DNA from: an uncultured Thiodictyon sp.
GTDB taxonomy: Bacteria; Pseudomonadota; Gammaproteobacteria; Chromatiales; Chromatiaceae
DNA length: 48,777 nt
Direction of reading: 5' to 3'
NCBI RefSeq assembly: GCF_903946935.1
Contig: NZ_CAJAXH010000119.1
Location: 1-48,777, forward strand
Positions 1 to 48,777 of the stretch are shown here, piece by piece. The notes under the pieces were generated by a model, which searched no databases, was not told the DNA's origin, and saw only the letters and a program-made list of their open reading frames with translations. Within the stretch, counting starts at the first letter, position 1, and the number at the start of each line of letters is the position of its first letter. A program made the position numbers and the translations under genes.

Positions 1-1
1 A

Positions 2-124
2 TCCCGCGACACCGTCGCCGCCACCATCCAGCGCCTGGCACGCAACGTCCGCCTGGTGTTCGACTACCTGGGCATGACCGAAAATTCCCGCCGTCGGCGG
101 GGACGGCCAGCCACGGCGGGCTAG
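2..124 (+). CDS. C-terminal fragment of an unrecognised protein (runs off the left edge)
   Basis: An open frame enters from the left edge and ends at TAG 122-124. The 40 visible residues contain a helical, arginine-rich stretch (TIQRLARNVRLVFDYLGM) and a basic tail (SRRRRGRPATAG). I do not recognise the family. Because it directly precedes transposase debris it may be the end of another transposase or DNA-binding protein, but nothing visible proves this. No start codon can be assigned. Confidence 0.35.
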   Translation, partial: SRDTVAATIQRLARNVRLVFDYLGMTENSRRRRGRPATAG

Positions 125-136
125 AACGGATTTGCC

Positions 137-400
137 GTGCACCCGTGGCGGGCCAGCGTGCGGTGGTGCATGGTGAAGCACCGCGCACGTCTGGAGCGGG
201 CAGAAAAGCTCGGGGTTGCGGCGGTCCAGTGGGTGCAGGGACAACCGCTGAACCAGGTGGCGGCGAGCCTGGGGGTGGCACGCAGTACGCTGCGCGGCTG
301 GCGCGCGGCGGTGCCGTTGGCGGGGCTGCCGGCGGAGGTGCGGCGTGCCTGGCGACCCCGGCGGGGGTGCGGTGGCTGCACCAGCTGGTGGTGGTGATGC
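137..400 (+). pseudogene. Frameshifted transposase N-terminal fragment with helix-turn-helix
   Basis: Frame 2 encodes a basic N-terminus followed by a clear HTH-like segment (LNQVAASLGVARSTLRGW, about residues 38-55). The apparent continuation (ATPAGVRWLHQLVVVMHL) is in frame 1, so one frame change has occurred near 345-355. The block reads like the DNA-binding half of a non-IS1 transposase common in IS-rich gammaproteobacterial genomes; that family assignment is from memory and weak. It stops being recognisable around 400, where IS1-type sequence takes over, so this is a broken remnant and not an active gene. Confidence 0.45.
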
Positions 401-831
401 ATCTGATTGTGATCGAATGTGACGAACTGTGGTCGTTTGTTGGAAATAAGTATGACAAACAATGGGTTTGGCTTGCAATTGACCGAGAGACCCGCGAGAT
501 TGTTGGTGCCTACATCGGTCGCCGCGACGCAGAGGCTGCCCAGGGCCTTTGGGCATCGCTGCCCGAAGTTTATCAGGAAAGCGCCGTGAGCTATACCGAT
601 TTCTGGGGTGCGTATAAGTCGGCAATTCCGCAAGATCGCCACCACGCTGTGGGCAAAGAGTCGGGGCAGACTAATCATATTGAACGCTTCAATTGCACGA
701 TCAGGCAACGCGCGTCCAGGCTTGTGAGAAAAGCGCTGTCATTCTCGAAGAAACTAGCAAATCACATTGGCGCGATCTGGTACTTTATTCACTACTACAA
801 TGCGGCACGGCCCGTTAACCAAGTGCCTTAA
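397..831 (+). pseudogene. IS1-family transposase catalytic domain (InsB-like), N-terminus missing
   Basis: This is a recognisable IS1-family DDE domain: ECDELWSFVGNK (first Asp), YTDFWGAYKSAIP (second Asp), HAVGKE and HIERFNCTIRQR (Glu), ending with LVRKALSFSKKLANHIGAIW and YFIHYYNA. The catalytic triad is intact, but the upstream zinc-ribbon/HTH half of an IS1 transposase is absent. An unrelated transposase fragment is joined in its place, and the long frame-1 ORF from 145 reads through both. ATG 397 could start the domain alone (144 residues). In IS1 elements that use two frames, InsB begins near this point, so catalytic activity alone cannot be excluded, although mobility is unlikely without a left end. 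Confidence 0.75.
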
Positions 832-854
832 AGCATATAGATTGCAGTACTACC
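397..854 (+). mobile_element. IS1-family element remnant, right end about 854
   Basis: The element comprises the InsB-like domain plus about 23 bases after its stop. TGCAGTACTACC at 843-854 resembles an IS1-type right terminal repeat (reading GGTAGTACTGCA inwards). Peptidase-like coding sequence resumes immediately after it, which supports the boundary. No matching left terminal repeat is visible before 397, so the left boundary is the point where IS1 homology begins, not a true end. Confidence 0.5.
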
Positions 855-1125
855 CCCGCAGTTGATCTCGCTCGGCGAGGCACTGCTGCTCAACCCCCAC
901 GGCGGGGCCGTGGCGGTGTGGTCCTCCGGCGGCTATTCCTACGACAGTAGCGCCGCAACGCTGAACGGCGCCTTCCTCGACGCCGCCCTCGGGTCAGGCG
1001 CCGAACGCCTCGGCGATGCGATTCAGGCGGCGCTCGGCAACGCCGCGCAGTCCTACGGTCCCGCGCCAGCGGCCGCGGTCTATAACCTGCTGGGGGATCC
1101 GGCGACCCTTAACCGGCTGCACTGA
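841..1125 (+). pseudogene. C-terminal stub of a C25 (gingipain-like) peptidase domain protein
   Basis: The frame opens right after the IS1 remnant and ends at 1125. It encodes SLGEALLLNPHGGAVAVWSS, then AFLDAALG, LGDAIQAAL and the ending VYNLLGDPATLNRL. The order 'NP.GGAVAVW' - 'LGDAI.AA' - 'YNLLGDP' is the usual C-terminal end of the C25 caspase-fold peptidase domain found in large secreted or cell-surface proteins. The catalytic Cys-His region and everything upstream are missing, consistent with interruption or deletion by the IS1 element. A TTG at 862 gives a short ORF but is probably not a real start. Confidence 0.6.
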
Positions 1126-1216
1126 GCCGGTATCCGGTCATGGGCCATCGCCACCTGATGGGTCGCGGTTTTCCGCCCGGCACCAAGTCGCTGGCGGGCA
1201 TGGCCGAACGCGAGCG

Positions 1217-1975
1217 TCACCCACCTGTCACCGCGCGCCGCAGCAGCGGCTCCACCAGGTCCAGCGGCAGCGGGAAGACAATGGTCGAGCTCTTATCCCC
1301 GGCAATGGCGGTGAGGGTCTCCAGGTAGCGCAACTGAATCGCCTGGGGCTGCCGGGCCAGGATGGCGGCGGCCTCGGCCAGCTTCTCGGCCGCCTGCATC
1401 TCGCCCTCGGCGTGGATCACCTTGGCCCGGCGCGAGCGCTCCGCCTCGGCCTGGCGGGCGATGGCGCGGATCATCGACTCGTCCAGGTCCACCCGCTTGA
1501 TCTCCACATTGGCGACCTTGATCCCCCAGGCGTCGGTCTGCGAATCGAGGATATTGCGAATGGCGGCGTTGAGCTTCTCGCGCTCGGCCAGCATCTGATC
1601 GAGGTCGTGCTGGCCCAGTACCGAGCGCAGCGTGGTCTGGGCGAGCTGACTGGTCGCCATCTCGAAGTCTTCGACTTGAATGACGGCGCGCTCCGGGTCC
1701 ATCACCCGGTAATACATCACCGCATTGACCTTCACCGAGACATTGTCGCGGGAGATCACGTCCTGGGGCGGCACGTCCAGGACCTTTACCCGCAGGTCCA
1801 CCTTGACCATCTTCTGAAAGCCGGGGATGAGCAGGATGATCCCCGGCCCCTTGACCCCGGTAAAGCGCCCCAGGGTGAAGACCACCGCGCGCTCATATTC
1901 GCGCAGGATCTTGACCATCGAGAGGGCCAGCAAGGCGATGAGGATCAACGCAACAAAAAAGGCACTCAGCGGCAT
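1217..1975 (-). CDS. Slipin / stomatin-like SPFH (band 7) membrane protein
   Basis: This 252-residue protein has one N-terminal membrane segment (about residues 3-21) followed by an SPFH domain ([57 protein letters not shown]) and a helical, Glu/Ala-rich coiled-coil region ([20 protein letters not shown]). The family forms membrane-microdomain oligomers and is typically paired with an NfeD protease-like partner, which lies immediately upstream here with a 12-base gap. ATG 1975 was chosen over GTG 1984 because AGGAG sits 8 bases upstream. It is the last gene of a DUF4139-nfeD-slipin run. Length and domain order are normal. Confidence 0.92.
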
Positions 1976-1987
1976 GATTGGCACTCC

Positions 1988-3373
1988 TTAGTCGTTTGAT
2001 TGGGGTTGGGATGACGGGTGCTGCTCGGTCAGGGGTTCTACCGCTAGGATCAGGCCCTCGCGGGCCAGAACCCGGATGGCCGCGCCGGGGGGGATGGCCT
2101 GGGGGCTGTAGGCACTCCAAATCTCGCCGTGCAGATGGACGCTGCCCGCCCCCGGGAAGCCGGAGACGGCGGTGCCCGGGGCGCCGATCAATTGCTCGCC
2201 GCCGGTCACCACCGGGCGGCGCTGGGCCTTGATCGCCATCCCCACCACCAGCACCAGCAGGACCGCGCTGGCCACCGCGAAACCGATAATCAGCGGGATT
2301 GAGATCGCATAACCCGGGGCGTCGGTGTCGATCAGGATCAATGAGCCGATGACGAAGGCGGTCATGCCGCCCACACCGAGCGCGCCGAAGCTCGGCACGA
2401 AGGCCTCAGCGATCATCAACCCCAACCCGAGCCCGATCAGGGCCAGCCCGGCCCAACTCACCGGCAGCAGTTGGAAGGCATAGAGTGCCAGCAGCAGACA
2501 GATCGCCCCCACCGTGCCGGGGAGCACGGTGCCGGGGTTGGCGATCTCGTAGACCAGCCCATAAAAGCCGATCAGCAGCAGGATGTAGGCGATGTTGGGG
2601 TTGCTGACGACGGCCAGGAAGCGATCGGGCCAGCCCGGGTGGCGCTCGATCAGGGTGATCCCGGCGGTGTCGAGCACCCGTGGCCCGGCGGCGGTCACGA
2701 CCCGCCGACCGTTCGCCTGGGTCAGCAGGTCGCCCACATCCGGGGCGATCAGGTCGATCGCCTGGAGCTTGAGCGCCGCCTCGGCCGACAGGCTCGCACC
2801 CTCGCGCACCGCCCGTTCGGCCCAGTCGGCATTGCGCCCGCGCAACTCGGCCAGGCTCCGCAGGTAGGCGGTGGCGTCATTGACCCGCTTGTGGGTCATG
2901 GCGTCGCCGTTCGGTTCAGGCGTCGGCTTGCCGTCAACGGCGGCGGGCGCGGGGGAGGGCGCCGCCCCAGTCAGACCGCCGATCTGCACCGGGGTGGCCG
3001 CGCCCAGATTGGTGCCCGGCGCCATGGCCGCGACCTGGCAGGCATAGAGGATATAGGTGCCCGCGCTCGCCGCCCGCGCCCCGCCGGGGGCCACATAGCC
3101 GATTACCGGCACCGTGGAGGCGACGATCGACTTGACGATGGCGCGCATCGCGCTGTCGAGCCCGCCCGGGGTGTCGATGCGCAGGACCAGCAGCGGCGCG
3201 TCCTGGCGCTGCGCCGCCGTCAGCGCGTCCGCAACAAAGACGGCGGCGGCCGGCCCGATGGCGCCCTCCAGGTCCACCAGCGGGGCCTCGCGGGCGGCGG
3301 CGGGGGGCGCCAGGATGGCCAGCAGGATGGCGGCCAGTGCCGGCAGCCAGGGGCGCTTCGATGCGAGCTTCAT
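1988..3373 (-). CDS. nfeD: NfeD-family membrane serine protease-like protein (long form)
   Basis: This is a 461-residue long-form NfeD. It has a signal peptide (about 1-27, ending PAAARE) and a ClpP/SppA-like domain with LVLRIDTPGGLDSAMRAIVK and the serine-nucleophile region GARAASAGTYILYAC. Several membrane segments follow (about residues 255-385; IAYILLLIGFYGLVYEIANP), then a C-terminal NfeD OB-fold domain (LIGAPGTAVSGFPGAGSVHL). The N-terminal domain acts outside the cytoplasmic membrane, and long NfeD proteins cleave stomatin-family partners, matching the slipin gene that follows. A four-base gap separates it from the DUF4139 gene upstream, which suggests cotranscription. A linker rich in Ala/Pro (PSPAPAAVDGKPTPEPNGD) interrupts the protease domain. 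Confidence 0.93.
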   Translation of the reverse strand: MKLASKRPWLPALAAILLAILAPPAAAREAPLVDLEGAIGPAAAVFVADALTAAQRQDAPLLVLRIDTPGGLDSAMRAIVKSIVASTVPVIGYVAPGGARAASAGTYILYACQVAAMAPGTNLGAATPVQIGGLTGAAPSPAPAAVDGKPTPEPNGDAMTHKRVNDATAYLRSLAELRGRNADWAERAVREGASLSAEAALKLQAIDLIAPDVGDLLTQANGRRVVTAAGPRVLDTAGITLIERHPGWPDRFLAVVSNPNIAYILLLIGFYGLVYEIANPGTVLPGTVGAICLLLALYAFQLLPVSWAGLALIGLGLGLMIAEAFVPSFGALGVGGMTAFVIGSLILIDTDAPGYAISIPLIIGFAVASAVLLVLVVGMAIKAQRRPVVTGGEQLIGAPGTAVSGFPGAGSVHLHGEIWSAYSPQAIPPGAAIRVLAREGLILAVEPLTEQHPSSQPQSND

Positions 3374-3377
3374 CAGA

Positions 3378-4874
3378 TCAGTGCCTTACCTGCGTCCGCC
3401 AGGTGAGGGTGACGGCTCCCTCGGCCGGGACCTGGACCTGCCAGGAGGCGAGGTTGGACGCCTCTTTGGTGTGCGGCTGACTCTCCTGGGTCATCTTCCA
3501 ATCCCCTGGGATCTCCTCCAGCACCTTGACCGTGACCGGCTCCGGCCGCGCGTTCTTCAACTCCATGGCGAAGGCGGCCTCGTAGGCATAGTCATAGCGG
3601 CCGCTGCCGGAGAGTTTATTGAACTCGGTTTGCTTGCGCCGGGCGGTCACATCGAAGCTCTCGCCGAGCTTCAAGGTGACTGTCTCATTCTTGGGGGTGT
3701 GATCGATACGGTCCTCGCCGATGAATTGGGCATTGCCCCGGCTGTCCTTGGAATAGACGCGCACCACACCCTTGGGCAGGGGGATACCCAGGCTCCCGCC
3801 CTTATTGATGAAGTTGAGGGTGGAGGCCACCGCGAGCTTGTTCCAGCCATCGGATGACTGGGACTGGTAGGAATAGGGCTGGCCGCGTACCACCAGTTCA
3901 CGCGTAATCGGCACCCGCGGGGCGGACAGCAGGGCCACCTGTTTGGTCTGGTTGTTGCCGATGTCGGTGGGGCGCGGCAGGGTATAGAGGTGGTATTGGT
4001 CCAGCGACTCCTCTTGCGGCATGGGGGCGGCCGCGGGCATCGCCATGGTCCGCATCATCATGGGCGGCGGCGGGGCCGGACGGACCTGATTGACCTCGCC
4101 CGCCACCAACTGCACCTGCGCCTGCCGGTAGGCGACGCCGCTGGCGTTGGTGAGTGTGACCCAGCCGCTCAGATCCATGGTCTTGCCGTCGGCGGAGGCA
4201 TCGGCCACATAGTCCGCCTTCCAGCCCAGCCCGCCGGTGAGATAGGACAGCTCGAAGGTGCCGCCGCCCGCCGCCGGCGAATCCAGGTGCAAGACCAGGG
4301 TGGGCTGGTCGCGCAGGTCCGCCGGCAGGTCGGGGAAGGCGAGGTGCCCGGCCACGCCGGTCTCGATGCGGTCGGCATAGCGCAGGACCACGCCGTCGTT
4401 GGTGGCGAGCACCGTGGCGTCTTCGGCGGTGCGCGTCCCGGCGTCGTTGGTGCGGATGACCTGGACCTTACGGCCCACATATTTCTTGAGCAGGCTATCG
4501 GGGGTGAGCAGGTCGAAGTCGAAGTTCTGCTCCAAGAGGCTGATCGGGAGCTTCCCGGAGGTCTCCGACAGCAGCGCGGTCTCGGGGCGGATCTTGCCGG
4601 AGACATTGCGCCAGGCCAGCCGATTCTCGCCCTGGGCGAGGGTGAGTGCGCGCAGGTCCTTCACCAGGGCCAGGTCGTCGTTGTAGATGGTGACGGCCAG
4701 GGCGCGCTGGGCCGAGTCGTCGATGCGCTGTTCGGCAACGCTGGCGGCAGTATTGGGGGTGTCCATGGCGGCTCCCGGGTGGGCGATGAGCAGACCGAGC
4801 AGGGCGGCGAGCGGGCGCAGGCCCGCGGACCCTGCCGGGGTGTAGACGGGTCGGGACGGTTTGGCGTGCGGCAT
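3378..4874 (-). CDS. Secreted DUF4139-domain protein
   Basis: The protein has 498 residues from ATG 4874, chosen because AGGAG lies 7 bases upstream; ATG 4889 would add five residues. An N-terminal signal peptide (LRPLAALLGLLIAHPGAAM) predicts export. The body shows the DUF4139 pattern: an early YNDDLALVKDLRAL strand, GRKVQVIRT, LSYLTGGLGWKADYVA near the middle, and C-terminal LNFINKGGSLGIPLPKGVVRVY with KNARPEPVTVKVLEEIPGDW. A Pro/Met-rich low-complexity stretch (PPPPMMMRTMAMPAAAPMP) separates the halves. The molecular function of the family is unknown. It heads a run with nfeD and slipin, which hints at an envelope role, but that is only context. Confidence 0.88.
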   Translation of the reverse strand: MPHAKPSRPVYTPAGSAGLRPLAALLGLLIAHPGAAMDTPNTAASVAEQRIDDSAQRALAVTIYNDDLALVKDLRALTLAQGENRLAWRNVSGKIRPETALLSETSGKLPISLLEQNFDFDLLTPDSLLKKYVGRKVQVIRTNDAGTRTAEDATVLATNDGVVLRYADRIETGVAGHLAFPDLPADLRDQPTLVLHLDSPAAGGGTFELSYLTGGLGWKADYVADASADGKTMDLSGWVTLTNASGVAYRQAQVQLVAGEVNQVRPAPPPPMMMRTMAMPAAAPMPQEESLDQYHLYTLPRPTDIGNNQTKQVALLSAPRVPITRELVVRGQPYSYQSQSSDGWNKLAVASTLNFINKGGSLGIPLPKGVVRVYSKDSRGNAQFIGEDRIDHTPKNETVTLKLGESFDVTARRKQTEFNKLSGSGRYDYAYEAAFAMELKNARPEPVTVKVLEEIPGDWKMTQESQPHTKEASNLASWQVQVPAEGAVTLTWRTQVRH

Positions 4875-5015
4875 GGAGGCTCCTGGCATGGGTGTCAGTG
4901 TCTAGGGTTCCACAGTGGTGGCCGATCTGGGGAGAATCCACACCAGGCTCGAATGAACGACTGATATTTGGCGCTTGCAGTCGGCGGCCGCGGACTTGCA
5001 TACTGGGGGCCGCTC

Positions 5016-5021
5016 TATACT
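5016..5021 (+). promoter_or_regulatory. Possible -10 box for the small RRM gene
   Basis: TATACT (one mismatch to TATAAT) lies about 25 bases before the ATG of the RRM gene. The best upstream -35-like hexamer, TTGCAT at 4996-5001, is only 14 bases away, shorter than usual. The leader implied would be short and no strong Shine-Dalgarno precedes the ATG. Treat as a weak candidate. Confidence 0.25.
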
Positions 5022-5045
5022 CACTATGCTGTTCAGAGACTGTTC

Positions 5046-5294
5046 ATGCACATCGTCATCGCCAACCTACCGCCGGAGATCACCGCCGAGGGCATCCAGG
5101 CCCGTATGCGAGCGCTGGGGACCAATGCGCAGATCACCCTGAACCATGAGGGCGACCCGAGCAAGGTCACCGCGATCATCGATTCCGCGGGCCTGGAACG
5201 GACCGCGGCGGACCAGATCGCTTGGCGGATCAATGGTGCGATCTACCAGGGGCGGCGCCTACACGCCTATGTGCCGCTGTTTATGCAGGGTTAA
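5046..5294 (+). CDS. Small RNA-recognition-motif (RRM-like) protein
   Basis: This 82-residue protein resembles a single RRM: MHIVIANLPPEITAEGIQARM gives the first strand and helix, and ALGTNAQITLN, KVTAIIDSAG and the C-terminal GRRLHAYVPLF give the remaining strands. Aromatic RNP residues are partly absent (IVIANL at the RNP2 position). Small standalone RRM proteins occur in several proteobacteria and are presumed RNA binders. ATG 5046 was chosen because residues upstream in this frame do not look like protein and would cross the -10-like box. Its TAA overlaps the stop codon of the convergent thrC gene. Confidence 0.7.
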   Translation: MHIVIANLPPEITAEGIQARMRALGTNAQITLNHEGDPSKVTAIIDSAGLERTAADQIAWRINGAIYQGRRLHAYVPLFMQG

Positions 5295-6682
5295 ACCACA
5301 GCTACATCAAGGGTCGAACGAACGTGATCGCGCACCGCCGCGGTGGTGGCGTCCAGCTCGACACAGCGTGCCTCCCGTTCCAACAAACCCTGTAAGGATG
5401 GCGGGGCCGCCGCGGTGCGGCCGATGGCGGCCTGGACCGCCTCGTTGAACTTGGCCGGATGGGCCGTGGCCAGACAGATGGCATCCGGCCGCTCGCGGGC
5501 GGCCCACACACCGGTGGCGGTGTGGGGGCAGAGGATGTAGCCGCTGGCCTCGAAGGTGTGGCGGATCTGCTCCAGGGTCTGCGGGTCGGAGACGGCGACG
5601 GCTGAAAAATCCTCACGCACCTGCGCCAAGCGCGCCCCGTCGACCGCCAGGCGCCCAGTGCGCTGCAAGTCATCGAGCAGGCCGCGCACCGCTGCGGCGT
5701 CGCCGTCGTGCAGAAAATACAGATAGCGCTCGAAGTTGGAGGCGAGCTGGATGTCCATGGCCGGGCTAAGTGTCTGATAGACCGCGCCGGCCTCATAGAC
5801 CCCGGTGTGGACGAAGCGGCTGATGATGTCGTTGCGGTTGGTCGCGATGATCGGACGGTCGATCGGCAGACCCATGCGCCGGGCGAGATAGCCGGCGAAG
5901 ACATCGCCGAAGTTGCCGGTGGGCACCGCAAAGCGGACGCGCCGGTCGGGGTCGCCGCCGCTCACCCGGCCCCAGGCATAGAAGTAGTAAACGGTCTGGG
6001 CCAGGATGCGCGCCCAGTTGATCGAGTTGACCGCGCCCAGTTGGTACCCGGACTTGAATGGCAGGTCGTTGAACAGGTCCTTGACGATGCGCTGGCCGTC
6101 GTCGAAGGTGCCGCGGATGGCGATGTTGTGTACGTTGGCGTCCAGCACCGTGGTCATCTGCCGCTCCTGGATCGGCGAGACGCGGCCCTTGGGGTGGAGG
6201 ATGAAAATGTTGATCCGCGCCTTGCCCCGCACCCCGTAGATGGCGGCAGAGCCGGTATCGCCCGAGGTGGCGCCGACGATGTTGAGGTGTCCGCCGTCGC
6301 GCGCGAGCAGATACTCGAACAGGTTCCCCAGGAACTGTAGGGCCACGTCCTTGAAGGCGGCGGTCGGTCCGTGGAAGAGCTCCAAGACCTTGAGCCCGCC
6401 GCTGTCGATCACCGGTGTCACCTCCGGGTGGGTAAAGCCGGCATAGGAGCGCTCGATCAGCGCCCGCAGGTCGTCGCGCGGGATCTCGCCGTCTACGAAG
6501 GGGCCGATGACCTCCAGCGCCAAGTCCTTAAAATTCAAGGCCGACCAGGCACGCAGTGTCGCCGGGTCGACCCTTGGGATGCTGGCGGGCACCAGTAGAC
6601 CGCCGTCGGTGGCGAGCCCCATCAGCACGGCTTGGGCGAAACCGACGGGGTCGACGCGGCCGCGGGTACTTACATAGTTCAT
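5291..6682 (-). CDS. thrC: Threonine synthase
   Basis: This 463-residue PLP enzyme converts O-phosphohomoserine to threonine in the cytoplasm. The start (MNYVSTRG) is typical of the long bacterial ThrC form. The PLP-lysine segment is FHGPTAAFKDVALQFLGNL. The phosphate/PLP-binding stretch is NIVGATSGDTGSAAIYGV, followed by VSPIQERQMTT and YQLGAVNSINWARILAQTVY, with VPTGNFGDVFAGYLARRMG further on. Length is normal. The usual homoserine dehydrogenase neighbour is not adjacent. The stop codon overlaps by three bases with the convergent small RRM gene, leaving no room for a terminator between them. Confidence 0.96.
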   Translation of the reverse strand: MNYVSTRGRVDPVGFAQAVLMGLATDGGLLVPASIPRVDPATLRAWSALNFKDLALEVIGPFVDGEIPRDDLRALIERSYAGFTHPEVTPVIDSGGLKVLELFHGPTAAFKDVALQFLGNLFEYLLARDGGHLNIVGATSGDTGSAAIYGVRGKARINIFILHPKGRVSPIQERQMTTVLDANVHNIAIRGTFDDGQRIVKDLFNDLPFKSGYQLGAVNSINWARILAQTVYYFYAWGRVSGGDPDRRVRFAVPTGNFGDVFAGYLARRMGLPIDRPIIATNRNDIISRFVHTGVYEAGAVYQTLSPAMDIQLASNFERYLYFLHDGDAAAVRGLLDDLQRTGRLAVDGARLAQVREDFSAVAVSDPQTLEQIRHTFEASGYILCPHTATGVWAARERPDAICLATAHPAKFNEAVQAAIGRTAAAPPSLQGLLEREARCVELDATTAAVRDHVRSTLDVAVV

Positions 6683-7128
6683 ATTGAAAAATTCCGGCGA
6701 CAGCGTCTAAACGGGCGATGGAAGGGGGACGGACGAATCCGCCAGTGTAAAAGGAGCGCCGGGGCTTGGCAAAACCCACTTACCCACACGCAACGGCAGG
6801 GACAACCGGTGCATCCCCCGGCCCCGCACGGCGTTGGCCGGTCGGCAGCAGCGAAAAAGTTTGCCAAGAGCGTTGACACAACTTGCAGCGGGGCAACACA
6901 ATCGGACTGCCTCGACGCCGCCCGTGGAGCCGCTTGCACCGACACCGCCGGTGCGACTAGCGCCCCTGCGTCTCGCCATCAGTCGCGAGCGCGCGGGGGC
7001 GGACGTGGCCGGCGTGCGACACCGGGCTTGCGCAAGGACTGATATGCTACCCAACGGATGAGGAGGACTCCACCGGCGGGACCGCCGGCAAGCCAACAAC
7101 CTTTTTCCCACACCACAAAGGTACGTCT
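6683..7128. other. Intergenic region between divergent thrC and the DUF485-actP operon
   Basis: These 446 bases separate divergent genes and must hold both promoters. I see TTGACA at 6873-6878 with only a poor -10 (ACACAA, 17-base spacing). There are short hairpins at 6936-6954 (GCACCG/CGGTGC arms) and 7073-7088 (CCGGCG/CGCCGG arms). The second sits about 40 bases before the DUF485 start and is followed by CTTTTT some 12 bases later, too far for a classical terminator. AAAGG 8 bases before ATG 7129 is the likely ribosome-binding site. No convincing gene or RNA is seen. Confidence 0.4.
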
Positions 7129-7437
7129 ATGACAACTGACTCGCTCGACGCCATTACGAGCCATCCGCTTTATGCGGAACTCGTATCCAAACGCAAACGC
7201 TTTGGCTGGATATTGACCTTCCTGATGATGGTCATCTATTACGGCTTCGTGCTGGTCATTGCCTACAAGAAGGAGTGGCTGGCGATCCCCTTGTACCACG
7301 GCTCAATCACCACCGTCGGCATCCCGGTCGGCCTGGCGGTCATCATCTCCGCCTTCCTCCTCACCGGCATTTATGTTTACCGCGCCAACGGTGAGTTCGA
7401 CGACCTGACCCAGCGCATTCGGGAGAACCTGCAATGA
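7129..7437 (+). CDS. DUF485 small membrane protein (YjcH-like), partner of ActP
   Basis: This 102-residue protein has two membrane segments (about residues 28-48, [18 protein letters not shown], and 60-84, [20 protein letters not shown]). The conserved N-terminus [16 protein letters not shown] and C-terminal [14 protein letters not shown] are typical of DUF485. Proteins of this family are nearly always encoded just upstream of the acetate permease ActP, as here, where ATGA fuses the stop of this gene with the actP start (translational coupling). It is thought to help the transporter, but its exact function is not established. AAAGG lies 8 bases upstream of the ATG. Confidence 0.93.
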
Positions 7438-9143
7438 AGCGTCTGTCCCCCTGGGCCATCCTGCTCGCCCTGCTGGTCCCCTTTGCCATCGCCTCGGCCG
7501 ACGCCCTGACCGGGAGCGTGACCAAGCAACCGCTCAATATGACCGCGGTGATCATGTTCGTGATCTTCGTCGCGATGACGCTCGGCATCACCTACTGGGC
7601 CTCCTTGCGCACCCGCACGGCGAGCGATTTCTACACCGCCGGCGGCGGTATCACGGGTTTCCAGAACGGTCTGGCCATCGCCGGCGACTACATGTCGGCG
7701 GCCTCCTTCCTGGGTATCTCCGGCCTGGTGTTCTTGTCCGGTTATGACGGTCTGATCTATTCCATCGGCTGGCTGGTCGGCTGGCCGGTGATCATGTTCC
7801 TGATCGCCGAGCAGATCCGCAACCTCGGCAAGTTCACCTTCGCCGACGTCGCCTCCTACCGCTTCAGTCAGGTGCCGATCCGCTCCATGGCGGCGGTCTC
7901 CTCACTGGTGGTCGTGGCCTTCTATCTCATCGCGCAGATGGTCGGTGCCGGCAAGCTGATCCAGCTCCTGTTCGGTCTGGAATATTGGATGGCGGTGGTG
8001 ATCGTCGGCGCCCTGATGATGATCTATGTGATCTTCGGCGGCATGACTGCGACCACCTGGGTGCAGATCATCAAGGCCGGCCTGTTGCTCTGCGGCGCCA
8101 CCTTCATGGCCTTCATGGCGCTGGCCCATTTCGGCTTCTCCCCCGAGGAGATGTTCCGTCAGGCGACCACGCACAATGTCAAGGGTCTCGCCATCATGGG
8201 CCCCGGCACCCTGATCAAGGACCCGATCAACGCGATCTCCTTGGGTCTGGCGCTGATGTTCGGTACTGCCGGTCTGCCGCACATCCTGATGCGTTTCTTC
8301 ACCGTGCCGAATGCCAAGGAGGCGCGCAAGTCGGTCTTTTTCGCCACCGGCTTCATCGGCTATTTCTATATCCTGACCTTCATCATCGGCTTCGCCGCCA
8401 TCACCCTGCTCGCCCAGCACCCGGAGTTCTTCAAGGAAGGCGCCCTGGTCGATGGTATGGTCAAGGACCCCAAGGGTCTGATCGGCGGCACCAATATGGT
8501 TGCTATCAAGTTGGCACAGGCGGTGGGCGGCGACATGTTCCTCGGCTTCATCTCGGCCGTGGCCTTCGCCACTATCCTCGCGGTGGTCTCGGGCCTGACC
8601 CTGGCCGGCGCCTCGGCGATCAGCCATGACCTCTATGCCAGCGCCATCGCCCGCGGCCGCGTGAACGAGACCACTGAACTGCGGGTGGGCAAGATCGCCA
8701 CCTTCGTGCTGGGGCTGGTGGCCATCGGGCTGGGGATCGCGTTTGAGAAGCAGAACGTCGCCTTCATGGTGGGCTTGGCCTTCGCCATTGCGGCCAGCGC
8801 CAACTTCCCGGTGCTGGTGGCCTCCATCTTCTGGCGCGGCATGACCACCTGGGGTGCCTTCATTGGCGGTTTCGCCGGGCTCATCACCGCGGTGACCCTG
8901 ACCATCATGACCAAGGCGGTGTGGGGCGATACCCTGGGCCATTTGGGTGCCGACGGCAAGTCGGTGGGCCTGATCACGTTGGACAACCCGGCGATCATCT
9001 CGATCCCGGTGGCCTTCATCGGTATCTGGCTGTTCTCGATGCTCGACCGCTCCGAGCGGGCCAACAGTGAGCGGGCGGCCTTCGCGGCGCAGCGCGTGCG
9101 TTGCGAGACCGGCATTGGTGCCGAGGGTGCCGCCGGCCATTGA
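7434..9143 (+). CDS. actP: Cation/acetate symporter, sodium:solute symporter family
   Basis: This 569-residue inner-membrane permease of the SSS family has about 13 membrane helices after a leader-like N-terminus ([21 protein letters not shown]). Signatures include [39 protein letters not shown], the family motif region [20 protein letters not shown], and [19 protein letters not shown]. ActP imports acetate and related short-chain carboxylates, feeding the Acs enzyme encoded 14 kb downstream. The start overlaps the DUF485 stop by four bases. A strong terminator hairpin follows at 9216-9262. Confidence 0.95.
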
Positions 9144-9176
9144 TCGCAGGGATGCCGACCCGGGACAGTGAGTCCC

Positions 9177-9207
9177 GGTGCCACTGCCGCATTGCGGCGG
9201 TGGCACC
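9177..9207 (+). terminator. First of two tandem hairpins after actP
   Basis: Arms GGTGCCACTGCCGC (9177-9190) and GCGGCGGTGGCACC (9194-9207) pair over 14 positions with one G-T wobble and a three-base loop, starting about 34 bases after the actP stop. No T-run follows, so on its own it may protect the mRNA 3' end or reinforce the second hairpin. Confidence 0.5.
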
Positions 9208-9215
9208 GCCGGTCT

Positions 9216-9262
9216 AACGCCGAGGCCCGAGATCGCCCAGCGACCTCGGGCCTCGGCGTTTT
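9216..9262 (+). terminator. Rho-independent terminator of the DUF485-actP operon
   Basis: A perfect 16-base stem (AACGCCGAGGCCCGAG 9216-9231 with its complement 9245-9260) encloses a 13-base loop and runs into TTTT (9259-9262). The T tract is short, but the stem is very stable and correctly placed downstream of actP. The stem is symmetric, though no minus-strand gene ends here, so it serves the plus strand. Confidence 0.8.
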
Positions 9263-9279
9263 CAGAGCTAAGAATCTTT

Positions 9280-9457
9280 GTCCGCAAATGAACGCAAATA
9301 AACGCAAATGGCCAAGCAGCAAGCCGCCTACAAGAACGCAGTCAATGCAATAGGACTGAACGAGTTGCGTGTCGGTGTCGACGCAATCTCAGGGAGCCGG
9401 CGGTACCACCGGCACACTGCATTCTTAATTTGCGTTCATTCGCGTTCATTTGCGGAC
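9280..9457. repeat. 178-bp inverted-repeat element with CGCAAAT-type 30-bp arms
   Basis: The left arm 9280-9309 begins GTCCGCAAATGAACGCAAAT. The right arm 9428-9457 ends in its complement, and the arms match at 28 of 30 positions by my count. Each arm is built of near-repeats of the unit AACGCAAAT. The 118-base centre has no recognisable ORF. It sits between the actP terminator and the cNMP/CBS gene, like a MITE or other non-autonomous dispersed repeat. A second element of the same style lies inside mod at 17812-17894. Confidence 0.75.
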
Positions 9458-9509
9458 ACTATTTCCGTTCTCGGTCATAGCGCCCTATTGTTACCCCAGG
9501 GGAAACCGC

Positions 9510-11375
9510 GTGGACGTCGAACTCATTGAAATCCAAGAATTCCTGGCCAGTCACCCACCCTTCGATCAGTTGCCGCCGCAGACCCTCGAGCGCCTGCCCA
9601 AGCGGCTGTCGGTGCGCTATCTGCGCCGTGGCAGTGTGTTTCCGCCGGTGGATGTGGATCAGCCCTATCTGTATATCCTGCGGCGTGGCGCGGTGGAGAT
9701 GCGCGATGACCAGGGCGAATTGGTCTCCAAACTGGCCGAGGGCGACCTCTGCGATATGTCCTGCCGGGCCGGCGAGGGCGGGCCGCTCATGCGGGGCAGC
9801 ACCGCGGAGGACACGCTCGTCTATTTACTTCCCTGCACCGACCTGACGAGTCTGCGCGAACAGCACGCCGCCTTCGCCGAACACTTCGACCAATCGGTCG
9901 CCCACCGACTGCGCCGCGCACTCGACGCGGTGGTCAATGCCCCGGCCACCGGCGCCGGGCTGATGACCTTGCGGGTGGGTAACCTGGTCGGTCGCGCATT
10001 GGTAACCGCCACCCCGGAGACCAGCATCCGCGCGGCGGCGCAGATCATGTCGGAGAACCAGGTCTCCTCGCTCCTGATCATGGTGGATGAGCGCCTGGCC
10101 GGCTTGATCACCGACCGGGATCTCCGTAACCGCTGCATCGCCGCTGGGCTGCCGACCGACCGACCGGTGCGTGAGATCATGACCGAGCGGTTGCAAACGG
10201 TGACCGTGGACTCGCTGGGTTTTGAGGCCCTGCTCACCATGACTCGGCTCAACGTACACCACCTACCGGTGATGTCAGGCAGCGCGGTGGCGGGTATCCT
10301 CTCGACGACGGATCTCACCCGTTTTCAAAGCTCCAATGCAGTCTATCTGGTCGGCGATGTGCATAAGGCCAAAGACCTGGACGCGCTCATCCAGATCAGC
10401 GCCAAGGTGGGTGAATTACAGGTCCACATGATCAATGGCGGCGCGACCGCGGATCAGGTCGGTCAGGCCATCAGCGCCGTGACCGACGCCATCACTCGGC
10501 GCCTGCTGGAGATGGCCGAGGCGCAGCTGGGAACCCCGCCGGTCCCCTATGCCTGGATGGTCGGTGGCTCGCAGGCCCGGCGCGAGCAGTCGTCCTATTC
10601 GGATCAGGACAACGCGCTGCTGATCGCCGACCATATGAAGCCGGAGGACGACGCCTACTTTGCCGCGCTCGCCGCCATCGTCAACGACGGACTCAACGCC
10701 TGTGGCTATATCTATTGCCCGGGCGAGGTGATGGCCCGCAATCCCGAGTGGCGCCAGCCCCTGCGGATCTGGAAGAAGTATTTCAACACCTGGATTCGGC
10801 GCCCGGAACCCATGGCCCTGATGCTCTCCAGCGTCTTTTTCGACCTCCGCCCGGTCTATGATCCGGAGGGGATGTTTGAGGAGATCCACGATCAGGTGCT
10901 GAATTTGTCCAAGGCCAACCAGCTCTTCATCGCCTATCTGGCCGCGAATGCCATCAAGAATCGCCCGCCATTGGGGTTCTTCCGCAACTTCGTGCTGATC
11001 CAGGGCGGCGACCATGGCCATACCTTCAATATCAAGCACCGCGGGGTGGTGCCGATCATCGACCTGGCCCGGGTCTATGCCCTCTCGAGCGGCGTCACCG
11101 AGACCAATACCCTGGGGCGTCTGCGGGCCGCGGCCGGGGTCAACGCACTGAGTAAGGATGGCGCGGCCAATCTGATCGACGCGGCGCAATTCATCGGGAC
11201 CCTGCGCATGCGCCACCAGGCCCACCAATTGCGCCGCGGCGAGAAGGCGGACAACTTTCTCTCCCCGGAGGAGCTCTCGCCACTGGAGCGCGGACACCTG
11301 AAGGACGCCTTTGTTCTGATCAACACCATGCAGGAGTCGCTCGGACACCGTTACCAGACCGGGCGCTTCAACTAA
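9510..11375 (+). CDS. cNMP-binding / CBS-pair / DUF294 nucleotidyltransferase-like signalling protein
   Basis: The 621-residue protein starts at GTG 9510. AGGGG lies just upstream, whereas an earlier in-frame ATG at 9450 falls inside the inverted-repeat arm. Domains in order: a cyclic-nucleotide-binding-like fold (about 1-130; YLRRGSVFPPVDVDQPYLYI), a pair of CBS domains (about 150-270; LITDRDLRNRCIAAGLPTDR and VAGILSTTDLTRFQ), the DUF294 nucleotidyltransferase-like domain (about 300-450; GGSQARREQSSYSDQDNALL, the GS-x-D-x-D-like signature) and a C-terminal DUF294 helical domain. Such proteins are presumed cytosolic energy/nucleotide sensors; the substrate is unknown. The exonuclease gene follows after four bases, so the two are probably cotranscribed. 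Placement after actP is a familiar association with acetate metabolism. Confidence 0.9.
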   Translation: MDVELIEIQEFLASHPPFDQLPPQTLERLPKRLSVRYLRRGSVFPPVDVDQPYLYILRRGAVEMRDDQGELVSKLAEGDLCDMSCRAGEGGPLMRGSTAEDTLVYLLPCTDLTSLREQHAAFAEHFDQSVAHRLRRALDAVVNAPATGAGLMTLRVGNLVGRALVTATPETSIRAAAQIMSENQVSSLLIMVDERLAGLITDRDLRNRCIAAGLPTDRPVREIMTERLQTVTVDSLGFEALLTMTRLNVHHLPVMSGSAVAGILSTTDLTRFQSSNAVYLVGDVHKAKDLDALIQISAKVGELQVHMINGGATADQVGQAISAVTDAITRRLLEMAEAQLGTPPVPYAWMVGGSQARREQSSYSDQDNALLIADHMKPEDDAYFAALAAIVNDGLNACGYIYCPGEVMARNPEWRQPLRIWKKYFNTWIRRPEPMALMLSSVFFDLRPVYDPEGMFEEIHDQVLNLSKANQLFIAYLAANAIKNRPPLGFFRNFVLIQGGDHGHTFNIKHRGVVPIIDLARVYALSSGVTETNTLGRLRAAAGVNALSKDGAANLIDAAQFIGTLRMRHQAHQLRRGEKADNFLSPEELSPLERGHLKDAFVLINTMQESLGHRYQTGRFN

Positions 11376-11379
11376 CAGC

Positions 11380-12066
11380 GTGTTCTTAGTACCCTCCTTT
11401 CTCGACTGGCGCCGCCGCTTACAGCGGCGTCGCGCCTTACCGGGGCCGCTGCGGGATTACCTCGGCCACCGCCTGCCGCGCACCGACCAGGATTGGCGGG
11501 CGGCCGATTATCTGGCCATTGATCTGGAGACCACCGGGCTGGACATCTCCCGGGACCTGATCCTGAGCGTTGGCTATGTCGTGGTGCATGGCAACCGTAT
11601 CGACCTTGCGAGCGCTCGCCACCGGGTGATACGGATCGACCGGCGAATCCCGGAGGCGAGTGCAGTCATCCACCAGATCACCGACGACCAATCGGCCCGC
11701 GGCCTGGAACTGTCCGACGTACTCGCGGAGCTGCTGCCCGTGCTGGCGGGCAAGGTCATGATTGCCCACCACGCCACCATCGAATGCGGTTTTCTGGGCA
11801 ATGCCTGTCGCCGCCTGTGGCGCGCCGGGCTGCCGGTGCGGGTGGTCGACACCCAGGTGGTGGCACACCGGACTTTTGAGCGGCGACAGACCGCTTTCAA
11901 GGCCTCGGATCTGCGCCTGCACTCGCTCGGCGAACGCTACAACCTGCCGCGCTATGGCGCTCACAACGCCTTGAGCGACGCGCTGGCCGCCGCCGAACTC
12001 TTCCTTGCCCAGGCCGCCTATCGGGAAACGCAGGACTGGCTGCCGCTCAAGCGGTTCCTGTGGTGA
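11380..12066 (+). CDS. 3'-5' exonuclease, DnaQ / Pol III epsilon-like
   Basis: This 228-residue protein has the DEDD exonuclease motifs: Exo I DLETTGL (about residues 50-56), Exo II around IAHHATIECGFL, and Exo III YGAHNALSDALAAAELFL with the His-x4-Asp of a DEDDh enzyme. It is a standalone DnaQ-like domain with a basic N-terminal extension (WRRRLQRRRALPGPL), so not necessarily the replicative epsilon subunit. GTG 11380 lies four bases after the upstream stop; no strong Shine-Dalgarno is visible, which fits translational coupling. The pairing of cNMP/CBS/DUF294 protein and exonuclease recurs in proteobacteria as far as I recall. Confidence 0.88.
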   Translation: MFLVPSFLDWRRRLQRRRALPGPLRDYLGHRLPRTDQDWRAADYLAIDLETTGLDISRDLILSVGYVVVHGNRIDLASARHRVIRIDRRIPEASAVIHQITDDQSARGLELSDVLAELLPVLAGKVMIAHHATIECGFLGNACRRLWRAGLPVRVVDTQVVAHRTFERRQTAFKASDLRLHSLGERYNLPRYGAHNALSDALAAAELFLAQAAYRETQDWLPLKRFLW

Positions 12067-12177
12067 GCGCAACAACAAGGACCACCGACAGTTCATGCAC
12101 TCAAGGCGGCGTTCTCCGGTACCGACCACTTCGAGGCGATGGCTTTCCTCGTGGTGTTACCACAGACTGACTGTTAA
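12067..12177 (+). other. In-frame open extension after the exonuclease stop (possible gene remnant)
   Basis: Directly after the exonuclease TGA, the same frame stays open for 36 codons to TAA 12175-12177 and reads HALKAAFSGTDHFEAMAFLV near its end, which looks protein-like. It could be the tail of a deleted gene at the left border of the defence island, or chance. No start codon with a ribosome-binding site is visible. Confidence 0.2.
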
Positions 12178-12190
12178 GGATTAGATTACG

Positions 12191-13981
12191 ATGAGCTTCA
12201 GAACCGCCGAACCTGCCCTGAAAGACGTATTGGATTCGATTGCCAGGGGCGATACCCAGTTACCGGATTTCCAGCGTAGCTGGGTCTGGGATGACAACCA
12301 TATCGCTTCGCTGATTGCGAGTCTGTCTCTGTCCTACCCAATTGGGGCCGTGATGTTTCTGGAGGCCGGTGGGGTACCTTTCAAACCCCGGCTCTTCGCC
12401 GGCGTCAAACTCGAACCCCAGCCGAAACCAAGAATGCTGGTCCTAGACGGCCAGCAACGTTTGACGTCGATGTACCTGGCCCTGCGTAGCGGTCAGCCGG
12501 TTAACACCAAGACCGATAAGGGACTTGAAATTCAGCGTGTCTATTTTCTGGACATGGAGAAGTGCCTCGATCCACACGAGGATCGTGAGGAAGCGGTCAT
12601 TTCGGTCCCCGCGACGCTGCAGGTCACAACGGATTTCGGCCGTAAAGTGGAATTCGATATCAGCACCCCCGCACTGCAGTACGAAAAACGGGTTTTCCCC
12701 GTGGCACTAATGTTTGACACCCAGAAGTTCATGGACTGGAGGATGGGTTACACCGCCCACCATGTGAACGATCCTCAGGCAGCCATTTTTCTGATGCGCT
12801 TCGAGCAAGAGGTTTGGCTGCGCTTTCAGCAGTTCAAAGTCCCCGCCATCGAGTTGACAGCCGATACCCCGCGGGAGGCCGTTTGCCAGGTTTTCGAGAA
12901 GGTCAATACGGGTGGCGTCACACTTACAGTGTTTGAGCTGATGACGGCGACATTCGCCGCAAACAATTTCAATCTCCGAGAGGATTGGGATGTGAGACGG
13001 CAGCGTCTTTCCTCAAAGTACGATGTCTTGGAGGCACTGGACGGAACTACCTTTCTCACCGCGATAACCTTGCTCGCCAGTTATCAGCGGCACCTTACCG
13101 CCAATCCCAAGTCGCCGGTGTCCTGTAAGCGCGCCGATGTGTTACGCCTTCAGCTCCCCATATTCCAACAGCTCGAAGGCAAACTGGAGCTAGGCTTTGG
13201 ACGGGCTGCTGAACTGCTCGCAGAAGAGAAGATTTTCGATAACAAGAGCTTGCCCTATGCCACCCAAATGATTCCGCTCGCCGCAATCTGCGCTCTGCTT
13301 GGCAACAAGATCGACCAGCATGGAGTGAAGCAGAAATTGTTGCGCTGGTACTGGAGCGGCGTGTTTGGCGAACTCTACGGGGGCGCCAATGAGACTCGCT
13401 TTGCGATGGACTTGCCCGAGGTTGTTGAGTGGGTCGCGGGCGGCAACGAGCCCCGCACCATTCGGGATGCCAACTTCGCGCCCACCCGTCTGCTTTCTTT
13501 GCAGTCCAGGCTTGCAGCCGCCTACAAGGGCTTGGCGGCCCTCCTAATGAAGCATGGCAGTAAGGATTTTGTTAGTGGGACGCCGATCGATCTCAATACC
13601 TATTTTAACAATGCGGTCGACATTCACCACATCTTTCCGCGCGTGTGGTGCGAAGCCAACAAGCTCCCCCGGGAAAAGTGGAACAGCGTCATTAACAAGG
13701 CACCGCTCGCTGCCGGTACGAATCGCTTCATCAGCGGCGATGCCCCCAGCAAGTATCTTGTGCGCATCGAGAAGCATAGGCAGGTCGACCAAGCATCGCT
13801 CGATGGCTTTTTGGAGACCCACGCAATCCCTGTGGTGGACCTGCGTGGAGACCAGTTCGACGCATTTGTTAGGGAACGGGCGAAGCGGCTGTTAGGGCTG
13901 ATCGAGGCCGCAACCGGGAAGAAAGTTTCGGGCCGTGACAGCGAAGAGACAGTGCATGCCTTCGGCGGCGCGCTCGTCTGA
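12191..13981 (+). CDS. GmrSD-like single-chain DUF262 / HNH (DUF1524-type) defence protein
   Basis: The 596-residue protein has an N-terminal DUF262 (ParB/Srx-like NTPase) domain: GDTQLPDFQRSWVWDDNHIA, then the hallmark LDGQQRLTSMYLAL (about residue 90). The C-terminal region has an HNH-like motif, NNAVDIHHIFPRVWCEANK, followed by NKAPLAAGTNRFISGDAPS (about residues 475-520), the pattern of DUF1524/GmrD nucleases. GmrSD proteins are type IV restriction enzymes that cut modified DNA, for example glucosylated hydroxymethylcytosine. Other DUF262 proteins (BrxU, SspE) act similarly or in phosphorothioate sensing, so the substrate is uncertain. AAGGA lies 11 bases before the ATG. It opens a plus-strand defence island with the AlbA_2, type III RM and DarTG genes. 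Confidence 0.82.
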   Translation: MSFRTAEPALKDVLDSIARGDTQLPDFQRSWVWDDNHIASLIASLSLSYPIGAVMFLEAGGVPFKPRLFAGVKLEPQPKPRMLVLDGQQRLTSMYLALRSGQPVNTKTDKGLEIQRVYFLDMEKCLDPHEDREEAVISVPATLQVTTDFGRKVEFDISTPALQYEKRVFPVALMFDTQKFMDWRMGYTAHHVNDPQAAIFLMRFEQEVWLRFQQFKVPAIELTADTPREAVCQVFEKVNTGGVTLTVFELMTATFAANNFNLREDWDVRRQRLSSKYDVLEALDGTTFLTAITLLASYQRHLTANPKSPVSCKRADVLRLQLPIFQQLEGKLELGFGRAAELLAEEKIFDNKSLPYATQMIPLAAICALLGNKIDQHGVKQKLLRWYWSGVFGELYGGANETRFAMDLPEVVEWVAGGNEPRTIRDANFAPTRLLSLQSRLAAAYKGLAALLMKHGSKDFVSGTPIDLNTYFNNAVDIHHIFPRVWCEANKLPREKWNSVINKAPLAAGTNRFISGDAPSKYLVRIEKHRQVDQASLDGFLETHAIPVVDLRGDQFDAFVRERAKRLLGLIEAATGKKVSGRDSEETVHAFGGALV

Positions 13982-14101
13982 TAAGCGTTGCATGAGCCCC
14001 GTCGAGCTGATCGCGGCTATAGACGTGCCTGCGGAGTGCCGGGCGAGTCACCGTGCACTCTCTTTAAGAAAAGGATCGGCCAGTGAGAAACGAGACTCAT
14101 A

Positions 14102-15967
14102 ATGCGAACAGCTGAGGACCTGCTGCAGGAACTGTGCTCGGTTGACGAGTCTCATCACATTGAGGCCAAGCGCGCGAGCCAGATCGACCGCTCGGTGCTG
14201 GAAACTGTCTGCGCCTTCGCCAATGAACCCGGCCTGGGCGGCGGTTATCTGCTGCTGGGGCTGGTGCGAGACGAACAAGACCTCTTCGGTAATGCCTACC
14301 GAGTCGAGGGCGTCGTCAATCCTGATAAGCTCCAGTCCGACCTGGCCAGTCAGTGTGCGACAACGCTCAACCGTCCGGTCAGGCCGCGCGTGTCAGTGGA
14401 ACAGCTGGAGGGGAAAACCGTCATCGTGGCCTATGTAGCCGAGGCCGCGCCAACCGAAAAACCCATCTACCTGACCAGTCTCGGCCTGCCGCGCGGGGCC
14501 TTCCGGCGCGTCGGTTCCACGGACCAGGAAGGCTCAGAGGACGACCTGATCGCCCTCTACACCGGCCACCAGGTCGACACCTATGACGGGGCTATCCTGC
14601 ACGATGTGGACCTCTCCGACATCGACCCCGCTGCGCTGGACGACTACCGACAACAGCGACGCCAAATCAACCCGGATGCGGAAGAGCTCGCCTGGTCGGA
14701 TGAGGACCTCTTGCGTGCACTCGGCTGCGCGCAGCGCGACCAAGGCCAGCTCAAGCCCACGGTGGCCGGCATCCTGCTGTTCGGCACCGTCATGGCCTTG
14801 CGCCGCTGCTTCCCGATGATGCGCATCGACTACATCCGCGTGCCGGGGCGGCAGTGGGTCGAGAACCCCGACCACCGCTTCGACACTCTGGAGATCCGTG
14901 CCCCGGTGTTCACCGCCATTCGCCGTGCCACCAACACGGTCCGGGACGAACTACTGCAATCCTTTTCCTTGCCCGAGGGGGCGCTGGCGCGCGAGGACGA
15001 ACCGACGCTGCCCATGCGGGTGATCCGCGAGGCGGTCGTCAACGCCGTGATGCATCGAAGCTACCGCATCCACGGCGCGACCCAGATCATCCGCTACGCC
15101 AACCGGCTGGAAATCCGTAACCCCGGCCACTCCATCAAGGCCGAAGAGCAGCTGGGCGAGCCCGGCTCCGAAACCCGCAACCCGCGAATCGCCGCCGTGT
15201 TGCACGAGGTCAACATCGCCGAGACCAAGGGCAGCGGCATCCGCGCCATGCGCGAGCTGATGCTGGCCAACGGCCTGCTGCCCCCCACCTTCGAGTCGAC
15301 CCGCCGCCCCGACCAATTTGTCGCCACCTTCCTGTTTCACCACTTCCTGGGTCCGGACGATCTGGCCTGGTTGGGCCGCTTGACGCGCGAAGTCCTGAGC
15401 GACGAGGAGGCCCGCGCCCTGGTCTTCGTGCGGGAGTTGGGGGCCATCGACAACGCGGCGTATCGCGGGATCAACCGCACGGACACCCTCAGCGCCTCTG
15501 TACACCTGCGCCGGCTGCGCGATCTGGGTCTGCTGGACATGAAGGGCGGCGGTAGCCGGACCTACTATGTGTCAAGCTTGGCGTTTGCGGCGAGCCTGTC
15601 CGCCGCCGCAGCGCCCGAGAGCAGCCCGCCCGGGGATAATGGGCACCAGCCAGAACAAAATAGTCACCACCCCACCCAGAATAGTCACCAGCCCCTGGTG
15701 ACTATCCCCGAGGCGTTACAGGCCCGCGTCCCCGCTCCCGGGACCAAACCGCGGCGCGAGGTTATACGCGCCTTGATCCTGGACCTCTGCCGGTCGCGCG
15801 GCCTGAGCGCCCGGGAACTGGCAGCCATCCTGGGCCGTCAGGAGCACAAGCCGCTCGTGCGGGATTACCTCAGCCCCATGGTGGCCGAGGGTCTGCTGGC
15901 CTACACCATCCCGGAGATGGAGAACCATCCAGATCAACGCTATACCGTACCAGGCCCGATTGACTAA
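14102..15967 (+). CDS. AlbA_2 (Schlafen-type) ATP-binding putative transcriptional regulator
   Basis: The 621-residue protein has an N-terminal AlbA_2 domain (HIEAKRASQIDRSVLETVCA; GGGYLLLGLVRDEQ) and a central ATP-binding GHKL-like region of the 'RecG-related' family (MRVIREAVVNAVMHRSYRIH; ETKGSGIRAMRELM). A Gln/His-rich linker (about 512-535) carries repeated NSH[QH]P units, and a C-terminal winged-helix-like part is labelled by LSARELAAILGRQEHKPLVR. These proteins are frequent companions of restriction-modification loci and are presumed DNA-binding regulators or accessory factors. It lies 120 bases after the DUF262 gene and 61 bases before the chosen mod start, so it probably shares their transcript. 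Confidence 0.82.
   Translation: MRTAEDLLQELCSVDESHHIEAKRASQIDRSVLETVCAFANEPGLGGGYLLLGLVRDEQDLFGNAYRVEGVVNPDKLQSDLASQCATTLNRPVRPRVSVEQLEGKTVIVAYVAEAAPTEKPIYLTSLGLPRGAFRRVGSTDQEGSEDDLIALYTGHQVDTYDGAILHDVDLSDIDPAALDDYRQQRRQINPDAEELAWSDEDLLRALGCAQRDQGQLKPTVAGILLFGTVMALRRCFPMMRIDYIRVPGRQWVENPDHRFDTLEIRAPVFTAIRRATNTVRDELLQSFSLPEGALAREDEPTLPMRVIREAVVNAVMHRSYRIHGATQIIRYANRLEIRNPGHSIKAEEQLGEPGSETRNPRIAAVLHEVNIAETKGSGIRAMRELMLANGLLPPTFESTRRPDQFVATFLFHHFLGPDDLAWLGRLTREVLSDEEARALVFVRELGAIDNAAYRGINRTDTLSASVHLRRLRDLGLLDMKGGGSRTYYVSSLAFAASLSAAAAPESSPPGDNGHQPEQNSHHPTQNSHQPLVTIPEALQARVPAPGTKPRREVIRALILDLCRSRGLSARELAAILGRQEHKPLVRDYLSPMVAEGLLAYTIPEMENHPDQRYTVPGPID
15681..15705. repeat. Perfect coding palindrome in the AlbA_2 linker
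   Basis: ATAGTCACCAG (15681-15691) and CTGGTGACTAT (15695-15705) form 11-base arms around CCC. The same unit, AATAGTCACCA, also occurs just upstream near 15659-15669, so the linker is made of short near-tandem copies encoding NSHHP/NSHQP. It lies inside the gene and does not shift the frame. Confidence 0.7.
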
Positions 15968-16028
15968 CCACCCGCCGGGACGCGCGACACGAACCAATCG
16001 GCCTTGGAGTATTGGAGATAACCAACAG

Positions 16029-18137
16029 ATGCAACACATCGACGCGAACAGCCCTGAATCTCACTCCGCTGACTTGCCGGCGGAGAACATCGAGCGCCTC
16101 AAGGCCCTGTTCCCGGAACTGCTCACCGAAGGACCGAACGGCGTGGCGGTCAACGTCGACGTACTCAAGTCATTGGTGGGTGACCAGACCGTGACGGATG
16201 CTGAGGAGAAATACGGGCTCAACTGGCACGGCAAGCGCCGCGCCCGCCAGCTTGCACTCACCCCCAGCACCGGCACCCTGCGCCCCTGCCCCGAGGAAAG
16301 CCTGGACTGGGACACCACCCAGAACCTGATGATCGAGGGCGACAATCTGGAGGTGCTCAAGCTCCTGCAGAAAAGCTATGCGGGCAAGGTCAAGCTCATC
16401 TATATCGACCCACCGTACAATACCGGCAATGACTTTGTGTACCCGGACGACTTCCGGGACAACATTCGCAATTACCTGGAATTGACTGCGCAGGTCGCAG
16501 GCGGCGCCAAGATTAGCAGTAATACCGAAGCCAGCGGCCGATTTCATACCGATTGGCTCAATATGATGTATCCGCGAATTAAGCTGGCCTGGAACCTGCT
16601 GAAGGGCGATGGGTTCTTCTTGATCAGCCTCGACGATCATGAGTTCGGACACCTAAGAGCAGTTCTGAATGAACTTTGTGGCGAAGAGAATTTTATCGCC
16701 ACGCTTGTTTTTGATAGAAACAGGAAGAACGATGCCAAGCTTGTTTCCGTCGGCCATGAGTACATGGTGCTTTATGCCAAGAACAAGCAGTTTTTGACTG
16801 AACTCGACGTTCGCCTGCGTGCCCCAAAAGACGGCGTCGATGAAATGCGAGACCTCTTTGCCGAGCTTCGTCATAAACATGGAGATGAATGGGAGGCAAT
16901 CTCAACGCGGTTGAAGGAACACTACGCGGGATTCAGTGATGATGACCCCCGCCTTCCGCTTGCGCGCTTCTCAAAGGTTGACGAACGCGGACCTTACCGG
17001 GATGATGGAGATCCGAGCTGGCCGGGAGGGGGAGGGCCACGTTACGACGTATTTCACCCGGTGACCGGCTTGCCATGCGCGGTCCCGAGTCGGGGCTGGG
17101 TTTGGCCCACCTATGACCGCATGAAACAAGAGATCGACGCCGGGAATATCATATTTGGTCAAGACGAAAAGCGAATCCCATCAATTAGAAGAAATCTGTT
17201 CGAGAAGGACGAGCAAGTCCTGCGGAGCGTGATTTTTAGCTATGCCCAGAAAGCGACCCAAGAGTTTGTCGCGCTATTCGATGGAAAGCCTGTCTTCCAA
17301 AACGCAAAAAGCTACCGTGACCTCCATCGGTTGGCAACGTATCTCACGGAACCCGGTGATTTAATACTGGACTTCTTCGCGGGCTCAGGCACCACCGGCC
17401 ATGGCATTATGCTGGCGAATACAGAAGCTACGGCCGCCCGGCGTTTCATCCTCATCCAATTTCCGGAACCACTAGCATCAGAAAACAAGAATCAGCGGGC
17501 GGCCTGCGAATTTTGTGACGAGATAGAGAAGCCACGCAATATCTCAGAGATTACTAAGGAGCGTTTACGCCGAGCCGCCGCTAAGGTCAAGGCCGAATCT
17601 CCGTTGTTCGCGGGCGGCACCGGTTTCCGCGTGTTTAAACTCGACACATCCAACATCCGCGCCTGGAACCCAAATCCCACAGATCTGGAAGCCGACCTAT
17701 TGTCGCACCTGGACCACTTGGTCGAGGGTCGCACCGAATCCGATATTCTGTACGAGTTGTTGCTCAAACTGGGGCTTGACCTGTGCGTGCCGATCGAAAC
17801 CAAGACCATTGATCCGCAGATGACGCAGATTAACGCAGATAAAGACACGGAATTAATGCCTTATCATCTGCGAACATCTGCGTCATCTGCGGATAAGACG
17901 GCCTTGCGTATCTACTCCGTCGGCGGTGGCGTGCTGATGGCGTGCCTGGCCGAGAAGATCGTGCAAGACCAGGTGGAACCCCTGGCACAGGCCATCGTCG
18001 AGTGGCACCAGACCCTGGCCCCGGCCGGGGACACGACCTGCGTCTTCCGCGACAGCGCCTTCGCCGACGACGTGGCCAAGACCAACCTCAGCGCCATCCT
18101 TGAACAGCATGGCATTCAGAACGTGCGCAGCCTGTGA
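16029..18137 (+). CDS. mod: Type III restriction-modification DNA methyltransferase (Mod)
   Basis: This 702-residue adenine-N6 methyltransferase belongs to the beta group, with the catalytic motif IYIDPPYNTGNDFVY (about residue 130) before the AdoMet motif LDFFAGSGTTGHG (about residue 450). The region between them holds the target-recognition part (DGDPSWPGGGGPRYD; LPCAVPSRGWVWPTYDRM). The N-terminus (ENIERLKALFPELLTEGPNG) is typical of Mod. ATG 16029 is preferred over TTG 15960, which overlaps the previous gene. GGAG lies about 11 bases upstream. It partners with Res, encoded 1.7 kb downstream beyond darTG. A palindromic repeat (17812-17894) adds about 28 residues near residue 595-622. Confidence 0.95.
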   Translation: MQHIDANSPESHSADLPAENIERLKALFPELLTEGPNGVAVNVDVLKSLVGDQTVTDAEEKYGLNWHGKRRARQLALTPSTGTLRPCPEESLDWDTTQNLMIEGDNLEVLKLLQKSYAGKVKLIYIDPPYNTGNDFVYPDDFRDNIRNYLELTAQVAGGAKISSNTEASGRFHTDWLNMMYPRIKLAWNLLKGDGFFLISLDDHEFGHLRAVLNELCGEENFIATLVFDRNRKNDAKLVSVGHEYMVLYAKNKQFLTELDVRLRAPKDGVDEMRDLFAELRHKHGDEWEAISTRLKEHYAGFSDDDPRLPLARFSKVDERGPYRDDGDPSWPGGGGPRYDVFHPVTGLPCAVPSRGWVWPTYDRMKQEIDAGNIIFGQDEKRIPSIRRNLFEKDEQVLRSVIFSYAQKATQEFVALFDGKPVFQNAKSYRDLHRLATYLTEPGDLILDFFAGSGTTGHGIMLANTEATAARRFILIQFPEPLASENKNQRAACEFCDEIEKPRNISEITKERLRRAAAKVKAESPLFAGGTGFRVFKLDTSNIRAWNPNPTDLEADLLSHLDHLVEGRTESDILYELLLKLGLDLCVPIETKTIDPQMTQINADKDTELMPYHLRTSASSADKTALRIYSVGGGVLMACLAEKIVQDQVEPLAQAIVEWHQTLAPAGDTTCVFRDSAFADDVAKTNLSAILEQHGIQNVRSL
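17812..17894. repeat. 83-bp palindromic repeat inserted in frame within mod
   Basis: The left arm 17812-17840 (ATCCGCAGATGACGCAGATT...) and right arm 17866-17894 (ending ATCTGCGTCATCTGCGGAT) are inverted copies matching at 26 of 29 positions by my count. The unit resembles CGCAGAT, like the CGCAAAT arms of the element at 9280-9457. In the mod frame the arms read DPQMTQINADK and RTSASSADK with no stop. Sequence on both sides continues the methyltransferase C-terminal domain, so this looks like a repeat tolerated inside a coding sequence. Confidence 0.8.
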
Positions 18138-18139
18138 CC

Positions 18140-18781
18140 ATGGCACCCCCAATGCAGCCCAAGCTGTACCACATTGCCCATGTGGACCGGCTACCTTCTA
18201 TCGTGGCGGACGGCTGCCTGTGGTGCGATGCAGAGGTGGTCCGTCGCACGCCGGCCGGCACCACGATTGGTATGAGCAACATCAAGCAACGACGCCTGAC
18301 CACCCTCACCTTAAGCAGCCAGCCGGGCGTGCATGTGGGTGATTGCGTGCCGTTCTATTTCTGCCCGCGCTCGGTCATGCTGTATCTGATCTATCAGGCC
18401 AACCATCCCGAACTCGGATACCGCGGCGGCCAAGGCCCGATCATTCACCTGGAGGCCGACCTGCACCAGGTTGTGGCCTGGGCGAATCAGCAAGGGCGGC
18501 GCTGGGCCTTCACCCTCTCGAATGCTGGATCGTACTTCTTTGAAGACCGCTGCGATCTTGCGCGTTTAAGCGAAATCGACTGGAATGCAGTTCAGACGCG
18601 TAATTGGCAGTCATGCAAGGACGGCAAGCAGGCCGAGTTTCTGCTGGAGCACAGTTTTCCCTGGAATCTCGTCGAACGCATCGGCGTGCATTCCCGCGCG
18701 ACTTTTCAGCTGGCAACCAATGCCCTGCCCGTCAATGGCCATCGGCCAGCGGTCGATATTCGTACCGACTGGTACTACTGA
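18140..18781 (+). CDS. darT: DarT-type DNA thymidine ADP-ribosyltransferase toxin (DUF4433)
   Basis: This 213-residue protein shows DarT landmarks: LYHIAHVDRLPSIVADGCLW near the N-terminus, VHVGDCVPFYFCPRSVMLYL (about 75-95), and a C-terminal KQAEFLLEHSFPWNLVERI containing the expected catalytic glutamate region. DarT enzymes attach ADP-ribose to thymidine in single-stranded DNA, blocking replication, and act in phage defence. ATG 18140 was chosen; GTG 18134 overlaps the mod stop and is also possible, and no strong ribosome-binding site is visible, suggesting coupling to mod. The antitoxin gene darG follows after 17 bases. The toxin precedes the antitoxin, as is usual for DarTG. Confidence 0.9.
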   Translation: MAPPMQPKLYHIAHVDRLPSIVADGCLWCDAEVVRRTPAGTTIGMSNIKQRRLTTLTLSSQPGVHVGDCVPFYFCPRSVMLYLIYQANHPELGYRGGQGPIIHLEADLHQVVAWANQQGRRWAFTLSNAGSYFFEDRCDLARLSEIDWNAVQTRNWQSCKDGKQAEFLLEHSFPWNLVERIGVHSRATFQLATNALPVNGHRPAVDIRTDWYY

Positions 18782-18798
18782 AAGAGGAGGTGTCAGCC

Positions 18799-19860
18799 AT
18801 GATCGACTTCACAAGCGGCGACATCCTGAACGATGAATCCGAAGCGCTCATCAATACCGTGAACTGCGTGGGCGTGATGGGTCGCGGCATCGCGTTGCAG
18901 TTCAAGCGCGTCTATCCGGAGAACTTCGATGCTTACGCCGCGGCTTGCAAGCGGGGCGAGGTACAACCCGGACAGATGTTTTTCTTCGAGACCGGCCGGC
19001 TTACCGCACCGCGCTACATCATCAACTTCCCGACCAAACGTCATTGGCGCGGCAAGAGCCGGATCGAGGACATTGAGGCAGGGCTCAAAGCGTTAGTTAC
19101 GTTGATCCAGGAGAAGCAGATTCGCTCCATCGCGATTCCGCCCCTTGGCAGCGGGCTTGGCGGTCTTGATTGGGCCGATGTCAGGCCGCGTATCGAAGCG
19201 GCTTTGAATCGACTCCCTGACGTTCATGTCGCCATCTACGAGCCCAAAGGCGCGCCAGCTTCAGAGGTCATGGCCCGCAACCGCGAGGTACCAAAGATGA
19301 CTCCAGGACGGGCCGCGCTGGTGGAGTTGATGAATCGCTATCTGGCAGGCCTGCTTGATCCCTTTGTGACCCTGCTGGAAGTGCACAAGCTGATGTACTT
19401 TATGCAAGGCGCTGGCGAGCCGCTGCGGCTCACGTTCAAGCAGGCACCGTATGGCCCCTATGCCGAGAATCTACGCCATGTGCTGCACGCCATTGAGGGG
19501 CATCTGACGGTGGGTTATGCGGATGGCGGCGACGCACCGGACAAGCCGCTTAGCTTGGTACCGGGCGCCGTTGAAGACGCGACGCGGTTCTTGTCAGCTC
19601 ATGCCGACACCCGTGTGCGCTTCGACCGGGTTGCGTCACTGGTGGAGGGCTTCGAGTCCCCCTTTGGACTCGATCTACTGTCCACAGTGCATTGGGTCGT
19701 AACACAGATGCCAGTGTCAACAATCGACGACATTGTCGAGCGTACTTACGCCTGGAACGCACGCAAACGGCAGTTCACGCCGCGACAGATCGGAATCGCC
19801 GTTCAGGTTCTGTCGAACCAGGGTTGGATTTCTCAACCCATCAGGGGCGTGCAAGCGTGA
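18799..19860 (+). CDS. darG: DarG antitoxin: macrodomain DNA ADP-ribosyl glycohydrolase with DarT-binding C-terminus
   Basis: The 353-residue protein starts at ATG 18799, preceded by AAAGAGGAGG. The N-terminal macrodomain (about 1-155) contains ALINTVNCVGVMGRGIALQF, INFPTKRHWRGKSRIEDIE and AIPPLGSGLGGLDW, the loops that bind ADP-ribose. This domain removes ADP-ribose from thymidine. The C-terminal half (about 170-353; LVELMNRYLAGLLDPFVTL; KLMYFMQGAGEPLRL; APYGPYAENLRHVLHAIEGH) matches the domain that binds and inhibits DarT. Its stop overlaps the GTG start of res (GTGA), so the antitoxin is translationally linked to the restriction subunit. Confidence 0.92.
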   Translation: MIDFTSGDILNDESEALINTVNCVGVMGRGIALQFKRVYPENFDAYAAACKRGEVQPGQMFFFETGRLTAPRYIINFPTKRHWRGKSRIEDIEAGLKALVTLIQEKQIRSIAIPPLGSGLGGLDWADVRPRIEAALNRLPDVHVAIYEPKGAPASEVMARNREVPKMTPGRAALVELMNRYLAGLLDPFVTLLEVHKLMYFMQGAGEPLRLTFKQAPYGPYAENLRHVLHAIEGHLTVGYADGGDAPDKPLSLVPGAVEDATRFLSAHADTRVRFDRVASLVEGFESPFGLDLLSTVHWVVTQMPVSTIDDIVERTYAWNARKRQFTPRQIGIAVQVLSNQGWISQPIRGVQA

Positions 19861-22800
19861 AACTGCACTTTGAACCCAACCTGGATTTCCAGCTGCAGGC
19901 CATCGAAGCGGTCTGCGACCTATTCCGCGGCCAGGAGGTCTGCCGAACCGAATTCACCGTCACCATGAAGGGGGCGCCGCCGGCCGATGCGGATTCACTG
20001 TTGCCTGGCACGCTTTCTGAGCAGCTGACGCTCGGCATCGCGGAGTCGGACCTGGGCATCGGTAACCGTTTGACCCTGTTGGACGATGAGCTGTTGGAAA
20101 ACCTGCACGCGATCCAGCTTCGCGGCGGTCTTCGACCCTCTACGTCACTGGCTTCGGGCGACTTCACGGTGGAGATGGAGACGGGGACCGGCAAGACGTA
20201 CGTCTACCTGCGAACCATCTTTGAGCTGAACAAGCGCTATGGCTTCGCCAAGTTCGTGATTGTCGTCCCGTCGGTGGCGATCAAAGAGGGGGTCTACAAG
20301 ACCCTTGAGATTACACAGGAACACTTCAAGGGGCTGTATGCCGGCACGCCCTACGACTACTTCCTCTATGATTCGTCGAAGCTGGGGCCGGTGCGCAACT
20401 TCGCCACCAGCTCACAGATTCAGGTCATGATCGTGACCGTGGGGGCCATCAACAAGAAGGACGTCAACAACCTCTACAAGGACAGCGAGAAGACGGGGGG
20501 CGAGAGGCCCATCGACTTGATCCGGGCCACGCGGCCTATCCTGATCGTGGATGAACCGCAAAGCGTCGATGGCGGTCTGTCAGGGAAGGGCAAGGAGGCG
20601 CTCAACGAGATGAACCCGCTCTGCACCCTGCGCTACTCCGCCACCCACGCCGATAAGCACCACATGGTGTTCCGGCTCGACGCGGTGGACGCCTACGAGC
20701 GTAAGCTGGTCAAGCAGATCGAGGTGGCGTCGGCGACCGTAGAAGGGGCGCACAATCGCCCCTTCGTGCGGCTGGTGTCGGTCGGCAATCAGCGCGGTGT
20801 CATCAGTGCGCGGGTGGAGCTGGATGTGGCGGCGGGGTCCGGTGTCGCACGGCGCGAGGTCGTCGTTCAGGACGGTGAGGACCTGGAGCAGACGACACGG
20901 CGTGCGCTCTACCGGGATTGCCGTATCGGTGAGATTCGCGTCCAGGCGGGCAAGGAGTTCATGGAGCTACGGGTACCGGGTGGAGAACACTTTCTGCTCG
21001 TAGGCCAGGCCTGGGGAGACGTGGACCCACTGGCCGTGCAGCGCCAGATGATCCGCCGCACCATCAAGGAGCACCTCGACAAGGAGAAGCGGCTGCGCCC
21101 GGAGGGGATCAAGGTCCTGAGCCTATTCTTTATCGACGCGGTGGACCGCTATCGGCAGTTCGACGCGGACGGTAACCCAGGCAAAGGCGCCTATGCACGC
21201 ATCTTTGAGGAGGAGTACCAGCGACTTGCCCGGCACCCCGACTACAGCAGCCTGTTCGAGGAAGTGGACCTCAGTCACACAGCCGAGGAGGTGCATGGGG
21301 GCTATTTCTCGATCGACAAGAAGAAGGTGGGCGGCAAGTCGGTCGAGGTCCTTAAGAATACGCGCGGCGACACCCAGGCCGACAACGACACCTACACGCT
21401 GATCATGCGCGACAAGGAGCGGCTACTGAGCATGGAGACGCCGCTCAAATTCATCTTCTCGCATTCGGCGCTACGGGAGGGTTGGGACAATCCCAACGTG
21501 TTCCAGATCTGCACCTTGCGCGACATCCAGACGGAACGCGAGCGGCGACAGACCATCGGCCGGGGCCTGCGACTGTGTGTCAACCAGGCTGGCCAGCGCG
21601 TGCGTGGCTTCGACGTCAACACCCTGACCGTGGTGGCGACCGAGAGCTTTGAGGAGTTCGCCGAGAACCTCCAGAAAGAGATCGAGCAGGACACCGGAAT
21701 CCGCTTTGGTATCGTGGAGCGGCATCAGTTCGCGGCGATTTCGGTCACCGGCGAGGATGGCCGGCAGGCGCCGCTGGGCTTCGCGCTGTCTGAGACCCTA
21801 TGGGAGTACCTGAAGGCACAGGGCTTCATTGATGCCAAGTGTCGGGTCCAGGACGCGCTAAGGAAAGCGCTCAAGGATGGCACCCTTTCGGTGCCCGAGC
21901 CCTTCACCCCGCTGCTCGATCAGATCACGACGGTGTTGCGAAAGCTGGCCGGGCGGCTGGAGATCAGGAACGCCGACGAGCGCCGGCCAGTCGGTGTGCG
22001 CAAAGGGGTATTCCTGAGTCCCGAATTCAAGGCGCTGTGGGACCGCATCAAGCACAAGACGACGTACCGCGTGCAGTTCGACAACGAGAAGCTGATCAAC
22101 CAGTGTATCGCCGCGGTGCGCGATGGGCCGCCCGTGTTTAAGGCACGCATCCACTGGCGAAAGGCCGATATCGCGATCGGCAAGGCGGGGGTGGCAGCGA
22201 CCGAGCGCGAGGGCGCCGCAACGGTGTCACCGAACGAGGCCGACATCGAGGTCCCCGACGTGCTTACCGACCTGCAGGACCGCACCCAGCTCACCCGCCG
22301 CACCATCCTGCGCATCCTCACCGGCTGCGGACGGCTTGACGACTTCAGGGGCAATCCGCAGCAGTTCATCGAGCTGACCGCGCAGACCATCAACCGATGC
22401 AAGCGCCTGGCGGTGGTCGACGGAATAAAGTACCAGCGACTGGGTACGGAGCACTACTTTGCGCAGGAGTTGTTTGAGCAGGAGGAACTGAGCGGATATC
22501 TCAAGAACATGCTCAAGGACACCAAGAAGTCAGTGTACGAGCACGTCGTTTTCGACTCGGACACCGAGGCGACCTTTGCCGACCGACTGGAGAAGAACGC
22601 CGACGTGAAGCTGTATGCCAAGCTGCCCGGTTGGTTCAAGGTTCCGACCCCGCTGGGGAGTTACAACCCGGACTGGGCGGTGCTGGTCATGGTGGAGGGC
22701 GGTGAGCGGTTGTATCTGGTCGTCGAGACCAAGGGCAGTCTGTTTGCGGATGACCTGCGCCGCACCGAGGGCGCCAAGATCGCCTGCGGTAAGGCACACT

Positions 22801-22874
22801 TCAAGGCGCTGGCGGTCGGCGCGGCGCCGGCGCGCTATCTGGTGGCGCGCTCACTGGATAACCTCTTGGGGTGA
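19857..22874 (+). CDS. res: Type III restriction endonuclease subunit (Res)
   Basis: The 1005-residue protein starts at GTG 19857, overlapping the darG stop; an upstream in-frame extension lies entirely inside darG. A superfamily 2 helicase/translocase occupies the N-terminal two thirds: Walker A VEMETGTGKTYVYLRTIF (about 105-120), DEPQ-type motif II ILIVDEPQSVDGG, and motif VI area RQTIGRGLRLCVNQ. The C-terminal PD-(D/E)xK nuclease is YNPDWAVLVMVEGG then YLVVETKGS. Together with Mod it forms the complex that cuts DNA after ATP-driven communication between two inversely oriented sites. Length is within the Res range. It is the last gene of the island transcript. Confidence 0.95.
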   Translation: MKLHFEPNLDFQLQAIEAVCDLFRGQEVCRTEFTVTMKGAPPADADSLLPGTLSEQLTLGIAESDLGIGNRLTLLDDELLENLHAIQLRGGLRPSTSLASGDFTVEMETGTGKTYVYLRTIFELNKRYGFAKFVIVVPSVAIKEGVYKTLEITQEHFKGLYAGTPYDYFLYDSSKLGPVRNFATSSQIQVMIVTVGAINKKDVNNLYKDSEKTGGERPIDLIRATRPILIVDEPQSVDGGLSGKGKEALNEMNPLCTLRYSATHADKHHMVFRLDAVDAYERKLVKQIEVASATVEGAHNRPFVRLVSVGNQRGVISARVELDVAAGSGVARREVVVQDGEDLEQTTRRALYRDCRIGEIRVQAGKEFMELRVPGGEHFLLVGQAWGDVDPLAVQRQMIRRTIKEHLDKEKRLRPEGIKVLSLFFIDAVDRYRQFDADGNPGKGAYARIFEEEYQRLARHPDYSSLFEEVDLSHTAEEVHGGYFSIDKKKVGGKSVEVLKNTRGDTQADNDTYTLIMRDKERLLSMETPLKFIFSHSALREGWDNPNVFQICTLRDIQTERERRQTIGRGLRLCVNQAGQRVRGFDVNTLTVVATESFEEFAENLQKEIEQDTGIRFGIVERHQFAAISVTGEDGRQAPLGFALSETLWEYLKAQGFIDAKCRVQDALRKALKDGTLSVPEPFTPLLDQITTVLRKLAGRLEIRNADERRPVGVRKGVFLSPEFKALWDRIKHKTTYRVQFDNEKLINQCIAAVRDGPPVFKARIHWRKADIAIGKAGVAATEREGAATVSPNEADIEVPDVLTDLQDRTQLTRRTILRILTGCGRLDDFRGNPQQFIELTAQTINRCKRLAVVDGIKYQRLGTEHYFAQELFEQEELSGYLKNMLKDTKKSVYEHVVFDSDTEATFADRLEKNADVKLYAKLPGWFKVPTPLGSYNPDWAVLVMVEGGERLYLVVETKGSLFADDLRRTEGAKIACGKAHFKALAVGAAPARYLVARSLDNLLG

Positions 22875-22971
22875 TGACACCACGACTGCCTTGAGTTCTT
22901 CGTGTGCGGGGGACTCATTGAGTCTGCCCAGTGGTATTATGCGGGTGAGTAGACAAGCGGAACGGTGAAAC

Positions 22972-23475
22972 ATGCAACGATCCAACGCAACGACGGTCTT
23001 TCTGGTCATAGTGATCGGCGCAGCAGCCTTTGTCTGGTTCACCAGCCTTGGTTTGCCGCCGCGCGTCGCATCCCATTTCGGGGCCGCGGGTTTGGCAAAC
23101 GGGTTCATGCCGCGCGATTTTTATGTCCGGTTCATGCTCGGATTCGTCGTTGTGTTGCCATCGGTGCTGGTGCTCCTGCCTGCCGCAGGCTTGCGCCACC
23201 CGCGGGCCCGCATCAACCTGCCGAATCGCGACTACTGGCTGGCCCCGGCCCGGCGCACCGCGACGGTCGTGGCGCTGCGCGCGCACATGGCCTATGTCGG
23301 CTGTCTCTTGGCGATTTTCCTCTGCTACGTGCATTGGCTCGTCGTGCGTGCCAACGCGCTGGCCCCGCCGCACCTGTCGATGCCGTGGTTTTTCGGCGGT
23401 CTCGCGGCGTTCGCCATCGCGACGGTTGCTTGGGCATTGCTCCTCATCAGGCATTTCCGTAACGTGCCGCGGTGA
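22972..23475 (+). CDS. Small integral membrane protein, DUF1648-like
   Basis: The 167-residue protein has about four hydrophobic segments (approximately 7-26, 48-70, 98-120 and 135-157). The N-terminus after the first segment (LGLPPRVASHFGAAGLANGF) resembles the 'LP..V..HF...G..NGW' pattern of DUF1648, a domain of unknown function in bacterial membrane proteins. It stands alone between the defence island and acs. The ATG was chosen because it gives the first membrane helix directly; no strong ribosome-binding site is visible (GGTGAAAC). Confidence 0.7.
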   Translation: MQRSNATTVFLVIVIGAAAFVWFTSLGLPPRVASHFGAAGLANGFMPRDFYVRFMLGFVVVLPSVLVLLPAAGLRHPRARINLPNRDYWLAPARRTATVVALRAHMAYVGCLLAIFLCYVHWLVVRANALAPPHLSMPWFFGGLAAFAIATVAWALLLIRHFRNVPR

Positions 23476-23792
23476 GTACTCGTGCATCGCCCGATCGACC
23501 AGAGCCGGCCGGGGGGCACCCCGTACGCGCAGAAACCGCGTTACCGCGCTTAACCAGTAATCTAGAGTGGTAAAAGATCAACCCTGTGCCGGCCCCTTCG
23601 TCGGAAATCCGATTCGGTCCCCAGGGCTGCGGCCTCCGCGGAGCGGGGGCCGCAGCCCTGGGGAGAGAACCCGCTTGGAAAGCCGCTAGCCTAGCGTTTA
23701 GTATTGGCGACCGCACCTTTGCCCTGGGTCCAGCAAGCACCAACGCGTCGATTTCGCTGGACGCCACCACCACCACCATGAGGACATGCCAC
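23476..23792 (+). other. Upstream region of acs with possible promoter
   Basis: These 317 bases hold no convincing gene. After a large hairpin (23619-23663) comes TTGGAA at 23675-23680. It is followed by TTTAGT at 23697-23702 (16-base spacing) or TAGTAT at 23699-23704 (18-base spacing), a weak sigma-70-like pair. The in-frame extension upstream of the acs ATG runs through the hairpin and is probably not translated. AGGAC at 23780-23784 is the likely acs ribosome-binding site. Confidence 0.35.
23619..23663 (+). promoter_or_regulatory. Large perfect hairpin upstream of acs
   Basis: CCCCAGGGCTGCGGCC (23619-23634) is exactly complementary to GGCCGCAGCCCTGGGG (23648-23663) with a 13-base loop, a 16-base GC-rich stem. 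No T-run follows on the plus strand, so it is not a classical terminator in that direction. It may instead be a dispersed palindrome, a processing site, or part of the acs regulatory region. It starts about 144 bases after the DUF1648-like stop. Confidence 0.5.
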
Positions 23793-25742
<1,950 letters not shown>

Positions 25743-25830
25743 GACGGCGGCGGGACGCACCGCGCATTGCGCGCGGGGCGTCTCCCGATGCAGTCTGATT
25801 CGATTAACTTATTGTTTCCCAGGGGTTAAA

Positions 25831-26664
25831 TTGAGTTCTCATCGTCGTGTGGGCGTCTTTGTCGACGCCGAAAATGTCCGTTACAACGGCGGCTACCAGA
25901 TGCGTTATGACGTCTTGCGCCGGTTCGCCGCCCGCGAGAACGGGGTCCTGCAACGTTTGAACACCTATATGGCCTTCGATGCCGAGCGCGCCCGGGAGGA
26001 TATGGAATACGCCAAGAAATCGCGCATCTATCAGCAGATGGTGCGCGACTTTGGCTGGAAGATCACGGTCAAGTTGGTGCGCCGCTATACCGATGAGGCC
26101 GGCAATGTCACCACCAAGGCCAACGCGGATCTCGATATGGCGGTGGATGCCATGCTCCAGGCCGACAAGCTCGACCAGGTCCTGCTGGTCACTGGGGACG
26201 GCGATTTCATCCAAGTGGTGAATGCCCTGCAGAATAAGGGCTGTCGGGTGGAACTGATCGGCTTCAAGAACGTCTCCCGCGATCTTCAGCGGGAAGTGGA
26301 TGCATTCTATTCCGGCTTTCTGATCCCCGATCTGGTGCCCGTCTCCTATGAGCCGCGCAATGAGTGGGGCAAGTCCGGCTCGTGCGTACGTGGGGTCTGC
26401 ACCAAGTGGATTGCCGACAAGGGTTATGGCTTTTTGCGGATCATGGACCACATCTCACCCGACCTGTGGGTCACGGACCCGCGGGCGGAGGGCTCGCCCT
26501 ACGCCAGTGTCTTCTGTCATGTCAACGAGTTGGCTGACGACGTCACCGAGGACCTGTTGATGAATCGGGAGACCGTCCTGGAGTTCTATGTCAACGAGAG
26601 TGAGCAAAAGGACAACGGACTGGTGGCCAAGAACGTCAGGCTCGCCTTTTCAGTCAACCGCTAG
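25831..26664 (+). CDS. NYN (LabA-like PIN-fold) domain protein with C-terminal cold-shock-like domain
   Basis: The 277-residue protein starts at TTG 25831, preceded by AGGGG. The NYN/PIN-like nuclease fold spans about 1-165 with acidic active-site positions in VGVFVDAENVRYN, NADLDMAVDAM and VLLVTGDGDFIQVVN. About 178-275 resembles a cold-shock/OB domain (CTKWIADKGYGFLRI; ASVFCHVNELADD). NYN proteins are predicted RNA nucleases; fusion to a nucleic-acid-binding CSD fits RNA processing or decay. The target is unknown. It stands between acs and the pil operon with its own 88-base upstream gap. Confidence 0.85.
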   Translation: MSSHRRVGVFVDAENVRYNGGYQMRYDVLRRFAARENGVLQRLNTYMAFDAERAREDMEYAKKSRIYQQMVRDFGWKITVKLVRRYTDEAGNVTTKANADLDMAVDAMLQADKLDQVLLVTGDGDFIQVVNALQNKGCRVELIGFKNVSRDLQREVDAFYSGFLIPDLVPVSYEPRNEWGKSGSCVRGVCTKWIADKGYGFLRIMDHISPDLWVTDPRAEGSPYASVFCHVNELADDVTEDLLMNRETVLEFYVNESEQKDNGLVAKNVRLAFSVNR

Positions 26665-26836
26665 CCCGGTCAGGGCGTGACGTGCGCGTACCGACACCGG
26701 TAAGGGTCCTGGTGTCGACGCCCGCCAGGGCGTGGCGCTACGATGGGTCCGGCCATGGCGGGGAGCGATGGCGGACGGTATAGCTCGGATCGTGGCCCCG
26801 CACCCCGCGGGGCCGCCCGAATCGGACAGGCATCCA

Positions 26837-28549
26837 ATGGCGACCACTCAGACCTCCATGAAACCCTCGGGCCTCGCCTCGCGCCTGGTACGGGACCGTT
26901 TGCTGACCGAACAGCAGGCGGCGGACGCGACCACCGAGTCGTTGCGCCGTCACGAGCCCTTCGTGAAGTATGTGGTCGATCAGAAGCTGCTCGACAGTCG
27001 GCAGATCGCCATTGCCGCGTCTCATGAGTTCGGCGTCCCGCTGCTGGACTTGACCTCCATCGAACTGGCGGATATGCCGCTGAACCTGGTGGATGAGAAG
27101 CTGCTGCGCAAGCACCGGGCGCTGCCCCTGTTCCGCCGCGGCAACCGCGTCTTCCTCGCCTTGTCGGACCCGACCAACAGCCAGGCCCTGGAGGAGATCC
27201 GTTTCAACACCGGGCTCGCCACGGACGCAGTGCTGGTGGAGGAGGACAAGCTCGCGGCCGCCATCGACAAGGCCATCGACTCCCAGGACACCACCATGAC
27301 TGACCTCATGGATACGGACCTGGAAAACCTTGAGCTCGCGGGGGATGACGAGGACAAAGACGACGATGCGGACCTGAACGTAGACGAGGCCCCGGTGGTG
27401 CGCTATGTCAACAAGATTCTGGTCGATGCAATCACCGGCGGGGCCTCGGACATCCATTTCGAGCCCTATGAGAAATACTTCCGCATCCGTTTCCGCCAGG
27501 ACGGTATGCTGCGCGAGGTCGCCAATCCGCCGCTCAACATCGCCGGGCGCCTGGTGGCCAGACTCAAGGTCATGTCGCGGATGAATATCGCCGAGCGCCG
27601 GGTCCCCCAGGACGGGCGTATCAAGCTCAAATTGAGCCGCAGCCGCGATATCGATTTTCGCGTCAACACCCTGCCGTGCCTCTACGGTGAAAAGGTCGTC
27701 CTGCGGATACTGGACTCCACGGCGGCGCAGGTGGGAATCGAGGCGCTCGGTTTCGAGGTGGAGCAGCGCGAACTCTTCCTTGCCGCTATCGCCAAGCCGT
27801 ACGGCCTGGTGCTGGTAACCGGACCCACCGGCTCCGGCAAGACCGTGTCACTCTATACCGCGCTCAACATACTCAATAAGCCAGATATCAACATTTCAAC
27901 GGTCGAGGACCCGGTTGAGATCCAGGTCCCGGGCATCAACCAAGTCAACCTGAATCCCAGGAGCGGCCTGACCTTCGCCTCGGCCCTGCGCGCCTTCTTG
28001 CGCCAAGACCCGGATGTGCTAATGGTGGGCGAGATCCGCGACCTGGAGACGGCCGAGATTGCGGTCAAGGCGGCCCAGACCGGGCATATGGTGCTCTCTA
28101 CCCTGCACACGAACGATGCCCCGCAAACGCTCACCCGACTCGCCAACATGGGGGTGGCCCCCTTTAATATTGCCTCGGCGATCCTGTTGATCATGGCCCA
28201 GCGTCTGACCCGACGGCTGTGTCCACACTGCAAGCAGCCCGCGGATATACCGCGCGAGGCCCTGCTCGAGGAGGGGTTTACGGAGGCGGAGGTCGACGAA
28301 GGCATCACCATTTACCGCCCGGTCGGGTGCGAACGCTGCAACAAGGGCTATAAGGGCCGGGTGGGCATCTTTCAGGTGATGGGGATATCCGATGCCATCA
28401 GCCGGCTCATCATGGAGGGCGGTAACGCGCTCCAATTGGCTGACCAGGCAGCGCTTGAGGGTGTAGCCAACCTGCGGCAGTCGGGCCTGCGCAAGGTTAA
28501 ATCCGGGGCCACCAGTCTGGCCGAGATTAATCGAGTCACCAAGGACTGA
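26837..28549 (+). CDS. pilB: Type IV pilus assembly ATPase PilB
   Basis: The 570-residue cytoplasmic hexameric ATPase powers pilus extension. An N-terminal MshEN/GspE-N-like domain (LVRDRLLTEQQAADATTESL) precedes the catalytic domain with Walker A GPTGSGKTVSLYTAL, Asp box, Walker B DVLMVGEIRDLETAEIAV, His box, and a tetracysteine zinc site (CPHCKQPAD...CERCNKGYKGRVG). ATG 26837 gives the normal PilB length; an upstream in-frame extension to 26732 is low-complexity and unlikely. It is followed by pilC and pilD in the classic order. The pilin gene pilA is not in the window. Confidence 0.96.
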   Translation: MATTQTSMKPSGLASRLVRDRLLTEQQAADATTESLRRHEPFVKYVVDQKLLDSRQIAIAASHEFGVPLLDLTSIELADMPLNLVDEKLLRKHRALPLFRRGNRVFLALSDPTNSQALEEIRFNTGLATDAVLVEEDKLAAAIDKAIDSQDTTMTDLMDTDLENLELAGDDEDKDDDADLNVDEAPVVRYVNKILVDAITGGASDIHFEPYEKYFRIRFRQDGMLREVANPPLNIAGRLVARLKVMSRMNIAERRVPQDGRIKLKLSRSRDIDFRVNTLPCLYGEKVVLRILDSTAAQVGIEALGFEVEQRELFLAAIAKPYGLVLVTGPTGSGKTVSLYTALNILNKPDINISTVEDPVEIQVPGINQVNLNPRSGLTFASALRAFLRQDPDVLMVGEIRDLETAEIAVKAAQTGHMVLSTLHTNDAPQTLTRLANMGVAPFNIASAILLIMAQRLTRRLCPHCKQPADIPREALLEEGFTEAEVDEGITIYRPVGCERCNKGYKGRVGIFQVMGISDAISRLIMEGGNALQLADQAALEGVANLRQSGLRKVKSGATSLAEINRVTKD

Positions 28550-28554
28550 TAGCG

Positions 28555-29802
28555 ATGGCATTGGCAACAAAAAAGAGGGCAAAGCCTCAACCTGTGGCTG
28601 AGAAGGCCTATGTGTTTCACTGGGAAGGCACGGATCGGCGCGGCGTCAAGGTCAAGGGCGAGACCCGTGCCTCCAACATCGCCACGGTGCGTGCCGACCT
28701 GCGGCGTCAAGGGGTCAACGCCACCAAGGTCAAGAAAAAGGCCCAGTCGATCTTTGGCGGCGGGAAGAAGATCACTGCCGGTGACATCGCGATGTTCAGC
28801 CGCCAACTCTCCACCATGATGGCCGCCGGTGTCCCACTGGTCCAGTCATTCGATATCGTCGGACGGGGACACGACAACCCCTCCATGCAGGACCTGATCC
28901 TTGCCGTCAAGCAAGATGTCGAGAGTGGCACCCAACTGGCCGAGGCCTTGGGAAAGCACCCGCTTTATTTCGACGACCTGTTCTGTAATCTGGTCGCCGC
29001 CGGCGAGCAGGCGGGTGTGCTCGATATCCTGTTGGATAAGATCGCCACCTACAAAGAAAAGACGGAATCGATCAAGGGCAAGATCAAGAAGGCCCTATTC
29101 TACCCCACGGCCGTCATAGTCGTCGCCATCCTCGTCTCGGTGGTGATCCTGCTGTTCGTCATCCCCCAGTTCAAGACGTTGTTCAGCAGCTTTGGCGCGG
29201 ACCTGCCGGCCTTTACCCTGGCGGTGATCGGCCTGTCCGACGTGCTGCGAGATTGGTGGTGGGCGGTCGGTTTTGGGCTTTTCGGAGTCGTGTGGGGGAT
29301 CGGCTATGTGTTCAAGCGCTCACGGAAATTCCGCGAGATCGTGGACCGCGGCATACTCAAGATCCCGGTCATCGGTAGTATTCTCAACAAGGCCTCATTG
29401 GCACGCTTCGCTCGCACCTTGTCGACCATGTTCGCTGCTGGCGTACCCCTGGTCGAGGCGCTTGAATCCGTATCCGGCGCCACCGGTAACATCATTTACC
29501 AGGAGGCGGTGCTCAAGATGCGCGAGGAGGTGGCGACGGGGCAGTCACTACAGCTCGCGATGCGCCAACGCAATCTTTTCCCACATATCGTGGTCCAGAT
29601 GACCGCCATCGGCGAGGAGTCGGGCGCCCTGGATGACATGCTCGGTAAGGTCGCCGATTTCTACGAGGAGCAAGTCGATAACGCCGTGGACAGCCTCAGC
29701 AGTCTCATGGAGCCCATGATCATGGTGGTCATCGGCGGTATGGTGGGTAGCCTGGTGGTGGCCATGTATCTGCCGATTTTCAAGCTCGGCTCAGTCGTCT
29801 AA
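28555..29802 (+). CDS. pilC: Type IV pilus inner-membrane platform protein PilC
   Basis: The 415-residue protein has two GspF/PilC repeats: FSRQLSTMMAAGVPLVQSFD (about 80-100) and FARTLSTMFAAGVPLVEALE (about 285-305). Membrane segments are near 180-205, 225-245 and 385-405. N-terminal FHWEGTDRRGVKVKGETRA is characteristic of PilC. It forms the membrane platform on which PilB acts. AAGGA lies 9 bases before the ATG, inside the end of pilB, so the two are coupled (5-base gap). Confidence 0.96.
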   Translation: MALATKKRAKPQPVAEKAYVFHWEGTDRRGVKVKGETRASNIATVRADLRRQGVNATKVKKKAQSIFGGGKKITAGDIAMFSRQLSTMMAAGVPLVQSFDIVGRGHDNPSMQDLILAVKQDVESGTQLAEALGKHPLYFDDLFCNLVAAGEQAGVLDILLDKIATYKEKTESIKGKIKKALFYPTAVIVVAILVSVVILLFVIPQFKTLFSSFGADLPAFTLAVIGLSDVLRDWWWAVGFGLFGVVWGIGYVFKRSRKFREIVDRGILKIPVIGSILNKASLARFARTLSTMFAAGVPLVEALESVSGATGNIIYQEAVLKMREEVATGQSLQLAMRQRNLFPHIVVQMTAIGEESGALDDMLGKVADFYEEQVDNAVDSLSSLMEPMIMVVIGGMVGSLVVAMYLPIFKLGSVV

Positions 29803-29832
29803 AGCACTGGCCACTAATCACTGAGCCCGACC

Positions 29833-30705
29833 ATGCCGTGGATTGAAATCTTTGCCCAGAACCCGCCCCTGCTCTACGGCTCTGCCCTGGCCCTGGGGCT
29901 GATCATCGGGAGTTTTCTCAATGTCGTGATTCTGCGCTTACCGCGGATCATGGAGGCAGGGTGGCGGCGCGAATGCGCCGAGCTGTCAGGGTCGGCCACC
30001 GATGGCGACTCACCGGCGCTCAGTCTCGCCCAACCGCCGTCCCAGTGCCCGGCCTGCGGGCACCGCATTCGCGCGTTGGAGAATGTCCCGATCCTCAGTT
30101 ATCTGTTTCTGCGCGGGCGCTGCTCCGCCTGCGGGGTGCATATCGGCCTGCGCTATCCGCTCATCGAGGGCCTCACCGCGCTGCTCACCCTGATGGTGGT
30201 CCTGCATTTCGGCCTGACCTGGCAGGCCCTGGCCGCGCTGCCCTTGACCTGGGCCCTGATCGCGCTGGCCTTCATCGACTACGACACCCAGTTGTTGCCG
30301 GACTCCATCACCATCCCGCTGCTGTGGGTCGGCCTGCTGTTGAGCCTGTTCGGACTCTTCACCGACCCCAGGTCCGCGATCATCGGTGCCGCCGCCGGTT
30401 ATCTGAGTCTGTGGAGCGTGTTCCAACTGTTTCGCCTGGCGACCGGCAAGGAGGGTATGGGGTACGGCGACTTCAAGCTCTTAGCGCTGTTTGGGGCCTG
30501 GTTCGGCTGGCAATTGCTGTTGCAGATCATCCTGCTCTCGGCGGTGACCGGGGCCCTACTCGGTACCTTGCTGATCGTCACCGGGCGCCACGGTCGCGGC
30601 GTGCCGATGCCCTTCGGCCCCTTCCTGGCCGTGGCCGGCTGGGTCTGCCTGATCTGGGGCCAGCCGATCAACGACGCCTATCTGCGGATCAGCGGTCTGT
30701 CGTAA
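29833..30705 (+). CDS. pilD: Prepilin peptidase / N-methyltransferase PilD
   Basis: The 290-residue polytopic inner-membrane aspartic peptidase cleaves prepilin leaders and methylates the new N-terminus. It has the cytoplasmic zinc loop CPACGHRI...CSACGVHIG (about 74-104). The two catalytic aspartates are in LAFIDYDTQLLPDSIT (first) and GMGYGDFKLLALFGAWFGW (second, GxGDxK). Around eight membrane helices are visible. Length and order are normal, and it completes pilBCD. Confidence 0.96.
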   Translation: MPWIEIFAQNPPLLYGSALALGLIIGSFLNVVILRLPRIMEAGWRRECAELSGSATDGDSPALSLAQPPSQCPACGHRIRALENVPILSYLFLRGRCSACGVHIGLRYPLIEGLTALLTLMVVLHFGLTWQALAALPLTWALIALAFIDYDTQLLPDSITIPLLWVGLLLSLFGLFTDPRSAIIGAAAGYLSLWSVFQLFRLATGKEGMGYGDFKLLALFGAWFGWQLLLQIILLSAVTGALLGTLLIVTGRHGRGVPMPFGPFLAVAGWVCLIWGQPINDAYLRISGLS

Positions 30706-30714
30706 GCGGGCCAC

Positions 30715-31311
30715 GTGCTTACAATCGGGCTCACCGGTGGGATCGGCAGCGGCAAGTCCACGGTGGCCGAGCGCTTCGCCGCCTTGGGTGCGGGGGTCAT
30801 CGACACCGACCTGTTGGCCCGGGAACTGACGGAGCCCGGCACGGCGACCCTGGGGCGCATCGCCGCCGCGTTCGACGCTGTCCTGCAACCGGATGGCCAG
30901 TTGGATCGTGCCGCTTTACGCGCCCTGGTCTTCGCCGACCCGGCGGCACGGCGGCGGCTCGAGTCCATCCTGCACCCGCCGATCCGCGCCCTGATGCTTG
31001 AGCGCGCGGCGCAGTTGCCGACCCCCTACGCGGTACTGGTCATCCCGCTGTTGTTTGAGACCGGCCAGGAGACCCTGGTGGATCGGGTGCTCGCGGTGGA
31101 CTGCCCGGAACCGTTGCAGATCGAACGGGTGTGCCGCCGCAGCGGGCTTGCCGCGGCCGAGGTTGCGCGGATCGTCGCGACCCAGGTACCGCGCATCGAG
31201 CGCTTGGCGCGGGCCGACGAGGCGATCGATAACCAGGGCGAGCCGGCGGAACTGGGGCCGCAGATCGAGCGACTGCATCGGCGCTATCTGGCCCTGGCGC
31301 GCTCGGCTTGA
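30715..31311 (+). CDS. coaE: Dephospho-CoA kinase
   Basis: The 198-residue enzyme phosphorylates dephospho-CoA at the 3' ribose hydroxyl, the last step of CoA synthesis. P-loop TGGIGSGKSTVAERF lies at residues 6-20, followed by GVIDTDLLARELTEPG. RALVFADPAARRRLESILHP and VLVIPLLFETG are family signatures. The start is GTG 30715, nine bases after pilD. The pilD-coaE order is common in gammaproteobacteria. The genes that usually follow (zapD, yacG) are absent, replaced by a toxin-antitoxin pair after about 160 bases without clear coding content. Confidence 0.95.
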   Translation: MLTIGLTGGIGSGKSTVAERFAALGAGVIDTDLLARELTEPGTATLGRIAAAFDAVLQPDGQLDRAALRALVFADPAARRRLESILHPPIRALMLERAAQLPTPYAVLVIPLLFETGQETLVDRVLAVDCPEPLQIERVCRRSGLAAAEVARIVATQVPRIERLARADEAIDNQGEPAELGPQIERLHRRYLALARSA

Positions 31312-31475
31312 GGCTTTGCAATAAGTCGGTGTGAGCGAGTGGATCGGACATGGTGCAGCGCCGGCGTCGGGTCGGCCCGCTCCCGCCGGGCTATTCCGGG
31401 CGGCGCCACCGTGCCACCCAGCGCCTTAGCCACCGTTTGACCGCGCGGCCGGTACGCCAGGTCCACCGGATGACA

Positions 31476-31769
31476 CTAATTTATTCTGGATCTCCAATAC
31501 TGGGGTTCGCGGTGCAGATGAGCGACCGCAATGATAACGATTTCAGTGCGTCTCACTGAGTAGATGAGGCCATAGGGAAAGCGCTCCAACTGACATCGCC
31601 GGATTGATCCGTCCAGCGCTTGCCAGGCGGTGGGGAATGTCTTAATCCGCTCAACTGCCTCCCATGCCTTGTCCCGGAACTCGTTGCCCAATCCTGTTCG
31701 CTCGGCGTTATAGTAGCGGACGGCCTCAGCCAATTCGCGTCGGGCGGCCACTAAGAAACGAGTTCTCAA
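31476..31769 (-). CDS. ParE/RelE-superfamily toxin
   Basis: This 97-residue protein has the ParE-like pattern: helical N-terminus FLVAARRELAEAVRYYNAE, middle AVERIKTFPTAWQAL and beta-strand end RCQLERFPYGLIYSVRRTEIVIIAVAHL. In this superfamily ParE members poison DNA gyrase and RelE members cut mRNA; the conserved 'FPYGLIY...VAH.HR' ending is closer to ParE-type proteins. It overlaps the antitoxin stop by four bases (ATGA). The antitoxin precedes the toxin. Confidence 0.88.
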   Translation of the reverse strand: MRTRFLVAARRELAEAVRYYNAERTGLGNEFRDKAWEAVERIKTFPTAWQALDGSIRRCQLERFPYGLIYSVRRTEIVIIAVAHLHREPQYWRSRIN

Positions 31770-31990
31770 GTTTTTCTACCCAGTTCAGCAAAGACCTGAT
31801 CGGCGTCAACCGCCTCCAGATCCCCAGCGTCGTATGCCGCAAGGCGATCTTCCGCCTCTTTGAGCCACAGGGCATCCAGGGAGGGGTCCGGCCGATCAAG
31901 GCTGGCGATAATCCCTTCGACCAACGCGGCCCGTTCGTTTGGCGGCAGTGAAATGACCTGACTTAGCAGCCGGTTAGTGGAATCTTGCAT
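31766..31990 (-). CDS. Antitoxin, addiction-module component family
   Basis: The 74-residue protein SLPPNERAALVEGIIASLDR...LDALWLKEAEDRLAAYDAGD matches the small 'putative addiction module component' family that accompanies ParE-like toxins. It has a helical N-terminal part and an acidic C-terminus, ending AVDADQVFAEL. It probably binds the toxin and represses its own promoter, which would lie just upstream (positions above 31990). Confidence 0.85.
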   Translation of the reverse strand: MQDSTNRLLSQVISLPPNERAALVEGIIASLDRPDPSLDALWLKEAEDRLAAYDAGDLEAVDADQVFAELGRKT

Positions 31991-32384
31991 GGTGTTATCT
32001 CTTTTCGTTCCCGCACTCCGCGTGGGAATGCTGCCTTGGCCGCTCCGTAGGGACGGTTTTCAAGCCCGCCTCAACGCGTAGCGATTTGCTCCCACGGTGG
32101 TGCATTGGAGCAAGATCAGGAGAGGTTAAGCGGATTGTTCAAGTTGCGTCGCGGCGCATATGCTGCACCGCCAGACATGCACATCTCCGATCGATGCAAC
32201 ATTATGAAGCGTCTGTTTGCCACAGTGACGGCACTTGCAACCTTGTCCTGATTCTCCTGCCGATGGTTTATCGAACGGTCCCCACCAGATCGCGGCGCAA
32301 TCTTCGCTCCAGGTGCCAGACGGGACGCGGAGCGCCCGCCCTTGCTTCCACGCTGGAGCGTGGGAGCCAGATGACCCGGAGTTC
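31991..32384. other. Intergenic region with REP-like hairpins and a leader-peptide stub
   Basis: These 394 bases carry two hairpins of a similar 'CCACGC...GCGTGG' type, at 32006-32031 (imperfect) and 32344-32367 (ten pairs with one wobble, TGGA loop). They probably belong to a dispersed palindromic family, and the second lies just after the ptsG stop on the minus strand. ATG 32204 opens a 15-codon frame, MKRLFATVTALATLS, that looks like the first half of a signal peptide and then stops; it may be a decayed secreted gene. The region 31991-32005 probably contains the antitoxin ribosome-binding site. No other gene is seen. Confidence 0.4.
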
Positions 32385-34466
32385 CTACCCCGCCATTGCC
32401 GCCTTCAACTCCGCCGCGTATTGGTCGGCATTGAGCCCAACCAACAGGTGTAGCACATTGTCCGGCAGTCGCAGGATGCCCTGCACCCCGGCGGCCTGGA
32501 GTGCGGCTTCATCCAGTTTGGCGCCATCCGTGACCGTCACCCGCAGCCGGGTCTCGGCGGCGGCCTCTGCCTGACGCACATTGCCCGTACCGCCCAGGCT
32601 CGCCAGTATGGCGCGGGCCTTGGCCGGGGCATTGGCGTCGCGGGCGCGCGGCTTCAATGCATCGGCCTTGTAGTGGACCTGGGGTGCGTCGGCCCCTTCC
32701 GGCAATTCGGCCTCGGGGCCGGCGTTGGCCAGGTATTCCTCCATGTCGGTCTTCAGATTGTCCGATTTAGGCCCAAAGATCGCCTGGAGGTTATTGCCGA
32801 CCGTCACCACACCGGCCGCGCCCAGGGCCTTGAGCTTGTCCGGATTGGCCTTACCCATCTCCTTTACCGCCACCCGCAGCCGGGTGATACAGGCGTCCAG
32901 GCCCAGGATGTTGCTCTTGCCGCCGAAGGCCAGGACCAATTCCTTTGCAAAGTCGTCTGCGACCATTGTCTTGGCGTCGCCCGCGTCGATGGTTTCGAGC
33001 TCACGCCCCGGGGTCTTGAGGTCGAGCCACTGAATCAGCGTGCGGAAGACCACATAATAGACCACCGCGAAGATCGGCCCCAGCACCAGGATGATCCAGG
33101 GCTTGATGTCATTGACATAGTAGAGCGCGTAGTCGATGAAGCCGTGGCTGAAGCTATAGCCCAGACGCGCGCCAAGCAGGTAGGTGCTGAGATAGGCCGC
33201 GCCCACCAATACGGCATGGACAACATAGAGCAGCGGGGCGACGAACAGGAAGGCGAACTCCAGCGGTTCGGTGATGCCGGTGAGGAAGGCGGTGAGTGCC
33301 GCGGAGCCCATGATACCGGCCACCCGCGCCTTGTTCTCCGGCTTGGCGCAGTGATAGATGGCGAGCGCGGCGGCCGGCAGGCCGAACATCTTGAAGACGA
33401 AACCGCCGCCCAGGATCGCCGCCTCATAGTCGCCGGCGAAGAAGCGATTGAGCACACCATGGACGACCTTACCGGTCGTCGGATCGACATAGGTGCCGAC
33501 CTCGAAGAAGAAGGGCACGTTCCAGATGTGGTGCAGACCGAAGGGCAGGAGCATACGCTCCACCACGCCATAGATGGTCACCGCCGCCGCCGGGTTGCCA
33601 TAGGCCGCCCAATCGCCGAAGTCGCGAATGGCCGCCCCGATCGGCGGCCACACGACCGCGAGGATCGCCGCCAGGCCAATGGCCGCAAAGGACACCGCGA
33701 TGGGCACGAAGCGCTTGCCGGCAAAGAACCCGAGATAGGCCGGGAGCGAGATCCGATAATAGCGATTGAAGAGAAAGGCGGAGAGCAGTCCGATCAGTAT
33801 ACCGCCGAAGACGCCGGTGTCGATCGACTCGATCCCGAAGATCTTCTTGATCTCGGCGCGGCTCTTGGCGGCCGGGAAGGGCGCCAGCTCACCCTGGCCG
33901 GCATCGTAGAGTGCAATCGCACCTCCCGAGTTCCGATCGGCCCGGATGATGAATGGCACCTTGATCTGCTCGCAGGTGAGGCTATGGTCCTTGGCCTCCG
34001 CGACCCTGACCTTCTCCAGCGTACGCCCGTCCTTATCGAGACAGAGGAAGCGCGCGCGCTCCGCGTCGTATTCCACATGCACGGCCTTGCCGCCGTCGCC
34101 GGCGATCTTGAGCGGCTCCACCGGCGCCACCCAACCGATGAACAGCAGGCCGATGACGCCGAGCGCGGCCAACAGCACGAAATAGCCGACGGTGGCGGCC
34201 ATGGCCGCCACCCCGTCATTCTTGGTAAAGCCCAGGACCACGCCGATGGCGAAGATCAGGGGCAGGATCATAAAGATGGCATCGCCGGAGGCGGACATGA
34301 TCCGCCCGATCTCGGCCAGCCAGGGGGTCTGCGCCTCGCGGGCAATGGAGGAACCGACGCCTAAGAGGATACCGGCCACCGGCAAGACCGAGACCGGCAG
34401 CATCAACGCCTTGCCGATCTTTTGCAGCCCGCCGAAGGTGCTGCCCCAAACGGTTTGAAGACTCAT
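32385..34466 (-). CDS. ptsG: PTS glucose-type permease EIICB with loop insertion and second IIB domain
   Basis: The 693-residue protein aligns by eye with Pts[71 protein letters not shown] and [19 protein letters not shown] (EIIC). These are followed by IIB with its phosphocysteine in [18 protein letters not shown]. Compared with E. coli PtsG (about 477 residues) it has about 100 extra residues in the loop after the third helix region ([20 protein letters not shown] to [11 protein letters not shown]). It also has a second C-terminal IIB-like domain in which the Cys position is lost ([18 protein letters not shown]). Substrate is presumably glucose or N-acetylglucosamine. GGAG lies 8 bases before the ATG; the gene follows the IIA-HPr-EI fusion by 25 bases. 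Confidence 0.9.
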
Positions 34467-34491
34467 CTGTTTCTCCAGGGCGAATGCCGAT

Positions 34492-37020
<2,529 letters not shown>

Positions 37021-37255
37021 CGCGATCTCCTCTATCTGGTGATGACTGGTCGCGTCGCCCCCGCCATGGGGTTGCACGCGGGAGTTTCCAGGGCCTCGCT
37101 CGGCCAGCCACCGAGCCGTACCCGGTCGGGCGGCGGGAGGCGGTCGGCGGCGCCCAATCCTGGCAGGGAGCGCAGTCCAGGGCAACTGTCAATGCGCTGG
37201 AAGTTATGCGCCCCGCCGGATAGCATGAGCGAGCCCCCAGCCTGAGTCTCCCGCC

Positions 37256-38206
37256 ATGGACATCGAGCAGCCCCGGCTTCCACTCTCCCTCTACAGCTTC
37301 CGCTACCTGGCGGACGCCGACTTCCGGCCCGCGGCCGATCCCCGCGGGCTCTGGCACGGCGTTTTTGGCCTGCACCTGCGGCGGCAGTGCTGTGTCGTCC
37401 CCGCGACCGATTGCACGGGCTGTCTGCTCCTGCACCAGTGCCAATACAGCTACCTCTTCAGCGGCCCGCGGCCCCCCGCGTCCGACCTGATGCGCCGCTA
37501 TGACCGGGTCCCCGTCCCCCACGCCTTTCGGATCGACCAGGACTATCCCGAGGTCGTCCGGGCCGGGGAGGCGCTCGCGGTCTCACTGGTGCTGGTCGGT
37601 GAGGCCAACACCCGCCTGCCGCTCGTCATCCAGGCCCTGGCCGCGGCCGGGCAGGCGGGGCTCGGACCCCAGCGCGGCCGGGTCTGGCTGCACGACGTCA
37701 CCCAACACCTGCCCGACGGCCGGCCGCCCCAACTGGTCGGCAGCCATGGGCGCCTACTCGCCGTGCAGCCCCCCGAACCGCCGCCGACCCCGCCGGCACC
37801 CGCCGCCGTACGCATCCGTTTCCGCAGCCCCTATAAGGCGTCCGGCCAGGCCGCCGGTGCCGGCGGTTTCAGCTTAGGCCCCTTCCTCATGGCCCTGGTG
37901 CGCCGCGCCAGCCTGCTCCAGTATTTCTATACCGGTCGCCAACTCGAGGCCCCCTTCGACACACTCAAGGCCGCCAGCGAACGGGCGCAGGTCATCGAGC
38001 GCGCGCTGCGCCACCAATCCGCCAGCCGCTTCGCCGCCCGCCACGGTCAGCGGGTCGACACTGGTGGGCTTATCGGCCATGTGGACCTCGACCTGAGTGA
38101 CAGCACGGCGCTGTGGCCTTATCTGCATCTGGGGCAATGGCTCAATGTGGGGAAGAATGCGAGTATGGGGTTTGGGTGGTATGAGTTGTTGAGCCTGGCG
38201 GGATGA
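37256..38206 (+). CDS. cas6: Cas6 pre-crRNA processing endoribonuclease
   Basis: The 316-residue RAMP protein has the C-terminal Cas6 signature LGQWLNVGKNASMGFGWYEL (Gly-rich loop) and an N-terminal Cys-containing motif CTGCLLLHQCQYSYLFSG found in this Cas6 branch. A second conserved block is VRIRFRSPYKASGQAAG. It cuts CRISPR transcripts at repeat boundaries, supplying crRNA to the Cmr complex encoded on the opposite strand. It is divergent from the PTS operon and convergent with the minus-strand accessory genes. It is separated by about 10 kb from the cas10 core, so it has its own promoter in 37021-37255. No CRISPR array is visible in the window. Confidence 0.85.
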   Translation: MDIEQPRLPLSLYSFRYLADADFRPAADPRGLWHGVFGLHLRRQCCVVPATDCTGCLLLHQCQYSYLFSGPRPPASDLMRRYDRVPVPHAFRIDQDYPEVVRAGEALAVSLVLVGEANTRLPLVIQALAAAGQAGLGPQRGRVWLHDVTQHLPDGRPPQLVGSHGRLLAVQPPEPPPTPPAPAAVRIRFRSPYKASGQAAGAGGFSLGPFLMALVRRASLLQYFYTGRQLEAPFDTLKAASERAQVIERALRHQSASRFAARHGQRVDTGGLIGHVDLDLSDSTALWPYLHLGQWLNVGKNASMGFGWYELLSLAG

Positions 38207-38251
38207 GGCTGCGTAGGAGCGGCGACCCGCCCGCCACTGGAGGTCGAGGCT

Positions 38252-38344
38252 TTAGCCGGTGGCGGCCTCCCAAATCATCCAAAAGGCTTGGTCATCACGC
38301 AGTACAAGTTCCAACAGCCGCTGCGCAACCGAGGGACTATCCAT
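38252..38344 (-). CDS. Very short ORF coupled to the orphan nucleotidyltransferase
   Basis: A 30-codon frame starts at ATG 38344, overlapping the nucleotidyltransferase stop (ATGGATAG), and ends at TAA. It reads MDSPSVAQRLLELVLRDDQA and then FWMIWEAATG. The overlap geometry is that of a downstream partner gene, normally a HEPN protein, but the product is far too short and has no RX4-6H motif. It may be a truncated partner or a chance frame. Confidence 0.3.
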   Translation of the reverse strand: MDSPSVAQRLLELVLRDDQAFWMIWEAATG

Positions 38345-38648
38345 ACATCACCTTGCCCTCCCGCAGTGCCCAGTACAAGGCGCTACCGGGTTGGTCGCCC
38401 CAGCGCGCGACGTCCTCTGTTGAGTAGACCAGCACATCCACCGGCAGACGCAACGGGCGCAATGCCCGGCGCAGACGCACCATTTCCCTGGCGTGGTTCT
38501 CCACCCCTGACTCGATCACCAGGAAATCCAGGTCGGAGTCCGCACCGGCATCGCCCCGGGCATAAGAGCCGAACAGCAGGATACGCGTCGGTCTTGCCGC
38601 CTCCGAGAGGACGCGTACCGCGGCGTCGATCTGGGGGGCGGTGATCAT
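38337..38648 (-). CDS. MNT-type minimal nucleotidyltransferase (orphan antitoxin-like)
   Basis: The 103-residue protein starts at ATG 38648 (MITAPQIDAAVRVL). It has the nucleotidyltransferase signature GSYARGDAGADSDLDFLVIE, a GSx10DxD motif with G27-S28 and D39/D41. Proteins of this size work as antitoxins that AMPylate or otherwise modify a HEPN RNase partner. No HEPN gene is adjacent, only a 30-codon ORF downstream, so it is orphan or its partner has decayed. It is on the same strand as the CRISPR accessory genes, 245 bases beyond crn2. Confidence 0.85.
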   Translation of the reverse strand: MITAPQIDAAVRVLSEAARPTRILLFGSYARGDAGADSDLDFLVIESGVENHAREMVRLRRALRPLRLPVDVLVYSTEDVARWGDQPGSALYWALREGKVMYG

Positions 38649-38767
38649 AGGACTAGCCACTCTTGAGTGATTGCCGGAAGGGATCGCGTGTCCACAGGGG
38701 CGGTGCAACCGCTACCCCAATTCATCGGACAAGGGGTCTTGATCATAACTGCTGCCACACGGCATCT

Positions 38768-38793
38768 CGTGACACCGCTCGAGCGGTGTCACG
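38768..38793. promoter_or_regulatory. 26-bp perfect palindrome between crn2 and the orphan nucleotidyltransferase
   Basis: CGTGACACCGCTC (38768-38780) is followed directly by its exact complement GAGCGGTGTCACG (38781-38793), with no spacer. There is no T-run on either side, so a terminator is unlikely. Perfect even-length dyads of this size are typical of operators for dimeric regulators, and the site is 120 bases upstream of the nucleotidyltransferase start. It could also be a dispersed palindromic repeat. The rest of 38649-38893 shows no gene. Confidence 0.55.
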
Positions 38794-38893
38794 CATGTGT
38801 TGGGCGCTGTGCGCCCGGAAGCCCGCGCCCGGAACGATCATCAAAGCCGGACAAGGATTCTCCGGCAACCCAATCAATGACCAATTCACCTCG

Positions 38894-39214
38894 TCAGGCC
38901 ATTCGCTCCAGCCAGCCCAATTCAAAATCCACCGCAGTCATCTCCTCGGCAGTAAGCATCATGCCCTCGGGGAGTCGTGTGATCAGGCGCAGCACCAAGG
39001 CCGTGTCGCCCGGCTGCATGGCGATCGTTATCCTATTGCATGCAACCTCAAGATCCAAGAGCCGGCTAAGAAACACCGCCGCGGCACCATGCCCGACGGC
39101 CGACACGAATCCCGCGGTCAGTCGCTCCGCGGCTTGTGATGCGGTCAAGGGCCCGGTAAAGCGATAGTCGCCATAAGCCGTGAGTACCGGGGTGTTCAGA
39201 ACGTAACAGGTCAT
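38894..39214 (-). CDS. crn2: Crn2 / DUF1874 (AcrIII-1 fold) cyclic-tetraadenylate ring nuclease
   Basis: The 106-residue protein matches DUF1874: VLNTPVLTAYGDYRFTGPLT at the N-terminus, GFVSAVGHGAAAVFLSRLLD in the middle and MQPGDTALVLRLITRLPEGM followed by LTAEEM and FELGWLERM. The His in SAVGH and the Glu in the TAEEM region correspond to catalytic positions of the SIRV1 AcrIII-1 / Crn2 family, which rapidly degrades cA4. The same fold occurs as a viral anti-CRISPR, but in a type III operon it is expected to be the host off-switch. GAGG lies 9 bases upstream. The gene follows the Cam1-like effector by two bases. Confidence 0.85.
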   Translation of the reverse strand: MTCYVLNTPVLTAYGDYRFTGPLTASQAAERLTAGFVSAVGHGAAAVFLSRLLDLEVACNRITIAMQPGDTALVLRLITRLPEGMMLTAEEMTAVDFELGWLERMA

Positions 39215-39216
39215 AG

Positions 39217-39744
39217 TCAGAACCTCGGATGACGCAGGGGACCGAAATTCACATAGTGCCCCTGCTCGTTTTGGTACAACAGCACGCGGCATCCGGCGTT
39301 GGCAAATTCCGCGCCGACCACGGCGGAAGCGAACACGGGACCGGCGTGAAAGTAATGAAGTACGTCGGCCCCGCAACGCAGGATTTCAGCGGCCGCGGCC
39401 TGGATGTCCAGCACCAGTCCCGGGGCATCGCTGGGTTCCAGCCAGGCGTCACGGCTCACCACAAAGATATGCTCCTCCGGAATGGCCCTCAGGTCGTCGT
39501 AACCCGCGCGGAAATGCTCCACGGCCGCCCGGATGTTCTTATTAGGCAGTAGGTCAACGATCAGGATCGCCGGCCGACTCCCCGCCTGACGACTCACCTC
39601 GTCCTGCCAGCGGCGATGGCGATAGCGTCGTCCGATGACCAAGTCCCACCAGGTCCAGAAGATGGGAACCGAGACGATCACACTGAGCCAGATGCTGATC
39701 GGATTGAGTACACTATCGGTCGCAAACTTCAAGAAATCGAGCAT
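39217..39744 (-). CDS. Cam1-like membrane-anchored CARF/SAVED-type cyclic-oligoadenylate effector
   Basis: The 175-residue protein has one N-terminal membrane helix (about 15-37; PISIWLSVIVSVPIFWTWWD), a basic linker (GRRYRHRRWQDEVSRQ) and a compact soluble domain. That domain starts PAILIVDLLPNKNIRAAVEH and ends VLHYFHAGPVFASAVVGAEF, CRVLLYQNEQGHY, VNFGPL. The ending resembles a minimal SAVED/CARF Rossmann-like sensor. TM-helix plus CARF is the architecture of Cam1, a type III CRISPR effector described from Allochromatium vinosum that depolarises the membrane when bound to cA4. Tight coupling to crn2 supports a cOA-responsive role. Identity as Cam1 is inference from architecture; I could not align it. 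Confidence 0.6.
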   Translation of the reverse strand: MLDFLKFATDSVLNPISIWLSVIVSVPIFWTWWDLVIGRRYRHRRWQDEVSRQAGSRPAILIVDLLPNKNIRAAVEHFRAGYDDLRAIPEEHIFVVSRDAWLEPSDAPGLVLDIQAAAAEILRCGADVLHYFHAGPVFASAVVGAEFANAGCRVLLYQNEQGHYVNFGPLRHPRF

Positions 39745-39811
39745 GGATTGTGGCCTGTGATCGAGTGAGAAATGACGCAGGCAATTGGCCCGCAGTGATC
39801 GGGATCGCGAC

Positions 39812-40171
39812 CTAGGACTCGCTCGCTAATTCGGCATGCGGGGTGCCGTCCGTCCCACGGTCAGCCGCGAACAGCGGCGGATAGATCCGCTCCGACTGGT
39901 CATTGAAACTGGTGATCCAGGCGGCCGGCAGATCGCGTGATTCGAGCAGGTCCACGCGAAACGGCAAGTCGCTGTCTTCAAAATCGGCGCGCAAGGTCGC
40001 GAGGACCAGATTCGGCAGTGGCTCACCCCCCATCACCGCCAGGTCCAGGTCCGAATAGCGCCAGGCCCGACCGTTCACCCGCGAACCGAAGGCTCGGACT
40101 TCGCGGTTCGGCAGATGGCGTGCGATTAGCTCGCGTACGATCGCAAGCTGTTGTCTTGTCAGGTCAAGCAT
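39812..40171 (-). CDS. mntA: MntA-type nucleotidyltransferase antitoxin
   Basis: The 119-residue protein carries GSRVNGRAWRYSDLDLAVMG, a GSx10DxD signature (G29-S30, D41/D43). In HepT/MntA pairs MntA transfers AMP to a tyrosine of the HEPN toxin, neutralising it. Its start overlaps the end of the hepT gene upstream by eight bases, the usual toxin-then-antitoxin arrangement. The C-terminal tail (residues about 98-119) is poorly conserved. It lies on the same strand as cmr genes and 67 bases before the Cam1-like gene. Confidence 0.9.
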   Translation of the reverse strand: MLDLTRQQLAIVRELIARHLPNREVRAFGSRVNGRAWRYSDLDLAVMGGEPLPNLVLATLRADFEDSDLPFRVDLLESRDLPAAWITSFNDQSERIYPPLFAADRGTDGTPHAELASES

Positions 40172-40571
40172 CTGCCGCCCCGCGTACCTGCAAGCGGCCG
40201 AGCAGAGCGCGCGCGGCGCGCGCGAACTCCGGCAGTACCGCCGCGACCTCGGCCGCCTTTATGGCATCGTAAGTATGTGAGGTGATATTGCGCTTCTCCC
40301 GATATACCAGCCACCCCGCGACATCATCAATCAAGCCCTGCTCCGCGCCCGCGCGCATCAAGGCCCGCCAGGTCATGGAGTCCACCTCCTGCGCATTGGG
40401 CAGGTCCATTTGCAACCGCCGCTTGAGCATCTTCCAACTCAGCTCAAAGGTGAATTCAAAGCGATGGATGCACGCATCGCGCACTTCTTCGTCAGTCGGC
40501 GCCCCGGCGAAGCGTGAGAGGCTGCGGTCGAGGGCGGCGAGGGCGCGTTCCAGTGGGGTTAAATCGAGCAT
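40164..40571 (-). CDS. hepT: HepT-type HEPN RNase toxin (HI0074 family)
   Basis: The 135-residue helical HEPN protein has HRFEFTFELSWKMLKRRLQ (about residues 36-54) and the catalytic YREKRNITSHTYD, in which R94-x4-H99-x-Y101 is the RX4HXY motif. The Tyr is the target for MntA AMPylation. It would act as a ribonuclease when free. The gene begins 21 bases after csx1, inside the apparent Cmr transcript, so its expression may follow CRISPR activity. NCBI-style names for this family include 'nucleotidyltransferase substrate-binding protein'. Confidence 0.9.
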   Translation of the reverse strand: MLDLTPLERALAALDRSLSRFAGAPTDEEVRDACIHRFEFTFELSWKMLKRRLQMDLPNAQEVDSMTWRALMRAGAEQGLIDDVAGWLVYREKRNITSHTYDAIKAAEVAAVLPEFARAARALLGRLQVRGAADA

Positions 40572-40592
40572 GGTAATGCGTCGCGTTACTCG

Positions 40593-41987
40593 CTATTGAC
40601 GGCAAACTAGCGCTTCAACCAGCGATTTATACGCGTCAAGGCTGTTCTTTAATTCGGCTCGCAGTTCTTCCTCCTTGTTCGGTTTAGTGCCCATGGAACA
40701 GTGGGCGACGTCATTACGTAAGCGGCTAAAGTCGTCTATCTGTTTGGCAATTTTCCTGGCATCATCAATGCTCGACGTGTTAAAGGTCAAAATGAACCTC
40801 GGCTTCTTTTGTACACACGACTCTGAGAATTTCGACTTTTCAAGCAACGGAAACCAGCTTTGTTCAATCTGGGCACGCTGATCAGCGAACTTCTTTTGAT
40901 CAAGTCGATTCGGTTGCAAATGCGGCTCTGCAACGTACACGACAGTGAATGCTGTCAGCAGTGACTCCCTCAGTAGACCGTAAAGTTCCGCGTATCGACG
41001 AGTGAACCATAAGCGGTCCGCTAGAACAGCTGCCGCCTTGAGTCCATCTAAACTCACCGGGTCCGGCCCTACGCCGTTGGGGGCGAGTTGATCTATCTGA
41101 TCCCTGAAATCCTGAAGATCATTGCTAACCGAGGGATAAGCATCTTTCAAATAATCGAAGGATTCAGATAATGCCTGCTGAACTGCCGGGGCACTGTCTT
41201 TGAGAAGGTTCGGAATACGCATCAGCAATAGATCGTCGGCGAACTGCCGCATCGGTTCGGCCAACTTTATTACCTCTGTGATCTGCGAATTCTTGAAAAA
41301 CATGGCTAAGTCATCGGCGCGCCCATGACGGGAGAACGCATCCAGCGCATCGCTGAGCTCAACTCCTTCGACAAATGGCGTCAAATCCCATATCGGAATG
41401 ATTCTATTCTGTTCCGCATCTTTGGCGGCATAATAGATGCGATGGCGAACGGTACGCCCCCGCCGTCGGTTGCTGGCTTGGGCAAATGCGAGCGCTGAGG
41501 CACCAAGAAAGGGGGCAGCGCGGAAGCCGCGCGTAATGTCCACGCACACGTAGTCCGCTTCCTGGGAAAACCGTTCTGCCGAACTCTTCTCGGCGATCGA
41601 AAATTCATCCAAATGCGATATTGGGTCCCCGCCCAGCGCGAGTCGAAGATTCTGGAAAAAGCGCCAGAAGACATCTCGGTTGCTGGGGTTCAGTGCAGCT
41701 TCATTGTAGCGAACAAAGGCGATCGGTATCTTGCAGCGGTCCGGATAGCCGGCGTCCTTTGCATCTTGCTGAAGATAACCTTGCCATTCACGATACGCGA
41801 GTTCGCTACCGATGATCAATACATGAATATGTGCCCCTGGACATGACTCCTGACAATCGTCCACAAGAACATTCCACGGAAGCCGCGTTTGCGCACCTGT
41901 CGCCTGATCCAGCCTATCAAGGCGAGCGTAACTTGTTTCTTCGTCATCGCCACGAGGACCTAGAAATAGCACAATACGTGCATTCAT
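40593..41987 (-). CDS. csx1: Csx1/Csx2-family CARF-HEPN ribonuclease
   Basis: The 464-residue protein has an N-terminal CARF domain (about 1-230) with VLFLGPRG at the first strand, HIHVLIIGSE and the family signature YVCVDITRGFRAAPFLGASA (about 145-165). A helical region follows, then a C-terminal HEPN domain with SRLRNDVAHCSM (R424-x4-H429 by my count), the RNase active site. Csx1 proteins are activated by cyclic oligoadenylate from Cas10 and cut RNA indiscriminately. Its ATG overlaps the cmr6 stop (ATGA), so it is translated with the core complex. The TM1812/Csx2 subfamily is likely. Confidence 0.88.
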   Translation of the reverse strand: MNARIVLFLGPRGDDEETSYARLDRLDQATGAQTRLPWNVLVDDCQESCPGAHIHVLIIGSELAYREWQGYLQQDAKDAGYPDRCKIPIAFVRYNEAALNPSNRDVFWRFFQNLRLALGGDPISHLDEFSIAEKSSAERFSQEADYVCVDITRGFRAAPFLGASALAFAQASNRRRGRTVRHRIYYAAKDAEQNRIIPIWDLTPFVEGVELSDALDAFSRHGRADDLAMFFKNSQITEVIKLAEPMRQFADDLLLMRIPNLLKDSAPAVQQALSESFDYLKDAYPSVSNDLQDFRDQIDQLAPNGVGPDPVSLDGLKAAAVLADRLWFTRRYAELYGLLRESLLTAFTVVYVAEPHLQPNRLDQKKFADQRAQIEQSWFPLLEKSKFSESCVQKKPRFILTFNTSSIDDARKIAKQIDDFSRLRNDVAHCSMGTKPNKEEELRAELKNSLDAYKSLVEALVCRQ

Positions 41988-43177
41988 GGGATCACCTTTT
42001 TCAGAATCTCGTCGAGCCTGTCTTTGCGCCGCTTGCGCAGGCCAGCATGCTCGACAAGTGGTGTGAGAAGCTTCTGGGCGACGGTGTAGTCACTTGGTGA
42101 AAGGGTATTGAGAAGGTCGTCCGTGATTAGACGGGCAAGGCGTTCCGCGATCGGCGGGGCCTGGTCTCGGTTAGGCGGGTTGAGAACCGCTGAAACTGAA
42201 TTCTTAAGAGACTGTAGCGCTTCGGTCAATGGTGCCGCTGATGCCGCCATTCCTGCGCCCGCCAGCTGCGCCCTCTCCATCCTGCCCGCAGGTTCCTCCG
42301 CTATGCGATGCAAGCGGCCATAGCCAGCCCGGGTCTTGGCGCCTACACCCCATTGCTCCAACGCATCGAGCAGATGCCGCATGGCGAGTTCCGCGCCTTC
42401 ACCTTGTGCGCTTGCCGGCGAAATCGCGACTAGGAAGCGCATCTTGGGCTTGACTGTCAGGAAGGTTACCGGGTTTGGGTCTGTCCAGTCATTTGGGGGT
42501 TCCGCTCCGAAGTTTCGGTAGTACTCCTTCTGGTGTGGGGTCAGCACATCGGAGCACAGCGGATAGTCGTCTCCGCTCGGTACAAGCCAAGCGTCCTCGA
42601 AGACAACCCCGCCCGATTTCCCCTCTTGCTCGCCGCTCTCGCCGAGTGGGAGGTTTGGCGCGCCAAATATGGCCCGATGATAAACCCCCGGCGCGCCCTG
42701 CGGGCGGCCGCCGGCGTCGTATTGCACCCCTTTCCACTCAGCGTCGGTCGCGGCTCCCCAGGTCGCAAGATAATGGTTTAGCAGGCCCTTCAGTGCCGTA
42801 CCGGGCAGCAAGGGTACCCCGTAGACGTGGTGGAGGGTGATCCCGACCTCCGTCGGTGCCGGATTACCGTGGCCCAGCAGCAACCGGCTGGTTGCTTCCA
42901 CGGTTTGCATCACTGCCCGCGACTCCTGCAACGCGCGCCGCCAGCGGTGCCAGGCGACTCGGTAGGCCGCACTCATGGGGATTCCGGTAACATGTCGGAG
43001 CAGTGCGTCCTGATCCTCCGGGGATCGCATGTGGCCGACATCCGGCACTTTCCGATCGGACCGGCCTGCGGTTTCGTCACCGTAGATCAGCGGTACGTAG
43101 CGCTCATAAAGTAGCCCCGGATGGGCGCTCCGCGAGTCGATGCTTCGGCCGAGGGTATTCGCCAGCGCGGTACGCAT
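41984..43177 (-). CDS. cmr6: Cmr6, type III-B RAMP subunit
   Basis: The 397-residue RAMP protein has GITLHHVYGVPLLPGTALKG LLNHYL with its Gly-rich RAMP helix, VVFEDAWLVPSG, KMRFLVAISPAS and GVGAKTRAGYGRL, the typical Cmr6 ending before a helical tail. Cmr6 caps the crRNA 3' side of the Cmr backbone. It is longer than many Cmr6 proteins (about 250-340), owing to an N-terminal region and a C-terminal extension of about 90 residues (PLTEALQSLKNSVSAVLNP...) of unknown role. It starts three bases after cmr5 and overlaps csx1. Confidence 0.9.
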   Translation of the reverse strand: MRTALANTLGRSIDSRSAHPGLLYERYVPLIYGDETAGRSDRKVPDVGHMRSPEDQDALLRHVTGIPMSAAYRVAWHRWRRALQESRAVMQTVEATSRLLLGHGNPAPTEVGITLHHVYGVPLLPGTALKGLLNHYLATWGAATDAEWKGVQYDAGGRPQGAPGVYHRAIFGAPNLPLGESGEQEGKSGGVVFEDAWLVPSGDDYPLCSDVLTPHQKEYYRNFGAEPPNDWTDPNPVTFLTVKPKMRFLVAISPASAQGEGAELAMRHLLDALEQWGVGAKTRAGYGRLHRIAEEPAGRMERAQLAGAGMAASAAPLTEALQSLKNSVSAVLNPPNRDQAPPIAERLARLITDDLLNTLSPSDYTVAQKLLTPLVEHAGLRKRRKDRLDEILKKVIP

Positions 43178-43180
43178 AGA

Positions 43181-43558
43181 TTACTCCTTGTCATCACCGA
43201 GAATTTGACCGGCCCGTTTGAGCCAAACCGAGAGGGCCATGATTTCGCGAGTCACTCGCATGTAGGTCGCTCGGTCCAGGTCCCGAACCTCAATGAGAAA
43301 GCTGGTAACCCGTTTCGGCGCGGGCAAGTGACCGAGCTTGGTCAGATGTTCGCGAATCTGTTTGCAGAGGTCGTCCGCAATATCCTTAGTCGGCCCGCGG
43401 TGCAGGAAGGCAAGTGCTTGCAGCAGACCGGATCGCTGAATCTCCGGACCGAACCCACTCACGGCCTGCAGCCAAGTCGTGCGTCGCGCCCCTTGCGTGT
43501 CATCGATAGCCGCGTACGCACGCTTCATGCGAACCTGCTCTAGTGTCTTCAGTGTCAT
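43181..43558 (-). CDS. cmr5: Cmr5, type III-B small subunit
   Basis: The 125-residue, mostly alpha-helical protein starts MTLKTLEQVRMKRAYAAI and contains WLQAVSGFGPEIQRSGLLQA LAFL, the usual 'P..I...GL.qtlaFl' Cmr5 pattern. ATG 43558 overlaps the cmr4 stop (ATGA); the longer ORF upstream is inside cmr4. Cmr5 subunits line the belly of the complex opposite Cmr4 and help hold crRNA and target RNA. Confidence 0.9.
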   Translation of the reverse strand: MTLKTLEQVRMKRAYAAIDDTQGARRTTWLQAVSGFGPEIQRSGLLQALAFLHRGPTKDIADDLCKQIREHLTKLGHLPAPKRVTSFLIEVRDLDRATYMRVTREIMALSVWLKRAGQILGDDKE

Positions 43559-44409
43559 CGCCGTTCTCCCGTGACCGGTACGAGCCGGGCACGACCGCGC
43601 CCTACAGTGGCCTTTCCGCCAAATTGCAGGTTCGCCCGCTCTTCTCCCAGGCAATAGTCAAGCCATTGATCGGGTCTTTCTCCGCTCTTGATCACTGCGG
43701 CTACCCCGAGAAGCAATGTCTCGGCGGGTAGACTTTCCTCGTACCACAGGGCGCCGTCCTGAACCACGCCCTGCTCATTGATCCGCACCCGCGCGTCAAC
43801 TTGGGTGGAATGCTCCCACAAGAAAGTCATCGTCTCGTCGTCTACCACGGCGAACCGCTCCGTGAAAATCTCGACGTCTTCCTTGAGTACGAGTTGGCCC
43901 AGCGATTTCGCCCAAAGGCTGACGAGATCCTGTTCCTTTTCGTTCATCGGGCACTCCAAATCCTCAAGAAAGACGTGTCCGTTGGCAGCCAACACCGTGG
44001 ACTGAGTGACTCCGATCCAACCCTTCCCCTTGACTGAATATGCCCCTGGGATCTGATGGGACCACTCTAAATCGCGCCGCGCGAGACGTAGCAATAGGGG
44101 CGAGGTGACCCAGGCGAATGTGCCGTGGAAGCTGCGCACGGGCAGTGCCAAGAGCCGAGCATCGCCAAACGCCAACGCGCCGGAGAAACGGGTGTCCTCC
44201 TGACCGAGCTTCACCGGGGGACCGAATACCGCGTTGTGTAGTCCTTCCTCACGATAGGCGTCTCTTAGAACCCCTTTGACCGAGCTTCCAGGCAAGTAAG
44301 GAATGCCCGTCCCGCGCAGGCGGGCGATGGGCAAGTCAATGGCGCCTTGTGCTTGCCCCGTACCCGGATGGAGAGGGGAAAGTGCGTGGATGAAGTATGC
44401 GCGCTGCAT
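43555..44409 (-). CDS. cmr4: Cmr4, type III-B backbone RAMP and target-RNA nuclease
   Basis: The 284-residue protein starts at ATG 44409 (MQRAYFIHALSPLHPGTGQ); the 15-codon upstream extension is not protein-like. The AIDLPIARLRGTGIPYLPGS block contains Asp25, equivalent to the catalytic Asp26 of Pyrococcus Cmr4 that cuts target RNA at six-base intervals, so RNA cleavage should be intact. SSVKGVLRDAYREEG is the RAMP helix, and the ending FGGKATVGRGRARLVPV is the Gly-rich loop. A 26-base gap separates it from cmr3. Confidence 0.93.
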   Translation of the reverse strand: MQRAYFIHALSPLHPGTGQAQGAIDLPIARLRGTGIPYLPGSSVKGVLRDAYREEGLHNAVFGPPVKLGQEDTRFSGALAFGDARLLALPVRSFHGTFAWVTSPLLLRLARRDLEWSHQIPGAYSVKGKGWIGVTQSTVLAANGHVFLEDLECPMNEKEQDLVSLWAKSLGQLVLKEDVEIFTERFAVVDDETMTFLWEHSTQVDARVRINEQGVVQDGALWYEESLPAETLLLGVAAVIKSGERPDQWLDYCLGEERANLQFGGKATVGRGRARLVPVTGERR

Positions 44410-44435
44410 GATATCGTTTCTCGTTGATTTCCAAT

Positions 44436-45665
44436 TCAGATGCTTACCGGCCAAGCCCCGGGGAGTATCAGGCCGAAGCCGTCTCGGATGGCATCACCCG
44501 CTTGCTGGATACTCGATAGCCAGAGGCTTTGGATGTCCGTCGACGTGAACGGAGCGGACAAGGACTCAAGATAGTACACGGTGCCAGCGGCGACACAGGC
44601 GACCGACGGCTTAGGCTTTTGGCTTAATAAGTCCCAACCGCTAATCCAGCAAGCGCGGTCCAGAAACGCACTGCGCAAGGCCACCAGACGGTTAATGCCC
44701 GGCAGTATCCCCTGGAACCGGTAGCCTTCTTCAGTTGCGGTGGGCGCGAGCCAATCCGGGCGCCAACCCGTATTGAAGTAGGCCGGTGTTACGAGCAGCA
44801 GGCGCAGAAAGCGGCTCTCGTCCCAATGATCGGCCAATCGGTCGGGGGCGGCGAGAACCTCAGACGGAAGGATCTTCGCGGAAGCAAAACGTCCCTCGCC
44901 GCCAATTCGCCAAATCGGCGCGGTGATGTCTTGTCCCTCCGGCACGCCATTTATGCGTAAGGCCAAACCCAACTCATAAATCACGCGGCGCGCGCCAGCG
45001 ATCAGGGGCTCAGAGGTCGCGTGGGCAAACAGGTACTCGTCCTTGGCCGCAAGGGTTGCGGGGTCGAGGCCGACGTGGGTATCCACACGCTGCTTTGGTT
45101 GCGGCGACGCTCGCTCGTCGTGGGACTGCGGCCCGCGCAGCCAGTCCACGGTCTCATCGTGCGACCAGAGCAGTCGGGGCGAGAGTGGCTTGATGCGCTC
45201 GTCTGGGATCGGCAACCACAGGCCCTCCGTGGCGGCCACCTCTTCCGGTTGGTCGGTCCAGAGCCCGCGCGCTCGCCATCGCACGACATCGCGAGGGCGG
45301 GGTTCGAGCCAGTGGATGCGCGCATCAGGCGCGTCGCGTTGTCCGGTCTTCGGATGCGGGAGGCGCAGTGCGTCTTGCGGCGCGGGCCACAAGGGAAACC
45401 ACCGCTCTGCGTCGATCGGGCGTGTCACCACCATTGGGCCATGTACCGTCACTTGGCCAAGGATGCTTTGCCAGGCGTCACGATCTTCACCATAGGTCTG
45501 TGACAGACCTTGCAGTCGGCCGATCACGGTGCGGGCTGCGCCAGCCGTGGTGCGGGGTCCCGGCCAGGGCAAACCACTGGCGGTCACACCCCCGGCGAGA
45601 TCAAAACCGCGGGCATCTTTCAAGGTTAGTCCGTCACGCGGGCTCAACACCAGATCAATCGCCAT
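44436..45665 (-). CDS. cmr3: Cmr3, type III-B crRNA-tag-binding RAMP subunit
   Basis: The 409-residue protein begins AIDLVLSPRDGLTLKDARGF, the classic Cmr3 'L.P.D.l...d.r.F' start, then GLPWPGPRTTAGAARTVIGR. The C-terminal part contains LLLVTPAYFNTGWRPDWL and ends with a RAMP-like loop (AIRDGFGLILPGAW). Cmr3 binds Cas10 and the 5' tag of the crRNA. Its start lies inside the 3' end of cas10 (11-base overlap), as expected for a coupled pair. Confidence 0.9.
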   Translation of the reverse strand: MAIDLVLSPRDGLTLKDARGFDLAGGVTASGLPWPGPRTTAGAARTVIGRLQGLSQTYGEDRDAWQSILGQVTVHGPMVVTRPIDAERWFPLWPAPQDALRLPHPKTGQRDAPDARIHWLEPRPRDVVRWRARGLWTDQPEEVAATEGLWLPIPDERIKPLSPRLLWSHDETVDWLRGPQSHDERASPQPKQRVDTHVGLDPATLAAKDEYLFAHATSEPLIAGARRVIYELGLALRINGVPEGQDITAPIWRIGGEGRFASAKILPSEVLAAPDRLADHWDESRFLRLLLVTPAYFNTGWRPDWLAPTATEEGYRFQGILPGINRLVALRSAFLDRACWISGWDLLSQKPKPSVACVAAGTVYYLESLSAPFTSTDIQSLWLSSIQQAGDAIRDGFGLILPGAWPVSI

Positions 45666-47562
45666 GCTGAATCTCCAATGCGATTCCTCGTGCCGCTACA
45701 TTCTTGACATTACGCTCGGCATCGGCAAGCGCGCTGGCTATCATCGCAGCATCTACCCAGTCGCGCAGCGCATCAAGTACGGTATCGACGCGGGCGTCTT
45801 CACGTGATGGGAGCCCGAGACCGATGTCCTCGGGTGTGATCCGCTGTTCGGTCCCCTCCGGCCGCTTGCGCGCCAGTATTCGCAGTACCTCCAGTCGCCA
45901 CGTCCTGCCAACGATGCGATCCCTGGGGTCTGGCTCCTGCTCGACATCTTTCAGGATCTTACGAATTTCATACGGCAGCTTTCTTGGGAGCCGGCCGTCG
46001 CTAAGCAAGCCAACAAGGTCGTTGAGGCGCCTGCCGGGCGACTGTTGCTGGCCCCATTGAGCACGCCACTTGATGGTATCACCACTGCGCTTGTCGAAAA
46101 TGACGCCAAGGGCATTGCGCTGACGCGGATCGCCATCGGCGAGATTCTCCCCCTGCTTGGCAAAGCTTTCCGCTTCGCGGGCGAGGCCGAGCAGATTACC
46201 GAGGGGCTTCAAGAAGTGCGCTATGCCGATCCCGACGGAGAGGGTCGGTGGTTGATCATCACAGTCTGGGAATGTTTCCAGAAATATGGGTTGTACTACG
46301 TCGATGAAGGCTGCTCTGAGGGCTTCGGCGCAGTTCGCCGCGTGAAGGACCGGGAGGATTGCGACTACGTCGTCCCCGCCGGCGTAGATGTGCAGACCGG
46401 AATGTTCTTCGACGATGTCACGTACACCCTGTGAAAATTTAGCCAGGGCTTCCGACAGGCGTGATTGCCGTATCGCCGAGCCAAGCCGACCCAGGGCCTT
46501 CCCCATTCGATCCCCGTCGGCGTGTAGGCAGGCAACATAGGGGTAGGGCTCCGGGATCGATAGGTTCGCACGAAAAAGTCGCTTGACGTAGGGGTCGAAA
46601 AAGCCCTTTAGGCCAAGCTCCTTGCTCAAAGCGGGCCATTGCCCCTCAAAGAATATCTCGCCGTCATATAGAAAGGCGCCCCTTAGCCAGCGTGTAACGC
46701 CACGCTGACACCGAGGAACACCTTGCTTCTCGCATTCGGCCTCGAGTGTTCTGAGCGCTATATCGAGTGATCGGTGTGTTGTTGCCGCCTCATCAAGCGC
46801 CTTGAGCCAAGGCTCCACGGCGACCCTGGCGATGGGAACGAATTGATCCGGATCGCCACCAGCCCGTTTGACCATTCCAATTGCGTCCAAGTGTTCCTGC
46901 GGACTAAGACGGAATCGTAAGGCCAATTTTGATGGATGCTCGCCATATTTGCGATCGACCAGAATGCTCTCGCGCTGGCCATCAAGGCTCGACTTTCGAC
47001 GAGGTCCGCCTTGCCATTGGCGAAAATCGCGCAGTACCTTACGTGCTGCCACCGCCTGTTCAGCTGCTAAACGAGCAGACTCGAACTCACCGTCCGCCTC
47101 GTAAGTTGACCAGCCACCAATCACTTCCAAGAAGGATTCGATAACCGCCTCCGGTGATTCATGCGCACCCAATTGGTGGGCAATGAGCCCCTTGGCCCGA
47201 CCGTTGGCCTCCTTAGCAAAGTGTTTCCAAATGTTGGCGGCTGCAATCCTTGCCGTAGATACGGCGACCGTCGTTGTCACATCATCACCGCTTTGACGGG
47301 TTGCCACAATCTTGTTAGCAATACCGAGAGGCGGTACGCCAGTCTTGGGGCGTATCGCACCATCGCAACGGCTAAGTTCAATGTCTCCCGCAGCGAGCGC
47401 CGGAAATACCAGACTCCAGCCGGACTCGGCCAAAGAGCACGCGGCGCCCCTGCACATCTCAGACAAAATGTGGGACCCAAACCAAAGGTCACGCATCCGG
47501 CGCGCTTGTCCGATAAATTGTTGTACGGGACCAATAGCGACAATCAGCACGGTGCGGCTCAT
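45655..47562 (-). CDS. cas10: Cas10 (Cmr2) with GGDD cyclase, lacking the N-terminal HD nuclease domain
   Basis: The 635-residue large subunit begins directly with the first palm-domain segment, IVAIGPVQQFIGQARRMRDL WFGS, which in full-length Cmr2 follows an HD domain of about 200 residues. No HD motif is visible upstream, and the start overlaps the cmr1 stop. Palm motifs are ACLHADGDRMGKALG and LHIYAGGDDVVAIL, with GGDD at residues 395-398, so cyclic oligoadenylate synthesis should be retained while Cas10 DNase activity is predicted absent. The C-terminal helical domain D4 is present. The protein is otherwise typical of type III-B systems relying on signalling effectors. Confidence 0.93.
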   Translation of the reverse strand: MSRTVLIVAIGPVQQFIGQARRMRDLWFGSHILSEMCRGAACSLAESGWSLVFPALAAGDIELSRCDGAIRPKTGVPPLGIANKIVATRQSGDDVTTTVAVSTARIAAANIWKHFAKEANGRAKGLIAHQLGAHESPEAVIESFLEVIGGWSTYEADGEFESARLAAEQAVAARKVLRDFRQWQGGPRRKSSLDGQRESILVDRKYGEHPSKLALRFRLSPQEHLDAIGMVKRAGGDPDQFVPIARVAVEPWLKALDEAATTHRSLDIALRTLEAECEKQGVPRCQRGVTRWLRGAFLYDGEIFFEGQWPALSKELGLKGFFDPYVKRLFRANLSIPEPYPYVACLHADGDRMGKALGRLGSAIRQSRLSEALAKFSQGVRDIVEEHSGLHIYAGGDDVVAILPVLHAANCAEALRAAFIDVVQPIFLETFPDCDDQPPTLSVGIGIAHFLKPLGNLLGLAREAESFAKQGENLADGDPRQRNALGVIFDKRSGDTIKWRAQWGQQQSPGRRLNDLVGLLSDGRLPRKLPYEIRKILKDVEQEPDPRDRIVGRTWRLEVLRILARKRPEGTEQRITPEDIGLGLPSREDARVDTVLDALRDWVDAAMIASALADAERNVKNVAARGIALEIQHGD

Positions 47563-48659
47563 AGGGTACCCCCGGTTAGGCGCAAGTTAGTCTTGAGCCA
47601 GTCCATGAATGCATCCTCCGTACTGGTCTTTCCGGTCAACGGAGTAAACAGCGGCGAAGTCAGCATCTGCCCGATAGGCGCCGGGCTTCGCAAAGAACCC
47701 TTAGCTTTGATACCTACCACGGCTTCTTTAGGCAGGGTACGACTCAGCCAAAGGGCAGCTGCGGCGAATTTACCGTTGCGTGCCTGGATCGGCTTAACCA
47801 GCAGCGGGCTGGTGAGGCGTTGGCTTGGTGCATGCGGGTCACCGGTCGGCGACCAGCCTAACTCGCCGGCTTGCGGTGGGCGGTTCGAGAAAAAGTTGCC
47901 GCTCCGATCCTTATTCTGAAACCGAAACTGGATCGGCAGGCCGAACACCGCGCGGGGCCAACTGATCGGATTCGCAGGGATTAGTGCGTTATGGTCGTAG
48001 GCTGCGAAGGCATGTCGGATCAGATCCGGTTCCGGCCAGCGGGAACGCCCGGGGCGCCCGGCGTTACCGCGCGCTAGCGACGATCGCTGTCGGGCAAATG
48101 GTCCGATGGTGGCAGTGTCCGTTCGAGCGGTATTGGTGCCTTGCCGAAAATCTCGCAACCAGCCGATAGCTTCATGCCAGGTGTCTGTGGCCGAGCGGAG
48201 TTGGCCGATGCAGAGTCGCGCGCCGGATAGCGACGGATAGACCGCATTGGCAGTTTGCCCCGATGACAACCAGGCGCCAATGGCGCCGAGATCCAGAGAC
48301 TCCGGAAGCCAAATGGTTCGGGCTGTCTCATCGGGGATGCCAAGTGCGCCACAACCCCGGCGTGTGCGACCCCCGATGCCGCCGAAGAGCAACCACGCGC
48401 GCAGCGTGTGCTCGATCTGGCGTGTATCGGTTGCTGCATCGGCTCCCAGGATGAGACGCAATACCAGCGTGAAGCGGATGCCGGGTGCCCAGCGCTCCGC
48501 CGGCGACTCTCCTTGGGCCGTGGCACGGGCCGGCCAAAGCGCATAGGCGGCGGGATCGTCGAGTGTGACGTTCTCGTTGATCACGCGGCTAGTACCGCAG
48601 GATGAAAATCCTAATACCGTTTCTGAAGAGCGCGTTGTAAGAGGCTGTCTAAGAACCAT
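47559..48659 (-). CDS. cmr1: Cmr1, type III-B RAMP subunit, apparently 5'-truncated
   Basis: The remaining 366 residues include FTLVLRLILGADAATDTRQI, WLLFGGIGGRTRRGCGALGI (Gly-rich RAMP loop), RAVFGLPIQFRFQNK and SPLLVKPIQARNGKFAAAAL, matching the middle and C-terminal Cmr1 domains. A complete Cmr1 begins with a first RAMP segment (TPL.TGG...R..S..G.LR.W) of about 80-100 residues, which is absent here. The first codons (MVLRQPLTTRSS) run into sequence resembling an IS end. Cmr1 sits at the crRNA 3' end with Cmr6, so the complex may still assemble without it, or the locus may be inactivated. The stop overlaps the cas10 start (ATGA). Confidence 0.8.
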   Translation of the reverse strand: MVLRQPLTTRSSETVLGFSSCGTSRVINENVTLDDPAAYALWPARATAQGESPAERWAPGIRFTLVLRLILGADAATDTRQIEHTLRAWLLFGGIGGRTRRGCGALGIPDETARTIWLPESLDLGAIGAWLSSGQTANAVYPSLSGARLCIGQLRSATDTWHEAIGWLRDFRQGTNTARTDTATIGPFARQRSSLARGNAGRPGRSRWPEPDLIRHAFAAYDHNALIPANPISWPRAVFGLPIQFRFQNKDRSGNFFSNRPPQAGELGWSPTGDPHAPSQRLTSPLLVKPIQARNGKFAAAALWLSRTLPKEAVVGIKAKGSLRSPAPIGQMLTSPLFTPLTGKTSTEDAFMDWLKTNLRLTGGTL

Positions 48660-48777
48660 TTTGAGATAGAGGCTTACTTAACGGCTAATAAATACGGCGT
48701 TTGATTATTGCAGATCTGCCGAAGAAGCAAGCGTCCGGATGCAATATAAACCTGTGTTTCGCTTGAAGTCGGTTTGC
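48640..48777. mobile_element. Probable insertion-sequence end at the right edge of the window
   Basis: Beginning with GGCTGTCTAAGAACC (about 48642-48656), the sequence becomes AT-richer and non-coding and replaces the expected cmr1 5' region. The motif resembles terminal repeats of DDE-type insertion sequences, but I cannot name the family, and the element continues outside the window. No transposase frame is visible in these bases. Confidence 0.35.

Follow-up and report, generated by a model that had tools for sequence, protein, structure and literature searches.

The question raised by this locus is how a palindromic DNA repeat came to be read as protein inside a restriction-modification gene, and to what kind of element that repeat belongs. 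The locus lies in an uncultured Thiodictyon sp. of the Chromatiaceae, on a stretch of 48,777 nucleotides (contig NZ_CAJAXH010000119.1, assembly GCF_903946935.1) which at its full length is called the window below. That palindromes can be translated in frame is established, as far as the portions of the literature cited here go. In Rickettsia, the so-called RPEs are dispersed palindromes which lie in frame in many genes and are translated as an extra segment, and the same was deemed conceivable in other prokaryotes in the sections concerned of a 2024 review (PMC10969869). Short REP palindromes are found in several phyla, some of them intragenic and translated; according to the relevant part of PMC3733652, their stems are of 5-13 bp (GTAG type) or 8-9 bp (CGTC type) with an unpaired tetranucleotide tag at the end, and the RPEs of R. 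conorii have CGTC at one end. Our reading of the present case, which we consider probable, is that a gene-less palindrome built of CGCAGAT heptamers, of a kind linked to GxxExxY genes, was inserted in frame into a beta-hairpin turn of the methyltransferase subunit Mod and is tolerated there as a loop of 29 residues.

The features of the locus are as follows.

16029-18137, plus strand: mod, methyltransferase subunit of a type III restriction-modification system, 702 aa, with the insertion inside it (open frame, PF01555, 4zcf)
17811-17897, plus strand: net gain of 29 codons relative to homologues, at Mod residues 595-623 (homologue alignment; DNA ends approximate at the base level)
17812-17840, plus strand: 5' arm, ATC and three CGCAGAT, read DPQMTQINAD in Mod (inverted-repeat analysis, sequence)
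17841-17865, plus strand: palindrome loop, 25 nt (inverted-repeat analysis)
17866-17894, plus strand: 3' arm, the inverted copy with three ATCTGCG units and GAT, read HLRTSASSAD in Mod (inverted-repeat analysis, sequence)
18140-18781, plus strand: darT, DNA ADP-ribosyltransferase, downstream of mod (domain match)
18799-19860, plus strand: darG-like macrodomain protein, downstream of mod (domain match)
19692-22874, plus strand: res, type III restriction subunit with ResIII and RE_endonuc (longest open frame)

DPPY and FxGxG are motifs of type III Mod proteins of the N6_N4_Mtase type. The product of mod matches PF01555 (N6_N4_Mtase) and contains DPPYNT at residues 127-132 as well as FAGSGTT; the EcoP15I Mod (4zcf) matches it at E 1e-73, and its model aligns with 6k0w at Z 38.8 (rmsd 3.6 over 381 residues) and with 4zcf at Z 35.7 (rmsd 10.4 over 538 residues). 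The Pfam match, the motifs, the fold and a Res gene downstream at 19692 identify the protein as a type III Mod, which has the fold of EcoP15I-type Mod (4zcf, 6k0w) but differs from it by a 29-residue insertion in a turn of the C-terminal domain. The gene order is mod-darT-darG-res, with the palindrome inside the first gene. Between mod and res of this type III system (16029-22874) sits a DarT/macrodomain pair resembling a toxin-antitoxin system, neither member of which was found by tblastn at 24 Mod homologue loci, the flanks covered being roughly 0-5 kb long.

The preliminary description had reported inverted arms of 29 bases at 17812-17894, and they were found just so: two arms of 29 nt (17812-17840 and 17866-17894) enclose a loop of 25 nt, with 26 of the 29 arm positions pairing. 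Each arm consists of three CGCAGAT heptamers at spacings of 9 and 10 nt, closed by ATC/GAT, and the outer ends of the palindrome read ATCC...GGAT. As RNA, the segment 17800-17905 folds at -49.5 kcal/mol versus -19.8 +/- 3.1 for shuffled sequences (z -9.5), none of 200 shuffles being as stable. The arms and the fold together therefore place the palindrome far beyond chance. The Mod frame (16029-18137) stays open across it and no stop is met.

Is the palindrome an addition to mod? Homologues were taken from 93 genomes of relatives, 274 genomes of the class, viral contigs (16 loci) and one plasmid; 27 loci were used, of which three (L297, L308, L312) were left out for open frames shorter than 450 aa, while weaker or partial matches among the relatives (L045, L048-L067) lie outside the alignment. 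Of the 24 homologues aligned, one (L307) stops short of the insertion site, which leaves 23 informative rows. The insertion is absent from all 23, with three residues at the site versus 32 in this Mod, the middle residue of the three-residue turn being G in 18 of the 23. The nearest homologue found (G017), 74% identical over its full length, is likewise without the insertion; with no closer one detected, the DNA ends given for the insertion are approximate at the base level. An alignment of this kind had been proposed beforehand, together with a contrary outcome, namely homologues carrying the segment without palindromic DNA; no such homologue is among the 23 rows. The earlier figure of about 28 inserted codons without a stop holds as regards the open frame, and the net size has to be corrected to 29 residues (595-623). 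We regard the in-frame insertion of an element into mod as near certain.

In an AF2 model of Mod built from a 15-row alignment (mean pLDDT 74.9), residues 599-622 have pLDDT below 50 and lie between strands at 589-594 and 626-631, in agreement with the surface loop that had been suggested earlier. According to the model, the insert is most likely a lengthened beta-turn in the C-terminal domain, forming a floppy surface loop. It is likely that Mod tolerates the insert as such a loop, and activity is predicted; the protein would still work since the turn would tolerate a change of length. The insert may owe its survival to a length that kept the frame, to arms free of stops in that frame, and to a landing site in a tolerant turn.

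Regarding the identity of the repeat, the Mod palindrome had been said to resemble an intergenic element at 9280-9457, here delimited as follows.

9279-9458, no strand: related intergenic CGCAAAT element, 31-nt arms, 118-nt loop (inverted-repeat analysis; absent at the same place in a congener, G003)

The resemblance stands for the design, as both elements have three spaced heptamers per arm and outer ends of TCC/GGA or ATCC/GGAT, and fails for the heptamer, CGCAGAT in one and CGCAAAT in the other; this difference rules out the Mod element as a copy of the intergenic one. Genome-wide, the pattern CGCAGATN{1,4}CGCAGAT occurs five times (3 + 2 CGCAGAT pairs), four of them inside the Mod element. 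The arm pattern CGCARATNAACGCARAT, which covers both subfamilies with at most one mismatch, has 158 + 161 matches versus 18 + 17 for a reversed-pattern control, and among the matches listed all read CGCAAAT except one in the Mod element. The Mod element is thus of the CGCAGAT type and effectively single-copy in this genome; CGCAAAT is the home family, which includes the element at 9279-9458, and the Mod element stands outside it, because the listed matches of CGCARATNAACGCARAT read CGCAAAT and CGCAGAT is nearly absent elsewhere. The proposal that a dispersed repeat had become protein accordingly keeps its in-frame insertion and, as described below, dispersal in other genomes, and loses dispersal in this one, where the suggested genome-wide count of the CGCAGAT-type element gave these five matches.

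The home family itself has arms in common and not loops in the copies sampled: 15 CGCAAAT elements, that of the window included, have loops of 67-157 nt without a single similar pair (E 1e-3), and among the matches listed elsewhere in this genome for a 1-kb query around 9279-9458, the arms alone were covered. The window's copy has a sodium:solute symporter gene on one side and a DUF294 gene on the other. In the congener (contig 213) the element is missing and the junction, TTGTCCGGATA, resembles the two outer palindrome ends joined back to back, so that either an insertion in this genome or a collapse in the congener took place. Another inverted repeat (9216-9260; 21 nt, 95% complementary, 3-nt loop) follows the symporter gene, is also found in the congener, and is possibly a transcription terminator.

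In other genomes the CGCAGAT hairpin is widespread. With a short hairpin defined as two CGCAGAT heptamers per arm and 30-60 nt between, it was found in 25 stretches of viral contigs and in at least 119 stretches of GTDB genomes. By record title, the hosts among the matches listed are Acidobacteria, Planctomycetes, Verrucomicrobia, Chloroflexi, Bacteroidota, NC10, Pseudomonadota, Patescibacteria and a Bacillota bin, that is, at least nine phyla or candidate phyla, many of the records being metagenome bins in which single taxon assignments may err. In eight hairpin genomes the CGCAGAT pairs range from 9 + 5 to 239 + 243, with a control of zero in all eight; the highest count is that of Thiosymbion, also of the Chromatiaceae (239 + 243 versus 0 + 0). 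Covariation extends to bases that the heptamer search left free: of 146 distinct hairpins, 114 are symmetrical in their count of outer units, and complementarity was seen at the inner spacer in 61 of these 114 (shuffle mean 19.3, maximum 33) and at the three outer nucleotides in 78 of 112 (shuffle mean 31.1, maximum 44). With its inverted CGCAGAT arms, spacing of 9-10 nt and short loop, the Mod element belongs to what we name the CGCAGAT hairpin family. Since CGCAGAT is nearly absent here and abundant in a relative, Thiosymbion, an origin of the Mod copy in some other genome is probable; it would have reached mod from a CGCAGAT-rich relative, for example a Thiosymbion-like member of the Chromatiaceae, either together with the mod gene or alone.

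How often such hairpins enter genes was surveyed in 147 distinct hairpins, 74 of which are crossed by an open frame no shorter than 150. In 30 the open frame extends 45 residues or more beyond the hairpin in each direction, and 20 of these 30 frames were scanned against Pfam; five had any match, and domains on both sides were seen in L109 (portal and Mu F) and L175 (ResB and cytochrome c assembly) alone. L109 was rejected as a clean second case, as its net difference from a 98-99% identical contig without the hairpin is 164 nt, which is not a multiple of 3 and exceeds the hairpin. Of the viral contigs L410 and L411, which are 98-99% identical, one has a CGCAGAT hairpin plus about 85 nt in the portal-Mu F frame, and in the other 164 nt net are missing there. 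Open frames are no commoner in hairpins (2.52 of 6) than in the flanking DNA (3.45 of 6), shuffled hairpins having 1.42. Mod is the one clear in-gene case seen in this analysis.

What then is the hairpin related to? Arms of the same spaced-heptamer design surround GxxExxY genes (TIGR04256), one copy of which, on a Planctomycetota contig (L137), matches PF13366 (PDDEXK_3). Arms were counted where the 300-nt flanks of the gene formed an inverted repeat scoring at least 14, and control windows lay 800 nt further out. Among the relatives, 30 of 93 genomes have a GxxExxY match over the cut-off; of the 30 loci 24 are uncut, and arms were found at 20 of these 24 versus 0 of 24 in the control. Across phyla, in the hairpin genomes described below, 25 of 30 loci are uncut and 19 of the 25 have arms (control 0 of 25), which leaves 4 of 24 and 6 of 25 loci without arms at this threshold. 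A further 18 loci, two of which repeat earlier genes, gave arms at 17 in a count without control windows, and both viral loci, found with an alignment-based scan, have arms, a single-protein scan of viral contigs having found none. The arm heptamers vary (CGCAAAT, CGCAGAT, CACGGAG, CACAGAG, CGCAGAG, CACGAAG), and the scoring pair at L265 is not heptamer-like. Spaced-heptamer arms are the frame common to the gene-less hairpins and the GxxExxY genes.

The two also occur in the same genomes. Fifty assemblies were drawn from 56 picked among the 80 matches listed, all chosen for the short hairpin, and 44 of these 50 have GxxExxY over the cut-off versus 30 of the 93 relatives (Fisher p 7e-11), the two sets being unmatched for phylogeny and repeat load; six of the 50 have no match. 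Most of the best-scoring GxxExxY genes in the hairpin genomes are armed with heptamers other than CGCAGAT. The present genome has three such genes, with arms of CGCAAAT (C99), CGCGAAG (C241) and CGCCAAG (C276), and so none of the three supplies an arm-matched agent for the Mod element. The Mod element has the inverted spaced-heptamer arms of what we name GxxExxY-linked elements; since its 25-nt loop holds no gene and the genome's own GxxExxY genes have other arms, it is labelled a gene-less relative acquired from elsewhere rather than a proven member of the class. Kinship of the Mod insert with the heptamer-armed elements is very likely, and the element would be a gene-less relative of those enclosing GxxExxY (PDDEXK_3) genes.

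Some observations on these genes are added here. The stop-to-stop frames of GxxExxY genes at L252/L347, L251, L256 and L137 start inside a heptamer arm, with the beginnings TQMNAN, SPQMDT, TQMDAN and TQMYADKD, and the TQM.A pattern is like that of the Mod insert. On the L137 contig, CGCAGAT hairpins at 4346-4533 and 4574-4954 lie side by side and adjoin the GxxExxY gene. A fold predicted for GxxExxY from two sequences has a mean pLDDT of 43.9, and a profile of seven GxxExxY proteins against solved structures gave no convincing relative (best E 0.036). The C99 protein of this genome matched 0 phage records and 8 of 72,556 plasmid records. Genes of the four-helix-bundle family TIGR02436 (L315-L344, in relatives) also lie in inverted arms, largely of 7-nt tandem repeats; these score 14 or more at 14 of 24 uncut loci versus 0 of 24 in the control.

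As for how the elements move, the marks of standard transposition were sought. In 146 hairpins compared with shuffled flanks, target-site duplications of k = 2 to 8 showed no clear excess (observed versus expected: 13 versus 9.8 at k = 2, 1 versus 2.6 at k = 3, 0 versus 0.9 at k = 4, 2 versus 0.5 at k = 5, the largest, and 0 at k = 6 to 8). At Mod itself, AAGAC (17802-17806 and 17895-17899) was rejected as a 5-nt duplication, its 93-nt spacing disagreeing with a net insertion of 87 nt. Of the two hallmarks of a MITE, target-site duplication is thus not seen in the 146 hairpins, nor is a common internal sequence in the 15 elements of the CGCAAAT sister subfamily, CGCAGAT being single-copy here. 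Standard transposition is therefore unsupported.

These results bear on the alternative of a plain non-autonomous REP or MITE, unconnected with GxxExxY and mobilised by a transposase of the IS200/IS605 (RAYT) or DDE type. GTAG and CGTC REPs are known inside genes, according to the part of PMC3733652 concerned, and this genome has six Y1_Tnp (PF01797) matches; but none of the six loci shows tandem CGCARAT arms (at most one heptamer on either strand), and this check of the Y1_Tnp genes rejects a Y1/RAYT transposase as a visible partner in this genome. At the four uncut loci the flanking inverted repeats are negligible in two (scores 9 and 8) and of another kind in two (18 and 27). Moreover, arms of 29 nt with a loop of 25 nt and no GTAG/CGTC tag are unlike REPs, and the lack of a clear target duplication, and of shared loops in the sister subfamily, speaks against a MITE; we hold this alternative to be unlikely. 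The window has no Rfam match at the gathering threshold, which rejects a known Rfam family, and a search with the DNA of the element gave nothing in phages at E 0.01 or in plasmids at E 0.001.

Still less probable is that the hairpin is kept for a function in RNA, for example RNase III cleavage or pausing that would set how much Mod is made relative to DarTG and Res. The first gene of mod-darT-darG-res does contain a highly stable RNA hairpin, and pairing is maintained by covariation in the hairpin family; however, that covariation concerns the family in general and not the Mod site, the case is single with the other Mod homologues lacking the hairpin, and cleavage there would cut the mod message itself. 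That the palindrome arose in place, through quasi-palindrome correction or template switching, is hardly credible, for although templated mutation can sharpen palindromes and the lack of a clear target duplication would suit it, the heptamers and their spacing match many hairpins in unrelated genomes and the 29 extra residues are absent from the homologues.

Returning to the insertion of a gene-less, GxxExxY-linked palindrome, it is possible, though on balance doubtful, that the GxxExxY protein is the agent which spreads the elements: nuclease-like by its Pfam name, it would act on the arms, and gene-less copies would spread in trans. A wider proposal is offered tentatively, as one that may well prove wrong. 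Heptamer palindromes and GxxExxY would together form an undescribed, cross-phylum kind of selfish DNA, in which a PD-(D/E)XK-like protein recognises the tandem heptamers of the inverted arms, perhaps as an extruded cruciform, and spreads arms with unrelated loops and no target duplication; gene-less copies would occasionally become protein, as in Mod, and TIGR02436 (S23p) genes would be a second such class.

Comparison with known systems, as described in the portions of the sources cited, places the Mod element beside several of them. Like a Rickettsia RPE, it lies in frame inside an open reading frame and is read as an extra segment; unlike the RPEs, it has another arm sequence, spaced heptamers and no CGTC end, and its family is found in Chromatiaceae and other phyla with one clear in-gene case versus many genes. 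With GTAG/CGTC REPs it has in common a short palindromic repeat, occurrence in several phyla and translation within a gene, and differs in its 29-nt three-heptamer arms, 25-nt loop, absence of a tag and a link with GxxExxY rather than RAYT. In the 23S rRNA intervening sequences with S23p (TIGR02436), a small ORF lies in long inverted repeats that form one hairpin (PMC4990558, in the part concerned); the inverted repeats of GxxExxY elements likewise enclose a small ORF, but the protein family is another and the Mod case involves no rRNA site. The scoring TIGR02436 loci examined here have the arms of 7-nt tandem repeats noted above. For Thiomargarita, the relevant part of PMC4853749 describes heptamer repeats (TAACTGA) along with a MITE family whose presumed source is a PD-(D/E)XK_2 gene, a case related to but different from the heptamer-armed elements here. 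Both arm strings are absent from open-access PMC papers (subscription papers lying outside this scope), no account tying GxxExxY to palindromes was found in open-access PMC text, and what PMC8934634 says of GxxExxY in the part concerned has no bearing on palindromes. Neither the heptamer family nor its link with GxxExxY was found in that text.

The Mod gene thus provides a clean case of an in-frame palindrome outside Rickettsia, in the purple sulfur group of the Chromatiaceae and from another element family. In addition, common palindromes for which no description was found are tied to GxxExxY, a widespread PD-(D/E)XK-like protein, and through this tie the function of GxxExxY becomes directly testable.
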